In this document: positions 1 to 64,000 of the stretch, one piece after another
Layout: each line of letters opens with the position of its first letter
How positions within the stretch are numbered: position 1 is the stretch's first letter
Assembly (NCBI RefSeq): GCF_004349135.1
Contig: NZ_SMFN01000016.1
Span: 1 to 64,000, forward strand
DNA: 64,000 nt
From: Flavobacterium sandaracinum
GTDB taxonomy: Bacteria > Bacteroidota > Bacteroidia > Flavobacteriales > Flavobacteriaceae
Reading direction: 5' to 3'
Position numbers and translations under genes: made by a program
The notes under the pieces: model-generated
Seen by the model: only the letters and a program-made list of their open reading frames with translations
What the model was told of the DNA's origin: nothing
Databases searched by the model: none

Positions 1-273
1 AACTACATCTAATTTTGATTTTGAAATGTCAATACCTACGTAAAATAAATAGTTTTTCATAACTTTGAATTTAGGATAAACAAAAATGTTGAACTTCTTT
101 AGAGCCTTTATTAGACCTTGATGTCTATCATTCTATTTGAAGCAATTCAACGGGATTCAAGGAGAAGACAGAGGACTAATGCGCTAAATAAGTCACAAAC
201 TTGGCGGATTTGATAGTTCACCTCTGTTTTCCTTTGAATAAATTTAATGTTTTTTTGTCAAATACAAAGTAAA

Positions 274-353
274 GGCAGTTTTGTAAACTGTGCCCACAAA
301 GATGATCAAATAACAAACAAACTAGATAGGATAGCTTCGTTCCTCGCAATGAC
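274..353 (+). repeat. Accessory repeat, copy A, ending in a REP-type sequence
   Basis: First of five related repeats in the first 3 kb. The core around 275-292 is an inverted repeat (CAGTTT and AAACTG arms around TGT) followed by a conserved tail CCCACAAAGATGA-TCAAATAA. Bases 331-353 hold the 20-mer GCTTCGTTCCTCGCAATGAC, part of a widespread bacterial REP-like sequence. The same 20-mer recurs inside the aminotransferase gene near 52.87 kb. The antisense frame here is open for 60 codons but encodes only repeat-derived peptide, so no gene is called. Confidence 0.75.
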
Positions 354-378
354 TTAGTGAAGACAAAGCAAGTCAATA

Positions 379-475
379 ACCCGATCGTTAACATATGCAA
401 AATCGTTAGTGCAGTTTGTCAACTGTGCCCACAATGATGAGCAAATAAAACAATAGATAACCACTAGATGAGATA
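379..475 (+). repeat. Accessory repeat, copy B
   Basis: Second copy, same orientation as copy A. It has the full upstream block (CCCGATCG ... ATCGTTAGTGCAG), the palindromic core at 411-428 (CAGTT-TGTC-AACTG) and the tail AATGATGAGCAAATAAAACAATAGATAA that also occurs in copy C. Together with copy A it fills most of the 594-base stretch before the first gene. Nothing else convincing was seen in that stretch. Confidence 0.8.
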
Positions 476-594
476 TGAATTAGATTGTGGGCACGAGCGG
501 GACACTCGCGCTAGCGTGAAAGAAGTTTTTTCACGAACTGACTGTTGTTATCACGATCTACAAAACTGTAAGCGTAAACTAAATCTAGAAAAAA

Positions 595-1053
595 ATGGAG
601 AAAAACTTTTATATCCCCAATAGACAAAAATTATTGTTTATGGCCGAGGAATTGCATAAACAAGGTTTTGGAAATCTTACTGTAATTCCATCATTGGCAC
701 CATCCGGAATACATTGGCGCTGCAGTTTCACTGACGAAAATCAAAAAAATGATGTGATTTCATCTAATTGGATAACCGACCAGGAAAACCAGGATTTAAA
801 GAAAGAAATTAAGAAAACCATCCAAGAACTAGCGGACTTGTTTATAAAAGAAAATTTTGAATTTATTACTTGTTGTAAAGGCCGAAATGAAGAATACACA
901 AAATGGTACAGTGGCATGTTAAAACAAATCAAAGAACACGAACTACCGTATGCATTTGGAGATTATGAAATGCAAAAAGGATTTTGGAGGACAACAAGCG
1001 GAAATGAAATAAAAACTTTAAACCCCGATCGCTCTGATATACACAATCGTTAG
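595..1053 (+). CDS. Hypothetical protein, 152 residues, C-terminus encoded by a repeat
   Basis: Open frame of 152 codons beginning with ATG in an A-rich context. I do not recognise the family. The product looks cytoplasmic (no signal peptide or membrane segment) and mixed alpha/beta, with a lysine- and glutamate-rich helix around residues 65-90 and a cysteine pair near 94-95. The last roughly 11 residues (LNPDRSDIHNR) are encoded by the start of repeat copy C, so the natural stop may have been displaced when the repeat arrived. It stands alone between repeats, away from housekeeping genes, which suggests an accessory gene. Function unknown. Confidence 0.6.
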   Translation: MEKNFYIPNRQKLLFMAEELHKQGFGNLTVIPSLAPSGIHWRCSFTDENQKNDVISSNWITDQENQDLKKEIKKTIQELADLFIKENFEFITCCKGRNEEYTKWYSGMLKQIKEHELPYAFGDYEMQKGFWRTTSGNEIKTLNPDRSDIHNR

Positions 1054-1144
1054 CGCAGTTTTGTAAACTGTGCCAAAAATGATGAACAAATAAAACAATA
1101 GATAACTACTGGGTGAGATGGCGCCCGTTCAACGCAATGACTTA
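1021..1144 (+). repeat. Accessory repeat, copy C
   Basis: The longest copy. It has the upstream block CCGATCGCTCTGATATACA, the core GCGCAGTTTTGTAAACTG at 1053-1070, the tail with GATGAACAAATAAAACAATAG, and a degenerate REP-like end (CGTTCAACGCAATGACTTA) at 1126-1144. It overlaps the last codons of the preceding 152-residue gene. Confidence 0.8.
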
Positions 1145-1293
1145 ATCCCAATCACACAATTATACAAAAAATCCGTTTTTTAAACAATTTTTAATTCTAA
1201 GCTTAAATTGTATATATTTACTCATCACATAACACGCTCCTATAATTAGCTCAAATAACGTTATGAGGCGCTTTATCCTAAAAAAAATAAAAT

Positions 1294-2517
1294 ATGAAAA
1301 AAAGATTACTATTACTTTTACTTACAATCTTAAGTTTTGATGCGTCGGCACAAATTTCTTTTGAAAAAGGATACTTTATTACAAATGATGGAGAAAAAAT
1401 TGATTGTCTTATCAAAAATATCGATTGGAGAAACAACCCCGTGGATTTTGAATATCAGCTTGTACAAAACGGTGCATTGATGAATGAAAACATCAAATCC
1501 GTACAAGAATTTGGAATTTACGATAACTCAAAATACGTTAGAAGTACTGTTAAAATAGATAAATCTGAAAATAATCTTAACAATTTGAGTGATGATAAAA
1601 ATCCAATATTTATAGAAGAACAACTTTTTTTAAAAGTATTAATCGAAGGCAAATCTAATTTATACCAATATGAAAATGGAAACTTACGACGATTCTTCTA
1701 CAATAAAGATGATGGGAATATTGAACAGTTGGTTTTTAAAAATTTTAAAAATTACGAAAACAAAACAGGGGAGAACAATCAATTTAGACAGCAGTTATGG
1801 AATGACTTAAAATGTCCTAGCTTTACACTCAATAAAATGACAAATTTAAAGTACCAAAAAAATAGTCTCGTCGCTTATTTTACGGAGTACAATAAATGCA
1901 ACAATTCAGCATTCATTAACTATGAAAATAAAGTTAAAAAAGATTTATTTAATTTATCCATTAGACCGCGTTTGAATAATTCCTCTTTCTATGTAGAGGA
2001 TCTTGTTTCTAATTCTCCTGATATAGATTTTGGAAATAAATCAGGATTCAGCTTTGGTGTTGAAGCAGAATTTATACTACCCTTCAATAGGAATAAATGG
2101 GCTTTAACCATTGAACCAATTTATCAGAATTACAAATCCGAAAAAGCAGTTAATGGAAGCTTCTTTTCTGGTCGAGAACAAATTGTAAATGCTAATTATA
2201 ATTTCGTTGAGATTCCAATAAGTGTGAGACATTACTTTTTTCTCAATAAAGATAGCAAAGTTTTTATCAATGCTTCCTACATAATCGCTTTCAGTTCAAA
2301 TTCATCATTAGAATTTACAAGCCCTCCCTTTATCTTTTCCAAATCAGTAGAACTGGTAACTCGAAGCAATTTTGGTTTCGGTGTAGGGTATAAATTTAAG
2401 AATAAATACAGCTTAGAAATGCGTACACAAACTGGTAGAAATATTGTGAAAAATTATGGTTTTTGGGATTCAAATTATAAAACATCCTCATTAATATTTG
2501 GGTATACACTGTTTTAA
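1294..2517 (+). CDS. Outer membrane beta-barrel protein, unknown function
   Basis: A 407-residue protein with a clear signal peptide (MKKRLLLLLLTILSFDASA, cut before Q20). Residues 20-210 form a soluble, asparagine- and lysine-rich domain whose start (GYFITNDGEKIDCLIKN) resembles N-terminal domains of uncharacterised Bacteroidota surface proteins. From about residue 215 to the end, alternating aromatic strands and a C-terminal phenylalanine (FGYTLF) indicate a small beta-barrel of the PorT/OmpA-like kind. The TAA stop lies five bases before repeat copy D. No specific function can be assigned. It is flanked by repeats on both sides, like its neighbours. Confidence 0.75.
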   Translation: MKKRLLLLLLTILSFDASAQISFEKGYFITNDGEKIDCLIKNIDWRNNPVDFEYQLVQNGALMNENIKSVQEFGIYDNSKYVRSTVKIDKSENNLNNLSDDKNPIFIEEQLFLKVLIEGKSNLYQYENGNLRRFFYNKDDGNIEQLVFKNFKNYENKTGENNQFRQQLWNDLKCPSFTLNKMTNLKYQKNSLVAYFTEYNKCNNSAFINYENKVKKDLFNLSIRPRLNNSSFYVEDLVSNSPDIDFGNKSGFSFGVEAEFILPFNRNKWALTIEPIYQNYKSEKAVNGSFFSGREQIVNANYNFVEIPISVRHYFFLNKDSKVFINASYIIAFSSNSSLEFTSPPFIFSKSVELVTRSNFGFGVGYKFKNKYSLEMRTQTGRNIVKNYGFWDSNYKTSSLIFGYTLF

Positions 2518-2522
2518 GAATT

Positions 2523-2603
2523 AACCCGATCGCTCTGATATACATCGCTAGCGCAGTTTTGTAAACTGCGCCCAACTAAAACAATAGATAACTGAATGAA
2601 ATG
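2523..2603 (+). repeat. Accessory repeat, copy D, with perfect 9-bp palindrome
   Basis: Same order of blocks as copy C: CCGATCGCTCTGATATACA, then the core, then ACAATAGATAACTG. The core at 2551-2571 is a perfect inverted repeat, GCGCAGTTT and AAACTGCGC around TGT, the cleanest of the five. It starts immediately after the stop codon of the beta-barrel gene. Confidence 0.8.
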
Positions 2604-2680
2604 CCACCAGCTATGCAAAGTATAAATATTACGTAACATTTAGAGATACTATTGATTAATCTATTAATAAAAAAATCAAA

Positions 2681-2851
2681 ATGAACGATATTGAATTTAC
2701 GATAAAAAATGTTTTAAAAATAGTAACTGACTATTTAATAGGAGGAAAATATAAAATTTTAGCTATAACAATTTCACTACTTTTAGCTATAACAATAATT
2801 TATAAAGCAGGGAAATCCTTAGGAGAATTTATTTATTATGTTACTGTTTAA
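2681..2851 (+). CDS. Small membrane protein, 56 residues
   Basis: Open frame of 56 codons from ATG to TAA. The protein begins MNDIEFTIKNVL and contains one strongly hydrophobic segment at residues 26-41 (ILAITISLLLAITIIY) followed by a lysine and a short C-terminal amphipathic tail. The start is preceded by an A-rich leader typical of Bacteroidota. It sits between repeat copies D and E in the same orientation as the other accessory genes, which supports it as a real small gene and not chance. No family recognised. A single-span inner membrane peptide is the most that can be said. Confidence 0.45.
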   Translation: MNDIEFTIKNVLKIVTDYLIGGKYKILAITISLLLAITIIYKAGKSLGEFIYYVTV

Positions 2852-2908
2852 GCTCTGAGAAGTATAAATAAGTAGAAATCCTAAAGACGCGTTTGCGACT
2901 TTGATTGC

Positions 2909-2997
2909 AACGATAGACACAATCGTCAGCGCAGTTTTGTAAACTGTACCCACAAAGATGAACAAATAAAAAATAGACAAACTGAACGAGATTACCT
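2909..2997 (+). repeat. Accessory repeat, copy E
   Basis: Fifth copy: ACACAATCGTCAGCGCAG, palindromic core GCGCAGTTTTGTAAACTGT at 2929-2947, then CCCACAAAGATGAACAAATAA and ATAGACAAACTGAACGAGAT. Same strand as the other four. It follows the small membrane gene by about 60 bases and precedes the next gene by about 35. Confidence 0.8.
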
Positions 2998-3032
2998 AAA
3001 AGCATAAAAAAACTACAACTAATTTGGCCAAA

Positions 3033-3440
3033 ATGAATATAAAAAAAGAACACCTAACCAAAGGCTTTATTCTAGCTGGATTGATGAATATCGTTGGCGT
3101 ATTATTATTTTCGAGATTTTTCAGTAATACTGTAATTCCAGAAACTGACCCTCAAGCCATGTCCAATTTTGGATTGTTAATGATTGTAGTTTGGGGTTTT
3201 GCTTACATCGCGGTATCCAAAAATTTTCATCAAGTGAAGTGGTTAATTGCCGTATTTACCATTGAAAAATTAATTTATGCCACGCATTGGACAAGATGGA
3301 TACTCGACAATAAGATCACAGATGTGCTAGAAAAAGATAAAATGGCCGGGATATTCTATGTGATTTATGGCATTAACGACTGGATGTTTTTTTTATTTTT
3401 TTTATTTGTATTCCTACACGTAATTCGCAAAAAAATCTAA
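3033..3440 (+). CDS. Four-span integral membrane protein, unknown function
   Basis: A 135-residue protein starting at the ATG at 3033. A TTG nine bases earlier would add three residues but has no other support. Four hydrophobic segments are visible: GFILAGLMNIVGVLLFSRFF near the N-terminus, FGLLMIVVWGFAYIAV, KWLIAVFTIEKLIYATHW, and a phenylalanine-rich last span FFLFFLFVFLHVI. The C-terminus is positively charged (RKKI). Proteins of this size and layout are common in Bacteroidota as uncharacterised inner membrane proteins, and I cannot name the family. It is the first gene after the repeat array. Confidence 0.65.
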   Translation: MNIKKEHLTKGFILAGLMNIVGVLLFSRFFSNTVIPETDPQAMSNFGLLMIVVWGFAYIAVSKNFHQVKWLIAVFTIEKLIYATHWTRWILDNKITDVLEKDKMAGIFYVIYGINDWMFFLFFLFVFLHVIRKKI

Positions 3441-3499
3441 CCCAATAAAAAAATACCAAAAGCAGCAAAAAGTACTAACTTAGTATACAAATCAAACTG

Positions 3500-3928
3500 A
3501 TGAAATCACTACTGACCCTATTATTTGTACTATTCAATCTGACTGTATTTGCGCAATCAAATGGGTTTTCCGGTGATTACAATCGCACCATAAATACGAC
3601 AGAAAATGACCTGTTGGACTATAAATTAACTTTAAATCAGGATGGCACATTCGTATTTCATTATTATTCTAAAATTAAAAACGGAATTCCACCTGAAGTA
3701 CATAAATACGGAAAAGGAAAATGGAGTGCAAAAGACAATGTGATTACTTTCACTTCGAACAAACAAGAAGACTTTGATGAGAAATACACGTTGGATTTCA
3801 ACACATCGAAAGCGCGATTTGTGACTAAAAATCCAAGAGATAAAAGTGACCGAATCATCAAGACCAAACTCACATTTGTAGCATCAGCAATTCCATGGAT
3901 GCAAAGAATAGATATTTTTAAAATATAA
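3500..3928 (+). CDS. Secreted lipocalin-like hypothetical protein
   Basis: A 142-residue protein with a signal peptide (MKSLLTLLFVLFNLTVFA, then QSNG). The mature part has alternating strands with motifs typical of small lipocalin or copper-resistance-type beta-barrels: LTLNQDGTFVFHYYS, a GKGKWSAKDNVITF turn-strand unit, and a KYTLDF strand. Such proteins in flavobacteria are annotated only as hypothetical. The C-terminal 15 residues are atypical of that fold (SAIPWMQRIDIFKI). The following 245 bases contain no gene. They hold a repeat-like patch around 3945-4020 in which CTCTGCGAAG occurs twice. Confidence 0.65.
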   Translation: MKSLLTLLFVLFNLTVFAQSNGFSGDYNRTINTTENDLLDYKLTLNQDGTFVFHYYSKIKNGIPPEVHKYGKGKWSAKDNVITFTSNKQEDFDEKYTLDFNTSKARFVTKNPRDKSDRIIKTKLTFVASAIPWMQRIDIFKI

Positions 3929-4173
3929 ATTTGCATAATAGCGTACATACTCTGCGAAGTGTGAATAAGTCGTAATAGCAAAATATAATCGTGATTGCTC
4001 TGCGAAGCCTCCCGACTACGCAACTGTTCCAACAATCAACAAACACAGGAAAACAAGGGTTGCTAAAATAAGAATGGCATAGAGGTACAGGTACGAAGTC
4101 GGGAAACTTAGGACAGCACTCCATTAAATATTATGATTGCTTAACCAAAAAATCCCAACAAAAACATGCTACA

Positions 4174-5385
4174 CTAATACATAAACCCAAACAGCCAAAC
4201 TGGAATTATAGTCCCATACCCTATTTCTATCATATCTTTGGCAATGTATGAATCTGGGATATCGATAATTTGTTTCCTAGTTTTGTTTTTGCCTCCTATT
4301 TCGAAAGTATACTTTTTATTGACCAGAAAATCGGCTTGAGCAGACCCATTAATTTCATGTAAATCTTTGAATTGATTTAAGAAAAACGTTTCTCTAACAT
4401 TGCCAATATTGATATTCTCTTTTGCTAAAACATACATCAAATTAGTATTGTTCAAGAACAATTTTTCGGGTTTCGTCAAAACGCCAATTCCTGATGTGTC
4501 TTTGTACAATTCGTTTACTAATCCTGCACGGTCTAGGATTTTTATCGCCTGAATTAAGGTGTTTCTAGAAACGCCCACTTTTTCGCTTAATTTGGTAATA
4601 TTGGGCTTAAATGGCGCGCTCGTTGCAACGGTTATCAATAATTTTTTCAATTTGACCAAAGTTTCATAATTCAAATCTTCGACTGCATTAATATCTATTT
4701 CTATGATTAAATTTATAGTGTTGCGCCATTTTTGAGGATAATCATTCTCACTTTCTTTGAAATACGGGTATGCTCCCATTTGCAAATATTTTGCAAAAAG
4801 AGGCAAGGGCTTCAGCTCTTCCAACATTTTTGAAGCTATTTCGTTGTGGTTACTCAGAATTTCTTCTAAAGAAAAAACGGGAAATTTTTTATTGGTATCC
4901 AACTCAATAAATTCCCTAAAAGACAACTCTTTTAAGGTATAAGAAACCGCTCTTCGGCTCAAATCCGATTCGGATTTGTAAATTTCGAGTATTGAAGATG
5001 AAGTAAAAATAATACTTAAGGCTGGGAAATTGTCATAAATTAATTTGATCTCTCTAGACCAATTGGGATATTTATGCACTTCGTCTAATAGTAAATGAGT
5101 GCCCCCAAATTTCACAAACAGCTTTGCCAAATCATATAATTTATTTTCAAAAAAATAAATATGATCCAAACTTACATAGAGGGTGCTTTTAAGTGGTAAT
5201 TTTCTTTTTGCAATTTGCAACAATAAAGTCGTTTTTCCTGAACCTCTAGCTCCTTTTACAGCAATTAATGGGTTATTCAAATCTATTTTATCTATCAAAT
5301 ACTGTTGGAATTTCAAGGATACAAAAGTGATTTTTTCTTGAAATTCTAAAATAAGATCTTCCATACTGTTGTTTTTAAACAACAT
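4174..5385 (-). CDS. AAA-family ATPase with C-terminal nuclease-like domain (AAA_14/DUF4143 type)
   Basis: A 403-residue protein from the first ATG (5383-5385). A TTG six bases upstream is also open but lies inside a promoter-like box. Walker A GARGSGKT is at about residues 45-52 and Walker B LLLDEVHK follows near residue 100. A winged-helix segment (LSEKVGVSRNTLIQA) lies around residue 265. The C-terminus contains ADFLV ... YTFEIGGKNK, which resembles the D...ExK core of the PD-(D/E)XK-like domain in DUF4143 proteins. These stand-alone ATPases are frequent in Bacteroidota and are often strain-variable. Cellular role is not established. ATG at 5362-5364 is an alternative start. Confidence 0.85.
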   Translation of the reverse strand: MLFKNNSMEDLILEFQEKITFVSLKFQQYLIDKIDLNNPLIAVKGARGSGKTTLLLQIAKRKLPLKSTLYVSLDHIYFFENKLYDLAKLFVKFGGTHLLLDEVHKYPNWSREIKLIYDNFPALSIIFTSSSILEIYKSESDLSRRAVSYTLKELSFREFIELDTNKKFPVFSLEEILSNHNEIASKMLEELKPLPLFAKYLQMGAYPYFKESENDYPQKWRNTINLIIEIDINAVEDLNYETLVKLKKLLITVATSAPFKPNITKLSEKVGVSRNTLIQAIKILDRAGLVNELYKDTSGIGVLTKPEKLFLNNTNLMYVLAKENINIGNVRETFFLNQFKDLHEINGSAQADFLVNKKYTFEIGGKNKTRKQIIDIPDSYIAKDMIEIGYGTIIPVWLFGFMY

Positions 5386-5388
5386 TTT

Positions 5389-5396
5389 CAAAATTA
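5389..5396 (-). promoter_or_regulatory. Candidate -7 box TAATTTTG for the AAA ATPase gene
   Basis: On the minus strand the sequence reads TAATTTTG, an exact match to TAnnTTTG. It lies four bases before the first ATG and overlaps the upstream TTG. Transcription would start about at 5382, so translation would be leaderless or begin at the internal ATG at 5364. Just downstream (5367-5382) is an inverted repeat, GTTGTTT and AAACAAC. Confidence 0.35.
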
Positions 5397-5484
5397 TCTA
5401 AGAAAAAAATTATCAGTAAATGAGCATATAACGAAGTAATCACCGGTATTTTTTTTCGTTATTATGAAAATAAAACGAAATATT

Positions 5485-5582
5485 TAGCCCTGATGGAAGT
5501 GGCATCCCACGCTTTTTAGCGTGGATACAGCGGACAGCAGGACGGTTCGTGATTGAAAATACCATTCGTTCTGCTCCTAAAA
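5485..5582 (+). ncRNA. Flavobacterial structured element (Flavo-1-like), copy 1, upstream of topB
   Basis: Starts TAGCCCTGATGGAAGTGG and continues through hairpin 1 (ATCCCACGC and GCGTGGAT around TTTTTA, one bulge at 5506-5524), the conserved joint AGCGGACAGCAGGA, and hairpin 2 (GCAGGACG at 5537-5544 with CGTTCTGC at 5567-5574), ending GCTCCTAAA. The same layout recurs before apbE and cysS, on the same strand as the following gene. I recall similar elements as common in Flavobacterium intergenic DNA and possibly matching the Rfam Flavo-1 motif, but this could not be checked. The rest of the 377-base gap before topB holds only AT-rich sequence and a short direct repeat (GATTTCAGATTT twice near 5654-5680). 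Confidence 0.55.
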
Positions 5583-5762
5583 AAACTTCAAGTTCTTTCT
5601 ATTCTACAAATCCTTATGCAATGTTGTTAAATGAAAAATAATAAATAAAAATGATTTCAGATTTTTGATTTCAGATTTGGTAGCCGTTCATAACTCCTAC
5701 CGATTTCTTTTTAATACCAATTTCTAAATTCCTAATTTGCGCCTTCAAAATAAGTAGTAAAA

Positions 5763-8054
5763 ATGAAGGTCTGTATTGCCGAAAAACCAAGTGTCGCTAG
5801 AGAAATCGCATCCGTTTTGGGAGCCAATACCAAGCACGACGGGTATTTTGAAGGCAATGGGTATCAAGTAACGTACACCTTTGGGCATTTATGCACCTTG
5901 AAAGAACCAAACGATTACAAACCCCATTGGAAAAGTTGGGACCTCAACAATTTACCCATGCTTCCTGATAAATTTGAAACCAAAGTGGTGGCCAATTCGG
6001 GGATTCAAAAGCAGTTCAGAATCATAAAAAGTCTGTTCGACAAAGCTGAGTTGGTTATCAACTGCGGGGATGCTGGGCAAGAAGGAGAACTCATTCAGCG
6101 TTGGGTGATGAATGAAGCACAATACAAAGGCGAAGTACAGCGCTTGTGGATTTCATCGCTGACTACCGAAGCCATCAAAGAAGGTTTTAATAACCTAAAA
6201 CCATCAGCCAATTATGACAATTTATACTATGCCGGATTTTCCAGAGCCATTGGCGACTGGTTACTCGGTATGAATGCGACCCGTTTGTATACCGTAAAAC
6301 ATGGCGGATACAAACAAGTATTGTCTATCGGACGGGTGCAAACCCCAACTTTAGCAATGGTCGTGTACCGATTTAAAGAAATTGAGAATTTTAAACCACA
6401 ACCGTATTGGGAGTTGCAAACCTTGTATCGAGAAACGCTTTTTAGCTATGAGGAAGGCCGTTTTTTGAAAAAAGAAGATGGTGAACTTTTGGCCAATAAA
6501 GTCAAGGAAAGTGAATTCGAAATTGTTTCTGTCGAAAAAAAGAATGGCAATGAGTTTGCACCAAAACTGTTTGATTTAACAGGTTTACAGGTGTATTGCA
6601 ACACTAAGTTTGGATTTTCGGCAGATGAAACGCTCAAAATTGTACAAACATTGTACGAACAAAAAGTGGTCACTTACCCCAGAGTTGATACCACATTTTT
6701 GCCCAATGATATTTATCCAAAAGTACCAGGAATACTAAAAAACTTAACGAATTATGCTGCGTTGACGCAACCGCTTTTGGAAAAAAAGATTAAAAAATCA
6801 TCCAAAGTTTTCAACGATAAAAAAGTTACGGATCACCACGCAATTATTCCGACTGGTGTGCAAAACAAGTTACAATACAATCAGCAACAGGTGTATGATA
6901 GTATTACCAAGCGATTTATTGCCGTTTTTTATGACGATTGTTTGGTTGCTAATACCACCGTTGTCGGAAAAGCGGCCGATGTTTTATTTAAAACCACCGG
7001 AAAAGAAATCTTGAAAAAAGGTTTTCGCGTAGTCTTTGAAGACCCGAATGCCAAAGAAAAAGAAGCCGATATCCTGCCGAGTTTTGTTGTAGGTGAAAAA
7101 GGACCACACCAACCCTCGTTTTTAGAAAAGGAAACCAAACCACCGAATCAGTTTACCGAAGCGACTTTATTGCGTGCTATGGAAACAGCCGGCAAACAAG
7201 TGGATGATGAAGATTTACGCGAATTGATGAAAGAAAACGGTATCGGGCGTCCATCAACACGGGCCAATATTATTGAAACACTTTTTAGACGCCAATACAT
7301 TGTACGCAACAAAAAACAGGTTTTACCAACACCAACGGGGATTCAACTGATTGATACGATTCAAAATGATTTGGTTAAGTCGGCTGAATTGACGGGTTCT
7401 TGGGAAAAGCAATTGAAAGATATTGAAAAAGGAACGTTTACTGCCGGATCTTTTATCAAGAACATGAAACTAATGGTGGCTACTTTGGTGGATGAAGTGC
7501 GCAGTGAAAGCAGACGTGCCAACATTTCGCATGTAGGAACGATCCAAAAAGAAGTGGCTAAAGTAGAGAAAAAGAAAGCGGCAGGGATTTTGGCTGAAGC
7601 CTGTCCGAAATGCAAAAAAGGAACTATTATCAAAGGTAAATCTTCATTTGGCTGTTCCAATTATAAAGCGGGTTGCACTTTTTTATTGCCTTACACTTTT
7701 GCGGAGAAAAAAATGTCCGAGAATCAGTACCTGCGATTGCTTCAAAAAGGATCTACCGTAAACTTGAAAGACTTTAAAACGGATGCAGGCGTTGTGGAAG
7801 GTTTGCTTCGCTTTGACGAAAATTTCAAACTCATTTTAGAACCTAAGAAAACTTTGGTGAAAGTCGTTCCTGACGAATTAACCTGTCCGAAATGTCAGAA
7901 AGGAACCGTGCTAAAAGGAAAAACCGCTTATGGTTGCAGTCACTATAATTCGGGCTGCGACTTCAAAGTGACTTTTGATACAGTCAGATTAAGACTAAAA
8001 GATCAAAAACCGACAAAAGAATTGGTATATGCTATTTTGAAAGAAAGTAGTTAA
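5763..8054 (+). CDS. topB: DNA topoisomerase III
   Basis: A 763-residue type IA topoisomerase, which nicks one DNA strand through a 5'-phosphotyrosine and decatenates DNA. The N-terminal TOPRIM domain starts MKVCIAEKPSVAREIA and has an acidic cluster at CGDAGQEGEL (101-110). The catalytic tyrosine is Y305 in VVTYPRVDT. GRVQTPTLAM (190-199) and ENGIGRPSTRANII are further family motifs. Two C-terminal four-cysteine zinc modules are present (CPKCKKGT ... GCSNYKAGC and CPKCQKGT ... GCSHYNSGC). The length is usual for Bacteroidota TopB with zinc fingers. It is a single gene, preceded by a structured element and followed by 263 bases containing only repeat-like sequence. Confidence 0.95.
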   Translation: MKVCIAEKPSVAREIASVLGANTKHDGYFEGNGYQVTYTFGHLCTLKEPNDYKPHWKSWDLNNLPMLPDKFETKVVANSGIQKQFRIIKSLFDKAELVINCGDAGQEGELIQRWVMNEAQYKGEVQRLWISSLTTEAIKEGFNNLKPSANYDNLYYAGFSRAIGDWLLGMNATRLYTVKHGGYKQVLSIGRVQTPTLAMVVYRFKEIENFKPQPYWELQTLYRETLFSYEEGRFLKKEDGELLANKVKESEFEIVSVEKKNGNEFAPKLFDLTGLQVYCNTKFGFSADETLKIVQTLYEQKVVTYPRVDTTFLPNDIYPKVPGILKNLTNYAALTQPLLEKKIKKSSKVFNDKKVTDHHAIIPTGVQNKLQYNQQQVYDSITKRFIAVFYDDCLVANTTVVGKAADVLFKTTGKEILKKGFRVVFEDPNAKEKEADILPSFVVGEKGPHQPSFLEKETKPPNQFTEATLLRAMETAGKQVDDEDLRELMKENGIGRPSTRANIIETLFRRQYIVRNKKQVLPTPTGIQLIDTIQNDLVKSAELTGSWEKQLKDIEKGTFTAGSFIKNMKLMVATLVDEVRSESRRANISHVGTIQKEVAKVEKKKAAGILAEACPKCKKGTIIKGKSSFGCSNYKAGCTFLLPYTFAEKKMSENQYLRLLQKGSTVNLKDFKTDAGVVEGLLRFDENFKLILEPKKTLVKVVPDELTCPKCQKGTVLKGKTAYGCSHYNSGCDFKVTFDTVRLRLKDQKPTKELVYAILKESS

Positions 8055-8079
8055 GAATTCAAGACAAACACATTAAAAG

Positions 8080-8255
8080 AGTCAACACGACCCGAACGAT
8101 AGCGAACGGGCGAAGCAATTTCACGAATTTTAGTCCCAATAAAGCTATTTTGCAAAGTGACACAAAGGCAACACAGAGATTCACAAAATTTAATAAATAA
8201 TTCTTTGCGTATCGCTGCGTTTTTTTCTCTGCATATCGCTGTGAAATTAAAAAAA
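8080..8255. repeat. Intergenic repeat-like patch with GCAAAG/CACAAAG and ATCGCTGTG motifs
   Basis: This stretch between topB and the lipoprotein gene contains ACACGACCCGAACGATAGCGAACGGG (a CCCG ... CGGG inverted repeat). It is followed by GCAAAGTGACACAAAGGCAACACAGAGATTCAC and a partly complementary CTTTGCGTATCGCTGCG ... CTCTGCATATCGCTGTGAA. The second part resembles the GCAAAG-type inverted repeats at 38.88-39.03 kb. No open frame in it looks coding. Confidence 0.4.
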
Positions 8256-8317
8256 TACACCAATACTATTTTTTCATACTTTAGCTCAATATAAATAACC
8301 ACATAAAATGTAAGCTT

Positions 8318-8797
8318 ATGTTTCAAAAAACCATATTTCTAGTGCTTTTACTTACTATAGTTTCTTGTAAAGATTCTGATGCAAAAGAAAAAGAAAAAAT
8401 AAAAGCTGCCAATTGGCTTTTGGGAAATTGGGAAAACAAAGCCGTTGATGGTACTCTGACCGAATATTGGAAAAAAGTAAACGACAGCACTTTTCAAGCA
8501 ACTTCCTACTTCATCAAAGAAAAAGACACGCTGCACTTTGAATCCATAACCTTACAACAAAAAGGAGAAGTGCTAACGTATACTGCAACCGTAAAAGGAC
8601 AAAATAATGACAATCCGGTCGCTTTTAAATTAACGGGTGAAACAGAAAAACAAATGGTTTTTGAAAATCCAAAACACGATTACCCTCAAAAAATAAGTTA
8701 CACCCAAATTAATGCAGACAGTTTAGTGGCAAAAATTTCGGGAATCCAACAAGGAAAACCAAGTTCTGAACAGTTTTCGATGAAAAAAATCAAATAA
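8318..8797 (+). CDS. Lipoprotein of the DUF6265 type
   Basis: A 159-residue lipoprotein. The N-terminus MFQKTIFLVLLLTIVSC has a lipobox with the acylated cysteine at residue 17, followed by a charged linker rich in lysine and glutamate. The mature domain contains LGNWENKAVDGTLTEYWKK, FESITLQQKGEVLTYTATV, and MVFENPKHDYPQKISY, a pattern I associate with the DUF6265 beta-barrel family of exported Bacteroidota proteins. Function is unknown. After Lys-Asp-rich position 18 there is no obvious retention signal, so the final membrane is uncertain. It is a single gene with its own terminator. Confidence 0.8.
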   Translation: MFQKTIFLVLLLTIVSCKDSDAKEKEKIKAANWLLGNWENKAVDGTLTEYWKKVNDSTFQATSYFIKEKDTLHFESITLQQKGEVLTYTATVKGQNNDNPVAFKLTGETEKQMVFENPKHDYPQKISYTQINADSLVAKISGIQQGKPSSEQFSMKKIK

Positions 8798-8823
8798 AAC
8801 CTTAACCCTTTATATCCAAATCA

Positions 8824-8855
8824 AAACCTTGCACGAAATTGTAAGGTTTTTTTAT
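8824..8855 (+). terminator. Rho-independent terminator after the lipoprotein gene
   Basis: Stem AAACCTTGC (8824-8832) pairs with GTAAGGTTT (8841-8849) with one wobble. It is followed by a run of T. Confidence 0.8.
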
Positions 8856-9005
8856 GCTCAAAAAAGTAAAATCAAGAAAAAATAATTGCTTTTCCACAAA
8901 GTTTGATTAATACATGCCACATAAAAAGCTATCACATGCTGCATGGATGCAACAAAAAAAGCAAAACCAAAATAACAACTTTATTAATTTATAGCAATCT
9001 TATAT

Positions 9006-9039
9006 CAAGAGGTTTAAGATTCCAGCGTTAAACCTTTTG
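9006..9039. promoter_or_regulatory. Stable intergenic hairpin of unknown role
   Basis: CAAGAGGTTTAA (9006-9017) can pair with TTAAACCTTTTG (9028-9039) along 12 positions with one wobble and a 10-base loop. It is the only clear structure in the 450-base gap before the ankyrin gene apart from the promoter at 9147-9180. There is no T run, so it is not an obvious terminator. Confidence 0.35.
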
Positions 9040-9146
9040 TTGATTTTGGTGTCAAAAAAGAATAGTTTGGAATAACATATTTATAGTTGATGAAAACAAA
9101 AAGTTAAATGTGAACCGGTAAAAAAAAAGTGATAATTGCTGTTTTA

Positions 9147-9180
9147 TTTGCTTGTCATATTAGATTAATTTTTACATTTG
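9147..9180 (+). promoter_or_regulatory. Bacteroidota-type promoter for the ankyrin gene and downstream cluster
   Basis: TTTG at 9147-9150 (-33 region; a further TTG lies at 9152) and TACATTTG at 9173-9180, an exact TAnnTTTG -7 box. The spacing is 22 (or 18) bases. The predicted start would leave a leader of about 60 bases before the ATG at 9248. Confidence 0.6.
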
Positions 9181-9247
9181 CATTATTCTTATTTAATCTA
9201 AATAATAATACAATTTACTTTACTAGTTAAGAAACCCTATAAAAATT

Positions 9248-10744
9248 ATGAAAAAGAATCTTTTCATCTCTTTTGCCTTAGTCGCTACTTTATTTGTGAA
9301 TGCGCAGCAAAAAAACACACTTTTGGAGCAGTCATTCTGGAAAACATCACCAGATGTAAATGCAGTTAAAGCTGAAATTGCAAAAGGAAACAGCCCTTCA
9401 GCCGCTACTCCAAATGCTTTTGATGTTACTGTTATGGCTATTAATAATGATGCGCCTGCAGCAACAATACAATTCTTACTGGAGCAACCCGGGAATGAAG
9501 TCAGCAAATTGACGCACGACAATCGTATTTATTTACACTGGGCCGCCAACAAAGGAAATGTAGCAATTGTAGAATACCTTATCAGCAAAGGATCTGATCT
9601 TAATTTAGAAGACAGCAAAGGAGAAACTCCGCTAACATTTGCAGCTATTGGAGGTCAAAACAATACCGCACTGTATGATGCCTTTTTTAAAGCAGGAACC
9701 GATCCAAAGAAAAAATACAAAGACGGTGTCAACCTGTTATTAATGGCTATCGCATCCGACAAAAACCTCGCGCTTACTACTTATTTCACAACCAAAGGAA
9801 TGTCAATTAAGGATACTGACAGTGATGGAAATACCGCTTTTGATTACGCTGCAAAATCAGGCAACCTACCGCTATTAAAATCCCTATTAGAAAAAGGAGT
9901 AAAAAATACTGACAGTGCACTGCTGTTTGCAGCACAAGGTTCCCGTAGAGATGTGACACCTCTTGAAACCTACAAATACTTAGTTGAAGATTTAAAAATC
10001 AAACCTACTGCGACAAGCAAATCAGGTGAAACGGTGCTTCATTTATTGGCAAGCAAACCCAACCAAACCGAAATTATAAATTACTTTTTATCCAAAGGCG
10101 TAGATGCTAATAAAGTCAATAATGAAGGAAATACAGCAGTAATGGCATCTGCTTCTGCTAGAGATAATGCAGTATTAGAACTGTTATTACCAATAGTAAA
10201 AAACAACAATGTTCAAAATCTAAAAGGAGAATCGGCATTGACAATGGCTATAAAAGCAGGAACTCCTGAGGCAGTTGCACTTCTTTTGAACAAAGGTGCA
10301 GATGCAAAAGTACTGGATAAAGACGGGAACAATTTAGGATATTACCTGATTCAATCCTACAAACCATCAGGTCGCGGACCAGAGGCAACGACTCAAGATC
10401 CTTTTGAAACCAAAATAAAATTACTTCAAGATAAAGGTTTAAACTTAGCCACTCCTCAAAAAGACGGGAATACATTGTATCATTTCGCCATAATTAAAAA
10501 CGATTTGGCTTTATTGAAAAAAATCGGCGCTTTAAACATCGATATCAATGCCAAAAACAAAGATGGTTTAACAGCATTGCACAAAGCAGCTATGATTTCT
10601 AAAGACGATGCGATATTGAAATACTTAGTATCCATAGGTGCAAAAACAGACATTATCACTGATTTTGACGAGAGTGCCTATGCCTTGGCACAAGAAAATG
10701 AGACATTAACAAAAAACAAAATTTCTTTAGACTTTTTAAAATAA
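9248..10744 (+). CDS. Exported ankyrin-repeat protein
   Basis: A 498-residue protein with a signal peptide (MKKNLFISFALVATLFVNA, then QQKN). Nearly the whole mature chain is built of ankyrin repeats, roughly nine to ten. Recognisable units include DNRIYLHWAANKGNVAIVEY, KGETPLTFAAIGG, DGNTAFDYAAKSGNLPLLKS, GETVLHLLASKPN, KGESALTMAIKAGTPEAVAL and DGLTALHKAAMI. Ankyrin repeats bind other proteins, so a periplasmic scaffold or chaperone role is likely. The DUF2271 gene begins 16 bases downstream and the PepSY reductase and apbE follow, so it probably serves that flavin electron-transfer system. The specific partner is inferred, not shown. Confidence 0.88.
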   Translation: MKKNLFISFALVATLFVNAQQKNTLLEQSFWKTSPDVNAVKAEIAKGNSPSAATPNAFDVTVMAINNDAPAATIQFLLEQPGNEVSKLTHDNRIYLHWAANKGNVAIVEYLISKGSDLNLEDSKGETPLTFAAIGGQNNTALYDAFFKAGTDPKKKYKDGVNLLLMAIASDKNLALTTYFTTKGMSIKDTDSDGNTAFDYAAKSGNLPLLKSLLEKGVKNTDSALLFAAQGSRRDVTPLETYKYLVEDLKIKPTATSKSGETVLHLLASKPNQTEIINYFLSKGVDANKVNNEGNTAVMASASARDNAVLELLLPIVKNNNVQNLKGESALTMAIKAGTPEAVALLLNKGADAKVLDKDGNNLGYYLIQSYKPSGRGPEATTQDPFETKIKLLQDKGLNLATPQKDGNTLYHFAIIKNDLALLKKIGALNIDINAKNKDGLTALHKAAMISKDDAILKYLVSIGAKTDIITDFDESAYALAQENETLTKNKISLDFLK

Positions 10745-10760
10745 AAAATAGCATAAACAC

Positions 10761-11243
10761 ATGAAATCAATCTTAAAAATCAGCCTTTCAATAGCCTTTT
10801 TGTTCCTTGTATCAGCTACGGTTTCAGCACAAACGAGCAAATACAAATGCATGCTGCAAATGTCAAACTACATGGGCGAAGGCGCTTATATTGTAGTTTC
10901 ACTTGTAAACGCTAAAGGCGAATATGTAAAAACATTGTATGTAATGGGTGACGATAAAAAATGGTACAAAACGATAAAAGAATGGCATAAATTCTATTCT
11001 AAAAAACCAGAAAACATCAGTGCCAAAACGGGAGCTTCTGTAACTGGCGGCGATCGCAGCATTACCACAATAGAAATTGAAGATGCTAAAATCAACAAAG
11101 GCTATAAATTGCGATTTGAAACTGCAGTAGAAGATCATAAATATTACGCCGCTGATTTAGAAATTCCGCTTACAACGGAAGGAATTGCTGCAAAAACGGA
11201 AGGTAAAAACTACATTCGCTACGTAAGATTGAACAAAATCTAA
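10761..11243 (+). CDS. DUF2271 exported protein with ApbE-type flavinylation motif
   Basis: A 160-residue protein with a signal peptide (residues 1-23, ending SATVSA before QTSK). The mature domain fits DUF2271, a small periplasmic family that in many genomes travels with PepSY-domain reductases and ApbE. Residues 90-95 read TGASVT, matching the (S/T)GA(S/T)x(T/S) site where ApbE attaches FMN. S93 would be the acceptor by analogy with NqrC. This makes the protein a likely covalent FMN carrier outside the cytoplasm. It lies 16 bases after the ankyrin gene and about 90 before the PepSY reductase, with a strong hairpin in the second gap. Family call is fairly firm; flavinylation is inferred from motif and context. 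Confidence 0.82.
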   Translation: MKSILKISLSIAFLFLVSATVSAQTSKYKCMLQMSNYMGEGAYIVVSLVNAKGEYVKTLYVMGDDKKWYKTIKEWHKFYSKKPENISAKTGASVTGGDRSITTIEIEDAKINKGYKLRFETAVEDHKYYAADLEIPLTTEGIAAKTEGKNYIRYVRLNKI

Positions 11244-11270
11244 AACAAACAGCTTTTACATCAAACCATT

Positions 11271-11314
11271 TAAGTCATATGAGCTTTTACAAAACGTAAA
11301 ACTTATATGGCTTA
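11271..11314 (+). promoter_or_regulatory. Long intercistronic hairpin between DUF2271 and PepSY-reductase genes
   Basis: TAAGTCATATGAGCTTTTAC (11271-11290) pairs with GTAAAACTTATATGGCTTA (11296-11314) across almost the full length with wobble pairs and one bulge, loop AAAAC. It has no T tract. It is related in sequence to the inverted repeat at 34345-34511. It could protect or split the message between the two genes. Confidence 0.5.
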
Positions 11315-11334
11315 TATGTTAAAATTTATTACCA

Positions 11335-13533
11335 ATGACTCTTTCTTTTTGGCGTTACTCACACTTGGCTTTGGCTGTATTTTCTGCTGCGTTTCTAGTA
11401 TTAGCATCCGTAACTGGCGTCATCCTTGCCGTCGATGCCATACAAGAGAAAACACCGCCCTACAAAGTAGAAAATTTCGAAAAGATAACCCTTGGAAAAA
11501 CCTTACCTGTACTTAAAAAAGCATATCCTGAAATAACGGAATTGAGTGTTAACCACAATCAATTTGTAACTCTGCAAGGTATCGACCAAGAAGACAATGA
11601 TATCAATGCCTATATTAACGCAAGAACTGGAAAAATACTTGGACAACCCATCAAAAAAGGGGAATTTATACAATGGACAACAGCGCTGCACCGTTCTTTA
11701 TTTCTTAAAGAAACCGGGCGTTTTATTGTGGGCTTTATTTCCTTTTTGTTGGTATTAATTTCCATTTCGGGTTTTGCTTTAATACTCAACCGCCAAAGAA
11801 GTCTTCGCAGTCTATTTTCTAAAATTGTAAAAGAAAATTTCGCTCAATATTACCATGTTTTTTTAGGCCGATTATCGCTGATTCCGATTCTGATTATCGC
11901 ACTTTCAGGAACCTATTTAACCCTGGAAAAGTTTAATTTTTTCATCGAAAAAACCGATTCAGAAGAAAAAACCGAAATAGTTGCAACTACTCCTATTTCC
12001 AAAAAAGGTACTGCTACTTCTATTTTTAAAAACACGCTTCTGGCTGATGTTAAAAAAATTGAATTCCCATTTTCAGATGATCCCGAAGAATATTATATTA
12101 TTACATTACAAGACCGAGAAATAGAAGTCAACCAGATTACCGGAGCCATTGTCAGCGAAACTCCTTTTCCGCTTCAAACTTTAGTATCGGATTGGAGTCT
12201 AGATTTACATACCGGTCGCAGCAGTATTTTATGGGCGATAATTTTAGGAATCGCGAGTTTAAATATTCTCTTTTTTATCTACTCGGGTTTTGCCATGACA
12301 TTAAAACGAAGAGCGAGCCGCATTAAAAATAAATACAAAGCTGAAGAAAGTACTTTCATTTTGTTAGTTGGTTCCGAAAATGGTAGTTCGCTATTATTTG
12401 CCAATGCGATTCAAAAACAATTGCTTGCGCACGGAAAAAAAGTTTTCCTTACCGAGTTAAATAATTATTCGGTATATCCAAAAGCAGAACATCTTATCGT
12501 ATTTACTTCAACACACGGATTGGGCGATGCGCCATCTAATGCGAGTAAATTTGTTTCGCTTATCAATAAGACGGTACAGCAGCAAAAAATTAATGTTTCG
12601 GTAGTCGGATTTGGGTCGAAAGCGTATCCAGATTTTTGTGGTTATGCACAGGAAATTGATGTTTTATTAGCACAACAAAATTGGGCGAAACGCTTGTTAG
12701 AATTACAAACCGTAAACGACAAATCAGCAGACGAATTTGTAAGTTGGGTGAAATTATGGAGTGCCAAAACAGGAATTCCACTTTCGGCTACTCCATCTTT
12801 ATACAATGAAGTTCCAAAAGGTTTACAAAAAATGACAGTACTTGATAAAACGGCTATTTCTGATACCGAGCATACCTTTTTGCTCACATTACGCACCAGC
12901 AGAAGCGCTAAGTTTACTTCGGGTGACCTCTTAGCTATTTATCCAGCAAACGACAACCAAGAACGACTTTACTCTATCGGGAATCATAACGGCAACATAC
13001 AATTAGTGGTGAAATTACATCCTACAGGGTTAGGTTCTGGCTATTTATATACTATGGAACCGGGTTCTGTTTTCAAAGCACGAATCATTAAGAACCAAAA
13101 TTTCCATTTCCCTAAAAAAGCATCTAAAGTAGCGTTGATTTCAAATGGAACAGGGATTGCTCCTTTTTTGGGAATGATAGAACAAAATAAGAAAAAAACC
13201 GAAATTCATTTGTATTGTGGCTTTCGAAAAGCAACTGAAACTGTTTTAGGATATGAAAAATTTGCTGATGAAATGATTAAAAAACAACAACTTAAAAGTT
13301 TTTATCTGGCTTTATCCCGTGAAGTAAACCATCACTATGTAATGGATCTAATCAACCGAGATGCTGATTTTTTTATGGATTTACTGTCACAAGGAGGCGT
13401 TGTAATGATTTGCGGTTCCCTTGCGATGCAAAAAGATGTGGAAGCAGCTCTTGACACACTTTGTCTAAACAAAACAGGGAAGGGAATTGCTGACTACAAA
13501 ACTAATGATCAAGTGCTGACGGATTGTTATTAA
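11335..13533 (+). CDS. PepSY-domain membrane reductase fused to flavodoxin and CysJ-like FAD/NAD(P)H domains
   Basis: A 732-residue four-span membrane flavoreductase. The N-terminal half is a PepSY_TM core: spans near 9-33, 130-151, 175-197 and 296-321, with an extracytoplasmic PepSY loop and histidines H119 (TALHRSLF), H174 and H292 that may bind heme. A flavodoxin domain follows (about 340-475, phosphate loop GSENGSS), then a CysJ-like FAD module (RLYSIGNH at 544) and an NAD(P)H-binding module (SNGTGIAPF, YCGFR, MICGSLAMQKDV). Known relatives reduce ferric siderophores or act in flavin-based electron export. It should move electrons from cytoplasmic NAD(P)H across the inner membrane. Neighbouring DUF2271 and apbE genes suggest a flavinylated acceptor. 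Confidence 0.9.
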   Translation: MTLSFWRYSHLALAVFSAAFLVLASVTGVILAVDAIQEKTPPYKVENFEKITLGKTLPVLKKAYPEITELSVNHNQFVTLQGIDQEDNDINAYINARTGKILGQPIKKGEFIQWTTALHRSLFLKETGRFIVGFISFLLVLISISGFALILNRQRSLRSLFSKIVKENFAQYYHVFLGRLSLIPILIIALSGTYLTLEKFNFFIEKTDSEEKTEIVATTPISKKGTATSIFKNTLLADVKKIEFPFSDDPEEYYIITLQDREIEVNQITGAIVSETPFPLQTLVSDWSLDLHTGRSSILWAIILGIASLNILFFIYSGFAMTLKRRASRIKNKYKAEESTFILLVGSENGSSLLFANAIQKQLLAHGKKVFLTELNNYSVYPKAEHLIVFTSTHGLGDAPSNASKFVSLINKTVQQQKINVSVVGFGSKAYPDFCGYAQEIDVLLAQQNWAKRLLELQTVNDKSADEFVSWVKLWSAKTGIPLSATPSLYNEVPKGLQKMTVLDKTAISDTEHTFLLTLRTSRSAKFTSGDLLAIYPANDNQERLYSIGNHNGNIQLVVKLHPTGLGSGYLYTMEPGSVFKARIIKNQNFHFPKKASKVALISNGTGIAPFLGMIEQNKKKTEIHLYCGFRKATETVLGYEKFADEMIKKQQLKSFYLALSREVNHHYVMDLINRDADFFMDLLSQGGVVMICGSLAMQKDVEAALDTLCLNKTGKGIADYKTNDQVLTDCY

Positions 13534-13535
13534 AT

Positions 13536-13580
13536 CCTCTCCCCTGCCCTCTGCAAAGGAGAGGAGCCGAAACTGGATTG
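13536..13580 (+). repeat. GGAGAGG-type intergenic repeat
   Basis: TCCTCTCCCCTGCCCTCTGC-AAAGGAGAGGA forms an inverted repeat (CCTCTCC with GGAGAGG) followed by GCCGAAACTGGATT. A diverged partner occurs at about 62147-62188 (CTCTGTAAAGGAGAGGAAGCCGAAGCTAGATT). Both directly follow a gene on the plus strand. Confidence 0.55.
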
Positions 13581-13713
13581 AAAAATTTATGATTAATCGA
13601 TTTCCCTCTAAGGACTTTTTTGGGGCTTTTAGGTATTTAAATAAATAATGACATCTACAAGGTTTTGGAAATCTTGCAGGAATAAAAATGTTATTACAAG
13701 CAAACTCCTTTTA

Positions 13714-13840
13714 CTACGCGTGAGTGATGGCAGTGGAGCTCTTTTTTGGAGAGGCTTTTTTCAGCCTCTCCAAAAAAAGCGGGAACGAACAGCACGACCC
13801 GAAGTCTCTTCTTTTTTGATGAGACTTCGGGGCACGCCCA
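13714..13840 (+). ncRNA. Three-way-junction structured element (Flavo-1-like), copy 2, upstream of apbE
   Basis: Outer helix GCGTG near 13719 pairs with CACGC near 13833. Within it, hairpin 1 is CTTTTTTGGAGAGGC (13741-13755) with GCCTCTCCAAAAAAAG (13764-13779), and hairpin 2 is CCGAAGTCTC (13799-13808) with GAGACTTCGG (13821-13830). The junction strands GTGATGGCAGTGGA and AGCGGGAACGAACAGCACGA resemble those in the copies before topB (TGATGGAAGTGGCA, AGCGGACAGCAGGA) and cysS. It ends about 20 bases before the apbE start, in the same direction. The 67-codon frame running through it is not coding. The rest of the 328-base gap is the repeat at 13536-13580 and plain AT-rich DNA. Confidence 0.6.
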
Positions 13841-13861
13841 AATTATTTTAAACCAAATTTT

Positions 13862-14863
13862 ATGTCTAAAAAATACTTTTTTTTAATGATTACGTTGCTT
13901 CTTGTGGTTCAAGGAAGTTATGGGCAAGCTTTACGAAAAAGAACCACCTTACTTATGGGCAGCCGGTTTGACATTACCATCGTTGCTAAAGATTCGGTAT
14001 CTGCAGAACAAAACATAGATGCTGTTATTGCCGAAATTACCCGAATAGAAAATTTAATTTCTGATTGGAAACCGGACTCGCAGGTCTCTGAAGTGAATAA
14101 AAATGCGGGAATTCGTTCCGTGAAAGTGGACAAAGAAGTTTTTGAATTAACACAAAGAGCGATTCGGTTTTCTGAAATCACTAATGGCGGTTTTGACATC
14201 AGTTTTGCGGCAATGGATAAAATCTGGAAGTTTGACGGTTCCATGACTGCCATGCCTTCGGCGGAAGCCATTCAGAAATCGGTTGAAAAAGTGGGTTACA
14301 AAAATATAATCTTAGATAGCGTTCAATCCACCATTTTCCTGAAATTAAAAGGGATGAAAATTGGATTTGGCGCTTTAGGAGAAGGATATGCCACAGATAA
14401 ATGCCGTGACATGATGCTAGCAAAAGGCATCAAAGCCGGTATTATAAACGGATCAGGAGACATGAGTACTTGGGGGAAACAGCCGAATGGAAAAACTTGG
14501 AATATTGGTATTACGAATCCTTTTTATCCCGAAAAACTATTGGCTGTAGTTCCCTTAGAACAAGATGCTGTAACCACCTCGGGCAGCTACGAAAAATTTG
14601 TTGTTTTTAATGGCAAACGCTATTCGCATATTATCAATCCGTCAACTGGTTATCCCGCTACAGGATTATGTAGCGTGACAGTTTTTGGACCAAATGCAGA
14701 AACCGCAAACGGCTTGAGTACTTCTTTAATGGTTCTAGGCAAAAAAGCAGGACTGCTTTTGCTACATAAATACGCTGATTATAGTTGCGTGATGATTACA
14801 GATGACGGAAAAGTAGTGAAATCAAAAAACTTCCGAATCAAGAAATTTAAGGCACGACTTTGA
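13862..14863 (+). CDS. apbE: FAD:protein FMN transferase
   Basis: A 333-residue exported ApbE. The signal peptide is residues 1-21 (ending GSYG before QAL). The enzyme splits FAD and attaches FMN through a phosphoester to a Thr or Ser of target proteins, outside the inner membrane. Family motifs are FDISFAAMDKIW, a GALGEGYATD segment, NGSGDMSTWG, TTSGSYEKF and HIINPSTGYPA. In the usual Mg-binding stretch (normally ADGLSTA) this protein has ETANGLSTSLMVLG, so the common aspartate is N283. The likely substrate is the DUF2271 protein encoded 2.6 kb upstream. A structured element lies just before the start. Confidence 0.94.
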   Translation: MSKKYFFLMITLLLVVQGSYGQALRKRTTLLMGSRFDITIVAKDSVSAEQNIDAVIAEITRIENLISDWKPDSQVSEVNKNAGIRSVKVDKEVFELTQRAIRFSEITNGGFDISFAAMDKIWKFDGSMTAMPSAEAIQKSVEKVGYKNIILDSVQSTIFLKLKGMKIGFGALGEGYATDKCRDMMLAKGIKAGIINGSGDMSTWGKQPNGKTWNIGITNPFYPEKLLAVVPLEQDAVTTSGSYEKFVVFNGKRYSHIINPSTGYPATGLCSVTVFGPNAETANGLSTSLMVLGKKAGLLLLHKYADYSCVMITDDGKVVKSKNFRIKKFKARL

Positions 14864-14956
14864 TTTTTCAAAGCTTAACCTCCAAATTAAAATGCCTTTT
14901 CTATAAAAACAAACTTCCTATTTGTGGTTAGAATGTAACATAACACCTTATTTGAA

Positions 14957-15065
14957 AGCAATTTCATAAATCTAGCACATCTCTTTAGGGCGTGTTAGGC
15001 ATTGCATAGAAAATTTCCATCATTCGCATCGCCGCATTATTATTCGCATCTTCCGTTTTTAACAC
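14957..15065 (-). pseudogene. higA: Remnant of a HigA-type antitoxin
   Basis: Downstream of the toxin relic, the minus-strand frame starting at 15065 reads LKTEDANNNAAMRMMEIFYA, then MPNTP, a TAA stop at 14985-14987, then RDVLDL and another stop. This matches the start of HigA antitoxins (KTE ... A ... R ... IF.A ... TPE.DEL.LL) with two stops and no helix-turn-helix left. The order toxin then antitoxin is the normal HigBA order. No ATG start is present. Confidence 0.5.
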
Positions 15066-15089
15066 TTTTCAATTCATCATATTTTCTAT

Positions 15090-15410
15090 TTATTTTATTA
15101 AAATTTTAGTGTCAAATGCAATAATTTCGATATTGATTTTATCATATTCCTCGTGCGTTCCAAACCAAATAACATAACAAGCGCTTTGTAGAAAATTGAC
15201 AGTAATCACTAGCCGAAAATCATTCCCTTTGCTATTAAAAACTACTCTTCTATTGTTGACAATATTGGCATTACTCTAAACTTCTTTAAGTTTAATAAAT
15301 GTTTTAAATTCAACTTTTGAAAGCTTATTACACCAAATTAATAAAGGCATTTTTGCCAAGGGAAATACTTTGATATAATGTGAAATCATTTTCTTTACTA
15401 AAATTTTCAT
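15090..15410 (-). pseudogene. higB: HigB-type mRNA interferase toxin, inactivated by an in-frame stop
   Basis: Reading the minus strand from the ATG at 15410 gives 106 residues interrupted once, by TAG at 15276-15278 (codon 45). The start is MKILVKKMISHYIKVFP. After the stop the frame continues with NANIVNNRRVVFNSKGNDFR, LVITVNF and YVIWFGTHEEYDKIN. These are the signature segments of HigB toxins (NNRVVFNIKGN.YRL, FVGTH.EYDKI). Length and frame are otherwise intact, so a single substitution may have killed it. It is the only gene-like content of the 655-base gap between apbE and valS, together with the antitoxin remnant. Confidence 0.82.
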
Positions 15411-15461
15411 ACACAAATACATTTTTGAATTTTTCAATTTGCGAATTTTTAAAAACCAAAA

Positions 15462-15494
15462 AATCCCATCTACTTTTTTACAGTAGATGGGATT
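15462..15494 (-). terminator. Terminator after valS
   Basis: A perfect 12-bp stem AATCCCATCTAC (15462-15473) with GTAGATGGGATT (15483-15494). It is followed on the minus strand by a T-rich stretch. Confidence 0.85.
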
Positions 15495-15518
15495 CTATAT
15501 TTCTAAAAGATTGAACGG

Positions 15519-18152
15519 CTATTTCAAACCCGCTAAACTGTGCTCGATAGTTTCAATTTTTGCTAAAGCATCGGCCTCCTTTTGTCTTTCGTTTGCCAAT
15601 ACTTTCTCTGGCGCACCAGCCACAAATTTCTCATTTGCCAGTTTGTTCTGAACAGACTTTAAGAAACCTTGCGTGTACACTAACTCAACTGTAAGTTTAG
15701 CAATCTCAGCTTCTACGTCAATGTTTCCGGTGATTGGAATAAAATATTCATTCGATTTCACACGGAACGATAAAGCCCCATTTACTTTATCCGAAACATA
15801 TTCTAATGAAGTAATATTCCCTAATTTGGTTACAACCGAATCAAAATAAGTAGAAGCGGAATCGTTGTTAATCGCTTTCAATTCGATAGCATCTTTGAAC
15901 GGAATATTCTTGTCTTTACGAATCGTTCTAATTCCGGATATCACTTCAATTGTGTTTTCGAAATCAGCGATTAAAGCCGCGTTAAACGGTTTCATCTCTG
16001 GCCAAGTCGAAACAATTAAGGCTTCTTCTGGAGATCTTTCGGCAAGAATTTGCCAAATTTCCTCCGTTAAAAACGGCATAAATGGATGTAATAATTTCAT
16101 ATTATTTTCGAGCATTTCTATAGCTTTCGCCAAAGTAACGCTGTCGATTGGTTGCTGATAAGCCGGTTTTATCATTTCAAGGAACCAAGAACAAAAATCA
16201 TCCCAAACCAATTTATAAATCGCCATTAACGCATCGGAAATTCTGTATTTTTCGAAATTGTCTTCGATTTCTATAAGTGTTTGTTGCAATTTGGCTTCGT
16301 ACCATTCAATCGCCACTTTGGAAGATTCCGGTTGCGATATGGCATCTGAAGCTTCCCAACCTTTTATCAGTTTGAAAGCATTCCATATTTTATTAGTAAA
16401 CGCTTTTCCTTGGTTACACAATTCTTCATCAAACATAATGTCGTTTCCTGCAGAAGCGCTCAAAAGCAATCCTACACGAACTCCATCGGCACCAAATTTT
16501 TCAATTAAATCTAAAGGATCCGGGGAATTTCCTAGTGATTTAGACATTTTACGTCTTTGTTTGTCCCGAACCAATCCAGTCAAATACACATTTGTAAATG
16601 GTTTTTTACCGGTGTATTCATATCCTGCAATTATCATTCTGGCTACCCAAAAGAATAAAATATCTGGACCGGTAACTAAATCATTCGTTGGATAATAGTA
16701 TTTAAAATCTTCACTTTCTGGATCCATAATTCCACCAAAAACGGACATCGGCCACAGCCAAGAAGAAAACCAAGTATCTAAGGCATCAACATCTTGTCTT
16801 AAATCTTTTGTTTCAAGTTTCAGGTTTAAAGTTTTCTCTCTCGCTAGCTTTAAGGCTTGCTCAATATTCTCGGCAACCACAAAATCTTCTTTTCCGTCTC
16901 CGTAGAAATAAGCAGGAATTTGTTGTCCCCACCACAATTGACGGGAAATATTCCAGTCGCGAATATTGTTCAACCAGTGGGCATAGGTATTATTAAAACG
17001 AGCAGGATGCAATTTGATTTCACCATCTTCTAACACCGATTTAATAGCTAGTTTTACCAAATCTTCCATTTTCAAGAACCATTGGTCAGACAAACGTGGC
17101 TCTATAACCGCTTTGGTTCTTTCCGAAGTTCCCACTTTGTTCAGGTGAATTTCTGTTTTTGCTAAAGCTCCTATCGTTTCTAATTCTTTGGCAATCGCCT
17201 CCCGAACCACAAAACGATCTTTTCCTTGGTAGTGTAATCCAAAACTATTCAACGTAGCATCTTCATTGAAAATATCAATAATCTCCAAATTGTGCTTTTC
17301 TCCCAATGCTTTGTCATTGATATCGTGCGCCGGAGTTACTTTCAAACATCCTGTTCCAAATTCAATATCAACATATTCATCTTCGATAATTGGAATTACT
17401 CTTCCGCAAATAGGCACAATCGCTTTTTTGCCTTTCAAATGGGTAAATCGTTCGTCATTTGGATTAATACAAATCGCGGTATCTCCAAAAATAGTTTCCG
17501 GACGCGTTGTTGCAATCGTGAGGAAATCTTCACTTCCTTCTATTTTATATTTTAAGAAATATAATTTTCCTTGTTGTTCTTCATAAATTACTTCTTCGTC
17601 TGACAAGGTTGTCTTCGCTTCAGGATCCCAATTTACCATTCGGTATCCTCTGTAAATCAACCCTTTATTGTATAAATCTACAAAAGATTTAATTACAGAT
17701 GCCGACATATCTGGATCCATTGTAAATTTGGTTCTTTCCCAATCGCAAGAAGCGCCTAGTTTTTTTAATTGGTCCAGAATTACACCACCATATTTATCTG
17801 TCCATTCCCAGGCATGCGCCAAAAATTCTTCGCGAGTCAAATCATTTTTATTGATTCCTTCGGCTTTTAATTTGGCCACCACTTTTGCCTCAGTGGCAAT
17901 CGAAGCATGATCCGTTCCTGGAACCCAACATGCGTTGAATCCTTTAAGACGCGCTCTTCTAATTAACACATCTTGAATCGTATTGTTCAACATGTGTCCC
18001 ATGTGCAAAACCCCAGTCACATTTGGAGGTGGAATCACAATGGTGTAGGGTGTTCTATGATCTGGTTCTGAATGAAAATAATTATTTTTCATCCAGTAGT
18101 CATACCATTTATTTTCAATAGTTTGAGCGTCAAATTGTGCAGGAATTGTCAT
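15519..18152 (-). CDS. valS: Valine--tRNA ligase
   Basis: An 877-residue class I synthetase that charges tRNA-Val, with an editing domain. The HIGH-type motif is HMGH at 50-53 in PPPNVTGVLHMGH, and KMSKS is at 535-539 (RRKMSKSLGNSPDPLD). The CP1 editing region contains TIATTRPETIFGDTAI and the GTGCLKVTPAHD segment. The C-terminal part is the anticodon-binding domain and a coiled coil rich in lysine and glutamate (from about 800). The length is normal. It is transcribed alone, with a leader of roughly 100 bases containing a small hairpin and a terminator immediately downstream. Confidence 0.97.
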   Translation of the reverse strand: MTIPAQFDAQTIENKWYDYWMKNNYFHSEPDHRTPYTIVIPPPNVTGVLHMGHMLNNTIQDVLIRRARLKGFNACWVPGTDHASIATEAKVVAKLKAEGINKNDLTREEFLAHAWEWTDKYGGVILDQLKKLGASCDWERTKFTMDPDMSASVIKSFVDLYNKGLIYRGYRMVNWDPEAKTTLSDEEVIYEEQQGKLYFLKYKIEGSEDFLTIATTRPETIFGDTAICINPNDERFTHLKGKKAIVPICGRVIPIIEDEYVDIEFGTGCLKVTPAHDINDKALGEKHNLEIIDIFNEDATLNSFGLHYQGKDRFVVREAIAKELETIGALAKTEIHLNKVGTSERTKAVIEPRLSDQWFLKMEDLVKLAIKSVLEDGEIKLHPARFNNTYAHWLNNIRDWNISRQLWWGQQIPAYFYGDGKEDFVVAENIEQALKLAREKTLNLKLETKDLRQDVDALDTWFSSWLWPMSVFGGIMDPESEDFKYYYPTNDLVTGPDILFFWVARMIIAGYEYTGKKPFTNVYLTGLVRDKQRRKMSKSLGNSPDPLDLIEKFGADGVRVGLLLSASAGNDIMFDEELCNQGKAFTNKIWNAFKLIKGWEASDAISQPESSKVAIEWYEAKLQQTLIEIEDNFEKYRISDALMAIYKLVWDDFCSWFLEMIKPAYQQPIDSVTLAKAIEMLENNMKLLHPFMPFLTEEIWQILAERSPEEALIVSTWPEMKPFNAALIADFENTIEVISGIRTIRKDKNIPFKDAIELKAINNDSASTYFDSVVTKLGNITSLEYVSDKVNGALSFRVKSNEYFIPITGNIDVEAEIAKLTVELVYTQGFLKSVQNKLANEKFVAGAPEKVLANERQKEADALAKIETIEHSLAGLK

Positions 18153-18188
18153 TTTATTTTGGATTTGATGATAAGCGAACTTGGTTCA

Positions 18189-18208
18189 TCGATTCAATAT
18201 GGAATCGA
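18189..18208 (-). promoter_or_regulatory. Hairpin in the valS leader
   Basis: A perfect 7-bp inverted repeat, TCGATTC and GAATCGA, with a 6-base loop. It lies 37 bases upstream of the valS start codon and inside the predicted transcript. Role unknown. No T-box features were recognised. Confidence 0.3.
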
Positions 18209-18261
18209 CTCAACAGCTTGCCTTAAATCTTTGGTCTGATATTTGTAATTAATCTTGAGAA

Positions 18262-18269
18262 CAAAAGTA
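18262..18269 (-). promoter_or_regulatory. Candidate -7 box for valS
   Basis: The minus strand reads TACTTTTG, an exact TAnnTTTG match about 110 bases upstream of the valS ATG. No clear -33 TTG was seen at the right distance. Confidence 0.4.
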
Positions 18270-18304
18270 AATAATTAAGTACACTATAAAAAGAGAAATA
18301 AATA

Positions 18305-18335
18305 TTTGTGCGTTAATTAAAAGGAAGTATATTTA
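18305..18335 (+). promoter_or_regulatory. Candidate promoter for the DUF1573 gene
   Basis: TTTG at 18305-18308 and TATATTTA at 18328-18335 (one mismatch to TAnnTTTG) with 19 bases between. This is a normal -33/-7 spacing for Bacteroidota, about 22 bases before the ATG. Confidence 0.5.
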
Positions 18336-18357
18336 CTTTAATGATTAAAAAATAAAA

Positions 18358-18750
18358 ATGAAAATGAAAAAAACTATAATTTTATTTGCATTCGCAATGA
18401 TCAGTAGTATCGGTTTTGCTCAAAACGGACCTAAAATTGTATTTTCTGCTAAAGACAATACAATTGATTACGGGCGGGTTACAAAGAATGAAGATGGCAG
18501 ACGCGATTTCACTTTTACCAATACAGGTAATGCGCCACTAATTATCACTAATGTATTATCAACTTGTGGTTGTACCGTTCCTACAAAACCAAATGAACCA
18601 ATCATGCCGGGAAAAACTGGAAAAATTACCGTGAAATACAATATGGCTCCGGGACCTATCCGAAAAACAATAACTGTGGAATCGAATGCAGTAAATTATG
18701 AAGGCGGAAGAGTTGCTCTGAAAATTAAAGGAGAAGTAATTTCCAATTAA
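18358..18750 (+). CDS. DUF1573-domain exported protein
   Basis: A 130-residue protein with a signal peptide (MKMKKTIILFAFAMISSIGFA, then QNG). The mature part is a single immunoglobulin-like DUF1573 domain: IDYGRVTKNEDGRRDFTFTN, then the family hallmark STCGCTVPTKP with two cysteines, then PGKTGKITVKYN. This family is abundant in Bacteroidota and has no settled function. An ASH-like protein- or surface-binding role has been suggested for the fold. It is a single gene in its own transcription unit, divergent from valS and convergent with the protease gene. Confidence 0.92.
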   Translation: MKMKKTIILFAFAMISSIGFAQNGPKIVFSAKDNTIDYGRVTKNEDGRRDFTFTNTGNAPLIITNVLSTCGCTVPTKPNEPIMPGKTGKITVKYNMAPGPIRKTITVESNAVNYEGGRVALKIKGEVISN

Positions 18751-18769
18751 TACATTATGTATCAAACTA

Positions 18770-18801
18770 AAATGCTTCTGAACTATTTTTCAGAAGCATT
18801 T
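18770..18801. terminator. Bidirectional terminator between DUF1573 and the protease gene
   Basis: AAATGCTTCTGAA (18770-18782) pairs with TTCAGAAGCATTT (18789-18801 region). It is followed by nine T on the plus strand and lies between two convergent genes. Confidence 0.85.
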
Positions 18802-18806
18802 TTTTT

Positions 18807-20135
18807 TTACAAAATATCATCGAGTTGAAAAGTGAACTTCAAAATCTGTTTTTGCCTTTCCACTACTAGCGTAATCCACTTATTCTCTATCGATTTAAAA
18901 AGGGAATTAATTTCTTGCAACGAATACTTGTAAGGAACAACATCATTAATCATAATAATAATATCCCCTTTTTGCAACCCTGCTTCAGCGGCAGAAGAGT
19001 TCTTCCTAACATTAGCAATTTCGAAAATAGGTTTTAGTTTAAATTTATATTTAAAATCCGTCTTGGGGCTTGTACCTCCAGACTCACCATACTTATTAGC
19101 TAACGGAACTGTTTCCATCCGGACTGTCTCCTGAATCCATTGCAAACCATTGTGTTGAATCTCGACACCCGTTTTATTATAACTAAAAGGAGTTGAAAAT
19201 TCACTATTCTTTTTCAAATACAATCGTTGGTTTTGATAGTCAAAAACCACATCAAATCTTTTCATGATTTCGCCACCTATAGATCCCATTCGATCGGGCA
19301 CCATCGTTACATTTCTAATCGAAATAGAGTCTGGAAAAGCTGCAACTGGCTTACTAAATTCAAAATTAGCCATCTTAAATTTTTGAAGCCGCCCTCTTTT
19401 ACCTTCAACGTCACCACTAAATCCCCTTCCCAAAAAATCATTAAAATTTTTAACAGGAACTTTTATTAAAGCGGAACGATCTTGAAACAACCAAACTGCA
19501 TCACTATTACCAATGTCAATCAACAACTTTACCGCAACATCATGATTATCTAGCGTCACTGTGCTATTTACGTATGGCTTATATTTTTCTATAGTTATGG
19601 GAATCGTGCTGAATTTCTTTTCAAATTTAGTACGGTTTCTTTCAGTATTCTTGTAAACAACAATCCTCTTTTTATGGTAATTCACTTCGACTAAATTATT
19701 TCGGAAAAACTGATAACCAATAATCCCGTTCACAGGAATCCCAATATGAGAAGATAAATTAAACTCAGGATCCAAAACAATATAAAGCATGTGATTCTTA
19801 ATCATTAGATCGCTAAATTCCAACGTATTATTCGTAGATTTTAATCCTTCAACAGCCGCTTGATTCCCTAGTCCTCTTAGTAATACCTTTTCAATATTAA
19901 AAAAACGGACTTCTTTTTTATCCTCTAAACTAAACAATATAGTCTCAGCAACTCCTGTATCTAACAAAAAATTTAGTTCTATTCCATTGACTTTTATAGG
20001 TACAAAAACTAAATTATTAATCAACTTAAACGGTACGCTGGTTTTACTTACCTCTTTTTCGAACTGAAATCCTTCTTGTGCAAAAACAGACACAACGTAT
20101 AGATAGGTAAATAGTAAAAATAGTACTTTTTTCAT
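18807..20135 (-). CDS. Retropepsin-like aspartyl protease with PDZ domain
   Basis: A 442-residue exported protein (signal peptide MKKVLFLLFTYLYVVSVFA, then QEG). Two aspartyl-protease-like halves are visible. The first has NFLLDTGVAETILFS with the catalytic DTG near residue 58. The second has VKLLIDIGNSDAVWL with DIG in place of DTG. From about residue 355 a PDZ domain follows, with ANVRKNSSAAEAGLQKGDII. This architecture is common in Bacteroidota and is predicted to cut or bind proteins at the cell envelope. Its substrate is unknown. The altered second motif may weaken dimer-like catalysis. Confidence 0.85.
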   Translation of the reverse strand: MKKVLFLLFTYLYVVSVFAQEGFQFEKEVSKTSVPFKLINNLVFVPIKVNGIELNFLLDTGVAETILFSLEDKKEVRFFNIEKVLLRGLGNQAAVEGLKSTNNTLEFSDLMIKNHMLYIVLDPEFNLSSHIGIPVNGIIGYQFFRNNLVEVNYHKKRIVVYKNTERNRTKFEKKFSTIPITIEKYKPYVNSTVTLDNHDVAVKLLIDIGNSDAVWLFQDRSALIKVPVKNFNDFLGRGFSGDVEGKRGRLQKFKMANFEFSKPVAAFPDSISIRNVTMVPDRMGSIGGEIMKRFDVVFDYQNQRLYLKKNSEFSTPFSYNKTGVEIQHNGLQWIQETVRMETVPLANKYGESGGTSPKTDFKYKFKLKPIFEIANVRKNSSAAEAGLQKGDIIIMINDVVPYKYSLQEINSLFKSIENKWITLVVERQKQILKFTFQLDDIL

Positions 20136-20208
20136 TTGAATAATTTACATAAAAATACTAAATTAATTCGATCAAAAATGCAGATTTAACACTATATACG
20201 TCTATTGA

Positions 20209-20242
20209 TTGTAATAAATTCGAAAAAAAAATCGCAAATTTG
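20209..20242 (+). promoter_or_regulatory. Candidate promoter for the aminotransferase gene
   Basis: TTG at 20209-20211 and CAAATTTG at 20235-20242 (one mismatch to TAnnTTTG), spacing 23. It lies inside the N-terminal extension of the longest reading frame, which supports the ATG at 20262 as the start. Confidence 0.35.
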
Positions 20243-20261
20243 CAATTCAATAATTAAGACT

Positions 20262-21467
20262 ATGCCAAAAATATCAAACAAAGGCAAACAAATGCCTGAA
20301 TCACCAATACGAAAATTGGTTCCATACTCTGAAATAGCTAAGAAAAAAGGAAATAAAGTATATCATTTGAACATTGGTCAACCCGATATAAAAACACCGG
20401 AAGTTGCTATGAGTGCGGTTAAAAATATTGATTTAACCATTCTGGAATACAGCCATTCTGCAGGAAACGAAAGCTACAGAAAAAAACTAGCGAACTATTA
20501 CACAAATCAAGGTATTTCCGTAAATATTGAAGACATCATTATTACAACAGGAGGATCTGAAGCGTTAATGTTTGCCATGGGGAGCACGATGGATCAGGGT
20601 GATGAAATTATTATCCCAGAGCCATTTTATGCAAATTATAACGGATTTTCAACGGCGTCTGGCGTGAACGTTATTCCTGTTATCTCAACTATCGAAACGG
20701 GTTTTGCACTTCCAGCTGTGGCCGATTTTGAAAAACTGATTACTCCAAAAACAAAAGCTATTCTTATTTGTAATCCAGGAAATCCAACTGGATATTTATA
20801 TTCCAAAGAAGAAATCATGCAGCTAGCAGCTCTAGTTAAAAAACATGATTTATTCTTGATATCTGATGAAGTGTATCGCGAATTCACTTATGATGGTGAC
20901 ATACATTATTCTGTTATGAGCGTTCCTGGACTTGAAGAACACGCCATTATGATTGATTCGGTTTCAAAAAGATACAGCATGTGTGGTGCGAGAATAGGGT
21001 GTATTGTTTCTAAAAATAAGGAAGTGATGACTACCGCGATGAAATTTGCACAAGCACGATTGAGTCCTCCTACTATTGAACAAATTGCAAGTGAAGCAGC
21101 ACTGGACACACCGCAAAGTTATTTTGACGAAGTAATTTCAGAATATAGAGAACGAAGAGATACTTTAATTGAAGAATTAAACAAAATAGAGGGTGTAATT
21201 GTAAGCAAACCTAAAGGTGCTTTTTATTGCATTGCGCAATTGCCAGTGAACAATGCTGACGCTTTCGCTCAATGGCTTTTAGAAAGTTATGACTTAGATG
21301 GCGAAACCGTAATGGTTGCACCAGCAGCAGGTTTTTACTCTACACCAGGAATGGGATTGAATCAGGTTCGAATTGCATACGTTTTAAAGAAAGATGACCT
21401 GATCAGTGCAGTTCGCATTTTAAAAGCAGCAATTCCAGTTTACAATGCAACACAAACTCAAGCATAA
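20262..21467 (+). CDS. Class I/II PLP-dependent aminotransferase (aspartate aminotransferase-like)
   Basis: A 401-residue enzyme starting at ATG 20262. An upstream ATG-type frame start at 20205 would add 19 unusual residues and overlaps the probable promoter. Fold type I PLP enzyme: substrate region NIGQPDIKTP, phosphate and cofactor segments TTGGSEALMFAM and CNPGNPTGYLYS, D-E-V-Y pair SDEVYREF, and the Schiff-base lysine in DSVSKRYSMCGARIG (K236). It transfers amino groups between aspartate or another amino acid and 2-oxoglutarate. The exact substrate cannot be fixed from sequence. It is a single gene followed by a strong terminator. Confidence 0.9.
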   Translation: MPKISNKGKQMPESPIRKLVPYSEIAKKKGNKVYHLNIGQPDIKTPEVAMSAVKNIDLTILEYSHSAGNESYRKKLANYYTNQGISVNIEDIIITTGGSEALMFAMGSTMDQGDEIIIPEPFYANYNGFSTASGVNVIPVISTIETGFALPAVADFEKLITPKTKAILICNPGNPTGYLYSKEEIMQLAALVKKHDLFLISDEVYREFTYDGDIHYSVMSVPGLEEHAIMIDSVSKRYSMCGARIGCIVSKNKEVMTTAMKFAQARLSPPTIEQIASEAALDTPQSYFDEVISEYRERRDTLIEELNKIEGVIVSKPKGAFYCIAQLPVNNADAFAQWLLESYDLDGETVMVAPAAGFYSTPGMGLNQVRIAYVLKKDDLISAVRILKAAIPVYNATQTQA

Positions 21468-21518
21468 GTAACTAAATTCTTCAGATTTAAAACTGGACTC
21501 AACCGGATTTACTATAAA

Positions 21519-21554
21519 AAAGGCAATAGCGAACTCGTTATTGCCTTTCTTTTT
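21519..21554 (+). terminator. Terminator after the aminotransferase gene
   Basis: AAAGGCAATA (21519-21528) pairs perfectly with TATTGCCTTT (21539-21548). It is followed by CTTTTT. Confidence 0.85.
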
Positions 21555-21644
21555 AGGCCTAAAAAAGAAACAAAAACACCTTGCAGAAGCGATAAAGTAC
21601 GTTTAAATAGTAGGAGCGATAGAAATTCTTTAATTTTTATTATT

Positions 21645-21652
21645 TATCTTTA
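21645..21652 (+). promoter_or_regulatory. Candidate -7 box for folE
   Basis: TATCTTTA, one mismatch to TAnnTTTG, 39 bases before the ATG at 21692. Confidence 0.35.
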
Positions 21653-21691
21653 CCCCTTAAATAATTACACCCACTATAATAGTTGCTTTTA

Positions 21692-22363
21692 ATGATAAAT
21701 AAAGAAGAATTTCAAGACGAAATAGGAGACAATCATATTAGTTTATCCGCAAAGAATCCAATAAGAGATGATGCTTTCACCATTTCTGATGATGATAAAA
21801 TCGAAAAAATAAAAAAAGACGTTGAGAACATCCTACTTACACTAGGCATGGACTTGACCGATGATAGTTTAAAAGGCACACCCAATCGTGTGGCTAAAAT
21901 GTTTGTAAAAGAAATTTTTGGAGGTTTGAATCCTGCAAAAAAACCAAAAGCATCCACTTTTGACAACAATTACAAATATGGTGAAATGTTAGTCGAGAAA
22001 AACATCATCGTTTATTCTACTTGTGAACACCATTTATTACCCATTATAGGGAGAGCTCACGTAGGTTATATTTCTAACGGAAGAGTTATAGGTTTATCTA
22101 AAATGAACCGCATCGTAGAATATTATGCCAAAAGACCTCAGGTGCAAGAGCGTTTAACGATGCAAATTGTGCAAGAATTACAAATTGCTTTAGGTACTGA
22201 AGATGTTGCTTGTGTGATAGATGCTAAACACCTTTGTGTAAATTCTAGAGGAATCAGTGACATCGAAAGCAGCACGGTAACATCCGAGTTTGGCGGAAAA
22301 TTTAAAGATAGCGTTACTCGTAGAGAATTCTTGGATTATATCAAACTAGAAACAAAGTTCTAA
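21692..22363 (+). CDS. folE: GTP cyclohydrolase I
   Basis: A 223-residue enzyme from the ATG at 21692 (a TTG at 21683 would add three residues). It converts GTP to 7,8-dihydroneopterin triphosphate, the first step of folate and tetrahydrobiopterin synthesis. The zinc-binding residues C111 and H114 (STCEHHLLP) and C182 (AKHLCVNSRG) are present. Other family motifs are KGTPNRVAKMF, GLSKMNRIVEYYAKRPQVQE and ESSTVTSEFGG. The N-terminal 35 residues are an acidic extension without known motifs. It is separated from cysS by a structured intergenic element. Confidence 0.96.
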   Translation: MINKEEFQDEIGDNHISLSAKNPIRDDAFTISDDDKIEKIKKDVENILLTLGMDLTDDSLKGTPNRVAKMFVKEIFGGLNPAKKPKASTFDNNYKYGEMLVEKNIIVYSTCEHHLLPIIGRAHVGYISNGRVIGLSKMNRIVEYYAKRPQVQERLTMQIVQELQIALGTEDVACVIDAKHLCVNSRGISDIESSTVTSEFGGKFKDSVTRREFLDYIKLETKF

Positions 22364-22438
22364 ATTCTATTAAACCACAGTGTGACGTGGAATAAAATGG
22401 ATATTAAACAATAAAATTATTTTAATGCAGAAATGCCC

Positions 22439-22520
22439 TAGCCCTGATTGAAGTGAAAATCCTTTTTATTCGCCCTTGCGAATAAAAAGATTGAAGCGGA
22501 AAGCAGGAAGCAGCTCCAAA
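22439..22520 (+). ncRNA. Structured element (Flavo-1-like), copy 3, upstream of cysS
   Basis: Begins TAGCCCTGATTGAAGTG, as in the topB copy. Hairpin 1 is a perfect 12-bp stem, CTTTTTATTCGC and GCGAATAAAAAG with loop CCTT (22462-22489 region). The joint AGCGGAAAGCAGGA is conserved, and the short second hairpin ends GCTCCAAAA. It ends about 14 bases before the cysS start codon and is oriented with it, so it would lie in the 5' leader of the cysS message. Confidence 0.58.
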
Positions 22521-22534
22521 AAAAAACAATTGAA

Positions 22535-24013
22535 ATGCCTTTATACAAGAGTCAGACTTTAAAAATATACAATTCACTTTCGGGAGAGAAAGAAACATTT
22601 ACACCTATTCATGAAGGAAATGTGGGAATGTATGTTTGCGGACCAACTGTTTACAGCAATGTGCATCTTGGAAATGTACGAACATTCATGTCTTTTGACA
22701 TAATTTTTAGGTATTTTTTGCATTTGGACTACAAGGTTCGCTACGTTCGTAATATTACTGATGTAGGCCATATTGTGGATGATGTAGATGAAGGTGAAGA
22801 TAAAATTGCAAAAAAAGCACGCTTGGAACAACTAGAACCCATGGAAGTGGTGCAACGATATACCGTAGATTTTCACGATATTTTGAATGCTTTCAACTTC
22901 TTACCGCCTAGTATTGAACCAACGGCAACGGGTCATATTATTGAACAGATTGAAATTATCAAGACCATTATTGATAAAGGAATAGGTTACGAAGCCAATG
23001 GATCAGTATATTTTGATGTAGTTAAATTCAACAAAACCAATCATTACGGGCGATTAAGTGGACGAAATATCGAGGATATGCTTACCAATACTCGAGATTT
23101 AGACGGTCAAACAGATAAAAGAAATCCACAAGATTTTGCGCTTTGGAAAAAAGCAGAAATACAGCACATCATGCGCTGGCCTTCGCCGTGGAGTGATGGA
23201 TTTCCGGGTTGGCACTTAGAATGTACCGCGATGAGTACGAAATACCTAGGCAATCATTTTGATATTCACGGTGGCGGAATGGACTTAAAATTCCCACATC
23301 ATGAATGTGAAATTGCTCAAAATGAGGCTTGCACTGGTCAAACTCCCGTTAATTATTGGTTACACGCCAATATGTTAACTTTGAATGGCAAAAAAATGGC
23401 TAAATCTACCGGGAATAATATTTTACCACGAGAAATATTAACAGGAGAAAATACTATTTTAAGTAAAGCTTTCTCAGCATCTGTAGCCCGATTTTTTATG
23501 CTGCAAGCGCATTACCGCAGTATTCTTGACTTTTCAGATGACGCGATTGTTGCTGCTGAAAAAGGATACAAGCGATTAATGGAGGCAATGAATTCGTTAA
23601 AAGAAATCAATGCAGGCTCAAAAAGCACTATAAATATTCCAGCATGGAAGCAATTGTGTTATGATGCCATGAATGATGATTTTAATACGCCTATCCTAAT
23701 AGCACAGTTGTTTGAAGGTGTTCGCTTTATCAATTTGCTAAAAGAGGAGAAAGAGAGTTTGAATGCAGATGACTTAGATTGTTTTGCAAAAATAATGACT
23801 GCATTTGTTTTTGACGTTTTAGGTCTAGAGGACGAAAAAGTTTCAGACAGCACAAACGATAAATTACAAGGAACGGTCAATATGCTAATTGAAATGAGGA
23901 AACAGGCTAGAGAAAACAAGAATTTTGCTTTGTCTGATCAAATTAGAGACCAATTGATCACATTAGGAATCCAACTTAAAGATGGCAAAGAAGGTACTAC
24001 TTTCTCGATTTAA
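22535..24013 (+). CDS. cysS: Cysteine--tRNA ligase
   Basis: A 492-residue class I synthetase for tRNA-Cys. The HIGH-type motif is HLGN at 44-47 within [15 protein letters not shown], and the KMSKS-type motif is KMAKS at 287-291. The zinc ligands that recognise cysteine are visible as C35, C230 (WHLECTAM), H255 and E259 (PHHECE). The C-terminal helical anticodon-binding region is complete. ATG is in the ATTGAAATG context directly after the structured element. Followed by yidD and lgt on the same strand. Confidence 0.97.
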
Positions 24014-24108
24014 TGCCATCCTAGTTCTGATGTTGTGTAACTCTATTAAGCAACGAGCGTAAAAAAGGATAAACGGTATGAGACCTTTGATAATTCCCAA
24101 CTAAAACT

Positions 24109-24348
24109 ATGAAAATAACTGCTCCATTTATCATTTTAGTCCGGTTTTATCAAGTAGCGATTTCACCGTTCACACCTTCAGCTTGTCGATTTGAGCCCAC
24201 CTGCTCGTCCTACATGATTGAAGCGCTACAAACTCATGGGTTATTTTACGGAGGATATCTGGGAACTAAACGAATTTTGAGTTGTCATCCTTGGGGAAAA
24301 ACAGGATATGATCCCGTGCCTAAAAAATCTTGCCTTCATAAACATTAG
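24109..24348 (+). CDS. yidD: Membrane protein insertion efficiency factor YidD
   Basis: A 79-residue YidD protein, which assists YidC-dependent membrane protein insertion at the inner face of the membrane. The N-terminal amphipathic helix and family hallmarks are present: [20 protein letters not shown] with its two cysteines, the [13 protein letters not shown] helix and [13 protein letters not shown]. The length is normal. It lies 95 bases after cysS and 63 before lgt, in a run with other membrane biogenesis functions. Confidence 0.95.
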
Positions 24349-24373
24349 TTTTTATAGTACAAATTTTACTTTT

Positions 24374-24381
24374 TATCTTTA
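24374..24381 (+). promoter_or_regulatory. Candidate -7 box for lgt
   Basis: TATCTTTA (one mismatch to TAnnTTTG), 30 bases before the lgt ATG. This suggests lgt may be transcribed separately from yidD. Confidence 0.3.
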
Positions 24382-24411
24382 TTTTTACCTAAAATAACAA
24401 AATTACAATAC

Positions 24412-25365
24412 ATGACACATGCTTTAAACATTGTTTGGAACCCATCAGAAGGAATCGATTTAGGCTTTTTTATAATTAGGTATTACAGTTTAATGTTTGT
24501 CATTGCTTTTGGATTAGGCTGGTATATCATGAAAAATATTTTCGATCGCGAAGGCGAATCGATAGAAAAATTAGACTCTTTATTCATCTGGACCGTATTA
24601 GCGACTTTGATTGGTGCTCGTTTAGGACATGTTTTCTTTTACGATTGGGAGTATTACCGCAATCATTTATTAGAGATATTCTTACCCATAAGAGAAAATC
24701 CAAACGAAGCTCTATTTAGCATTATTAAAGGTTGGGAATTTACTGGTTTTCAAGGATTAGCAAGCCACGGAGCTGCAATTTCTATCATTATTGCTATGTA
24801 CTTCTACAGTAAAAATATACTAAAAAAACCGCAGTTATGGATTTTGGATCGCGTGGTAATTCCTGTTGCCAGCGGTGCTATTTTCGTCAGATTGGGTAAC
24901 TTTTTCAATTCGGAAATCATAGGGTATGAAACAACTTCTCCCTTTGGAATAAAATTCATAAAAGACCACTTTAGTCCTATGGACGCTGTCAATGCAACCC
25001 AAATAGCTAATCCTAAAGAGGCTTACACCGCCATTGCAACAGACCCTAAATTTGCGGCTTTATTAGAACAAGTACCAGTAAGACATCCTACGCAATTGTA
25101 CGAAGCATTTTGTTATGTTTTTGTTTTTGCAATATTATTTTTCTTGTATTGGAAAACTCAAAAAAGAAAATATACAGGATTTATTTTCGGAATGTTTCTA
25201 GTGCTATTGTTCACGGTTCGTTTTATTGTAGAATCCGTTAAGGAAAGCCAAGGCGGTTTTGAAAGTGCTCTCGGATTATTTTCAACAGGGCAATGGCTTA
25301 GCATTCCTTTTGTACTTATAGGATTGTATTTTATATTTACTGCTGAAAGAGAAATTACGAATTAA
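24412..25365 (+). CDS. lgt: Phosphatidylglycerol--prolipoprotein diacylglyceryl transferase
   Basis: A 317-residue integral membrane enzyme that transfers diacylglycerol to the lipobox cysteine of prolipoproteins. About seven spans are visible. Family motifs include GARLGHVFFYDWEYY, GLASHGAAI, the signature RLGNFFNSEIIGYETTSPFG and HPTQLYEAFCYV. A 30-residue insertion between the signature and HPTQLYE (about 190-222) is commonly seen in Bacteroidota Lgt. It serves the several lipoproteins in the window, such as those at 8.3 and 34.6 kb. It ends at a terminator shared with the convergent PagL-like gene. Confidence 0.96.
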   Translation: MTHALNIVWNPSEGIDLGFFIIRYYSLMFVIAFGLGWYIMKNIFDREGESIEKLDSLFIWTVLATLIGARLGHVFFYDWEYYRNHLLEIFLPIRENPNEALFSIIKGWEFTGFQGLASHGAAISIIIAMYFYSKNILKKPQLWILDRVVIPVASGAIFVRLGNFFNSEIIGYETTSPFGIKFIKDHFSPMDAVNATQIANPKEAYTAIATDPKFAALLEQVPVRHPTQLYEAFCYVFVFAILFFLYWKTQKRKYTGFIFGMFLVLLFTVRFIVESVKESQGGFESALGLFSTGQWLSIPFVLIGLYFIFTAEREITN

Positions 25366-25387
25366 AAAAAATAATTTGAAAGCAAAG

Positions 25388-25427
25388 AAAAGCGTTATCC
25401 GGATCAAAACAGGTAACGCTTTTTTTA
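25388..25427. terminator. Bidirectional terminator between lgt and the PagL-like gene
   Basis: AAAGCGTTA (25389-25397) pairs with TAACGCTTT (25414-25422). It is flanked by A and T runs and located between convergent genes, overlapping the end of the minus-strand gene. Confidence 0.8.
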
Positions 25428-26039
25428 TAGTGCAAACAAAAATCCCAAGTCGATATTTTTAGTAGTATATCCGGCATTCCTTTTTTGTAACCCAGCGTTA
25501 GATACATGTCTAATACTTGGCCTTAAATCAATCGATATTCTATTAACGTTAATAGTAAATCCAAAAGCAACAACGTCAGCAAAGGCAAAACCTTTAGATA
25601 ATCGCTCCGTTTCTGTATCCGTAATCAAAGGACCTACACTACCCAAAGCGTAGATACTGACTTGTTCAGAAAGTGGTTTCCTGACTAGAAATCCTAAATT
25701 CAAAACATGCTCTTTTATATCCTTTAACTTTGTGTATCGTTCTCGTTTTTCTATGTAATCCGGTTCGTCTGGCTCAATAAAATACAAATTCAAGAGTTGG
25801 TGCGTTGTGAAATTAAGTTCTGGCTGGACAAGAATTTGATAACTAAACGTTTTTGTTTCTTTTACTCTGAAATAAAATTGCAACTTATAATAGTGATTAG
25901 TATAAGAGTAATTTTTATTTTCGAATTCATTACCTAATCCATAAGCAATACCTACGTGAACCTTACTGTCTTTGACTTGCGCATAAGTTAACATTATGGG
26001 ACAACAAATAAACAAAATGAAAAGTACAATCCTAGACAT
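25425..26039 (-). CDS. Acyloxyacyl hydrolase / PagL-like outer membrane protein
   Basis: A 204-residue outer membrane barrel with signal peptide (residues 1-20, ending MLTYA before QVKD). The C-terminal segment RPSIRHVSNAGLQKRNAGY carries the H-x-S-N pattern of PagL-type lipid A 3-O-deacylases (H178, S180). The last strand ends NIDLGFLFAL. PagL removes an acyl chain from lipid A in the outer membrane. The third catalytic residue of PagL, a glutamate 14 residues after the histidine, is not obvious here (T192), so activity is uncertain and a structural homologue is possible. Divergent from secDF's end, with no partner genes. Confidence 0.72.
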   Translation of the reverse strand: MSRIVLFILFICCPIMLTYAQVKDSKVHVGIAYGLGNEFENKNYSYTNHYYKLQFYFRVKETKTFSYQILVQPELNFTTHQLLNLYFIEPDEPDYIEKRERYTKLKDIKEHVLNLGFLVRKPLSEQVSIYALGSVGPLITDTETERLSKGFAFADVVAFGFTINVNRISIDLRPSIRHVSNAGLQKRNAGYTTKNIDLGFLFAL

Positions 26040-26120
26040 AACCCTGAATATAAAACCAGAAAATTAACTACAAAACTCACTGGTAAATTAATAAAAAAAA
26101 GATTCAAATTCAAGTAAAAA

Positions 26121-26155
26121 AAAAGAGATTCAACTTTCGCTGAATCTCTTTTTGT
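26121..26155 (-). terminator. Terminator after secDF
   Basis: AAAGAGATTCA (26122-26132) pairs perfectly with TGAATCTCTTT (26141-26151). A long A run precedes it on the plus strand, which gives a U tract for the minus-strand transcript. Confidence 0.85.
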
Positions 26156-26174
26156 AAAATTATATAAAAGTATT

Positions 26175-29147
26175 TTAGCCTTCTTGATGCGCTTTTTCTA
26201 CTTTAATTTTATCTTCTTTAGAAATTGTATCAACCAATACTGGCGTAGCAATAAACAATGAAGAATACGTTCCTACTACAATACCAACCAACATAGCGAA
26301 GATAAATCCTCTAATAGATTCTCCACCAAAAATAAACATGATCAACAATACCACAATCATCGTTAATGAAGTATTGATTGTTCTGGACATCGTTGTGTTA
26401 ATAGATTGATTTACAATTTCAGAAAAAGTACCTTTAGTTTTACCAGATAAATACTCTCGAACTCTATCAAATACAATCACGGTATCATTCATGGAATATC
26501 CAATAACCGTTAAAATTGCTGCGATAAAATGCTGGTCAATCTCCATACCAAAAGGCATGAATTTATAACACAAAGAGTAAATTCCTAATACAAAAATAAC
26601 ATCGTGCGCAACTGCAGCAATCGCACCTAAACTATATTGCCATTTTCTGTAACTGATCATTAAGTATAAGAAAACAATTGCCATTGCTCCTAATACTGCC
26701 CAATAAGCGTTTGTTTTAATATCTTCTGCAACTGTAGGACCAACTTTAGAAGCTTGTAGAATTCCTACTTTTTTTCCTTCATAAGCGTTTACAAATTTAT
26801 CGTATGTAATATCTGAAGAATAATGCTTTTTTAAGGTGTTAAACAATAATTTATTTACCTCTTCATCAGCTTTAATTCCTGGCTCTTGTACTTTATATTT
26901 AGTTGTAATTTTCAATTGATTAGTACTACCAAATACCTTTACTTCGGCACTACCTTCAAAAACTTGCGCTAATTCTGCTTTCACAGTTTCAGTTTCAATT
27001 GGTTTTTCGAAACGCACTTGGAATGTTCTTCCTCCAACAAAATCAACTCCTTGATCTAGACCATTTGTTGCTAAAGAAACAACACTGATGATAACCACGA
27101 TACTAGAGAACAAATAGGTCCATTTTTTCATCCCTAAGAAATCAAAATGAAAGTTGTTAAACATATTCTTAGAGAAGTTAGTAACAAACGTCAAATTATT
27201 CTTTTTGCTAATGTTCCAATCTATAAAGATTCGCGCAATAAAAATAGAAGTAAATAATGAAGTTATAATACCAATTAACAATGTAGTAGCAAATCCTTTA
27301 ATTGGTCCTGAACCAAAAATAAATAAAACAGCACCCGTTAAAATGTGCGTAACATTCGCATCAGTAATTGATGACATAGCTCCTCTCCAACTATACGATG
27401 TCTTAACAGCTTCTTCCAACGTTTTACCTGCTCTTAATTCCTCTTTTGCTCTTTCATAAATAATAATATTCGCATCTACCGCTGTACCCATTGTCAAAAC
27501 GATACCGGCAATACCAGGCAATGTCAGAACAGCTCCAAGACTTGCTAAAATTCCAAACAAGAAAAGTAAGTTTATCGCCAATGCAATATTAGCATACCAA
27601 CCTGCTTTACCATAGTAAATCATCATCCAAAGGGATACAATAAGTAAACCGATAATTGCTGAATTAGTACCATTATCAATTGCTTCTTGACCTAAGGATG
27701 GCCCAACAACTTCTGACTGAACAATATCGGCAGTAGCTGGCAATTTACCTGCTCTTAAAACATTAGCTAAATCTTTAGTTTGTGTGACATCAAAAGCTCC
27801 AGATATCTCAGATCTACCACCTGAAATTGGACCACTTGAAACTCCTGGTGCAGAATAAACTACTTCATCAAGAACAATAGCGATATTGCTTTTTTGAGTA
27901 TACGCTCTACCTGTTAATTCTTCCCAAGATTTTGCCCCTTGACCATTCATTTGCATGGAAACTGCTGGCTTCCCTGATTGATCAAAAGTATCTTTTGCAT
28001 CAGTAATAACACCACCAGCCATGGCAGGCACATTGTCTCTATTTCCTTTTAAAGCATACAGTTCCAAAACTTCAATATCTTTAGCCTTAGCATCTTTAAT
28101 TGTAGTTGGTATACCCCAAACAAATTTAGCATAACGTTGCTCTGCTGTTAAAAGAATTCGGATATCAGCTCTTTTGAAATAACCATTAATTGTTGCCGTA
28201 TCTTTTGGAGAGAAAAGCCCTAAAACTGGACCTCCACCTTGTCCAACAATTTTATCAAATAAAGGATTTTCCCCTTTTTTAGCTGAAGTTGAATCTTTCG
28301 AATCTGCAAGCAAAGCACTTAAAGAATCCTTTACTACTGGCTTAACCTCAGTAGTTTTGATTTCTGTTTTCTTCAATGATTCATTAGCCGCCATTAAGAA
28401 ATTACCAATTTCTTCAATTTTGTATGTTTCCCAAAACTGCAATTGAGCAGTGCTTGATAATAATTTCTTAGCACGATCTACATCTTTTGCACCCGGAAGT
28501 TCAACAAGTATTTGACCTGAATTTCCTAATTTTTGGATATTAGGTTGTGTTACGCCAAATTGATCAATACGTTTTCTTAAAACGCCAAAAGCACTTTCTA
28601 CCGATTCATCAACTTTTCTTTTGATAATTTTTTGAACCTCTGAGTCGGTCATTTGAAAATCGACACCACCTTCACCTTGCAAACTTCTGTTTGCAAAAAT
28701 ATCTGGAGATGCTAATTTTACCGTTCCTTTTGAATTAGCTTCAAAAGCATCAAAAAACTTGTCTAGATATGGTTTATTCCCCTGCAAATCAGCAGTTGCA
28801 TCAGCCAAAGATTTATTAAAAACTGGATTTTTAGAATTATTCGATAATCCTTTTAAAATGTCTTTTACAGAAATTTGAAGGATAACATTAATCCCTCCTT
28901 CTAAATCTAGCCCTTTATTGATTTGTTTATCACTTACTTCATTAAAAGTAAAATTGGTAAAGCCAAGGTTAAATACTTTTTCTTTACCGATAGAGTCTAA
29001 ATATTTAACTTCTTTGTCAGCATTCCCATTAGCAAAAGATTTTGCATCGTTTTTTACTTTGCTTGCCACAAAAGTGAAAGAAAGTTGGTAAATACTTACC
29101 AATGCAAATAGAATTGCGAAAAATTTAATAAGTCCTTTATTCTGCAT
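26175..29147 (-). CDS. secDF: Fused protein translocase subunits SecD and SecF
   Basis: A 990-residue fusion of SecD and SecF, the proton-driven accessory of the SecYEG translocon. One N-terminal span (about 8-28) precedes the large periplasmic SecD domain with GLDLEGGINVILQ and SAFGVLRKRIDQFGV. Five SecD spans follow, including MGTAVDANIIIYERAKEE. The SecF half begins near residue 670 with DQGVDFVGGRTFQVRFEKP and ends with spans carrying GYSMNDTVIVFDRVRE. The fusion and length (about 1000 residues) are typical of Bacteroidota. Compared with E. coli, the SecD periplasmic region has a lysine- and serine-rich insertion near 280-300. Confidence 0.97.
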   Translation of the reverse strand: MQNKGLIKFFAILFALVSIYQLSFTFVASKVKNDAKSFANGNADKEVKYLDSIGKEKVFNLGFTNFTFNEVSDKQINKGLDLEGGINVILQISVKDILKGLSNNSKNPVFNKSLADATADLQGNKPYLDKFFDAFEANSKGTVKLASPDIFANRSLQGEGGVDFQMTDSEVQKIIKRKVDESVESAFGVLRKRIDQFGVTQPNIQKLGNSGQILVELPGAKDVDRAKKLLSSTAQLQFWETYKIEEIGNFLMAANESLKKTEIKTTEVKPVVKDSLSALLADSKDSTSAKKGENPLFDKIVGQGGGPVLGLFSPKDTATINGYFKRADIRILLTAEQRYAKFVWGIPTTIKDAKAKDIEVLELYALKGNRDNVPAMAGGVITDAKDTFDQSGKPAVSMQMNGQGAKSWEELTGRAYTQKSNIAIVLDEVVYSAPGVSSGPISGGRSEISGAFDVTQTKDLANVLRAGKLPATADIVQSEVVGPSLGQEAIDNGTNSAIIGLLIVSLWMMIYYGKAGWYANIALAINLLFLFGILASLGAVLTLPGIAGIVLTMGTAVDANIIIYERAKEELRAGKTLEEAVKTSYSWRGAMSSITDANVTHILTGAVLFIFGSGPIKGFATTLLIGIITSLFTSIFIARIFIDWNISKKNNLTFVTNFSKNMFNNFHFDFLGMKKWTYLFSSIVVIISVVSLATNGLDQGVDFVGGRTFQVRFEKPIETETVKAELAQVFEGSAEVKVFGSTNQLKITTKYKVQEPGIKADEEVNKLLFNTLKKHYSSDITYDKFVNAYEGKKVGILQASKVGPTVAEDIKTNAYWAVLGAMAIVFLYLMISYRKWQYSLGAIAAVAHDVIFVLGIYSLCYKFMPFGMEIDQHFIAAILTVIGYSMNDTVIVFDRVREYLSGKTKGTFSEIVNQSINTTMSRTINTSLTMIVVLLIMFIFGGESIRGFIFAMLVGIVVGTYSSLFIATPVLVDTISKEDKIKVEKAHQEG

Positions 29148-29327
29148 TATTACTAAAAATTAATTATTTTTTATTTATTTATTTTTGCTTTAAACCTTAT
29201 AGAATAACACTTTACATTCATTTTTAACATTAAAAAAGAATATTTCGGGCTACCTCATTTTTTTTAAACCGAGCAAATATATAATTAACGTTAAGATTAA
29301 CCAATTTATTTATAGATTAATCTCAAG

Positions 29328-29357
29328 AAAAAGACTGCAATGATGCAGTCTTTTCTT
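29328..29357 (-). terminator. Terminator after mdh
   Basis: AAAAGACTGCA (29329-29339) pairs with TGCAGTCTTTT (29344-29354), with loop ATGA. Confidence 0.8.
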
Positions 29358-29373
29358 TTTTATATGTAAATTT

Positions 29374-30309
29374 TTATACCAAAATCGATTTTAAAGCGTC
29401 ATTCATTTGTCTGACAGCATCTGCACTTTTAGAAAATAATGCTTTTTCAGCATCATTCAGTTTAATATCAAGAATTTCTTCCACTCCATTTTTACCAATA
29501 ATACATGGAACACCAATACAGATATCATTTTGGCCATATTCTCCTTCAACGAAAACAGAACATGCAATCATTTTCTTTTGATCATTCAAAATACTGTCCA
29601 CCAAGAAAGCAACTGAAGCTCCCGGAGCATACCAAGCTGATGTTCCAAGAAGTCCTGTAAGTGTAGCTCCTCCAACCATAGTATCTGCAGCTACTTTTTG
29701 CAATTCTTCTTCCGATAAAAATTGAGAAACTGGGATTCCGTTATAAGAAGCTAATCTTGTCAAAGGAATCATAGTTGTATCACCATGTCCACCAATAACC
29801 ATAGCTGAAATATCATTAGCCGGTTTGTCTAAAGCCAAAGACAAATACGTTCTAAAACGAGAGCTGTCTAACGCTCCACCCATACCAATAATTCTGTTTT
29901 TTGGTAATCCCGTAGATTTCAATGCCAAGTAGGTCATCGTGTCCATTGGATTAGAAACTACTACTATAATAGTATCCGGTGAATGCTTTAAAACATTCTC
30001 AGCAACCGTTTTTACGATTCCTGCATTAATCCCTATTAATTCTTCACGAGTCATTCCTGGTTTTCTTGGAATTCCTGATGTAATCACGACTACATCACTT
30101 CCTGCTGTTTTAGAATAATCATTAGTAACGCCTGATACTTTGGTATTAAAACCCGTATTAGTAGCGCATTGCATGATATCTAATGCTTTACCTTCAGCAA
30201 AACCTTCTCTAATATCCAATAATACTACTTCACTGGCAATTCCTCTATAAGAAATCACATCCGCACATGTCGCTCCTACATTTCCTGCTCCTACAATGGT
30301 AACTTTCAT
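29374..30309 (-). CDS. mdh: Malate dehydrogenase
   Basis: A 311-residue NAD-dependent, LDH-type malate dehydrogenase of the citric acid cycle, which interconverts malate and oxaloacetate. The dinucleotide fold starts VTIVGAGNVGA (7-13). D32 in LLDIREG indicates NAD preference. The substrate loop carries R82 and R88 (PRKPGMTREE), where arginine at 82 specifies malate over lactate. The catalytic pair is D148 and H175 (IGGHGDTTM). The length is normal. It follows gyrB on the same strand with an 86-base gap. Confidence 0.97.
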   Translation of the reverse strand: MKVTIVGAGNVGATCADVISYRGIASEVVLLDIREGFAEGKALDIMQCATNTGFNTKVSGVTNDYSKTAGSDVVVITSGIPRKPGMTREELIGINAGIVKTVAENVLKHSPDTIIVVVSNPMDTMTYLALKSTGLPKNRIIGMGGALDSSRFRTYLSLALDKPANDISAMVIGGHGDTTMIPLTRLASYNGIPVSQFLSEEELQKVAADTMVGGATLTGLLGTSAWYAPGASVAFLVDSILNDQKKMIACSVFVEGEYGQNDICIGVPCIIGKNGVEEILDIKLNDAEKALFSKSADAVRQMNDALKSILV

Positions 30310-30395
30310 ATTTTAAAGTTTATTCGGTTAATTGTTAATTTGGTTACTTGTTATTGTGTTAATCTATTCGAATGAAAACGAATGGTTACATTAAT

Positions 30396-32345
<1,950 letters not shown>

Positions 32346-32378
32346 TTATTGTAAAAAATGTAATTTTCGTATAACACG

Positions 32379-32386
32379 CAAATATA
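32379..32386 (-). promoter_or_regulatory. Candidate -7 box for gyrB
   Basis: The minus strand reads TATATTTG, an exact TAnnTTTG, about 40 bases before the gyrB ATG. A second TTTG occurs just upstream, but at only 8 bases distance. Confidence 0.5.
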
Positions 32387-32464
32387 TAAAAACGCAAATT
32401 ATATAACCGTTAAAATCCCTTTTTAAGCCCTTAAGTTATTAACATTTGTTCATATAAATACAAA

Positions 32465-32492
32465 AAAACGCTCCCATAATTGAGAGCGTTCT
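32465..32492 (-). terminator. Terminator after the first asparagine synthetase gene
   Basis: AACGCTC (32467-32473) pairs with GAGCGTT (32484-32490). It is preceded on the plus strand by seven A, which are U in the minus-strand transcript. Confidence 0.75.
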
Positions 32493-32520
32493 TCATTTAT
32501 AAAAAATTCAAATTTTTGCA

Positions 32521-34137
32521 TCAAACTATAACTCCTGTTTTAGCAATTTCAACATCCGCTTTAACGTGTGCTGCATTGGCTCTTCCGCTTGGATCTAGGT
32601 TTTCTTGCCATTTCGGAATCCATTTCCTAACCGTTTGTGCCGAGCTTACTTGCGGATAATATTTATTAAATATCAATCTGTATAAATAAGCTTCTTTAGT
32701 GGTTGGTGCGTTATAAGGAAATTCCGTTGCAGCTCCGGCTAATTGCTCATCCGTAACTTGTGTCGCACAATAATCAATCAAATCATCAATCCACTTGTAT
32801 CCTACTCCATCTGAAAATTGTTCTTTTTGCCTCCACAAAACTTCTTCAGGGAGATAAGGGTTTTCAGGTGTATCAAATGCTTTTCTTAAAATGTATTTTT
32901 CTTTTCCATTGTACGTTTTTGGCATCTTTTCTTCTGCTTTGATACGAACGGCCAAATCTAAGAACGCTTTATCTAAAAATGGAACTCTAGTCTCTAAACC
33001 ATGGGCCATGGTTGATTTATCTGCTCTTAATAAATCAGCAGTGAATAATTTCTGCACTCTTTCGATGGTTTCCTTTTGAAAATCTTCCGCTGACGGTGCA
33101 TTTCTAAAATACAAATACCCGCCAAAAATCTCATCGGCTCCTTCGCCCGAAAGCACCACTTTTATTCCTAAATCAGTAATTGCTTTTGATAAAAAATACA
33201 TGGGCGTACTGGCTCGTATTGAAGTCACATCATATGTTTCCAGATGCCAAATTAATTTATCTAAGATCTGAATTCCATCTTCAACAGTAAAATGAATTTC
33301 GTGATGTTCTGTTCCTAAATACTCCGCTACTTTTCTGGCGGCCGCCGCATCCGGTGCATCCGCATCTAAGCCGATAGAAAATGAATGTAATTTTTTACCG
33401 CTTTCCGCCAATAATCTAGAAGCAATTGCTGAAGTCAAGGAAGAATCCAATCCTCCCGAAAGCAATACTCCAATAGGTACATCGCTCATTAAACGCTTGC
33501 GAGTCGCTTCGGTTAACGTTTGCCTGATTAATTCCAAATCTAATGCTTGGTCGGCTTTTAAATAATCTTCGTATTCCGGTTTGTAATATTTTACAAAACC
33601 TGTTTTTGCAGTGTAATAATGTCCCGGTGGAAAAGTAGAAAATGTTTTACATTGATCCGCAATAGGTTTCATTTCAGATGCGAAATAGATCCTTCCTCTT
33701 TCGTCCAAACCATAATACAACGGTTTCACTCCCATTGGGTCTCTGCCAGCAATAAAATCATCGCCATCAACTACTACAAAAGCCCAATCGCCGTCTAGCA
33801 TGTTACAGAAATCATAACCAAACTCTTCGTATAAATGCACAATAACCTCGGAATCTGATTTGGTTCTAAAAGTATGTTCTTTCAAAACTCCATCTCTTAA
33901 TTCCTGATGATTGTATATCTCGCCATTATGAACCATATAGGCTGTTTTCGTACCTTTTATAGGTTGTTTTCCAGAATGCAAATCGATTATAGACAAGCGT
34001 TCATGACTTAAAATATGCCCTTTTTCAGTAACCTGCAAATCGCTTTCATCCGGACCACGATGCGTCATTCTTTTTGAAAGTTCCCCAAATAACTGTTCCT
34101 CTTTTCCTCTTCCGATAATGGCTAATATTCCGCACAT
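32521..34137 (-). CDS. asnB: Asparagine synthase (glutamine-hydrolysing), paralogue 1
   Basis: A 538-residue class II amidotransferase. The N-terminal Ntn glutaminase domain begins MCGILAIIG with the catalytic Cys2 and contains MTHRGPDES and VHNGEIYNHQEL. The synthetase domain has the PP-loop LSGGLDSSLTSA near residue 235 and LSGEGADEIFGGYLYF. It makes asparagine from aspartate, glutamine and ATP. A second, clearly homologous gene of the same type lies 2.4 kb upstream on the same strand. The two differ in length and N-terminal sequence, so they are not a recent exact duplication. Confidence 0.95.
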   Translation of the reverse strand: MCGILAIIGRGKEEQLFGELSKRMTHRGPDESDLQVTEKGHILSHERLSIIDLHSGKQPIKGTKTAYMVHNGEIYNHQELRDGVLKEHTFRTKSDSEVIVHLYEEFGYDFCNMLDGDWAFVVVDGDDFIAGRDPMGVKPLYYGLDERGRIYFASEMKPIADQCKTFSTFPPGHYYTAKTGFVKYYKPEYEDYLKADQALDLELIRQTLTEATRKRLMSDVPIGVLLSGGLDSSLTSAIASRLLAESGKKLHSFSIGLDADAPDAAAARKVAEYLGTEHHEIHFTVEDGIQILDKLIWHLETYDVTSIRASTPMYFLSKAITDLGIKVVLSGEGADEIFGGYLYFRNAPSAEDFQKETIERVQKLFTADLLRADKSTMAHGLETRVPFLDKAFLDLAVRIKAEEKMPKTYNGKEKYILRKAFDTPENPYLPEEVLWRQKEQFSDGVGYKWIDDLIDYCATQVTDEQLAGAATEFPYNAPTTKEAYLYRLIFNKYYPQVSSAQTVRKWIPKWQENLDPSGRANAAHVKADVEIAKTGVIV

Positions 34138-34174
34138 AACACTATATTTTTATTTTTTACCAATTCTAAGTCGA

Positions 34175-34204
34175 CAAATATGCAATAGGAGTTACAAACA
34201 CAAA
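34175..34204 (-). promoter_or_regulatory. Candidate promoter for asparagine synthase paralogue 1
   Basis: The minus strand has TTTG (34201-34204), 18 bases, then CATATTTG (34175-34182; one mismatch to TAnnTTTG), about 40 bases before the ATG. Confidence 0.45.
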
Positions 34205-34344
34205 ACATAATTGGTGCATTTAGTTACTATTTAAAACCAAAAAGTGAATTTTATCTTAAAAATGTAATTTAAATACCAATAAATTAAAATATTCTATTTC
34301 AACTGTAAACTATCGCTATATTCTAAAATAAACAGCATCAATTT

Positions 34345-34511
34345 TAAACATATAAGTCATGTAAGTTTAAAAAAGTCAGTTTCTCAAATCGTGATTAAAA
34401 GGGAATATAAGTTAAAAACGTTCTTTGCAAGGCTATATGACTTTACTTAAATGAACTTTTAGATTTATTTGATTTTATTCAAATTAAAAACTTATGTGAC
34501 TCCTATGTTTT
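34345..34511. repeat. Imperfect inverted repeat (ATAAGTCATGTAAG family)
   Basis: AACATATAAGTCATGTAAGTTT (near 34346) faces AAACTTATGTGACTCCTATGTT (near 34488) with 18 of 22 positions complementary. Between them lies a further related segment, CTATATGACTTTACTTAAATGAAC. The same sequence family forms the hairpin at 11271-11314. It occupies most of the 443-base gap between the asparagine synthase and amidohydrolase genes. No gene was seen there. Confidence 0.5.
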
Positions 34512-34580
34512 AACAATCTATTCTACAAAATGCTGTTATTTGAAAAATTAAGCGTGACTTATCAAAGACTGACAATTCAA

Positions 34581-36206
34581 TTACTTCACTTTCTTCCCTT
34601 TTAAATAGGTGTTGATAGGTTTCATTTTTACTATTTTATTTTCTTCCACTTTTATTAAATCCTGATCAAACATCACAAAATCAGCCCATTTTCCCACTTC
34701 CAAACTTCCCTTTTCTTTTTCTTCGAAATTAGAAAAAGCAGCCCAAATAGTCATTCCTCTTAAAGTTTCTTCTCTAGTCAACGCATTTTCCATTTGGAAA
34801 CCGCCTTTTGGATATTCCTTACTGTCTTTTCTGGCTACTGCAGCATGAAAAGTCAACATCGGATTCACTTCCTCCACAGGAAAATCAGTTCCTAAAGCTA
34901 CCATTCCTGCTTTTTGAAGCAATTTTTTATAAGCATACGCATTTTTAAGACGTTCTTTTCCTAATCGGTCTCCAGCCCAATACATATCAGATGTGGCGTG
35001 CGTAGGTTGAACCGAAGGAATAATTCCGAATTTGAAATAGTCAAAATCGGCCTCACGTAAAACTTGGGCGTGCTCAATCTTCCATCTTCTATCCTTTGTA
35101 TCGGCTAACACTTCTTTATATATTTTTAAAATCACTGTATTGGCAGAATCTCCAATAGCATGCGTATTCAACTGAAACTTTGAAGCCGCAAGTTGTTTTG
35201 CTACCTCTTTTAATCCGGAAATAGGTGCCAACAAAGCACCATATTGATTTGGACTATCGGAATATGGATTATGCATACAAGCGCCACGAGAACCCAAAGC
35301 GCCATCGCCATACATTTTAAAAGAACGAACATTTAGATTATCCGTTTTATAAATTCCTTTTTTTAGATACAAATCGATATTTTTTTGATTTGCAGTAACC
35401 ATAGCATATACGTTAAGCGTCATCACTTTTGCTTTTTGCAAACTGTCTATCAAATGAATCACATCAGGATCTAAACCCGCATCATTTACGGTTGTCAATC
35501 CATAATCAAACATCACTTTTTCAGCATCTAGCAAAGCCGCTATTTGTATTTTACGGGTTGGTTTTGGAATTATCTTAAACACTAATTCCATCGGATTATC
35601 AACCAGAATTCCTGTTGGCTCTCCATTTACAATTTCAATTTGACCACCATCTGCATTCGTATCTTTGGTGATTCCTGCTAATTTCAACGCTTTACTGTTA
35701 ACGATAATCGCATGACCGTCAACTCTATTTAACACCACAGGAATATCAGGAAAAGCAACATCTAATTCTGCTTTTGTAGGATACTTTTTTACTTTCCAAT
35801 CGTTTTGATCCCAACCGTTACCTACAATAAACGTTGGATTCTTCTCTTTTTGAAAAGCTTTTAAACGAGTAATTATTTCGTCCATACTTTTAGTATCACG
35901 TAAGTCAACCTCCTGCAGGCTTAATCCATAATTGTAAAAATGGCAGTGTGCATCAAACAAGCCGGGATAGATGAATTTTCCTTTCGCTTCAATAGTGTTT
36001 TTGGATTCATATTGTTTAGTAATGTCACTATCTGTGCCAATGGCGACGATTTTCCCTTTATCGATCGCCATAGCCGAAGCTTGCGAAAAAGAGTTGTTAA
36101 CCGAGTAAATGGTGGCATCTGTAATAATGGTATCAACAGCAATTTTATTTTTTTGATCACAGGAAATCAATAAAAATAAAGCTAGGAACAGTGAAATAGA
36201 TTTCAT
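34581..36206 (-). CDS. Amidohydrolase-family lipoprotein (YtcJ-like)
   Basis: A 541-residue protein when started at the ATG at 36204-36206. The longer frame adds 13 residues before an otherwise perfect lipoprotein signal. The lipobox is LFLLISC with C16. Metal-binding motif HxH is at 87-89 (PGLFDAHCHFYN). Later motifs include DAGLDPDVIHL, KMYGDGALGSRGA, LNTHAIGDSAN, KIEHAQVLREAD and GTDFPVEEVNP, as in the amidohydrolase 3 family of long-chain metal hydrolases. It should hydrolyse C-N bonds of an unknown substrate at the envelope. It sits between two asparagine synthase genes, but a joint role is not evident. Confidence 0.88.
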   Translation of the reverse strand: MKSISLFLALFLLISCDQKNKIAVDTIITDATIYSVNNSFSQASAMAIDKGKIVAIGTDSDITKQYESKNTIEAKGKFIYPGLFDAHCHFYNYGLSLQEVDLRDTKSMDEIITRLKAFQKEKNPTFIVGNGWDQNDWKVKKYPTKAELDVAFPDIPVVLNRVDGHAIIVNSKALKLAGITKDTNADGGQIEIVNGEPTGILVDNPMELVFKIIPKPTRKIQIAALLDAEKVMFDYGLTTVNDAGLDPDVIHLIDSLQKAKVMTLNVYAMVTANQKNIDLYLKKGIYKTDNLNVRSFKMYGDGALGSRGACMHNPYSDSPNQYGALLAPISGLKEVAKQLAASKFQLNTHAIGDSANTVILKIYKEVLADTKDRRWKIEHAQVLREADFDYFKFGIIPSVQPTHATSDMYWAGDRLGKERLKNAYAYKKLLQKAGMVALGTDFPVEEVNPMLTFHAAVARKDSKEYPKGGFQMENALTREETLRGMTIWAAFSNFEEKEKGSLEVGKWADFVMFDQDLIKVEENKIVKMKPINTYLKGKKVK

Positions 36207-36321
36207 AATTAAAAATTTAGTTAGGCTAATATAAAAAAACTCCACCTAATTATTTGAGACAAAGCGGAATTATAACGTATTTTCAAATTCTATACTTCTA
36301 CATGAATATAATTTCCATAAA

Positions 36322-36349
36322 AAAACGCTCTCGAAATAGAGAGCGTTTT
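36322..36349 (-). terminator. Terminator after the second asparagine synthase gene
   Basis: AAAACGCTCTC (36322-36332) pairs with GAGAGCGTTTT (36339-36349). A tracts on the left give U for the minus-strand transcript. The stem sequence resembles that of the terminator after paralogue 1 (ACGCTC and GAGCGT). Confidence 0.8.
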
Positions 36350-36519
36350 CAGTATGAAAATCTAAAATAATTAATGTTAAATGATTTTTTAAACCATTAA
36401 GATCATGAAGCTCCATTAAGTTCTAATTTCGCTGCAACTTCAAGGTAGATTTCTAATTTATTGGTTGGCCTGAACTGCCTGTATATACATAATAAAAGGT
36501 AAATCTTCTTTTTTACTGT

Positions 36520-38196
36520 TTATGCTTTGACATACGCATCATCATGCACACTTGCCACTGCTCTACCCGATGGATCATTCATGTTTTTGAAAGCTTCATC
36601 CCATTCTAAAGCAATTTTTGTACTACACGCCACACTTGCTTCTTGTGGTACACATAAAGCTGCGGCATCACTCGGAAAATGCTCGTGAAAAATAGAACGA
36701 TAATAATATTCCTCTTTTGAAGTTGGCGTTTGCAAAGGAAACTTGTATTTAGCATTTGCTAATTGTTCATCCGAAATCTCTACAGCAACTGTCGCTTTTA
36801 AGGTATCAATCCAACCGTATCCAACACCATCACTAAATTGTTCTTTTTGTCTCCAAGCTACACTTGGTGGCAACATCTCTTCAAAAGCTTTACGAAGCAC
36901 CCATTTTTCCATTGGGTGTTCTTTGTTGATCATTTTATCCTGTGGATTAACTCGCATCGCCACATCCATAAATTCTTTATCTAAAAACGGCACACGTCCT
37001 TCAATTCCCCAAGCCGCTAAACTTTTATTGGCTCGCAAACAATCATACATGTGCAACTTCCCTAATTTACGAACGTTTTCTTCATGAAATTCTCTGGCGT
37101 TTGGTGCTTTGTGAAAATACAAGTATCCTCCAAAAAGTTCATCAGCCCCTTCACCTGATAATACCATTTTAATTCCCATCGATTTAATAACTCTCGCCAT
37201 CAACCACATAGGTGTCGATGCTCTAATCGTAGTCACATCATAGGTTTCTAAGTTATAGATCACATCTTTAACTGCGTCTAAACCTTCCTGAATAGTGAAT
37301 TTTATTTCGTGGTGAATCGTTCCAATATGATCCGCAACAATTTGCGCTGCTGCTAAATCTGGAGAACCTTCCAATCCTACCGAGAAAGAATGCAATTGTG
37401 GATACCAAGCATCAGCAACATCACCGGATTCAATACGTTTTTGCGCATATTTTTTGGCTACAGCCGAAGTAATCGAAGAATCTAACCCTCCAGAAAGCAA
37501 TACTCCATAAGGCACATCGCTCATTAATTGTCTGTGAACCGCGGCTTCTAAAGCAACTTTAATTTCGTCAATGCTGGTTACGTTGTCTTTTACGGCATCA
37601 TAATCCGTCCATTCCCTGTTATACCATTGTATAAATTCGCCATCTTTGCTTGTCATGTAATGTCCTGGAGGAAACAATTGAATTTTGGTACAATATCCTT
37701 CTAGCGCTTTCAATTCTGAAGCTACATAAAAAGTTCCATGCTCATCCCAACCAATATATAATGGAATAATTCCCATGTGATCACGAGCAACAAAATACTC
37801 ATCTTTTTCTACATCATAAATGGCAAATCCGAAAATACCGTTCATTTCATCTATAAAATGAGGTCCTTTTTCTTTGTAAAGTGCTAAAATTACTTCGCAG
37901 TCGCTTTCTGTTTGAAAGTTGTATTTCCCTTCAAATTGTTTACGCAATGCTCTGTGGTTATAAATTTCACCATTTGCCGCTAAAACCAATTGTTTATCTT
38001 CACTGAACAACGGTTGTTTTCCTGAAGCTGGATCCACAATTGCCAAACGTTCGTGAGACAAAATGGCTTTTTCATTACTAAAAATACCACTCCAATCCGG
38101 TCCACGATGACGGATAATTTTTGACATTTCTAATACTTGTGGTCTTAAAACTTCCGCTTTTTGTTTTAGGTCAAAGGCACATACTATTCCACACAT
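36520..38196 (-). CDS. asnB: Asparagine synthase (glutamine-hydrolysing), paralogue 2
   Basis: A 558-residue enzyme when started at ATG 38194-38196, which places the catalytic cysteine at position 2 (MCGIVCAFDL). The 25 extra upstream codons of the longest frame would bury it and are rejected. Motifs are IIRHRGPDWSG and AANGEIYNHRAL in the glutaminase half, LSGGLDSSITSAVAKKY and LSGEGADELFGGYLYFHK in the synthetase half. It shares strong local similarity with paralogue 1 (for example SHERL, EQFSDGVGY.WID, STPM). The presence of two genes hints at different regulation of asparagine supply. Confidence 0.95.
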   Translation of the reverse strand: MCGIVCAFDLKQKAEVLRPQVLEMSKIIRHRGPDWSGIFSNEKAILSHERLAIVDPASGKQPLFSEDKQLVLAANGEIYNHRALRKQFEGKYNFQTESDCEVILALYKEKGPHFIDEMNGIFGFAIYDVEKDEYFVARDHMGIIPLYIGWDEHGTFYVASELKALEGYCTKIQLFPPGHYMTSKDGEFIQWYNREWTDYDAVKDNVTSIDEIKVALEAAVHRQLMSDVPYGVLLSGGLDSSITSAVAKKYAQKRIESGDVADAWYPQLHSFSVGLEGSPDLAAAQIVADHIGTIHHEIKFTIQEGLDAVKDVIYNLETYDVTTIRASTPMWLMARVIKSMGIKMVLSGEGADELFGGYLYFHKAPNAREFHEENVRKLGKLHMYDCLRANKSLAAWGIEGRVPFLDKEFMDVAMRVNPQDKMINKEHPMEKWVLRKAFEEMLPPSVAWRQKEQFSDGVGYGWIDTLKATVAVEISDEQLANAKYKFPLQTPTSKEEYYYRSIFHEHFPSDAAALCVPQEASVACSTKIALEWDEAFKNMNDPSGRAVASVHDDAYVKA

Positions 38197-38235
38197 AACT
38201 TTATATTTTAAATGTTTTTGTTTATTTTGATAAGG

Positions 38236-38243
38236 CAAAGATG
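38236..38243 (-). promoter_or_regulatory. Candidate -7 box for asparagine synthase paralogue 2
   Basis: The minus strand reads CATCTTTG, one mismatch to TAnnTTTG with the same C-for-T change as in paralogue 1. It lies about 40 bases before the ATG. Confidence 0.4.
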
Positions 38244-38417
38244 GTATTATAGTTCTAATTGAAAAACACAAATACTATTTTTAGTTTATATTGACAACCA
38301 AAAATAGCGATTTGTATTTAAAATGTAATTAAAAAAGAATAAAAATAGAATTGAAGTTGAAGACTGTAAAGTTGTGGTCTAGATAAGACAATGTCAAAAT
38401 AAAATTACACTCTATTT

Positions 38418-38867
38418 TTATCTAATTTCCTCCACCAAATACTTCGTACCATTAATCTCAAAAGTAAAACCTTCTTGATTTCCCATCAATTTATTTCCTA
38501 AAGGAGACTGTGGTGACAATGCGATGATATTGATTCCCTCGACATTAATTTTAGGAAGCGCCACACTCAGATATAAGTAAATTCCGTTGGCTTTTACCAA
38601 GCTCCCCACAATTATAGTATTAGCAATTGTAGCAGCATCAATTTTGTCTAAAACTGCTTTTTGATCCAATACTTCTCTTAATTTCCGATTGAGTTTTTCC
38701 TGCTCAATGTGCATCATAGACAAAGCAGTTTCGTGTTTGTCTCCAGCAGAACCTTTGGCATCGTTTTTAGAATCTTCAGTAAGCGCTACAATCATGTCCT
38801 TGAAAACGTCAATTCGATCTTGAACTAATTGTAAATAATGGGTATGTATTTTTTGTTTGAAAGTCAT
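38418..38867 (-). CDS. GreA/GreB C-terminal-like protein with N-terminal coiled coil
   Basis: A 149-residue protein. The N-terminal half is helical and charged (ALTEDSKNDAKGSAGDKHET, then a long lysine- and glutamate-rich helix), and the C-terminal half ends SPLGNKLMGNQEGFTFEING and a last strand KYLVEEIR. The tail fits the FKBP-like C-terminal domain of GreA/GreB (SPLG.ALLG...GD). A secondary-channel binder of RNA polymerase is therefore plausible. It is shorter than true GreA (about 158) and lacks its classic N-terminal sequence. Databases often carry vague or wrong names for this family. It is flanked by the GCAAAG inverted repeat on its upstream side. Confidence 0.65.
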   Translation of the reverse strand: MTFKQKIHTHYLQLVQDRIDVFKDMIVALTEDSKNDAKGSAGDKHETALSMMHIEQEKLNRKLREVLDQKAVLDKIDAATIANTIIVGSLVKANGIYLYLSVALPKINVEGINIIALSPQSPLGNKLMGNQEGFTFEINGTKYLVEEIR

Positions 38868-38876
38868 TTGAAGAGT

Positions 38877-39031
38877 TTAACCGCAAAGTAAGCAAAGTTT
38901 TCCGCAAGGTTCGCAAAGTAATTTTGTAAAATCGATTGTAGCTAAAACATTTATATTCTAATTATATAAAACTTCCAAAAATAAAATCTTCCCATTCTTT
39001 GCTATAACCTTTGCACACTTTGCGGTAAAGA
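38877..39031. repeat. CCGCAAAG inverted-repeat element
   Basis: TTTAACCGCAAAGTAAGCAAAG (from 38877) and CTTTGCACACTTTGCGGTAAAG (from 39010) are inverted relative to each other. Additional GCAAAG units occur between them at 38908-38920. The element fills almost the whole gap between the GreA-like and TonB-barrel genes. I recall similar GCAAAG repeats as common in flavobacterial intergenic DNA. Confidence 0.6.
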
Positions 39032-39034
39032 AAA

Positions 39035-40843
39035 CTAAAAATCAAATTTATAATTCGCTCCTAAAATCACTTGAAATCCTTGAACAGGATAGTTCAACCA
39101 TTTTTGGTAGGCATTATTGGTGATATTGTTCACTCTTGCAAATGCTGTCAATCGGTCGCTGTATTTGAATCCTACATTAGCATTGACATCAAAATAAGAT
39201 TTTAAAGTTACTGGAACAGCATTTGCCACAAAGTCCGTATTCATTTGAAAATCTTTTCGCTCGCCTACATAAAAAACATTGGCCCCAGCAAACCATTTTT
39301 CAGTAATATTAAAATCCAAACTGGAGTTTATTTTTATTGCTGGCAAATTCCACGCTTCTTGCTGAAAATTATTAGTAAAACTACTAAAGCTTCCATTAAT
39401 TCCAAAGGTGAAATCTTTAGACAAATCTGCTTTTAATTCTCCATAAAAGGTTAAGGTTGTCATATCATCGTACACGACTTGAAAGGAATTTCCAAAACCG
39501 TAATCGGCATTTCCAGCATTCTCATCATAATTATTGCTTTTAAACAATGCTTTATTGCTCTCATTTATATATGAACCTCTAAGGTTGTAACTCACTGTAT
39601 TAGTCAACTTCCCTTTCAGTCCAGCAAAAACATCATACTGCTGATCCGTAGGTGCAATAGCTAATGTTGGGGATAAAAACGGATTGGTATCCGCGAAATC
39701 CTGATACGAATTTTGCTTTAAATCACCTTCGGCACCCGCATAGAAAATCATCAAATCACCCACCACTTTATAAGAGGCATTGAATTTTGGATAGACATAA
39801 AAGGCATTACTGCTATTTTGATTGTCCCTACTATAAAAAACAGCCGCACCAATATTCAGTGTCCAATCCTCTTCTTGCATTACAAAACTTGGTGAAATTC
39901 CAAAATTTGTAAAACTATATTTCAAAGGTTCCGTATTGGTATTTGTATAATTATTTTTGAAATTTCCAGCGACATAATCAACAGTTAAATCTGTTTTCAC
40001 TTCACTTTCCATTACATCAAATGCGATGGTTGGTTTAGCATAAAACCTATTTTCAGAAGAATCAAAACCATCTGAAAACCGATTGAATTTCAAACTTGTT
40101 TTATTCAATATACTTTCGCTAAAAGCCACATTTCCTCCCAGAGATATCGTGTTGTAGGACTGTTTTGGATTAATACTATTGATCAAAATAGATCGATCTT
40201 GAGACGATAAAGTACTACCAAAACTCTCTGGTAATCCATACCAATTGTAAATTTGATTTTGAAACCCTAAATCCAAATTCCAAGACACATTCTTTTGATT
40301 CGATCCATACATTAAATCAAGCGAAGTATCGAAAAAACGGTCGTCAAGATTCACGCTTTCTATACCGCCTTGAGAGGAATGGTGCCGGAACATGCCGCCA
40401 ACATAGTCCGTAGCATTTAAGTCCTGATTCACAAATAATTCTCCTATAAAAGTTCCGTAATTCCCCACCCCAAACGTAGCATAATTTTTAAACAAATCTG
40501 CTTGTTTTTCTTTCTCTACACCTTCGGCTTTTCCCTTTGAAGGTGTAAAAGTAGAAGCTACAGGAAAAGAAAAAATGGTGTATTTAATCTTTTCTTTTTT
40601 GGCATTTTCCTCCTCATCGAGTTCTGGTATTTCTTTAACTTTGAACGCGTCTGAAATTTTTGGCGTATACGGTTTTACCACATTTACAGTCTCGGCTCCT
40701 ATTTGATCTTTCTTTTGTGCAAACGAAAATTGTGAAAATAAAACAAACAAAATCCCCACTCCTACACGCCCAATAGAGAATGAACTGGAATACCTTGTTG
40801 CTTTATTTATGATTGAATTTATTTTTGATTGTTCAAATGTCAT
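39035..40843 (-). CDS. TonB-receptor-like outer membrane beta-barrel without plug domain
   Basis: A 602-residue outer membrane protein with an unusually late signal peptide (residues about 28-43, FVLFSQFSFA before QKKD). The mature N-terminus (VNVVKPYTPKISDAFKVKEI) is a short periplasmic stretch, not a TonB plug. From about residue 120 there are about 20 amphipathic strands with aromatic girdles. The last part, LTAFARVNNITNNAYQKW, matches the C-terminal barrel motif of TonB-dependent receptors, and the protein ends in F (KFDF). In flavobacteria such a protein is often encoded next to a large TPR protein, as here (1004 residues, 1.1 kb upstream). It may form a pore or assembly platform. Substrate unknown. 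Confidence 0.8.
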   Translation of the reverse strand: MTFEQSKINSIINKATRYSSSFSIGRVGVGILFVLFSQFSFAQKKDQIGAETVNVVKPYTPKISDAFKVKEIPELDEEENAKKEKIKYTIFSFPVASTFTPSKGKAEGVEKEKQADLFKNYATFGVGNYGTFIGELFVNQDLNATDYVGGMFRHHSSQGGIESVNLDDRFFDTSLDLMYGSNQKNVSWNLDLGFQNQIYNWYGLPESFGSTLSSQDRSILINSINPKQSYNTISLGGNVAFSESILNKTSLKFNRFSDGFDSSENRFYAKPTIAFDVMESEVKTDLTVDYVAGNFKNNYTNTNTEPLKYSFTNFGISPSFVMQEEDWTLNIGAAVFYSRDNQNSSNAFYVYPKFNASYKVVGDLMIFYAGAEGDLKQNSYQDFADTNPFLSPTLAIAPTDQQYDVFAGLKGKLTNTVSYNLRGSYINESNKALFKSNNYDENAGNADYGFGNSFQVVYDDMTTLTFYGELKADLSKDFTFGINGSFSSFTNNFQQEAWNLPAIKINSSLDFNITEKWFAGANVFYVGERKDFQMNTDFVANAVPVTLKSYFDVNANVGFKYSDRLTAFARVNNITNNAYQKWLNYPVQGFQVILGANYKFDF

Positions 40844-40894
40844 GTTTATTTTTTTTACTTCTTAATTTCTAATTCTTCCTTCCAAGCCTTCTGC

Positions 40895-41758
40895 TTAAAC
40901 TTCCCATTCGCCTTTAGCGATGAATTGCGTTTTCCCACCTATTTTTATATCAAAATGATTCTCTGTTAGTTTTCCATTAAAATAAATCTGGGACGGCCTC
41001 TTGATGAAATCGCCTTGATGATTAATAATTTGAATTTCTGGGGCATTATATTTTAAAAGAAAAGCCTGCAAACAAGCGCTTGCACTACCAGTGGCAGCAT
41101 CTTCTATCAGTTGATTATTTTCAATACACAGCATTCTACTAGTGAGTTTTTGCTCTTCCAAACAATAAAAATACAAAGCTCTATGACTTGTTTTACAATG
41201 CTTGTGTAACCATACGTTCGTCTTATCCTTATCCAAAACCAAATTTTCCAATGCCCTTTTACTTTTTACAGGAACTATTACAAAAGCGCTTCCTGTGGTC
41301 ACTTCCTGAATGGGAAATGTATCATTAAAATCAGTACTGCTTAAATTACTGAAGTTCAAAAAATCTTCTGCTGAAAAAGTATCCAGAAACTCGGGTTGAG
41401 CAGCCTGAAGCCAAACCAAATCTCCCGATTGATATACTGGAATTTCTCCAATTGGGACCAACAACGTAATCTTTTCAGGTTGGTGCTCAAATATGGTATT
41501 CATTAAAACCCACGAAGTTCCAATAATTGGATGACCCGCGAACTTCATTTCGTGCTCCGGAGTAAAAATTTTGATCGTTGCCGAATTCTTTTCAACATCA
41601 AGTTTGGTTATAAAAGTGCTTTCTGCAAAATTTATTTCTCGCGCAATTTCTTGCATCTGTTTGTCAGTTAAAGCATCGGCCCCTGAGAAAACTGCGAGTT
41701 GGTTTCCCGCATATTTTTTCTCTGCAAAAACATCAACGATATAAAAAGATAAGTTCAT
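40895..41758 (-). CDS. PhzF-family isomerase/epimerase-like protein
   Basis: A 287-residue PhzF-family protein with the diaminopimelate-epimerase-like double fold. The N-terminal motif FYIVDVFAEKKYAGNQLAVF and the catalytic glutamate E46 in REINFAESTFI are present, as is KFAGHPIIGTSWVL. The second half carries the GSASACLQAFLLKY motif (DAATGSASACL). PhzF isomerises trans-2,3-dihydro-3-hydroxyanthranilate in phenazine makers, but most family members act on unknown small acids. No phenazine genes are present nearby, so only the family is claimed. Confidence 0.9.
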   Translation of the reverse strand: MNLSFYIVDVFAEKKYAGNQLAVFSGADALTDKQMQEIAREINFAESTFITKLDVEKNSATIKIFTPEHEMKFAGHPIIGTSWVLMNTIFEHQPEKITLLVPIGEIPVYQSGDLVWLQAAQPEFLDTFSAEDFLNFSNLSSTDFNDTFPIQEVTTGSAFVIVPVKSKRALENLVLDKDKTNVWLHKHCKTSHRALYFYCLEEQKLTSRMLCIENNQLIEDAATGSASACLQAFLLKYNAPEIQIINHQGDFIKRPSQIYFNGKLTENHFDIKIGGKTQFIAKGEWEV

Positions 41759-41813
41759 TCTATGTGTTTATTGGGTTGCAATTATACCTTTTATTATTAA
41801 AAATATTTTTTTA

Positions 41814-41868
41814 AACCATTAAAATTAAGTTTCATTAAGCCTTAATACATCTTAATTTCTTAATGGTT
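41814..41868. repeat. AACCATTAA inverted repeat
   Basis: AACCATTAAAATTAAG (41814-41829) pairs with CTTAATTTCTTAATGGTT (41851-41868) with a small bulge. It lies between the TPR gene and the PhzF gene. A half-related copy (AACCATTAAGATCATGAAG ... CCATTAAG) occurs at 36391-36420. Confidence 0.5.
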
Positions 41869-41963
41869 CAAATATTTTATTTATTATTCAGGCTATGCTA
41901 AGTGCTATTAATCATTGGTATTACTTAATAAATCTCATGCCTCTTTTCCTATTTCTTACTTAT

Positions 41964-44900
41964 TTATTTTGTAATCGATGAATTGGTTTTAGATTCTTCG
42001 GCTTTAATAGTGTTTAATTCTGTTTGTGCATCTGAAACTACATCAGGAAAATCAGTAAAATTTTGAATTACATTTTCTAAAATATAAGTCGCCTGATAAC
42101 TGTCTTTCAAACCGTAGAAGTTTTTTGCCATTAACACCAATCCTTTGGCTCCAAAATATTTATATCCGGAATAATTCTTTGCTAATTTTTGAACTGCAGC
42201 ATTGGAATCTTCATATTTTTCGTCCTTGTTTTTAAAATAAGCGTCATAATATAAAGCTTCAGCAGCTAATTCTCCTTTAGCAATCGTCATTAATTTTACG
42301 TAGGCTACTCTTGCTTTTGCTTCGTCACCGGTCTCAATTGCTGCACGTGCAATGATAATTTGCGCATCACTTTTTACAGCATCATCCGTTTTAGGATCCA
42401 TCAAAACCTTCTCTGCATAAATAACTGAATTTGGATAATCTTTTTTGTCGTAATACAATTTCATTAAATTCGATTGCGCATACGTTTTATTCTGAGAAAT
42501 ATCCGCTTCATTTTCTAAACGGGTCAAAATCACTTGAGCTTTAGCAACATCTTTATTTTTAAGGAAAATTTGAGCCAATCGCGACAAAGATTGTTCTGTA
42601 AATTCACTTCTGGACTGCGCAATCACATATTCATAATTCGGAATCGATTTACTCTCTGATCCTTCCGCAAAATACAATTGGCCTAAATAATAATTCGCCT
42701 GCAAAGCATGAATCCCACGAGGAAACTGATTTACATAACCACTAAATCCTGCAATAGCCTGCTTGGTATTATTTTGTTGAAACTGTTTTTCAGCCGCTTC
42801 ATACGTGTCATTATCTAATTCTGCATCCGTTACAGCAACAAAATCTAAGGTACGAACCCAAGTAGCATATTCATCTACTCTGCCATTGTCCACATAAATC
42901 AATCGAGCGGTTGCAACTGCTTCTAGAGCCTCTGGAGTTCTAGGGAAATCTGCCGCAACTTTCTTGAATTTCAACAATGCCTGATCGTCTTTGTCTGTGT
43001 TATAAAACACTAATCCTTGGCGCAAAATAGCTCTCGAAGTAAAAGAACCTTTTTTAAACTCCGTGTTTAAACGTTCGTACGTCTTTACGGCAAGGTCATT
43101 TTTGTTCTCGGCAACGTATGTATTTGCCAATTCAAAAAGCGCATCGTCTCTATATTCTGATTTTGGATACACTTGTAAAAAAGCGTTTAACTCCTCAATT
43201 TTCTTATCATTTTTAGCCAAGAATCCGTAGGAAATAGCTTTTTGGAAATAGGCATAATCCGCATCGACACTTTTAGATTCGATTACTTTCGTATATGCCT
43301 CCATTGCCGCAGCATATTTTGAAGTTACAAAACGACAATCTGCTAATCGCAAATAGGAATCATTCAAACGAACCTTTTCCAAAGGTGCTTTGTCTATTTG
43401 GTTTTGGAAATAATTCCCCGCTTGGTCGTATTCCTTCAATTTAAAATATGCATACGCAATGTTGTAATTACTGTTTTTAAATTCCGGTGTTTTTGATGCT
43501 TGGTTCGCACCAATAAACTGCTTAAAACTCAACAAGGCTTCTTTAAAATCATTCAAAACATATTCTGTTTCTCCCTTCCAGAACGTTGCACGAGCGGAAA
43601 AAACAGCCTCTTTTTGTTCAACAATTGATTTGGTAAACATTTTCAGCGCTTCTGGATAATTCCCATCCGTATATAATTCTAAACCTCTATAAAAAAGCAC
43701 TTTTTGGTACGCTAACTTATTTTCTGGCGATTTATTTCTTTCCAATAATACTAGGGCTTCTTTGTAGTTTTTTGAAGAAATATAGGAATCTATCAATAAT
43801 TTTTCCACCTCAGAACGGTTGGCATTATTTGGATATTTTTTTAAGAAAGCCTGCAAAACGGCTGGTACGCTTTGGTACGAATTCCCTAATTCATAACTTA
43901 ACTTAGCATAATTCAAACTCGCATCTTCTTGAATAGCGCCATCAAAATCCATTTCCGAAGCATTTTTAAAGGCATTCAAAGCTTGTTGCTTTTTATCGGT
44001 ATTCAGGTAACTTTCTCCCAAATGATAATACGCATTTTGCGCTACGAAATCTTTCCCGCCAATGATTTTATTGAACTGAGAAATCGCATTTTCGTAGTCT
44101 TTTTGTTTGTAATATGCATATCCCAATTGATAAAAATCCGTATTGTTCCATTTTCCTTTTTTCCCTTTGTAGGCTACTAAAAATGGAATGGCTTGATCAT
44201 ATTGTTTCAAATTGAAGTAGCTTTCACCAATGATTTTATTCAGTTCTGATTTTTCCAAAGGAGTTGATTTTGCCATGGCTTTCTGACCTAAATCAATTGC
44301 TTTCTGGAAATTCCCCAACTTAAAATTCATATCCGCTTGATAATAGGACAGTTTTTCTTTGTATTTTTCTTCGCCCGAAACTTCGTCAAAATACTTGGTT
44401 GCTTGCTTATAATCATCTCCTTCATAGGCCATAAAACCTAAATAATATTTGGCTTGAGAACCATATTCTGCAGAGTTTACGACTTTATTGAAATAAGAGG
44501 TAGCTTCTTTTTTCTTTTTGGCATTAAAAAAACTGTATCCTTTTTGGAAATTGAATTTATCTTGATCTTTTCTGCTTAAACTACTTTCGTCCACTTTATC
44601 AAACCATTGTAATGCTTGTGGATAATTCCCTTGGTTAAAATGAAAATGTGCCACTTCAATATACGCCTGATTTTGTTTTACGCTCGTTGGATAATCCGAA
44701 ACAAATTGCTCCATCAATTCATCGGCATTCGATTGATTGGTGCGAATGGCACAATTTGCAGCATAATACGCGCAATCTGATTTCAATTCTTCAGTTGTGG
44801 CAGTTTGTTTTACTTTATTAAAAATAAGTTGTGCCGATGCATACTGTTCCTCTTTAAATAAAGAAACCGCTTTATTGAAATCTTTTGAATCGTGGGTATA

Positions 44901-44978
44901 AATGGTTGATTTTTGTGCCGAAACATTGGGCGTTATGATGAAAATGAAAAAAAAGTAGCCCCAGAAAAGTTTACGCAT
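41964..44978 (-). CDS. Large exported tetratricopeptide-repeat protein
   Basis: A 1004-residue protein with a signal peptide (MRKLFWGYFFFIFIITPNVSA, then QKS). The remainder is a TPR/Sel1-like solenoid of roughly twenty to twenty-five helical pairs. Examples are NQGNYPQALQWFDKV, GDDYKQATKYFDEV, LKQYDQAIPFLVAYKG, QKDYENAISQFNKI and KKDYPNSVIYAEKV, with no catalytic domain. TPR solenoids bind proteins. An envelope scaffold role with the barrel protein at 39.0-40.8 kb is plausible because the two genes are close and co-oriented, separated only by the phzF-like gene. This pairing is inference. Confidence 0.88.
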   Translation of the reverse strand: MRKLFWGYFFFIFIITPNVSAQKSTIYTHDSKDFNKAVSLFKEEQYASAQLIFNKVKQTATTEELKSDCAYYAANCAIRTNQSNADELMEQFVSDYPTSVKQNQAYIEVAHFHFNQGNYPQALQWFDKVDESSLSRKDQDKFNFQKGYSFFNAKKKKEATSYFNKVVNSAEYGSQAKYYLGFMAYEGDDYKQATKYFDEVSGEEKYKEKLSYYQADMNFKLGNFQKAIDLGQKAMAKSTPLEKSELNKIIGESYFNLKQYDQAIPFLVAYKGKKGKWNNTDFYQLGYAYYKQKDYENAISQFNKIIGGKDFVAQNAYYHLGESYLNTDKKQQALNAFKNASEMDFDGAIQEDASLNYAKLSYELGNSYQSVPAVLQAFLKKYPNNANRSEVEKLLIDSYISSKNYKEALVLLERNKSPENKLAYQKVLFYRGLELYTDGNYPEALKMFTKSIVEQKEAVFSARATFWKGETEYVLNDFKEALLSFKQFIGANQASKTPEFKNSNYNIAYAYFKLKEYDQAGNYFQNQIDKAPLEKVRLNDSYLRLADCRFVTSKYAAAMEAYTKVIESKSVDADYAYFQKAISYGFLAKNDKKIEELNAFLQVYPKSEYRDDALFELANTYVAENKNDLAVKTYERLNTEFKKGSFTSRAILRQGLVFYNTDKDDQALLKFKKVAADFPRTPEALEAVATARLIYVDNGRVDEYATWVRTLDFVAVTDAELDNDTYEAAEKQFQQNNTKQAIAGFSGYVNQFPRGIHALQANYYLGQLYFAEGSESKSIPNYEYVIAQSRSEFTEQSLSRLAQIFLKNKDVAKAQVILTRLENEADISQNKTYAQSNLMKLYYDKKDYPNSVIYAEKVLMDPKTDDAVKSDAQIIIARAAIETGDEAKARVAYVKLMTIAKGELAAEALYYDAYFKNKDEKYEDSNAAVQKLAKNYSGYKYFGAKGLVLMAKNFYGLKDSYQATYILENVIQNFTDFPDVVSDAQTELNTIKAEESKTNSSITK

Positions 44979-45225
44979 TGTGATTTTATTTTAATAATTC
45001 AAATGTATCATATTCTAAAGTCTATAACGAATCGTTGTTGGTTTTTATTATGAACATTTTTTAAACACCATAGAATTCAACTTTCAGTAGCGAAGTAATG
45101 ATCGCTTTAAAGGGCGCTACTTTCTTCGATTTTTTATAATTATTGCAATTCTATCTAATTGAACAGAATTTATTTTGAATAGAACCGATATCTTATTACT
45201 TTTACCCAATAAACAAATGCAAATT

Positions 45226-45912
45226 ATGTCACAATCCGTACTGTCTTTAAAAAATGTAACGATTTATCAAGAAGCAAAATCTATTCTAACAGAGGTCAAC
45301 TTGGAGGTAAATCATGGAGAATTCCTTTACATCATTGGGAAAACAGGCTCTGGAAAAAGTAGTTTAATGAAAACTTTATATGCTGATTTACCTTTAACGG
45401 AAGGAGAAGGAAACATCGTAGATTTTGATTTAGGTTCTTTAAAAGAAGATGACATTCCGTTTTTGAGAAGAAAAATTGGGATTGTTTTTCAAGATTTCAA
45501 ATTACTTCCGGACCGAACTGTGAATGACAATATGCTATTTGTATTGAAAGCAACAGGCTGGGTCAACGACATTGACATGCAAAATAAAATTGAGGAAGTT
45601 TTAAATAAAGTGGGAATGAGAGATTTTGGTAAAAAAATGCCTCATCAACTTTCTGGAGGGGAACAACAACGTGTAGCAATTGCTCGTGCTTTATTGAATG
45701 ACCCCGAATTAATCCTTGCGGATGAACCTACAGGAAATTTAGATCCACAAACGAGTGCCGAAGTATTGGAAGTCTTAAAAAAAATCAATGCCAATGGAAA
45801 AACCATCATTATGGCAACGCATGATTATGCCTTATTGATGAAATTCCCTTCGAAAACATTAAAATGTGAAGACTCTAAAATTTTCGAAGTGATCCAGCAG
45901 AGAACGGCATAA
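45226..45912 (+). CDS. ftsE: FtsE-like ABC transporter ATP-binding protein
   Basis: A 228-residue ATPase, best started at ATG 45226 (MSQSVLSLKNVTIY). The in-frame ATGs or TTG further upstream add residues not seen in the family. Walker A GKTGSGKSS, Q-loop VFQDFKLLPDRTV, signature LSGGEQQRVAIARAL, Walker B LILADEPTGN and the H-loop THDYAL are all intact. FtsE with FtsX couples cell division to peptidoglycan hydrolase activation. ftsX is not adjacent, which is usual in flavobacteria. It overlaps the next gene by one base (TAATG), so translation may be coupled to a glycosyltransferase. Confidence 0.85.
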   Translation: MSQSVLSLKNVTIYQEAKSILTEVNLEVNHGEFLYIIGKTGSGKSSLMKTLYADLPLTEGEGNIVDFDLGSLKEDDIPFLRRKIGIVFQDFKLLPDRTVNDNMLFVLKATGWVNDIDMQNKIEEVLNKVGMRDFGKKMPHQLSGGEQQRVAIARALLNDPELILADEPTGNLDPQTSAEVLEVLKKINANGKTIIMATHDYALLMKFPSKTLKCEDSKIFEVIQQRTA

Positions 45913-46814
45913 TGCTTTCTATTCTGGTTCCAATATACAATTACAATGTGTACCCTCTTGTTGTAGCGCTGCACAAACAGTGTACGGATTGCGGAATAGC
46001 ATTTGAAATTCTATGCCAAGATGACGCGTCTAACTCCAATTTAAACTCCTTTAATGAAGAGGTAAACACACTTTCCAATTGTAGTTTTATCTCCTTAAAA
46101 AAAAATCTGGCACACCGCGAAAACAGAAATTCACTTGCCGCACAAGCACAATTTGATTATTTGCTTTTCATAGACGGAGATTCCATAATTATTGATGACC
46201 ACTACATAAAAAAATACATCGACAATCTTCTAGATTTTGATGTTGTTTATGGTGGAAGGTTGCATCCTGAAAAATGTCCTTCAAACAATCAAAAACTACG
46301 CTGGAAATACGGGAAATTCGTTGAAGATAAAGCTTCCGAAAACCGAAAGAAAAAACCATATCTATCGCTACTTTTTAACAATACCGTTATTAAAAAAGCA
46401 TGTTTCAACAAAGTAAAATTTGACACCAACAGAAAGAAATACGGTCATGATGACACCCAACTTTCGTATGCGTTGAGTCTATTACAATGTAAAGTAAATC
46501 ACATTGAAAATCCTGTTGAACACGGAGATATTGACACTAATTTAGTTTATTTAAACAAAACCAAAGAGTCTTTAGAAAATCTGATTGCGCTTTATGAAGA
46601 AGAAAAAATTGATGTTGCGTTTGTAAAGTTGATTCAATTGTATCATTTTTTAAAAAGTACAAAAATTACTTTTATCATTTCCAAAATACATTCCGTTTTT
46701 CAGCATTTATTAATGAAGAATTTGACAGGAAATCATCCTAATTTATTTCTTTTTAATTGGTATCGAGTTGGATATTTATGCGCTATCGATGATAAAAAAA
46801 TTAATTCTTTTTGA
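45912..46814 (+). CDS. Family 2 glycosyltransferase
   Basis: A 300-residue GT2-type enzyme that begins at the A of the ftsE stop (TAATG). The GT-A fold is shown by LSILVPIYNYNVYPLVVAL, the nucleotide-binding DDASNSNLN segment and the metal-binding DGD in LLFIDGDSIIIDD. A later KYGHDDTQLSYAL segment supplies the acidic acceptor region. No membrane span is predicted. The end converges with and overlaps the GT4 gene on the other strand by 14 bases. It likely adds a sugar to surface glycan, in keeping with the locus that follows. Confidence 0.85.
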   Translation: MLSILVPIYNYNVYPLVVALHKQCTDCGIAFEILCQDDASNSNLNSFNEEVNTLSNCSFISLKKNLAHRENRNSLAAQAQFDYLLFIDGDSIIIDDHYIKKYIDNLLDFDVVYGGRLHPEKCPSNNQKLRWKYGKFVEDKASENRKKKPYLSLLFNNTVIKKACFNKVKFDTNRKKYGHDDTQLSYALSLLQCKVNHIENPVEHGDIDTNLVYLNKTKESLENLIALYEEEKIDVAFVKLIQLYHFLKSTKITFIISKIHSVFQHLLMKNLTGNHPNLFLFNWYRVGYLCAIDDKKINSF

Positions 46815-47901
46815 TTCCGGTGAACAATTGATTCCAAGTTTCCATAATAGCATCGATATGGTATTTTTTGCTGGATACTTTTGCCTTTGTACCCATTTCG
46901 TTTCTTACTGTATTATTTTCGATTAAAGTCTCAACTGCTTTTACATAATCTGATTCGTTTCCATTTTTAATCAAAAAACCGTCCTCTCCTTGAGAAATTA
47001 TTCCTCTCGGCCCGCAAGGACAATCATAAGCAACACAAGGCAATCCTGAAGCCATCGCCTCGATTAAAACCATTCCAAAACCTTCAAATCTGGAGGTCAT
47101 CAGATAAAAAGAAGCTTCTAAATATTTTTGCTCAATATCTTGAACTGGTTCGTGAAAAACAATATTATTTCCAATATTTAGGTTTTCAGCCACTACTTTT
47201 AAATCTACATTTCCAGAAGATTTTCCGTAAACTTCTAATATCCAATCAGGATGTTTCGCAACTACTTTTTTCCAGATTTGCAACAGCCTGTCAAATCCTT
47301 TTTCATACGTATGTCGACCAACAGCAATGCCTTTTTTATTTTCTAAAGCGCTAACTTTATTGGAAGCAAACCATAAGGGATTCGGAATAACAATAGTATT
47401 TTTGATATTCCATTCTGCAATACTACCGCTTGTTTCCACTACAAATCGATCGTATTGCTGTATTCCGATTTTTTTAAAAACAAGCGTAGCTTTTGCAACC
47501 GCTTTAGTAAAAATACTTTTATCCAATTTTCTTTCTTCAATAAACTTAGAACTGTGCATTTCTAGCACCAAAGGAATTTTAATTTTTAAAATAAAAGGAA
47601 TTAAGTACGCTTTTAAACCATTATCACAAACAATAATAACATCGGGCTGAATGGTTTTAATTTTAGTTTTTAACCCTATGGAAAATGAATTAAAAAACTG
47701 AAGCAAGTTCCCTTTCAATACCATATCGTGAAAAAAAATATTGGAATTAAAAGAATAAAACAACGGAGAAAAACCCTCATTTTGAGTTAGAATATGCACT
47801 TCATATCCTAATTTTTCAATTAGATAATTTGCTTTAATAGAAAGGACTCTTGCAACACCTCCCTCGTTATTGATGTTGGGAACAACGTATAAAAGCTTCA
47901 T
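46801..47901 (-). CDS. Family 4 glycosyltransferase
   Basis: A 366-residue GT-B enzyme. The N-terminal half begins with VVPNINNEGGVARVL, typical of a nucleotide-sugar glycosyltransferase that recognises its acceptor there. The C-terminal half has GRHTYEKGFDRLLQIWKKV, FHEPVQDIEQKYLEASFYLM and the EX7E donor motif in SRFEGFGMVLIEAMASGLP. Lys and Arg residues for nucleotide phosphates are conserved. Its start overlaps the fdtA-like stop by four bases (ATGA), so it belongs to the same operon as that gene and the next GT4. Confidence 0.9.
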   Translation of the reverse strand: MKLLYVVPNINNEGGVARVLSIKANYLIEKLGYEVHILTQNEGFSPLFYSFNSNIFFHDMVLKGNLLQFFNSFSIGLKTKIKTIQPDVIIVCDNGLKAYLIPFILKIKIPLVLEMHSSKFIEERKLDKSIFTKAVAKATLVFKKIGIQQYDRFVVETSGSIAEWNIKNTIVIPNPLWFASNKVSALENKKGIAVGRHTYEKGFDRLLQIWKKVVAKHPDWILEVYGKSSGNVDLKVVAENLNIGNNIVFHEPVQDIEQKYLEASFYLMTSRFEGFGMVLIEAMASGLPCVAYDCPCGPRGIISQGEDGFLIKNGNESDYVKAVETLIENNTVRNEMGTKAKVSSKKYHIDAIMETWNQLFTGIKKN

Positions 47902-48302
47902 TTTTTTGATCCCAAAAATTGATTAAAATCCCGAATATAATCTTGTTCATCATAAACATCAGAAGCCAAAACCAAGCAAACCGCTCCCGAAGAAAAATTT
48001 TCTAATTCTCTCCAAATTCCTGTTGGGATGTACAACCCAATATTAGGTTTGTTCAATAGAAATGATTTCTTTTCTATTCCGTCATTTAGAACAACTTCAA
48101 AACTTCCGCTCAAAGCGATGAGCACTTCGCATTGATTGATGTGCGAATGACTCCCTCTGAAGGAATTGCTGGGCACATCAAAAAGATAATACACACGCTT
48201 AAATTCAAATGGCACAATATCCTCTTGAATAAATGCCAAATTTCCACGCCTATCCTCCACAACAGGAATTTGTAAAAGTTGTATGTCTTTTAATGTTGTC
48301 AT
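47898..48302 (-). CDS. fdtA: FdtA-like dTDP-4-oxo-6-deoxyglucose 3,4-isomerase (WxcM family)
   Basis: A 134-residue cupin of the FdtA/QdtA/WxcM family. Motifs are LLQIPVVEDRRGNLAFIQE, FEFKRVYYLFDVPS, RGSHSHINQCEVLIALSG and the arginine-rich IPTGIWRELENF. It moves the ketone of dTDP-4-oxo-6-deoxyhexose from C4 to C3, so that an aminotransferase can add an amino group at C3. The matching aminotransferase is encoded 4.3 kb away at 52.6 kb. The histidines of the RG.H.H motif are present. FdtA versus QdtA cannot be told apart from sequence alone. Confidence 0.8.
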   Translation of the reverse strand: MTTLKDIQLLQIPVVEDRRGNLAFIQEDIVPFEFKRVYYLFDVPSNSFRGSHSHINQCEVLIALSGSFEVVLNDGIEKKSFLLNKPNIGLYIPTGIWRELENFSSGAVCLVLASDVYDEQDYIRDFNQFLGSKK

Positions 48303-48306
48303 AATT

Positions 48307-49413
48307 CTATTTTAAGCTTATTTTCATTAAATCCAACCATTGTTTTCCGATAGTTGAAACCGAGAAAGATTGTATACTTTGCAATGCATTTTGCTTGCAA
48401 TATCGATATAAATTTTCGTCTTCCACCAATAAATTCATTGCTTCAGCAAGTTTTTCTATATCTTGGTTGGCAACCAACAATCCATTTTCCTTATGCTGTA
48501 TCATTTCTCGTGGTCCTGATGCACAATCAAAAGCTATGACTGGCGTTTCACAAGCCAAAGATTCTAAAATAACATTAGGCAAACCTTCATTCAAACTACT
48601 TAAAACAAAAAATCGTGCCTTTTTTAAATATTTAAAAGGATTGTCTTGATAGCCCAAAAAATGTACTTTATCAACTACATTTCTTTTTTTAGCCACATTT
48701 ACAAGCATTTGCTTTTGTTGACCATCACCTAGTAAAACCAAATGAATAGTATTGCTTGACAAAACAGATTTAGCATACGCTTCAATGAGTTTATCAAATT
48801 GTTTGATGTTCGTTTCCATTTGGCCCACGCCAATAATATAATCAAATTCAAGCTCATTTTCCGCTTTACTCTTTACGGTAATTTCATCAATATCAATTGG
48901 ATTATATATTCGGATAACATTTTTAAGCTGGTGTTTCTGCTCTATTAATGCTTTGGATTCATCCGAAATACTGACTATTTTATAACAATTGCCATACATA
49001 AAACGGCTAAGAAAAGAACCGTTTGGCAGGTAATGATCTATTAAAAAACTATGAACCGTAAAAATTGTTTTCGTTTTATAAAGCCATTTTGCGATGAGCA
49101 CTTCTTGAAGGGGTTTTATTCTAAATCGGAAATCGATGATGAAATCAAATTGATTTTCGTCCAGGTATTTTTTAAGAAAAGTGAACCGTTTCCATTTATT
49201 AAAAAGGCCGTTGGATGCATTTTTCAGTTTCCCTAAATTGACTAGTTTCCCTGAATAGGCATACGAAACGGAATCGAGAACGATGATGTTATGAATCTCT
49301 AATCCTTGTTTTGCAAAAAATTGAGACAAGACCGCCATCACCTTTTCGGCTCCGCCAGTACTTAATCGATAACCAATTAAAGCAATTTTAATTTTTTTGT
49401 TGGGCAATATCAT
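48307..49413 (-). CDS. Family 4 glycosyltransferase
   Basis: A 368-residue GT-B glycosyltransferase. The N-terminal domain starts IKIALIGYRLSTGGAEKVMA with the glycine-rich acceptor loop. The C-terminal donor half includes IGVGQMETNIKQFDKLIEAY, LLGDGQQKQMLVNVAKKR, FLGYQDNPFKYLKKARFFVL and the EX7E motif SSLNEGLPNVILESLACETP. It is the first gene of an operon with the fdtA-like gene (four-base gap) and the other GT4. The divergent GT2 gene starts 46 bases away, sharing the promoter region. Confidence 0.9.
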   Translation of the reverse strand: MILPNKKIKIALIGYRLSTGGAEKVMAVLSQFFAKQGLEIHNIIVLDSVSYAYSGKLVNLGKLKNASNGLFNKWKRFTFLKKYLDENQFDFIIDFRFRIKPLQEVLIAKWLYKTKTIFTVHSFLIDHYLPNGSFLSRFMYGNCYKIVSISDESKALIEQKHQLKNVIRIYNPIDIDEITVKSKAENELEFDYIIGVGQMETNIKQFDKLIEAYAKSVLSSNTIHLVLLGDGQQKQMLVNVAKKRNVVDKVHFLGYQDNPFKYLKKARFFVLSSLNEGLPNVILESLACETPVIAFDCASGPREMIQHKENGLLVANQDIEKLAEAMNLLVEDENLYRYCKQNALQSIQSFSVSTIGKQWLDLMKISLK

Positions 49414-49459
49414 TATCGATTTCTTATTTTCGTATCAAATATAACTCTTTTAAAAAAAT

Positions 49460-50359
49460 ATGCAAGACAATCCATTGGTTACCATTATTTGCTTGTGTTA
49501 CAATCAGCAGGACTATATCTTGGAGAGTTTATTTTCAGTAATTAATCAAGATTATCCTTGCATAGAACTAATTGTTGTTGATGATTGTAGTACAGATAAT
49601 TCAAAAGCTGTAATTGAAAAATGGCGACTTGATTTCCCGAAAATCCAATTTATTGCAAACGAAACTAATTTAGGGAGTACCAAATCGTTCAATAAAGCCT
49701 TGAAAAAAGCCAAAGGTGAATATATCATTGACTTGGCGGCTGATGATGTTTTAATGTCGCATTGTGTTAACTCACAAATAAATGCGTTCAAAAATACAGC
49801 TTATAAAAATCTTGGCATTGTCTATGGAAATGCTGAATTAATCACTGAAAAAGGAGTTTTTGATTCTTATTATTTTCCTGTGGACCGATATAAAAAAGTA
49901 ATAACTCCACGTATTACGGGTAACATTTATGAATCCGTTCTTACTGGCGGAGATTGTATGTGTTCCGTTTCATCGATGGTCAAAAAATCAGTATTTGATT
50001 CTTTAAATGGATATGACGAGTCGCTGGCTTATGAAGATTTAGATTTTTGGATTCGCGCGTCCCGAAGGTATGACTTCGATTTTATTGATGCCATTTTAAT
50101 CCAAAAAAGGACAGTCAAGAATTCATTAGGAACCCATTTTTTTAAGAAAAATGATGCTCGAGGTCGAAAAATAAACCACTCTACTTATTTAATTCTGAAA
50201 AAGGCAATTGCACTAAATAAAACAAAAAAAGAGAATAAAGCCGTTCTAAAACGCATCCATTTTGAATTGATTTTAGCCTATAAAACAGCAAACTACATGT
50301 TACTATTAAAATACATTTCTCTCGAAATAAAGCTAAGATTGCAAGTGCTTTTTCCCTAA
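49460..50359 (+). CDS. Family 2 glycosyltransferase
   Basis: A 299-residue GT2 enzyme. The GT-A motifs are VTIICLCYNQQDYILESLFS, the DDCSTDNSK metal and nucleotide segment, and IDLAADDVLMSH in place of the usual DxD. The region GYDESLAYEDLDFWIRASRR is the acceptor-side ED motif. There are no transmembrane spans. It is encoded on the opposite strand from its neighbours, a mixed-strand arrangement often seen in glycan loci assembled by recombination. The next gene converges one base away. Confidence 0.9.
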   Translation: MQDNPLVTIICLCYNQQDYILESLFSVINQDYPCIELIVVDDCSTDNSKAVIEKWRLDFPKIQFIANETNLGSTKSFNKALKKAKGEYIIDLAADDVLMSHCVNSQINAFKNTAYKNLGIVYGNAELITEKGVFDSYYFPVDRYKKVITPRITGNIYESVLTGGDCMCSVSSMVKKSVFDSLNGYDESLAYEDLDFWIRASRRYDFDFIDAILIQKRTVKNSLGTHFFKKNDARGRKINHSTYLILKKAIALNKTKKENKAVLKRIHFELILAYKTANYMLLLKYISLEIKLRLQVLFP

Positions 50360-50360
50360 T

Positions 50361-51116
50361 CTAGACCCTCAAATAAGCATCCAATGCCGCTTTTTCACCC
50401 TCCCAATCTCTGGAAATAGAATCTTTTATGAATTTTGCAGGAATGCCTCCAATTAAAATATTGGATCCAAAAGAAAAATAATCGGAGTTGCACAAACTAT
50501 TTGAAGCTATCGTACAAAAATCAGGCGTTTTAGTTCCTTGGAGTACCGTCACTCTACTGGATGTGTAATTGTAATTCCCAATTGAAATAGGTGCCGTCAT
50601 TTTAAATTTTTCGCCACTTTGAGTATCCATCATCTGATGGAAATTGGTATCCATAATTTGAGCTTCCGAACCAAAACGGGCGTAATTTCCGAATACAATT
50701 CGTTCGATACAGATCAACTTTGCATTTGAAGCTAAGGATGACATGTGACCGAATTCGCAGTAGCCCTCTTCACCGATATACATAAAATAATCTTTACCAA
50801 ATTGCACATGTCCTTTAAAAACGAGCGTTCCCAGAATGTTAATTTCGGCAATACCTTTGTGCAGTGTGTTCATTTCATACGGTTGCCCAAAACCAATCAT
50901 TCCCCTTTTAATAGGTTCAATGATTTGGATTTTTCCAGTTATTGCAGTGAATTTTACTTTTCCATAAAAAAACACAGGCAAATGTTTAGCAATACTTAAA
51001 GGAAATTTTTTGAAATTAAAATACAACGTTTTTGTCCAATTTACGGAGTAATAAAATTGTAGCTTTTGATAAATTGACCTTGCTTTTCTATAATTATGTT
51101 GTACAATTTTAATCAT
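50361..51116 (-). CDS. Left-handed beta-helix acyltransferase-like protein
   Basis: A 251-residue protein whose C-terminal two-thirds contains loosely spaced hexapeptide-like turns (IEPIKRGMIGFG, INILGTLVFKGHVQF, GNYARFGSEAQIMDTNFHQM, IGNYNYTSSRVTVLQGTKTP). It ends with SFGSNILIGGIPAKFIKDSI, the NxxxGxPAK motif of LbH acyltransferases. Histidine in DTNFHQM could be catalytic. It probably acylates a sugar of the surface glycan and would fit the FdtC step (acetylation of the 3-amino sugar). It overlaps the flippase gene by eight bases. Confidence 0.75.
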   Translation of the reverse strand: MIKIVQHNYRKARSIYQKLQFYYSVNWTKTLYFNFKKFPLSIAKHLPVFFYGKVKFTAITGKIQIIEPIKRGMIGFGQPYEMNTLHKGIAEINILGTLVFKGHVQFGKDYFMYIGEEGYCEFGHMSSLASNAKLICIERIVFGNYARFGSEAQIMDTNFHQMMDTQSGEKFKMTAPISIGNYNYTSSRVTVLQGTKTPDFCTIASNSLCNSDYFSFGSNILIGGIPAKFIKDSISRDWEGEKAALDAYLRV

Positions 51117-52596
51117 TTTTTTTCTTGATTAAAGCATTGAAAAATTCTTTAAGTGCCATCTTTTTATTCATCTGAAATAAAACAAAAACAATAGAGAGCA
51201 CGGCCATTATTGCCATTGCACTGTATTTTAAAATTGGAATTGGAATGTATCGAAACAAAAAAGTGGCCAAACACATCAAGATACAAATTAAATATATTTG
51301 GTAAAAATCACTATCGAAATAAAAACCATATCTTTTTCTAGTAATTATTTTTAAACCAAAAAAATGAATCACATAATACACTAAAAAACTAAAACCCAGT
51401 CCTTCCAATCCATAAAAATAATAGCCTAAAACATTTAATAGTAAGGATACTGCATTGAAACCTATTGCTGTTTTTAGAAACATTTTTGAATCTCCTTTGG
51501 CAATCAAAATGTATCCCATAGACCACGAGACTGCCCGGAATAGCATTGCCAAAATTCCAAAACAAACCATCGGTATGATAGTAGTAAATACAGGTGTAAA
51601 TACCACTTTAACGATAAGCGGAATCAACGTTAAAAACAAAATTATTATCGGAGTTATAATCAATATCGAAAGAAACGATTGTTGCGAAACACTCGTTCTA
51701 ACTAACTCATTTTGATTACTAATGGAAGCTAATCTCGGAAAATAATCAGTACTCATCACCGTGAAAATAATCCCAACATACGAATTCAATAACGTAAAAC
51801 CGGCATTATAAAATCCTACTTGTTCTAAACCACCTTGTTTTCCAACATAAATTTGGATTAAATACGTAGTCAATAAAGTCAATAAACCGCTTATCGTAAG
51901 CATAAATCCTAGCTTGACGATACGCTTTCCCTCTATCATTAATTGCGGTTTTGTTACGTTCCTTTTTTCGATTACTACTTTTTTCGAATAGTAAAAAGAA
52001 AAGAATAAAGCCGATAACGAAATCCCAATTATTGTGGGTACAATTGCATCAATTCCATAAAAATAATACAACGGAACGGAGAGTAGCAAACCGAAAATAT
52101 TTCCATATAAATTCGCTTTAGCCAAAAATCTCATTTTTCGTAATCCTTGCAAAATAGCTAATTCTGCCACTGTCAATTGTCTAAAAAGTAACACAAGGGA
52201 AAGTAACATAAACGAATGCATTTGGTCTGTATTTCCAAAAGTAATAAGGCTCAACCAATTTGAAAAAAGCAACGTCAGTACCGATCCAATGATTCCAGTT
52301 ACTAATGCCACTTTTTTAACCACTGAAACCGTAACCGAAACTGTATTCAAATCTTCATTCTTGTAATCTGCTGAAATATGCTTAACCGCACTTGTTTCAA
52401 TTCCTAAACCAGAAAATCCACCAATGATACCAATGGCTGAGTTTAATAAAGCAATTATACCCATTCCTGCTGGACCAACAAAAACAGCTATTAATTTGGT
52501 TCGGATTATGGCAATGAAAATCGTGAACAATTGAACACCACCAAAAAGCGAAGTCGTTTTTAAAATTTGATGATATGACGTTTTAGTATCAGCCAT
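51109..52596 (-). CDS. O-antigen/polysaccharide flippase (Wzx family)
   Basis: A 495-residue polytopic protein with about 14 hydrophobic segments, of the MOP/MviN-Wzx superfamily. The N-terminus (TTSLFGGVQLFTIFIAIIRT) and TSLF..VQ pattern match O-antigen translocases of the WzxE type. It would flip lipid-linked oligosaccharide across the inner membrane. It starts three bases after the aminotransferase stop and overlaps the acyltransferase gene, so it sits in the middle of a tight operon of four genes. The lipid carrier and repeat unit are not known. Confidence 0.9.
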   Translation of the reverse strand: MADTKTSYHQILKTTSLFGGVQLFTIFIAIIRTKLIAVFVGPAGMGIIALLNSAIGIIGGFSGLGIETSAVKHISADYKNEDLNTVSVTVSVVKKVALVTGIIGSVLTLLFSNWLSLITFGNTDQMHSFMLLSLVLLFRQLTVAELAILQGLRKMRFLAKANLYGNIFGLLLSVPLYYFYGIDAIVPTIIGISLSALFFSFYYSKKVVIEKRNVTKPQLMIEGKRIVKLGFMLTISGLLTLLTTYLIQIYVGKQGGLEQVGFYNAGFTLLNSYVGIIFTVMSTDYFPRLASISNQNELVRTSVSQQSFLSILIITPIIILFLTLIPLIVKVVFTPVFTTIIPMVCFGILAMLFRAVSWSMGYILIAKGDSKMFLKTAIGFNAVSLLLNVLGYYFYGLEGLGFSFLVYYVIHFFGLKIITRKRYGFYFDSDFYQIYLICILMCLATFLFRYIPIPILKYSAMAIMAVLSIVFVLFQMNKKMALKEFFNALIKKKND

Positions 52597-52599
52597 TCA

Positions 52600-53754
52600 T
52601 TAATATCGATTTAGAACAGCAATAATAAAATTCACCTCCTCGACAGTCAAAACTGGACTCATAGGCAAACTCAATACTTCATCATGAATTTTTTCAGTGA
52701 TTGGAAAAGTGAGATTATTCCATCCCGAAGCTTCAGTAGAAAATGCTTTTTGCTTATGAGGCGGAACTGGATAATGAATTGATGTCTGAATCCCATTTTG
52801 ATGTAAATAATCCTGTAGATCGATTCTGTTTTGTGTTCTAATAACAAACAAATGAAAAACGTGATTAGATTGCTTCGTTCCTCGCAATGACACTGTTGGA
52901 AGAATTATTTTATCGTTTTTAATTTCAGACAAATACCGTTTGGCAATTGTTTTGCGCTGTTCATTATTGGCATCTAAAAAAGGCAATTTCACATTTAAAA
53001 AAGCCGCTTGAATTTCGTCTAATCGTGAATTTACACCAATATAATCATTGTAATATTTGGTTTCCGAACCATAATTCCGAAGCGATTGAATCACTTGAGT
53101 TAGCTCCAAATCATTTGTGGTAACTGCGCCACCGTCACCTAAACAACCTAAATTCTTACTGGGGTAAAAACTATAAGCAGCAGCACCGTCCGAACCAAAA
53201 GTAGTCGCCTTCTCTTTCACTTTTGTTCCCCCTTCGGGGATTATGGGGCTTGTTGCACCGTGTGCCTGAGCCGCATCTTCAATTACAAGTAAAGCATTTG
53301 CAACAGCAATTCGATGTACAACATCCATTTCTGCCAATTGTCCGTACAAGTGAACGACGAGAATCGCTTTGGTTTTTGAGGTGATTTTTTCTGCAATTAA
53401 ATCAGGATTGATATTGTAAGTTTCTAGTTTTGGCTCGACCAAAACAGGAACTAAATCAGCTTGTAAAATTGCGAGAATACTAGCAATATAGGTATTTGCA
53501 GGAACAATGACTTCATCGCCTTTTTGCAGTTTTCCAAGTTGAATATAGCCTTTGAAGATCAAAACTAAAGCATCAAAACCATTTCCAGTTCCAATGCAGT
53601 ATTGTGTTCCGCAATACTTCGCAAAGTTCGTTTCGAATTCCTTTACTTCATTCCCTAAAACATACCAACTATTGGCTAAAACCACTTTCAATTTTTCTTG
53701 AAAAGCAATTTCATACGGTTCGTTTATTTTCTTTAAATCAAGAAATGGTATCAT
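52600..53754 (-). CDS. fdtB: DegT/DnrJ-type sugar aminotransferase (FdtB-like) with two repeat-derived insertions
   Basis: A 384-residue PLP enzyme. The signature is EDAAQAHGA near residue 160 and the Schiff-base lysine K200 in [19 protein letters not shown]. With the FdtA-like isomerase it should aminate C3 of dTDP-3-oxo-6-deoxyhexose. Two stretches do not belong to the family. Around residues 168-182 ([14 protein letters not shown]) the DNA has a CCCCGAAGGGGG palindrome. At 289-296 the peptide SLRGTKQS is encoded by a REP-type sequence also found at 331-353. Both keep the frame. The second lies in a surface loop before [10 protein letters not shown], so the enzyme may still work. Confidence 0.85.
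52870..52890 (-). repeat. REP-type sequence inside the FdtB-like gene
   Basis: The plus strand carries GCTTCGTTCCTCGCAATGAC, identical over 20 bases to 332-351 near the left end. In the gene's frame it encodes SLRGTKQS. Confidence 0.85.
53217..53252 (-). repeat. GC-rich palindromic insert inside the FdtB-like gene
   Basis: CCCCCTTCGGGG at 53228-53239 is a palindromic core within an otherwise AT-rich gene. It encodes the off-family peptide [12 protein letters not shown] recall similar CCCC-GAAG-GGGG sequences as frequent in flavobacterial intergenic repeats. Confidence 0.55.
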
Positions 53755-54701
53755 ATTAGCTTCATTTTATAAAAATCCTGACTGTAAACGGAACAGCCTA
53801 ATTCTTCTTTTTGTTTCAAAAGTCCAACATGATATCCTTTGTCATTATCGTCGTTCACAATTCCCATATCAAAAAATAGTTTGCCTTCGCTCTTGTATTT
53901 TTGTATCAAATTAATGAATAAAAAATCTAACGCACGCAACGCCTCCCCTTTTTTAGTAGTGGCTCCATATTGTGATTTCACCACTGTTTCCGTCTCAAAA
54001 AGTGTTATCCCGGCAATGATAGTACCATCATAATAAGCTGAAAACTGTCTGATATTATTTGGAAACTTTTCTTTAAGTGCTGTAATTTCTTGTAGCGTAT
54101 GTACGGGCTTAGCATTGTGTTTTTCTAATAGTCTTGGCTCTAGGACCAATTCCCAAAATGACTCCAATTCTTGTTCTTCTACGAGTTCTACATCGAGTTC
54201 TTCTACTTTCCTAAAATGCTTTAATTTACTTTTTGAAATGGTTAATGGCATCGCTAAATTAATACCCAAATTCATTTCTTTTTTATCTAAAAACGCTCCT
54301 TTTTTAAACATAAAAAATTCCATTTCAGCGTTGCCTTTTGACACATAGAATAAAGGAATCGGATTGTAATAAAAGGACTGTATCTCCTTGCCTTTGTAAA
54401 AAGACAGAACAGCATCCAAAATCGTTGCTACTTTTTCTCCATTTAATTTAGCCGAGTAAACTAATCCGCCATACGTTAAACCTTGATGCGAAAAAACGAC
54501 AACTCCAACTCTATTGGCAGGTAAAACAGCCACTAGCGTGTCATCCTCAAAAATCATCAACGAGAAATCCTCGAACCGATCGTTGTGGTATTCCATAAAA
54601 TCTCGGTGAAATAAAAAAGTAGCATTTTTGGCTTGACCAATAAAGGCATTCCAATTTATATAATCGTTTTTTTGGTATTGTTTGACAGCGTAGTTTATCA
54701 C
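53751..54701 (-). CDS. FemAB-like GNAT-family N-acetyltransferase
   Basis: A 316-residue protein with two GNAT-like halves as in FemAB/Acetyltransf_6 proteins. Regions include [50 protein letters not shown] and [20 protein letters not shown], then [17 protein letters not shown]. It should transfer an acyl or aminoacyl group to an amino sugar or lipid-linked intermediate. It overlaps the aminotransferase gene by four bases and heads the four-gene operon, so it is a second candidate for acylating the 3-amino sugar. Confidence 0.8.
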
Positions 54702-54736
54702 TATATAATTTTAGACTTCGTGAAAGTAAGCAATTT

Positions 54737-55396
54737 TTATTTATGTTCTAAAGTAGGTAAATACCATTTAAATTTTACAGCCATCAAACGAACGGAGATA
54801 ATAACCAGCGAGGTTGTCAAATATAAAACATCATTTTCCAAATTAAATTCTCGAAGGACAAAGAAAACAATTCCACCCAAAATGCAAATCGTTGCATAAA
54901 TTTCTCTCCTAAAAATAACGGGGATTTCAGTACACAAAATATCTCGAATAACGCCTCCAAAACAAGCGGTCATAGTTCCTAAAGCCACACAAATAACTGG
55001 ATGAAGACCTATATTTATTCCTTTTTCAAGACCTATTAACGTAAAAACACCTAAGCCAATAGTATCAAATAAAAACAAGGAAGTTCGTAATCTATCGAAT
55101 TTTTTTCGAAAAAGGATTGCTAATACAAAGCCTATAATGATTACATAAACGTATTTTAAATCCAACATCCATCCTACCGGAGTTCGACCAATTAGGATGT
55201 CTCGCAAGGTTCCGCCGCCAACCGCAGTCACAAATGCAATAATAAAAACTCCAAAAGGATCGAGTTTTTTACTCATTGCCGTTAATGCGCCTGACATGGC
55301 AAAAGCCATCGTTCCGATGATGTCTAATAAATGAAACATTTCAATTGGGATTTTGGCAAAAATAGAGAAAATACCCGTGAATACAGCTTGAAACAC
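54737..55396 (-). CDS. TRIC/UPF0126-family cation channel protein (YicG-like)
   Basis: A 219-residue inner membrane protein with about seven spans built from two homologous halves. Each half carries the glycine-rich kink motif, AVGGGTLRDILIGRTPVGW in the first and ACFGGVIRDILCTEIPVIF in the second. Relatives are trimeric potassium-permeable channels of the TRIC type. The length is normal. It is encoded 35 bases upstream of the glycan operon on the same strand, but its function is unrelated to glycans. Confidence 0.93.
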   Translation of the reverse strand: MFQAVFTGIFSIFAKIPIEMFHLLDIIGTMAFAMSGALTAMSKKLDPFGVFIIAFVTAVGGGTLRDILIGRTPVGWMLDLKYVYVIIIGFVLAILFRKKFDRLRTSLFLFDTIGLGVFTLIGLEKGINIGLHPVICVALGTMTACFGGVIRDILCTEIPVIFRREIYATICILGGIVFFVLREFNLENDVLYLTTSLVIISVRLMAVKFKWYLPTLEHK

Positions 55397-55466
55397 CTAC
55401 AATAAATGAAACTAATGCTTTCAAATAAATATTCAAATCGGATTAGAAAACTGAATTTTCTCTGTG

Positions 55467-55474
55467 TATCTTTG
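55467..55474 (+). promoter_or_regulatory. Candidate -7 box for the TrmH-family gene
   Basis: TATCTTTG, an exact TAnnTTTG match, 19 bases before the first in-frame TTG start codon. Confidence 0.5.
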
Positions 55475-55493
55475 TTTCCTATAAATTAAATAG

Positions 55494-56288
55494 TTGTACC
55501 TCTTGAAACAAATCACTTCGATACAAAATCCATACATCAAATCCTTAGTGCAATTGCAGGAAAAAGCAAAGGCACGCAAACAATCTGGAACCTTTTTAAT
55601 GGAAGGAAAACGCGAAATTTCAATTGCCATTAAAGGCGGTTATAAAATAGAGACGCTGTTGTTTTTACCTGAAATTTGCTCAGAAACTGAAGCCCGGCAA
55701 TTAGCTGCAACTGCAGAGCTGATTGAAATCAATAAAGAAGTCTTTCAAAAACTGGCCTATCGGGATACTACCGAGGGTATTTTGGCTGTAGCCAAAACTA
55801 AATCGATGCAGTTATCCGATCTGAAATTATCTGAAAACCCATTGATTCTTGTTGCCGAAGCTCCAGAAAAACCAGGAAATATTGGTGCTTTATTGCGTAC
55901 CGCCGATGCTGCAAATCTCGATGCGGTGATTATTGCCAATCCAAAAAGTGATTTGTATAACCCAAATATTGTGCGTTCCAGCGTAGGTTGTTTGTTTACG
56001 AACCAAATTGCAACTGGAATCACATCAGAAATTATTGCTTTTTTGAAAGAAAGAAATATCAGTTTTTATTGTGCTACTTTACAAAACTCCACTTCGTATC
56101 ACACGCAGGATTACACGACTCCAACGGCATTAGTCGTAGGAACAGAAGCCACAGGATTGACAGAGGAATGGCGAATAGCAGCAACCCAAAATATTATTAT
56201 TCCGATGCAAGGCGAAATTGATTCGATGAATGTTTCCGTTGCCGCAGCCATCTTAATTTTTGAAGCCAAAAGACAAAGAGGGTTTTAA
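55494..56288 (+). CDS. TrmH/SpoU-family RNA 2'-O-methyltransferase, TTG start
   Basis: A 264-residue SPOUT methyltransferase that methylates ribose of tRNA or rRNA using S-adenosylmethionine. The N-terminal domain begins ITSIQNPYIKSLVQLQEK. The knot motifs are KPGNIGALLRTADAANLD, VVGTEATGLTEEW and IIIPMQGEIDSMNVSVAAAI. No ATG precedes the conserved N-terminus. Translation must start at TTG (55494, or the TTG at 55503 giving MKQITSIQNP). The first ATG would delete about 36 residues of the substrate-binding domain. The exact RNA target is not predictable. Confidence 0.9.
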   Translation: MYLLKQITSIQNPYIKSLVQLQEKAKARKQSGTFLMEGKREISIAIKGGYKIETLLFLPEICSETEARQLAATAELIEINKEVFQKLAYRDTTEGILAVAKTKSMQLSDLKLSENPLILVAEAPEKPGNIGALLRTADAANLDAVIIANPKSDLYNPNIVRSSVGCLFTNQIATGITSEIIAFLKERNISFYCATLQNSTSYHTQDYTTPTALVVGTEATGLTEEWRIAATQNIIIPMQGEIDSMNVSVAAAILIFEAKRQRGF

Positions 56289-56342
56289 ATTTTTGATAGC
56301 AGATTAACGATTTTTGATGGCAGATTTAAAAACAAAAAAAAT

Positions 56343-57890
56343 ATGAAAAATAATTTATTCGTTGTAATAGCATTAATTTCAACCACTCTTTCCTTCGCAC
56401 AAATCAGCTCGACTCAAGTGGATGAATTAGCAGATCGCACTTTAAAAACATTTAATGTTCCTGGAATTGCAGTGGCAATAGTCAAAGACGGAAAGATTAT
56501 TCATGCGAAAGGATATGGTGTAAAATCTATTTTGACTAATGAAAAAGTAGATGCCAATACGCTTTTTGGAATTGCATCCAATAGTAAAGCGTTTACAAGC
56601 GCCGCTTTGGCCATGTTAGTGGATGAAGGAAAAGTAAAATGGGATGATAAAGTCATCAAATACCTTCCTAATTTCAAGATGTACAATGAGTATGTAACGA
56701 GTGAATTTACGATTCGGGATTTATTGACGCATAGAAGCGGATTGGGTCTTGGCGCCGGCGATTTGATGATTTGGCCTGACGGAAGCGACTTTACAGCACA
56801 AGATATCATTCAGAATTTACAGTATTTAAAACCCGTTTCGGCATTTAGAACGCAATACGATTATGACAATTTACTCTATATCGTTGCTGGTGAAGTTATT
56901 CGTGAAACAAGTGGTTTGAGTTGGTGTGATTTTGTAGAAGAACGTATGATGAAACCTTTAGAAATGAAGCATAGTGCTGCTTCTTTTTTACGTTTAAAAG
57001 ACACTACAAACATCATTGCGCCGCACGTCCCTATAGACGGTAAATTAAAAGTAATCAAACGCTATCAAAATCAACTTTTTGATGCGGCTGCCGGAATTTA
57101 CTCCAGTGTAAATGATTTGAGTAAATGGACCATTATGCAAATGAACAACGGAAAATATGGTGCTGATAACAGGCAATTATTCTCGAAAAAAGAGCATGAT
57201 GAAATGTGGCAATTACAAACCATAATTCCAGCGGCCACAAGACCTCCGTACAATACGCATTTCAGTGGTTATGGATTGGGCTGGTTTTTAAGCGACGTAA
57301 AAGGATTCAAACAAGTAACGCACACCGGAGGATTAGAGGGAATTGTAACTCAGGTTACTCTTATACCAGAACTGAATTTAGGAATTATTGTTTTGACGAA
57401 TCAACAATCTGGCGCTGCCTTCAGAGCAATTACAAATACAATAAAAGACAGTTATTTAGGAATCCAATCCGAGGATTATGTAACAAACTATAGCGCGAGT
57501 TTAAAAGAAAATGAAGCCTCTGCTGACAAAGTAACTGATGAAGTTTGGGCAACCGTAGCCAAGAATAAAAAAGACAAAATCAAAATTGATTTCAAAAGTT
57601 TTACTGGTACCTATAAAGACAATTGGTTTGGAGAAGTCGTCCTTTCAGAAAAAAAAGGAAGATTATTTTTTGCTTCAAAACGTTCCCCACAACTTACAGG
57701 TGAAGTTTTTTTCTATAAAGACACAAATTATGTCGTAAAATGGGATAATGCCTATTTCCATGCTGATGCGCATTTGTTTTTTGAATGTGATGCTACTGGA
57801 AAAGCCGTACGATTAACTATGAAACCCATTTCTGAATTGACTGATTTTAGTTACGATTTTCAGGATTTAGATTTCAAAAGAATAAATTAA
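56343..57890 (+). CDS. Serine hydrolase of the beta-lactamase/AmpC family with DUF3471 domain
   Basis: A 515-residue exported protein (signal peptide residues 1-20, ending LSFA before QISS). The penicillin-binding serine motif SxxK is S79-N-S-K82 in FGIASNSKAFTS. A YxN motif is near residue 180 (QYDYDNLLYIVAG) and HTGG is near 330 (VTHTGGLEGIVTQ). After residue 410 a DUF3471 beta-domain follows (FTGTYKDNWFGEVVLSEK). Members include D-amino acid amidases, esterases and beta-lactamase-like proteins, and the substrate here is unknown. The gene is preceded by a GATTTTTGAT-type direct repeat and starts 54 bases after the methyltransferase. Confidence 0.92.
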   Translation: MKNNLFVVIALISTTLSFAQISSTQVDELADRTLKTFNVPGIAVAIVKDGKIIHAKGYGVKSILTNEKVDANTLFGIASNSKAFTSAALAMLVDEGKVKWDDKVIKYLPNFKMYNEYVTSEFTIRDLLTHRSGLGLGAGDLMIWPDGSDFTAQDIIQNLQYLKPVSAFRTQYDYDNLLYIVAGEVIRETSGLSWCDFVEERMMKPLEMKHSAASFLRLKDTTNIIAPHVPIDGKLKVIKRYQNQLFDAAAGIYSSVNDLSKWTIMQMNNGKYGADNRQLFSKKEHDEMWQLQTIIPAATRPPYNTHFSGYGLGWFLSDVKGFKQVTHTGGLEGIVTQVTLIPELNLGIIVLTNQQSGAAFRAITNTIKDSYLGIQSEDYVTNYSASLKENEASADKVTDEVWATVAKNKKDKIKIDFKSFTGTYKDNWFGEVVLSEKKGRLFFASKRSPQLTGEVFFYKDTNYVVKWDNAYFHADAHLFFECDATGKAVRLTMKPISELTDFSYDFQDLDFKRIN

Positions 57891-57926
57891 ATAGAAATCC
57901 ACATTTCTTAGACCTTAATTCAACTA

Positions 57927-57934
57927 TAGATTTG
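57927..57934 (+). promoter_or_regulatory. Candidate -7 box for the rel gene
   Basis: TAGATTTG, an exact TAnnTTTG match, with a leader of about 25 bases to the ATG at 57967. Confidence 0.5.
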
Positions 57935-57966
57935 CATATCTGCAAGCTAATTGCTATTTTTAAGAA

Positions 57967-60204
57967 ATGAACCATGCCGTTATGACAGAAATAGATATTG
58001 AGAAAGAAAATAAAGCAATTGCTCAAGAATACAAAGAGTTACTTCGAATAAGTTATCAAACCTTAACTCCTGAAGACAAGAAACTAATTCGAAAAGCATT
58101 TGATGTTTCGGTAGAAGCCCATAAAGAACAACGAAGAAAATCAGGTGAAGCCTATATCTTCCACCCTATTGCTGTAGCAAAAATTGTTGCTTCAGAAATA
58201 GGCTTGGGTGCTACCTCTATTGCAGCTGCCTTGTTGCACGATGTTGTTGAGGATACACCAACTACTGTTCAGGATATTGAACGCTTGTTTAATCCAAAAG
58301 TAGCTCAAATTGTAGAAGGATTGACCAAAATATCGTTAGTACAACGAGATTTAAATGTTTCCATGCAAGCAGAAAATTTCCGTAAAATGATATTAACCCT
58401 GAACGATGATGTTCGTGTTATTCTTATCAAACTTGCGGATCGTTTGCACAACATGCAAACTATGGATTCAATGCAAGAAGACAAACAAACCAAAATTGCA
58501 TCGGAAACTTTATACATCTACGCACCACTAGCGCATCGCTTGGGATTATATAATATAAAAACCAAGCTGGAGGATTTAGGATTAAAATATACGGAACCTG
58601 CAATTTATAACGAAATTGTAAGTAAAATAAGAGAAACTAAAGAAGAACAAGATGCTTACATCAAAGATATTTCTGATATTCTAAAAAAATCATTAGATGA
58701 AGAAGGAATAGAATATATCATAAAAGGCCGACCAAAATCGATCTATTCTATTCGTAGAAAAATGTTAGCACAAAACGTGAGTTTTGATGAAGTATATGAC
58801 AAATTTGCACTTCGAATTGTGTACAAATCAACGCCACATGACGAGAAATTCGTTGCTTGGAAAATATATTCTATTGTTACGGACCATTACAGACCAAGCC
58901 CAAGTCGTTTACGCGATTGGATTTCGTCACCAAAATCAACAGGTTATGAAGCCTTGCACATCACGGTTATGGGGCCAAAAGGGAGATGGGTAGAAGTACA
59001 AGTGCGAAGCGAAAGAATGGATGAAATTGCCGAAAAAGGATATGCTGCACATTACAAATACAAGAATGGTGCTACCGAAGAAAGTGGTCTAGACGTATGG
59101 CTTAATTTACTAAAGGAAGCCTTAGAAAATTCTGAGACGAATGCCGTAGACTTTGTAGAGGATTTCAAAATGAATTTATATTCAAAAGAGATCTTCGTTT
59201 TTACTCCAAAAGGAGAAATAAAATCGTTGCCTAAAGGAGCTACATCACTCGATTTTGCGTTTAGCATTCACTCTGAAATAGGAATACGAACGAGAGGAAC
59301 ACGGGTCAATGGAAAACTAGTTCCTTTGAATTTTGAATTAAAAAGTGGAGATCAAATAGAAGTCATCACCTCACAGCATCAAAAACCTACCATTAACTGG
59401 CTTGATTATGTCACCACCTCTCGGGCGAAAACAAAAATAAAAAATGTTTTAAACGAAAATACCAAGAAAATTGGTGAAGAAGGCAAAGAACTACTTACTC
59501 GTAAATTAAAGCATCTAAAAATAACCATGAGTGAGCAGGTTATTAATGAGCTAGTCAACTTTTTTAAACTAAAAACGAGTTTAGATTTATTTTATAGGGT
59601 GGGAATTGGCGCTATCGAGAACCAACAACTTAAAGATTACGCAGCACAAAAGAGCAATACATTCATTAATTTTTTCAAAAATAAAATGAAGCGTTCTTCT
59701 AGTACTACTGCTGACGAAGACATTCACAAACCAATAGTTAGCAGTAATTACGACATGCTTGTTTTTGGGAAAGAACATGACAAACTAGATTATAAATTAT
59801 CTCCTTGCTGTAATCCAATTCCTGGCGATGACGTATTTGGGTTTGTAACCATCAATGAAGGGATAAAAGTGCACAAAAAAGATTGCCCTAATGCTATAGG
59901 AATGCAATCCAATTACGCCTACCGAATTATGTCGGCCAAATGGATTGATTCTTCACAGGAAGAGTTCAAAGCCATTATAAACATAACTGGAATGGATGTT
60001 TTAGGACTTACGAACCAATTGACAAAAGTGATCTCAAATAATATGCATGTTAATATTCAAAGTATCGCTTTAAGCACTGATGCTGGAATTTTTCATGGCC
60101 AAGTTGCCGTAATTGTTCGAAACAATACCATTTTGAAAAAAATGATTAGTAATATCAAAAAGATTGACGGAATAGATAAAGTAACTCGGGAGTACAAAAC
60201 GTAG
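57967..60204 (+). CDS. rel: Bifunctional (p)ppGpp synthetase/hydrolase (RelA/SpoT)
   Basis: A 745-residue long Rel enzyme of the stringent response. The hydrolase HD domain has FHP (H66) and LLHDVVEDTP (H91, D92, E95, D96). The synthetase domain has IIKGRPKSIYSIRRKM, DKFALRIVYKS, TGYEALHITVMGPKGRWVEV and the MDEIAEKGYAAHYKYK helix. A TGS domain (FTPKGEIKSLPKGATSLDFA), a zinc-finger-like segment (SPCCNPIPGDDVFGFV) and a C-terminal ACT domain complete it. All active-site motifs of both activities are present, so it likely both makes and degrades (p)ppGpp. Followed by fur and purA, an arrangement I recall as conserved in flavobacteria. Confidence 0.95.
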   Translation: MNHAVMTEIDIEKENKAIAQEYKELLRISYQTLTPEDKKLIRKAFDVSVEAHKEQRRKSGEAYIFHPIAVAKIVASEIGLGATSIAAALLHDVVEDTPTTVQDIERLFNPKVAQIVEGLTKISLVQRDLNVSMQAENFRKMILTLNDDVRVILIKLADRLHNMQTMDSMQEDKQTKIASETLYIYAPLAHRLGLYNIKTKLEDLGLKYTEPAIYNEIVSKIRETKEEQDAYIKDISDILKKSLDEEGIEYIIKGRPKSIYSIRRKMLAQNVSFDEVYDKFALRIVYKSTPHDEKFVAWKIYSIVTDHYRPSPSRLRDWISSPKSTGYEALHITVMGPKGRWVEVQVRSERMDEIAEKGYAAHYKYKNGATEESGLDVWLNLLKEALENSETNAVDFVEDFKMNLYSKEIFVFTPKGEIKSLPKGATSLDFAFSIHSEIGIRTRGTRVNGKLVPLNFELKSGDQIEVITSQHQKPTINWLDYVTTSRAKTKIKNVLNENTKKIGEEGKELLTRKLKHLKITMSEQVINELVNFFKLKTSLDLFYRVGIGAIENQQLKDYAAQKSNTFINFFKNKMKRSSSTTADEDIHKPIVSSNYDMLVFGKEHDKLDYKLSPCCNPIPGDDVFGFVTINEGIKVHKKDCPNAIGMQSNYAYRIMSAKWIDSSQEEFKAIINITGMDVLGLTNQLTKVISNNMHVNIQSIALSTDAGIFHGQVAVIVRNNTILKKMISNIKKIDGIDKVTREYKT

Positions 60205-60308
60205 CACAATCGTGATTTTGCTGCTTTTTTCTTAAGCATTTTGAACTCGTATTCGAACAAACTTAAAACTTAACAAACCGGAAACTTTAAACTTTAAACT
60301 AAAAAAAT

Positions 60309-60316
60309 TATCTTTG
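60309..60316 (+). promoter_or_regulatory. Candidate -7 box for fur, almost leaderless
   Basis: TATCTTTG, an exact match, only seven bases before the fur ATG at 60324. Transcription would begin at or next to the start codon. Confidence 0.5.
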
Positions 60317-60323
60317 CCACTAT

Positions 60324-60791
60324 ATGACACTCATTTCCACAGATAACACCAAAAACCAAGAAATTGTAAAAAATGTTTTTACAATGTATCTTGAAAAAAA
60401 AGGACATCGCAAAACCCCTGAACGTTATGCTATCCTTCAGGAAATTTACGATAGCGAAGAGCATTTTGATGTAGAAAATTTATATATCAAAATGAAAAAC
60501 AAAAACTATCGTGTGAGTAGGGCAACCCTTTACAATACAATCGAGTTGCTATTAGATTGTGCTTTAGTCCGCAAACACCAATTTGGACAAAATCAAGCAC
60601 ATTACGAAAAATCGTATTTTGACAAGCAGCACGACCATATTATAATGACTGATACGGGTGAAGTGATTGAATTTTGTGATCCAAGAATCCAAAGTATCAA
60701 AAAAACAATCGAAGAAATTTTTGATATCGAAATTACCAATCATTCGTTATATCTCTACGCAGTAAAGAAACAAAAAGACAACTTGGAATAA
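60324..60791 (+). CDS. Fur-family transcriptional regulator
   Basis: A 155-residue metalloregulator. The winged-helix domain has [18 protein letters not shown] and the recognition helix [19 protein letters not shown]. The metal-binding dimerisation domain keeps histidines (QHDHIIM) but lacks the usual CxxC structural zinc pair, having [11 protein letters not shown] instead. That form is, as I recall, normal for this flavobacterial subfamily. The signal (iron, zinc, peroxide) cannot be set from sequence. It is the middle gene of the rel-fur-purA group and is 44 bases from purA. Confidence 0.9.
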
Positions 60792-60834
60792 GATCGTTTA
60801 AAAACATAAAAATTAACTACAAATAACGTACAGA

Positions 60835-62106
60835 ATGACCGTAGATTTATTACTAGGATTACAATGGGGAGATGAAGGAAAAGGAAAAATTGTTGATGTT
60901 CTTACTTCTAAATACGATATTATTGCTCGTTTTCAAGGAGGACCAAACGCAGGACATACTTTAGAATTTGACGGAATAAAACACGTACTTAGAACCATTC
61001 CTTCTGGAATTTTTCACGGAAATAACATGAACATCATTGGTAATGGTGTTGTAATTGACCCTGTAGTTTTTAAAAGTGAAATTGATGGCTTAGCCAAATT
61101 TAACTTAGACCTAAAGGCAAAGCTAATTATTTCTAGAAAAGCTCATTTAATATTACCTACCCATCGTTTACTGGATGCAGCATCTGAAGCATCAAAAGGA
61201 AAAGCAAAAATAGGTTCTACTCTAAAAGGAATTGGTCCAACGTATATGGATAAAACCGGAAGAAACGGTATCCGCGTTGGAGATATTGAATTAGAGGATT
61301 TTGCAGATCGTTACAGAGCTTTGGCGGATAAGCATGAAGCCATGATTGCATTTTACAATGTTGACATTCAATACAATTTACCCGAATTAGAAAAAGAATT
61401 TTTTGAAGCTATCGAAGATCTAAAAAAATTAGATTTTATTGATAGTGAAGAGTATTTACACCAAGCTCAAAAGGCAGGTAAATCAATATTATGTGAAGGT
61501 GCTCAAGGTTCCTTACTGGACGTTGATTTTGGGACTTATCCCTTTGTAACATCCTCTAACACTACTGCTGCTGGTGCCTGTACTGGTTTAGGAATTGCTC
61601 CAAATAAAATCAAAGAAGTATACGGAATTTTCAAAGCGTATGTAACTCGCGTAGGAAGTGGTCCGTTCCCAACAGAACTTTTTGATGAAGACGGTGCTAC
61701 TATGGCAAGCGTTGGAAATGAATTTGGATCTGTGACGGGCAGACAAAGACGTTGTGGATGGTTAGACTTAGTAGCACTTAAATATGCTATTCAAGTTAAT
61801 GGTGTTACACAATTAATGATGATGAAAGGAGATGTACTTTCTGGATTTGAAACGTTAAAAGTATGTACCGAATACAATTATAAAGGAGAGAAAATTTCTC
61901 ATTTTCCTTACAACATCGAACCAGAAAATGTAACTCCAGTATATCAGGAATTCGAAGGTTGGAAACAAGATCTAACAGGAATGACTACCTATGATGAATT
62001 ACCAACAGAGTTGAAAGAATACATAGCATTCATTGAAAAAGAAGTGGAAGTTCCTATCAAAATAGTTTCTGTAGGTCCAGACAGAAAGCAAACTATTCTT
62101 AAATAA
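60835..62106 (+). CDS. purA: Adenylosuccinate synthetase
   Basis: A 423-residue enzyme that joins IMP and aspartate using GTP, the first committed step from IMP to AMP. The GTP-binding P-loop is [19 protein letters not shown] (residues 4-22), with NAGHT near 39, [33 protein letters not shown] and [14 protein letters not shown] further on. The length is normal. Co-location with Rel is notable because PurA is a known (p)ppGpp target in other bacteria, but the link here is only contextual. It ends at a strong terminator. Confidence 0.97.
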
Positions 62107-62113
62107 GATTACG

Positions 62114-62146
62114 AAACGCTCTGAAAATTCAGAGCGTTTTTTTTTC
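62114..62146 (+). terminator. Terminator after purA
   Basis: AAACGCTCTG (62114-62123) pairs perfectly with CAGAGCGTTT (62130-62139). It is followed by a run of eight or more T. Confidence 0.88.
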
Positions 62147-62188
62147 TACTCCAACACTCTGTAAAGGAGAGGAAGCCGAAGCTAGATT
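62147..62188 (+). repeat. GGAGAGG-type intergenic repeat, second copy
   Basis: CTCTGTAAAGGAGAGGAAGCCGAAGCTAGATT, a diverged partner of 13536-13580. The rest of the gap before the Nudix gene is AT-rich and without other features. Confidence 0.5.
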
Positions 62189-62243
62189 ATTTTTTAATAC
62201 TAATTTTCTACCTAAACAGAAAAAAAATACTTTCAATACCTCC

Positions 62244-62825
62244 ATGAAAAATCCAACTATCAAAATACAAAAAACCGAATTGCTATCTGACAATTGGTAT
62301 CTCTTAAACAAAGTTACTTTTGACTATCAAAAAAAAGACGCCTCTTGGATTACCCAAAAAAGAGAAGTCTACGATAGAGGAAACGGAGCGGCTATTTTAT
62401 TGTACAACACACAACAGAAAACAGTTATTCTAACGAGACAGTTTCGTTTGCCAACCTACCTTAACGGAAATGAAACCGGAATGATGATTGAGGTTTGCGC
62501 AGGACTTTTGGATCAAGACAATCCAGAGCAATGCATCATTAGAGAAACCGAAGAAGAAACAGGATACCGCATTTCTAAAGTCAAAAAAGTAATGGAAACC
62601 TACATGTCGCCTGGAGCTGTAACTGAAATATTATATTTATTTCTTGGTGAATACGATGAGTCCATGAAGGTGAGTGACGGTGGCGGAGTAGCACATGAAG
62701 AAGAAAATATAGATGTAATGGAAATGTCTTTTGACCAAGCGTACGCTATGATTGCATCCGGTCAAATGCAAGATGCAAAGACAATTATGTTGTTACAATA
62801 TGCAAAAATTCATAATTTGGTTTAA
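62244..62825 (+). CDS. nudK: Nudix hydrolase, GDP-mannose pyrophosphatase NudK-like
   Basis: A 193-residue Nudix enzyme. The Nudix box GxxxxxExxxxxxxREUxEExGU is present as [20 protein letters not shown] and TGY. The preceding region [20 protein letters not shown] and [15 protein letters not shown] match NudK/ADP-ribose pyrophosphatase proteins with the domain-swapped N-terminal sheet. It likely hydrolyses GDP-mannose or a related nucleotide sugar, which would fit a cell that makes surface glycans. Its stop overlaps the start of the transporter gene by one base (TAATG). Confidence 0.88.
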
Positions 62826-63706
62826 TGAGCAATACGACTAAAGGGGTTTTATTTGCCTTAATCGCTACCTTGCTTTGGTCCGTAAACATGGTGATTGCGA
62901 GTGGCATTAAAGGGCACATTCCACCTATTGGATTGGCTTTTTGGCGTTGGACCATTGCTTGTATTGTGTTGGCTCCATTTGCCATAAAAAACACTATTAA
63001 AAATTTCAAAATTATAAAGATACATATTCGGTATCTTACGATTACGGCAGTATTGGGCATCACTATTTTTAATACGCTGATATACTTTGCAGGAAAAACA
63101 ACAAGTGCAGTCAACTTATCGTTAATTGCCATTTCAATTCCGTTATTTATTGTTGTACTCTCTCGGATTATTTTCAAAGAGAAAGTGTCCCGTCTAAAAA
63201 TAGTGGGAATTGGAACCATAATTACAGGAGTTCTAGTGCTTATTTCCAAAGGTTCTGTAGCAGCATTACTCCAAATCAACTTCACTATTGGAGATGTATT
63301 GATGCTTGTAGCTTGCTTTTTTTTTGCTTATTACACCATACTAGTGCGAAAAAAACCAGCTGAATTAAGTCCAAAAGTATTCTTGTTCAGTGTTTTCATC
63401 ATTGGTACCACTTTACTATTCCCTTTTTATATGTATGAGCATCTTTATTACAAAAAAGTGATTTTTGATACTAAAACAGTTTTGGTAACCACATACGTTG
63501 GCGTTTGCGCTTCCTTGATTTCATTTTATTTATGGAACGAAGCCATTCGTTTAATTGGAACCTCAAAAACAGCTTTAATTTATTATTTGATTCCAGTGTT
63601 CAGTGGAATTCTGGCGTATTTTTTTCTTAACCAAGCTATTTTACTAACCCAAATCATAAGTATGGGAATCATTATTTCCGGGTTATTAATTACCAATAAG
63701 AAGTAA
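62825..63706 (+). CDS. EamA-family drug/metabolite transporter
   Basis: A 293-residue membrane protein with ten spans in two EamA halves. The first half begins GVLFALIATLLWSVNMVIAS with the typical FWRWTIACIVLAP, and GKTTSAVNLSLIAISIPLF. The second half includes FTIGDVLMLVACFFFAYYTI and IRLIGTSKTALIYYLIPVFS. DMT proteins export amino acids or other metabolites, and the substrate is unknown. It starts inside the nudK stop, so the two form an operon, and it converges on a peroxiredoxin gene. Confidence 0.9.
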   Translation: MSNTTKGVLFALIATLLWSVNMVIASGIKGHIPPIGLAFWRWTIACIVLAPFAIKNTIKNFKIIKIHIRYLTITAVLGITIFNTLIYFAGKTTSAVNLSLIAISIPLFIVVLSRIIFKEKVSRLKIVGIGTIITGVLVLISKGSVAALLQINFTIGDVLMLVACFFFAYYTILVRKKPAELSPKVFLFSVFIIGTTLLFPFYMYEHLYYKKVIFDTKTVLVTTYVGVCASLISFYLWNEAIRLIGTSKTALIYYLIPVFSGILAYFFLNQAILLTQIISMGIIISGLLITNKK

Positions 63707-63730
63707 AACAGTAAACTTTTGACTAAATAA

Positions 63731-63766
63731 AAAAAGCAGCATGAAAATAAATTCATTCTGCTTTCT
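63731..63766. terminator. Bidirectional terminator between the transporter and peroxiredoxin genes
   Basis: AAAAGCAG-ATGAA (from 63732) pairs with TTCAT-CTGCTTT (to 63764) with one internal mismatch. It lies between convergent genes. Confidence 0.7.
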
Positions 63767-63791
63767 ATTTATAAAGTATCCTAAAGATTTA

Positions 63792-64000
63792 CTATTTATT
63801 AGGTTGCGGTGTCATTCTTAAATAAGGCTTTACTCTTTCATAACCTTTTGGAAATTTAGCAGCAATCTCTTCGTCTTTAATAGCCGTAGAAATTACTACA
63901 TTATCTCCATCTTTCCAGTTGGCCGGAGTCGCTACGCTGTATTTAGCTGTCAACTGCAAACTGTCAATTACACGTAATAATTCATCAAAATTCCTACCGG
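63792..64000 (-). CDS. 1-Cys peroxiredoxin (AhpC/TSA, Prx6-type), C-terminal part only
   Basis: About 69 C-terminal codons, the start lying beyond the right edge of the window. The sequence reads GRNFDELLRVIDSLQLTAKY, then SVATPANWKDGDNVVISTAI, and ends KGYERVKPYLRMTPQPNK with a TAG stop. These are hallmarks of the Prx6-like peroxiredoxin C-terminal domain, including the arginine-containing GRNFDE segment. It would reduce hydroperoxides in the cytoplasm. The catalytic cysteine is outside the window, so activity cannot be judged. Confidence 0.88.
   Translation of the reverse strand, partial: GRNFDELLRVIDSLQLTAKYSVATPANWKDGDNVVISTAIKDEEIAAKFPKGYERVKPYLRMTPQPNK

Follow-up and report, generated by a model that had tools for sequence, protein, structure and literature searches.

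An exported ankyrin-repeat protein paired with a predicted flavin carrier in a probable iron-reducing flavinylation cluster of Flavobacteriales

Gene content of the cluster

Four genes lie one after another on the forward strand of the window, the 64,000-nucleotide stretch of Flavobacterium sandaracinum DNA analysed here, in the order given in the preliminary description and with Pfam domains that match it. The first gene (9248..10744, +) encodes an exported ankyrin-repeat protein (ANK) of 498 aa with a signal-peptide-like start and a helical solenoid (Ank_2, 6e-42); it is flanked on one side by a DUF6265 gene, according to the open reading frame list and Pfam, and on the other by the gene for an exported DUF2271 protein of 160 aa (10761..11243, +; PF10029, 7e-38, over the cut-off), a predicted flavin carrier. 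The third gene (11335..13533, +), directly 3' of DUF2271 and 5' of ApbE, encodes a 732-aa fusion in which Pfam recognises a PepSY_TM diheme-type membrane region (residues 10-325, 11362..12309, +; PF03929, 6e-33, over the cut-off), a flavodoxin domain (residues 344-465, 12364..12729, +; Flavodoxin_1, 2e-14) and CysJ/P450-reductase-like FAD and NAD(P)H binding domains (residues 500-703, 12832..13443, +; NAD_binding_1, 5e-8; FAD_binding_6, 4e-5). The earlier label of CysJ-like is fair for this fusion given its match to the NCBIfam cysJ model (2e-32), yet the score of 112.6 bits compares with a model cut-off of 668. The last gene (13862..14863, +) encodes an exported ApbE, an FAD:protein FMN transferase of 333 aa (PF02424, 1e-80). 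The signal-peptide-like starts of ANK, DUF2271 and ApbE were judged by eye.

Between the PepSY and ApbE genes lies a perfect 15-nt inverted repeat with a 6-nt loop (13742..13777, no strand assigned), at which the terminator scan made no call. It is possibly a terminator, in which case ApbE would be transcribed apart in the window strain. That scan and a sigma-70 promoter scan were uninformative, with 6 terminators found against 5.1 expected and 23 promoters against 22.9.

PepSY, DUF2271 and ApbE in combination have been described as a PepSY-like flavinylation system (Méheust et al. 2021, PMC8238504), with which the window cluster has in common the three protein classes, the flavinylation motif, the proposed reduction of iron and, in a subset of the published systems, the NAD-binding fusion. 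The defining features found in the window are PF03929, a TGAS-bearing DUF2271 and an ApbE with a signal-peptide-like N-terminus. The motif, placed by alignment, is T90-G-A-S93 (11028..11039, +; defined as [S/T]GA[S/T] in PMC8238504) and is canonical in 124 of 131 DUF2271 proteins. A DUF2271 protein of another bacterium is a proven substrate of its ApbE (PMC8238504), and the previously suggested route from NAD(P)H to a flavinylated carrier draws support from this precedent and from the predicted domain anatomy. Among the substrate classes searched (DUF2271, FMN_bind and NQR2/RnfD), DUF2271 is the sole one in the window genome (G000) and in a second genome, G587; the single ApbE of G587 is located in the cluster, and a different contig of G000 encodes a further ApbE. 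The DUF2271 sequence found nothing better than E 0.15 in the PDB and its model nothing at E 0.001 in a fold search, and confidence in that model falls below pLDDT 50 at residues 78-91, ahead of the motif end. In the PepSY membrane part H10, H119, H174 and H292 are invariant in 129/129 homologues, and by analogy with a published diheme structure they are presumed to be the heme ligands.

The window cluster differs from the published systems in that an exported ankyrin gene heads the operon and in that DUF4198, frequent there, was not among the five window proteins scanned with Pfam. The word ankyrin is absent from the main text of PMC8238504. The three-gene core has already been published, and the exported ankyrin protein is the new part.

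Pairing of the ankyrin protein with the predicted flavin carrier

The preliminary description had made its reading depend on conserved synteny of the ankyrin gene, and this synteny proved to be near absolute. Among 344 Flavobacteriales genomes, ANK occurs in 62 and DUF2271 in the identical 62, with neither in the other 282; all 62 pairs are neighbours on one strand. In a sample of 296 genomes from the phylum, the 20 with ANK are the 20 with a non-fused, over-cut-off DUF2271. Since order and strand are preserved in all 128 fetched loci that hold both genes (median gap 59 nt), the arrangement lies beyond chance. ANK is an obligate, fixed extra part of the cluster in the Bacteroidota sampled, and the Flavobacterium species whose loci were found include F. 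hibernum and F. saccharophilum. On plasmids, one of 97 records with DUF2271 has ANK, and the protein was absent from the phage collection searched.

The ankyrin gene might instead be an accidental passenger, kept by the common descent of a short cluster. Pairwise distances of all four proteins correlate at r 0.885-0.960 over 107 loci, as expected from shared descent alone, and a correlation of distance matrices cannot separate this from co-evolution. However, presence and absence are perfectly coupled over a distribution that is patchy even within the same genus (33/48 genomes), the gene order is strict, one genome has a second ANK-DUF2271 pair, and not one of the 62 Flavobacteriales genomes with DUF2271 dispenses with ANK. 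We regard a mere passenger as very improbable.

The ANK model is predicted with high confidence (pLDDT 92.4) as a helical solenoid, and the 50 matches listed from a fold search with it are ankyrin-repeat proteins. ANK has a C-terminal cap and a conserved N-terminal block containing T-H-D-x-R-x-Y-x-x-W (residues 89-98); in its N-terminal repeats His90, Tyr95 and Trp98 are invariant and Arg93 nearly so. Identity with a secreted effector named in NCBIfam was ruled out, as such models scored at most 76.5 bits, through generic ankyrin repeats, against cut-offs of at least 450. Our literature search found no description of a role for ANK and no report linking ankyrin with DUF2271, or ankyrin with PepSY and siderophores; matches for ankyrin and flavinylation were unrelated by title, and those listed for ankyrin and PepSY all look so. 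The earlier statement that a scaffold role was undescribed may hold for the ANK family, but the general idea has precedents in AnkB of Pseudomonas and Cj1386 of Campylobacter, ankyrin proteins with a reported genetic link to a single redox heme enzyme, catalase; AnkB is periplasmic by the title of its paper. Compared by description only, ANK differs from both in that no catalase adjoins it and in that its 498-aa solenoid goes together with a membrane reductase and a predicted flavin carrier.

These precedents bring to mind a maturation factor that stays outside the working electron path. It might bind heme or FMN itself, or hand apo-DUF2271 over to ApbE or help apo-PepSY to receive its heme. 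By the title of its paper the ankyrin-containing Cj1386 takes part in moving heme to catalase, ankyrin partners have been proposed to stabilise catalase or aid its heme binding, and His90, Tyr95, Trp98 and Arg93 of ANK could make a ligand site. Against this, ANK is retained beside DUF2271 proteins that carry GET in place of the motif, at five loci that all have PepSY, so that the canonical flavinylation site is not required by ANK. It is also retained in 21 of 128 loci with no ApbE within the fetched locus, and Proteobacterial DUF2271-PepSY clusters presumably function without it. A maturation role is conceivable, but we consider it doubtful.

Iron-uptake neighbours and the promoter dyad

The iron link suggested in the preliminary description gains support from the neighbouring genes, a common promoter element and induction data from Riemerella. 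TonB-dependent receptors (TBDTs) lie near 78 of 129 clusters, and two of four scanned exceed the siderophore-receptor cut-off TIGR01783. At eight loci (L031, L040, L051, L191, L198, L201, L217 and L218) a TBDT and an XusB-like gene stand directly 5' of ANK; a PDB sequence search with the XusB-like protein of L191 found none. A DUF4374/XusB family protein occurs in the neighbourhood at L192, HmuY adjoins an orphan DUF2271 at L048, and heme-type neighbours surround DUF6607 genes. For the window copy and 50 other loci, the nearest 4.5 kb contain none of the TBDT types searched, whereas the clusters of the closest relatives of the window copy have TonB receptors; tblastn (E up to 1) detected no relic of TBDT or PepSY genes in three intergenic regions examined within the window.

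These neighbours recall XusABC of Bacteroides, in which a TBDT and a lipoprotein act with a PepSY inner-membrane iron-siderophore reductase (PMC13142918), and some ANK clusters likewise adjoin XusB-like or DUF4374 genes and TBDTs. The available portion of that description names XusA, XusB and XusC, and no DUF2271, ApbE or ankyrin protein; unlike XusABC, the window cluster has beside it none of the TBDT or XusB-like homologues that were searched for. ANK itself could be a periplasmic receptor for ferric siderophores or heme, like the binding protein of an ABC importer, given its co-location with TBDTs (some of siderophore type), XusB-like lipoproteins and heme-type genes and its conserved aromatic and basic residues. 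Such a receptor role is unlikely, since a single ANK family stands beside varied TBDT types or none and is tied instead to DUF2271 and PepSY.

A dyad, TTATTTA-ATC-TAAATAA (9189..9205, +), lies 42 nt from the ankyrin start codon and is a candidate iron-responsive operator. Nowhere else in the window genome is the pattern matched exactly, and with up to two mismatches it lies 5' of 87 of 130 ANK genes against 1.2 expected from shuffles. When nearby TBDT genes are taken in three groups, the dyad also precedes most of them, the TBDT of L191 lacking it (best, 5 mismatches), and in the window genome it is found directly 5' of a FeoA-like ORF that is followed by FeoB. As a specific marker inside a single genome the dyad was dropped, since up to two mismatches gave 41 matches in the window genome against 34 with a reversed-pattern control. 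It differs from the Fur box quoted for Riemerella, and no usable published Flavobacterium Fur box was found in the literature.

In Riemerella, a TBDT and genes labelled hypothetical, Ankyrin, periplasmic protein and 'nitric oxide synthase' (B739_0173-0177) rose on iron chelation by log2 1.05-3.64 in an RNA-seq table with one library per condition and harvests at different densities. By gene order and product names this looks like the same operon, in its L191-type form and ankyrin included, and Fur binds and represses the promoter of the first gene of the look-alike operon. The Caulobacter operon CCNA_03155-03159, which shares PepSY and DUF2271 with the window cluster, is a Fur target, rises at low iron and contributes to fitness under EDTA (PMC12004947); it has DUF4198, and an ankyrin protein is not mentioned in the available portions of that paper. 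Iron might still be merely the regulator of a module that feeds another periplasmic acceptor, for example in protein repair or respiration, as flavinylated systems have many acceptors (PMC8238504) and the window copy has no adjoining receptor. The iron-uptake neighbours, the Riemerella induction and the requirement for the Caulobacter operon under chelation argue against such a diversion, which we judge distinctly unlikely.

A proposed ferric reductase and its periplasmic part

Taken together, the cluster belongs to the PepSY-like flavinylation class and probably encodes an iron-regulated NADPH-to-heme-to-FMN ferric reductase that spans the membrane, with ANK as its presumed periplasmic docking part, and it very probably exports electrons to reduce iron. 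From homology, the electron path, its direction and its substrate can be proposed as follows. The cytosolic CysJ-like domains would oxidise NADPH, and electrons would pass from FAD to the flavodoxin-type FMN and on to two bis-histidine hemes of PepSY_TM. The hemes would then reduce the FMN attached covalently by ApbE to periplasmic DUF2271, from which electrons may reach Fe(III) on siderophores, or on heme-type chelates, delivered by TonB-dependent receptors; the resulting Fe(II) would enter via FeoB. On the evidence of co-occurrence and fold, ANK is most likely a docking platform in the periplasm, which would keep DUF2271 and PepSY close to each other and perhaps to the incoming chelate. More tentatively, ANK could be a dedicated periplasmic arm, a built-in relay scaffold linking the inner-membrane NADPH/heme reductase and flavinylated DUF2271 to ferric chelates or a TonB receptor, which Bacteroidota would use where Proteobacteria have small PepSY-domain or DUF4198 partners; this fuller version seems rather unlikely as it stands.

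Flavinylated ferric reductases are widespread, and they raise the question of how a small soluble flavin carrier locates the membrane protein that feeds it and the iron that it reduces. A protein that was not once separated from the carrier in a survey of 344 genomes from a single order, and whose promoter dyad is common with TonB receptors, provides a handle on this question. The reading further suggests what an exported, so far unannotated ankyrin family of Bacteroidota may do, and likewise what may be the function of a Riemerella gene cluster in iron-limitation data in which one gene is labelled a nitric oxide synthase.

Conservation of the ankyrin-DUF2271 pair

The preliminary description had claimed four ORFs in the window; their coordinates were confirmed, all on the + strand, and a domain scan found the domains it had named, namely ankyrin (ANK, 9248-10744), DUF2271 (10761-11243), a PepSY_TM-flavodoxin-FAD/NAD(P)H fusion (11335-13533) and ApbE (13862-14863). 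The same 296 genomes of the phylum were searched twice, for DUF2271 and for the ANK profile. DUF2271 scored above cut-off in 22 of them, two of which (G150 and G190) carry only an ApbE-DUF2271 fusion, with 13 more genomes excluded for weak, partial matches below cut-off; the ANK profile (E <=1e-50) was found in 20, exactly those with non-fusion DUF2271. Across 344 genomes of the order, likewise searched twice, the 62 with ANK were exactly the 62 with DUF2271, and 282 had neither; 15 of these 62 contributed to the profile, 47 are independent of it, and the phylum and order samples share genomes. Inspection of the rows by eye showed the two genes to be neighbours and co-oriented in each of the 62, ANK then DUF2271. 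The distribution is patchy, the pair occurring in 33 of 48 same-genus genomes, always as both genes or neither. By these presence/absence counts, ANK is an obligate component of the cluster in the sampled genomes. The family is sharply delimited, with bit scores of at least 522 (order sample) and at least 488 (phylum sample) and the next ankyrin of the order sample at 112. Nine same-genus genomes, 5.0-5.9 Mb in size, hold a second, distant ankyrin match (100-112 bits; G444:C1:2964597-2965355 is an example), which falls in open frames 450-462 codons long and apparently belongs to a separate family.

Fetched loci gave the same arrangement. Loci L031-L052 were found via DUF2271 and thus inform on ANK, and those found via ANK inform on DUF2271; the ANK-found named loci are the 80 top-ranking of 557, all with Flavobacterium or Flavobacteriaceae in their titles apart from one labelled [Flexibacter], and in named Flavobacterium loci ANK is 92% identical to that of the window. 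ANK was present in 99 of 103 loci, with DUF2271 directly 3' each time; the other four are an orphan DUF2271 (L048), a contig edge (L052) and two ApbE-DUF2271 fusions from Bacteroidota genomes (L043:7781-9289 and L045:8777-10291), around which neither the ANK nor the PepSY protein of the window had a match in the 18-kb loci. Both genes were co-oriented in 128/128 fetched loci holding them, separated by 1-345 nt (median 59). In F. bizetiae (L138), a complete first cluster is immediately followed by a second ANK (19755-21251), which stands behind genes for a TonB-dependent receptor (TBDT) and a XusB-like protein; about 90 nt past this ANK, another DUF2271 match starts. In genome G254, two tandem ANK genes border a contig edge, and its DUF2271 borders a different one.

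Among 72,556 plasmid records, ANK (E 1e-20) occurred in one, from Spirosoma, with DUF2271, PepSY, a TonB receptor and ApbE close by, and DUF2271 (E 1e-3) in 97. Plasmids of Marinobacter, Hoeflea and Rhizobium carry DUF2271 followed by an annotated PepSY gene of about 735 codons, with small PepSY-domain or hypothetical genes 5' of DUF2271 and no ankyrin gene there; a Janthinobacterium plasmid has a short PepSY_TM gene (incomplete feature table), and the Cupriavidus stretch with DUF2271 bears no annotation. Because proteobacterial plasmids have DUF2271-PepSY without it, and given the count of one plasmid against 97, the ankyrin protein looks like an addition made in Bacteroidota to a more widespread module, judging from phylum genomes and plasmid records.

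Reductase fusion and flavin acceptor

In a structure-database comparison, nitric oxide synthase, P450 reductase and CysJ chains were the nearest solved structures to the reductase half of the fusion. Residues (near-)invariant in the homologue alignment include R544-x-Y546-S547, G605-T606-G607, S661-R662, C693-G694 and the C-terminal Tyr; such residues mark the FAD- and NADPH-binding sites in reductases of the CysJ/P450 kind. Four His of the PepSY membrane part are kept in 129/129 homologues. The interval to ApbE (13534-13861) contains two strong inverted repeats (13742-13777 and 13798-13831); its median in same-strand relatives is 71 nt.

The window's DUF2271 carries TGAS at residues 90-93, whose last residue we take to be the FMN acceptor. 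The window's genome encodes two ApbE, one of them on another contig, and G587 a single one, inside the cluster. Since FMN_bind and NQR2/RnfD gave no match in either genome, DUF2271 is the only ApbE substrate class found there among the three searched. In 7 of 131 DUF2271 proteins, a GET motif (VGET, TGET, AGET or SGET) replaces GA[S/T]. Two of these are orphans lacking ANK and PepSY (L048:8788-9276 and L208:7368-7856), and five retain both (L198, L200, L202, L205 and L207); ApbE was visible at 0/7 such loci versus 107/124 with the canonical motif. This pattern suggests that some lineages lost flavinylation while ANK and PepSY stayed, and counts against a simple flavin-target story. Of the roles weighed for ANK, that of a maturation factor is unlikely.

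Links to iron uptake

A candidate iron-responsive operator, a dyad at 9189..9205 (+), lies 42 nt before the ANK start codon. Its pattern, TTATTTAWTCTAAATAA, was sought on either strand with <=2 mismatches from -220 to +60 of gene starts. It precedes 87 of 130 ANK genes, where mononucleotide shuffles predict 1.2, and most members of three TBDT groups (14/14, 21/24 and 33/46), counts that come from related loci and are not independent. Within the cluster it is otherwise found ahead of 1/130 DUF2271, 0/129 PepSY and 0/109 ApbE genes; it precedes 0/38 XusB-like genes, 0/11 small PepSY genes and 23/1157 other ORFs (5.8 expected), several with TBDT- or DUF6607-like starts. Matches with up to 2 mismatches in the window's genome are near the reversed-pattern control overall (41 vs 34), the sole exact one being that before ANK. 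The genome encodes FeoB, and a two-mismatch dyad (G000:C34:233999-234015) lies 3 nt before an 80-aa FeoA-like ORF (by eye), followed by FeoB.

Of 129 ANK clusters, 78 (53/80 named loci, 25/49 others) have a TBDT of one of the searched types no more than 4.5 kb away. Four were scanned: both beside L047 exceed the siderophore-receptor cut-off TIGR01783, and those of L191 and L207 fall below it. In the closest relatives (L047, L074-L076), the genes for a TBDT and for a PepSY protein of 380-382 aa stand between a 159-aa gene and ANK, with another TBDT 3' of ApbE; window gaps 8798-9247 and 14864-15518 contain no TBDT and no small PepSY gene, and a search for relics found none. Further neighbours are small PepSY proteins, DUF6607 and DUF4374, the family of XusB in the XusABC system (PMC13142918), and HmuY adjoins the orphan DUF2271 of L048. 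DUF6607 genes (Pfam) lie 5' of ANK (L207:9391-10311) and before that orphan (L048:9601-10512), and similar ORFs were seen 5' of ANK in L200, L203, L210 and L211; in these four and L207 the box precedes the DUF6607-like gene. In several loci such a gene and a TBDT gene point away from each other, and the same dyad lies between them. The DUF6607-type protein is a candidate for a further iron or heme uptake protein.

Expression data from a Riemerella anatipestifer study (PMC5429918) point the same way. Under 100 uM dipyridyl, B739_0173 (TonB receptor), B739_0174 (hypothetical), B739_0175 (Ankyrin), B739_0176 (Predicted periplasmic protein) and B739_0177 (Nitric oxide synthase) rose by log2 3.31, 3.64, 2.41, 3.06 and 1.05. 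By gene order and product names alone, this run equals that of the same-order locus L191 (TBDT, XusB-like, ANK, DUF2271, PepSY, ApbE), and the B739_0177 label is what the reductase half of the fusion resembles. According to PMC7976709, Fur binds the promoter of B739_0173 and represses the gene. B739_0175 is undiscussed in the available parts of the two papers carrying these tags, and beyond that unremarked table we found nothing in the literature searched that ties this ankyrin protein to the PepSY/DUF2271/ApbE system.

A new part in a known system

The ANK model (pLDDT 92.4, pTM 0.83) has about a dozen ankyrin repeats by helices, and ankyrin-repeat proteins are the fold matches listed for it. 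The window's ANK has no cysteine. Across 41 sequences, conservation marks the first repeats (N23, W31, F58-D59, T89-H90-D91, R93, Y95, W98) and the C-terminal cap (T471, F473, E475, E483-N484-E485). A heme, flavin or chelate site may exist in ANK; service as a ferric-chelate receptor is slightly less probable than as a maturation factor. The conserved solenoid, which bears an unusual block at one end, would fit a docking part, and a periplasmic docking scaffold is our tentative choice.

The study of Méheust et al. 2021 (PMC8238504) describes PepSY-like systems with DUF2271 and ApbE (3220 clusters, 2833 with DUF2271), notes an NAD-binding domain on 1077 PepSY genes, shows a DUF2271 flavinylated by its own ApbE at an [S/T]GA[S/T] motif and proposes iron reduction; a diheme PepSY structure is cited by Huang et al. 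2024 (PMC11334425). The PepSY, DUF2271 and ApbE core is thus already known and what is new is the ankyrin protein, the cluster being a Bacteroidota variant of this electron-transfer system and, most likely, an iron-chelate reductase.
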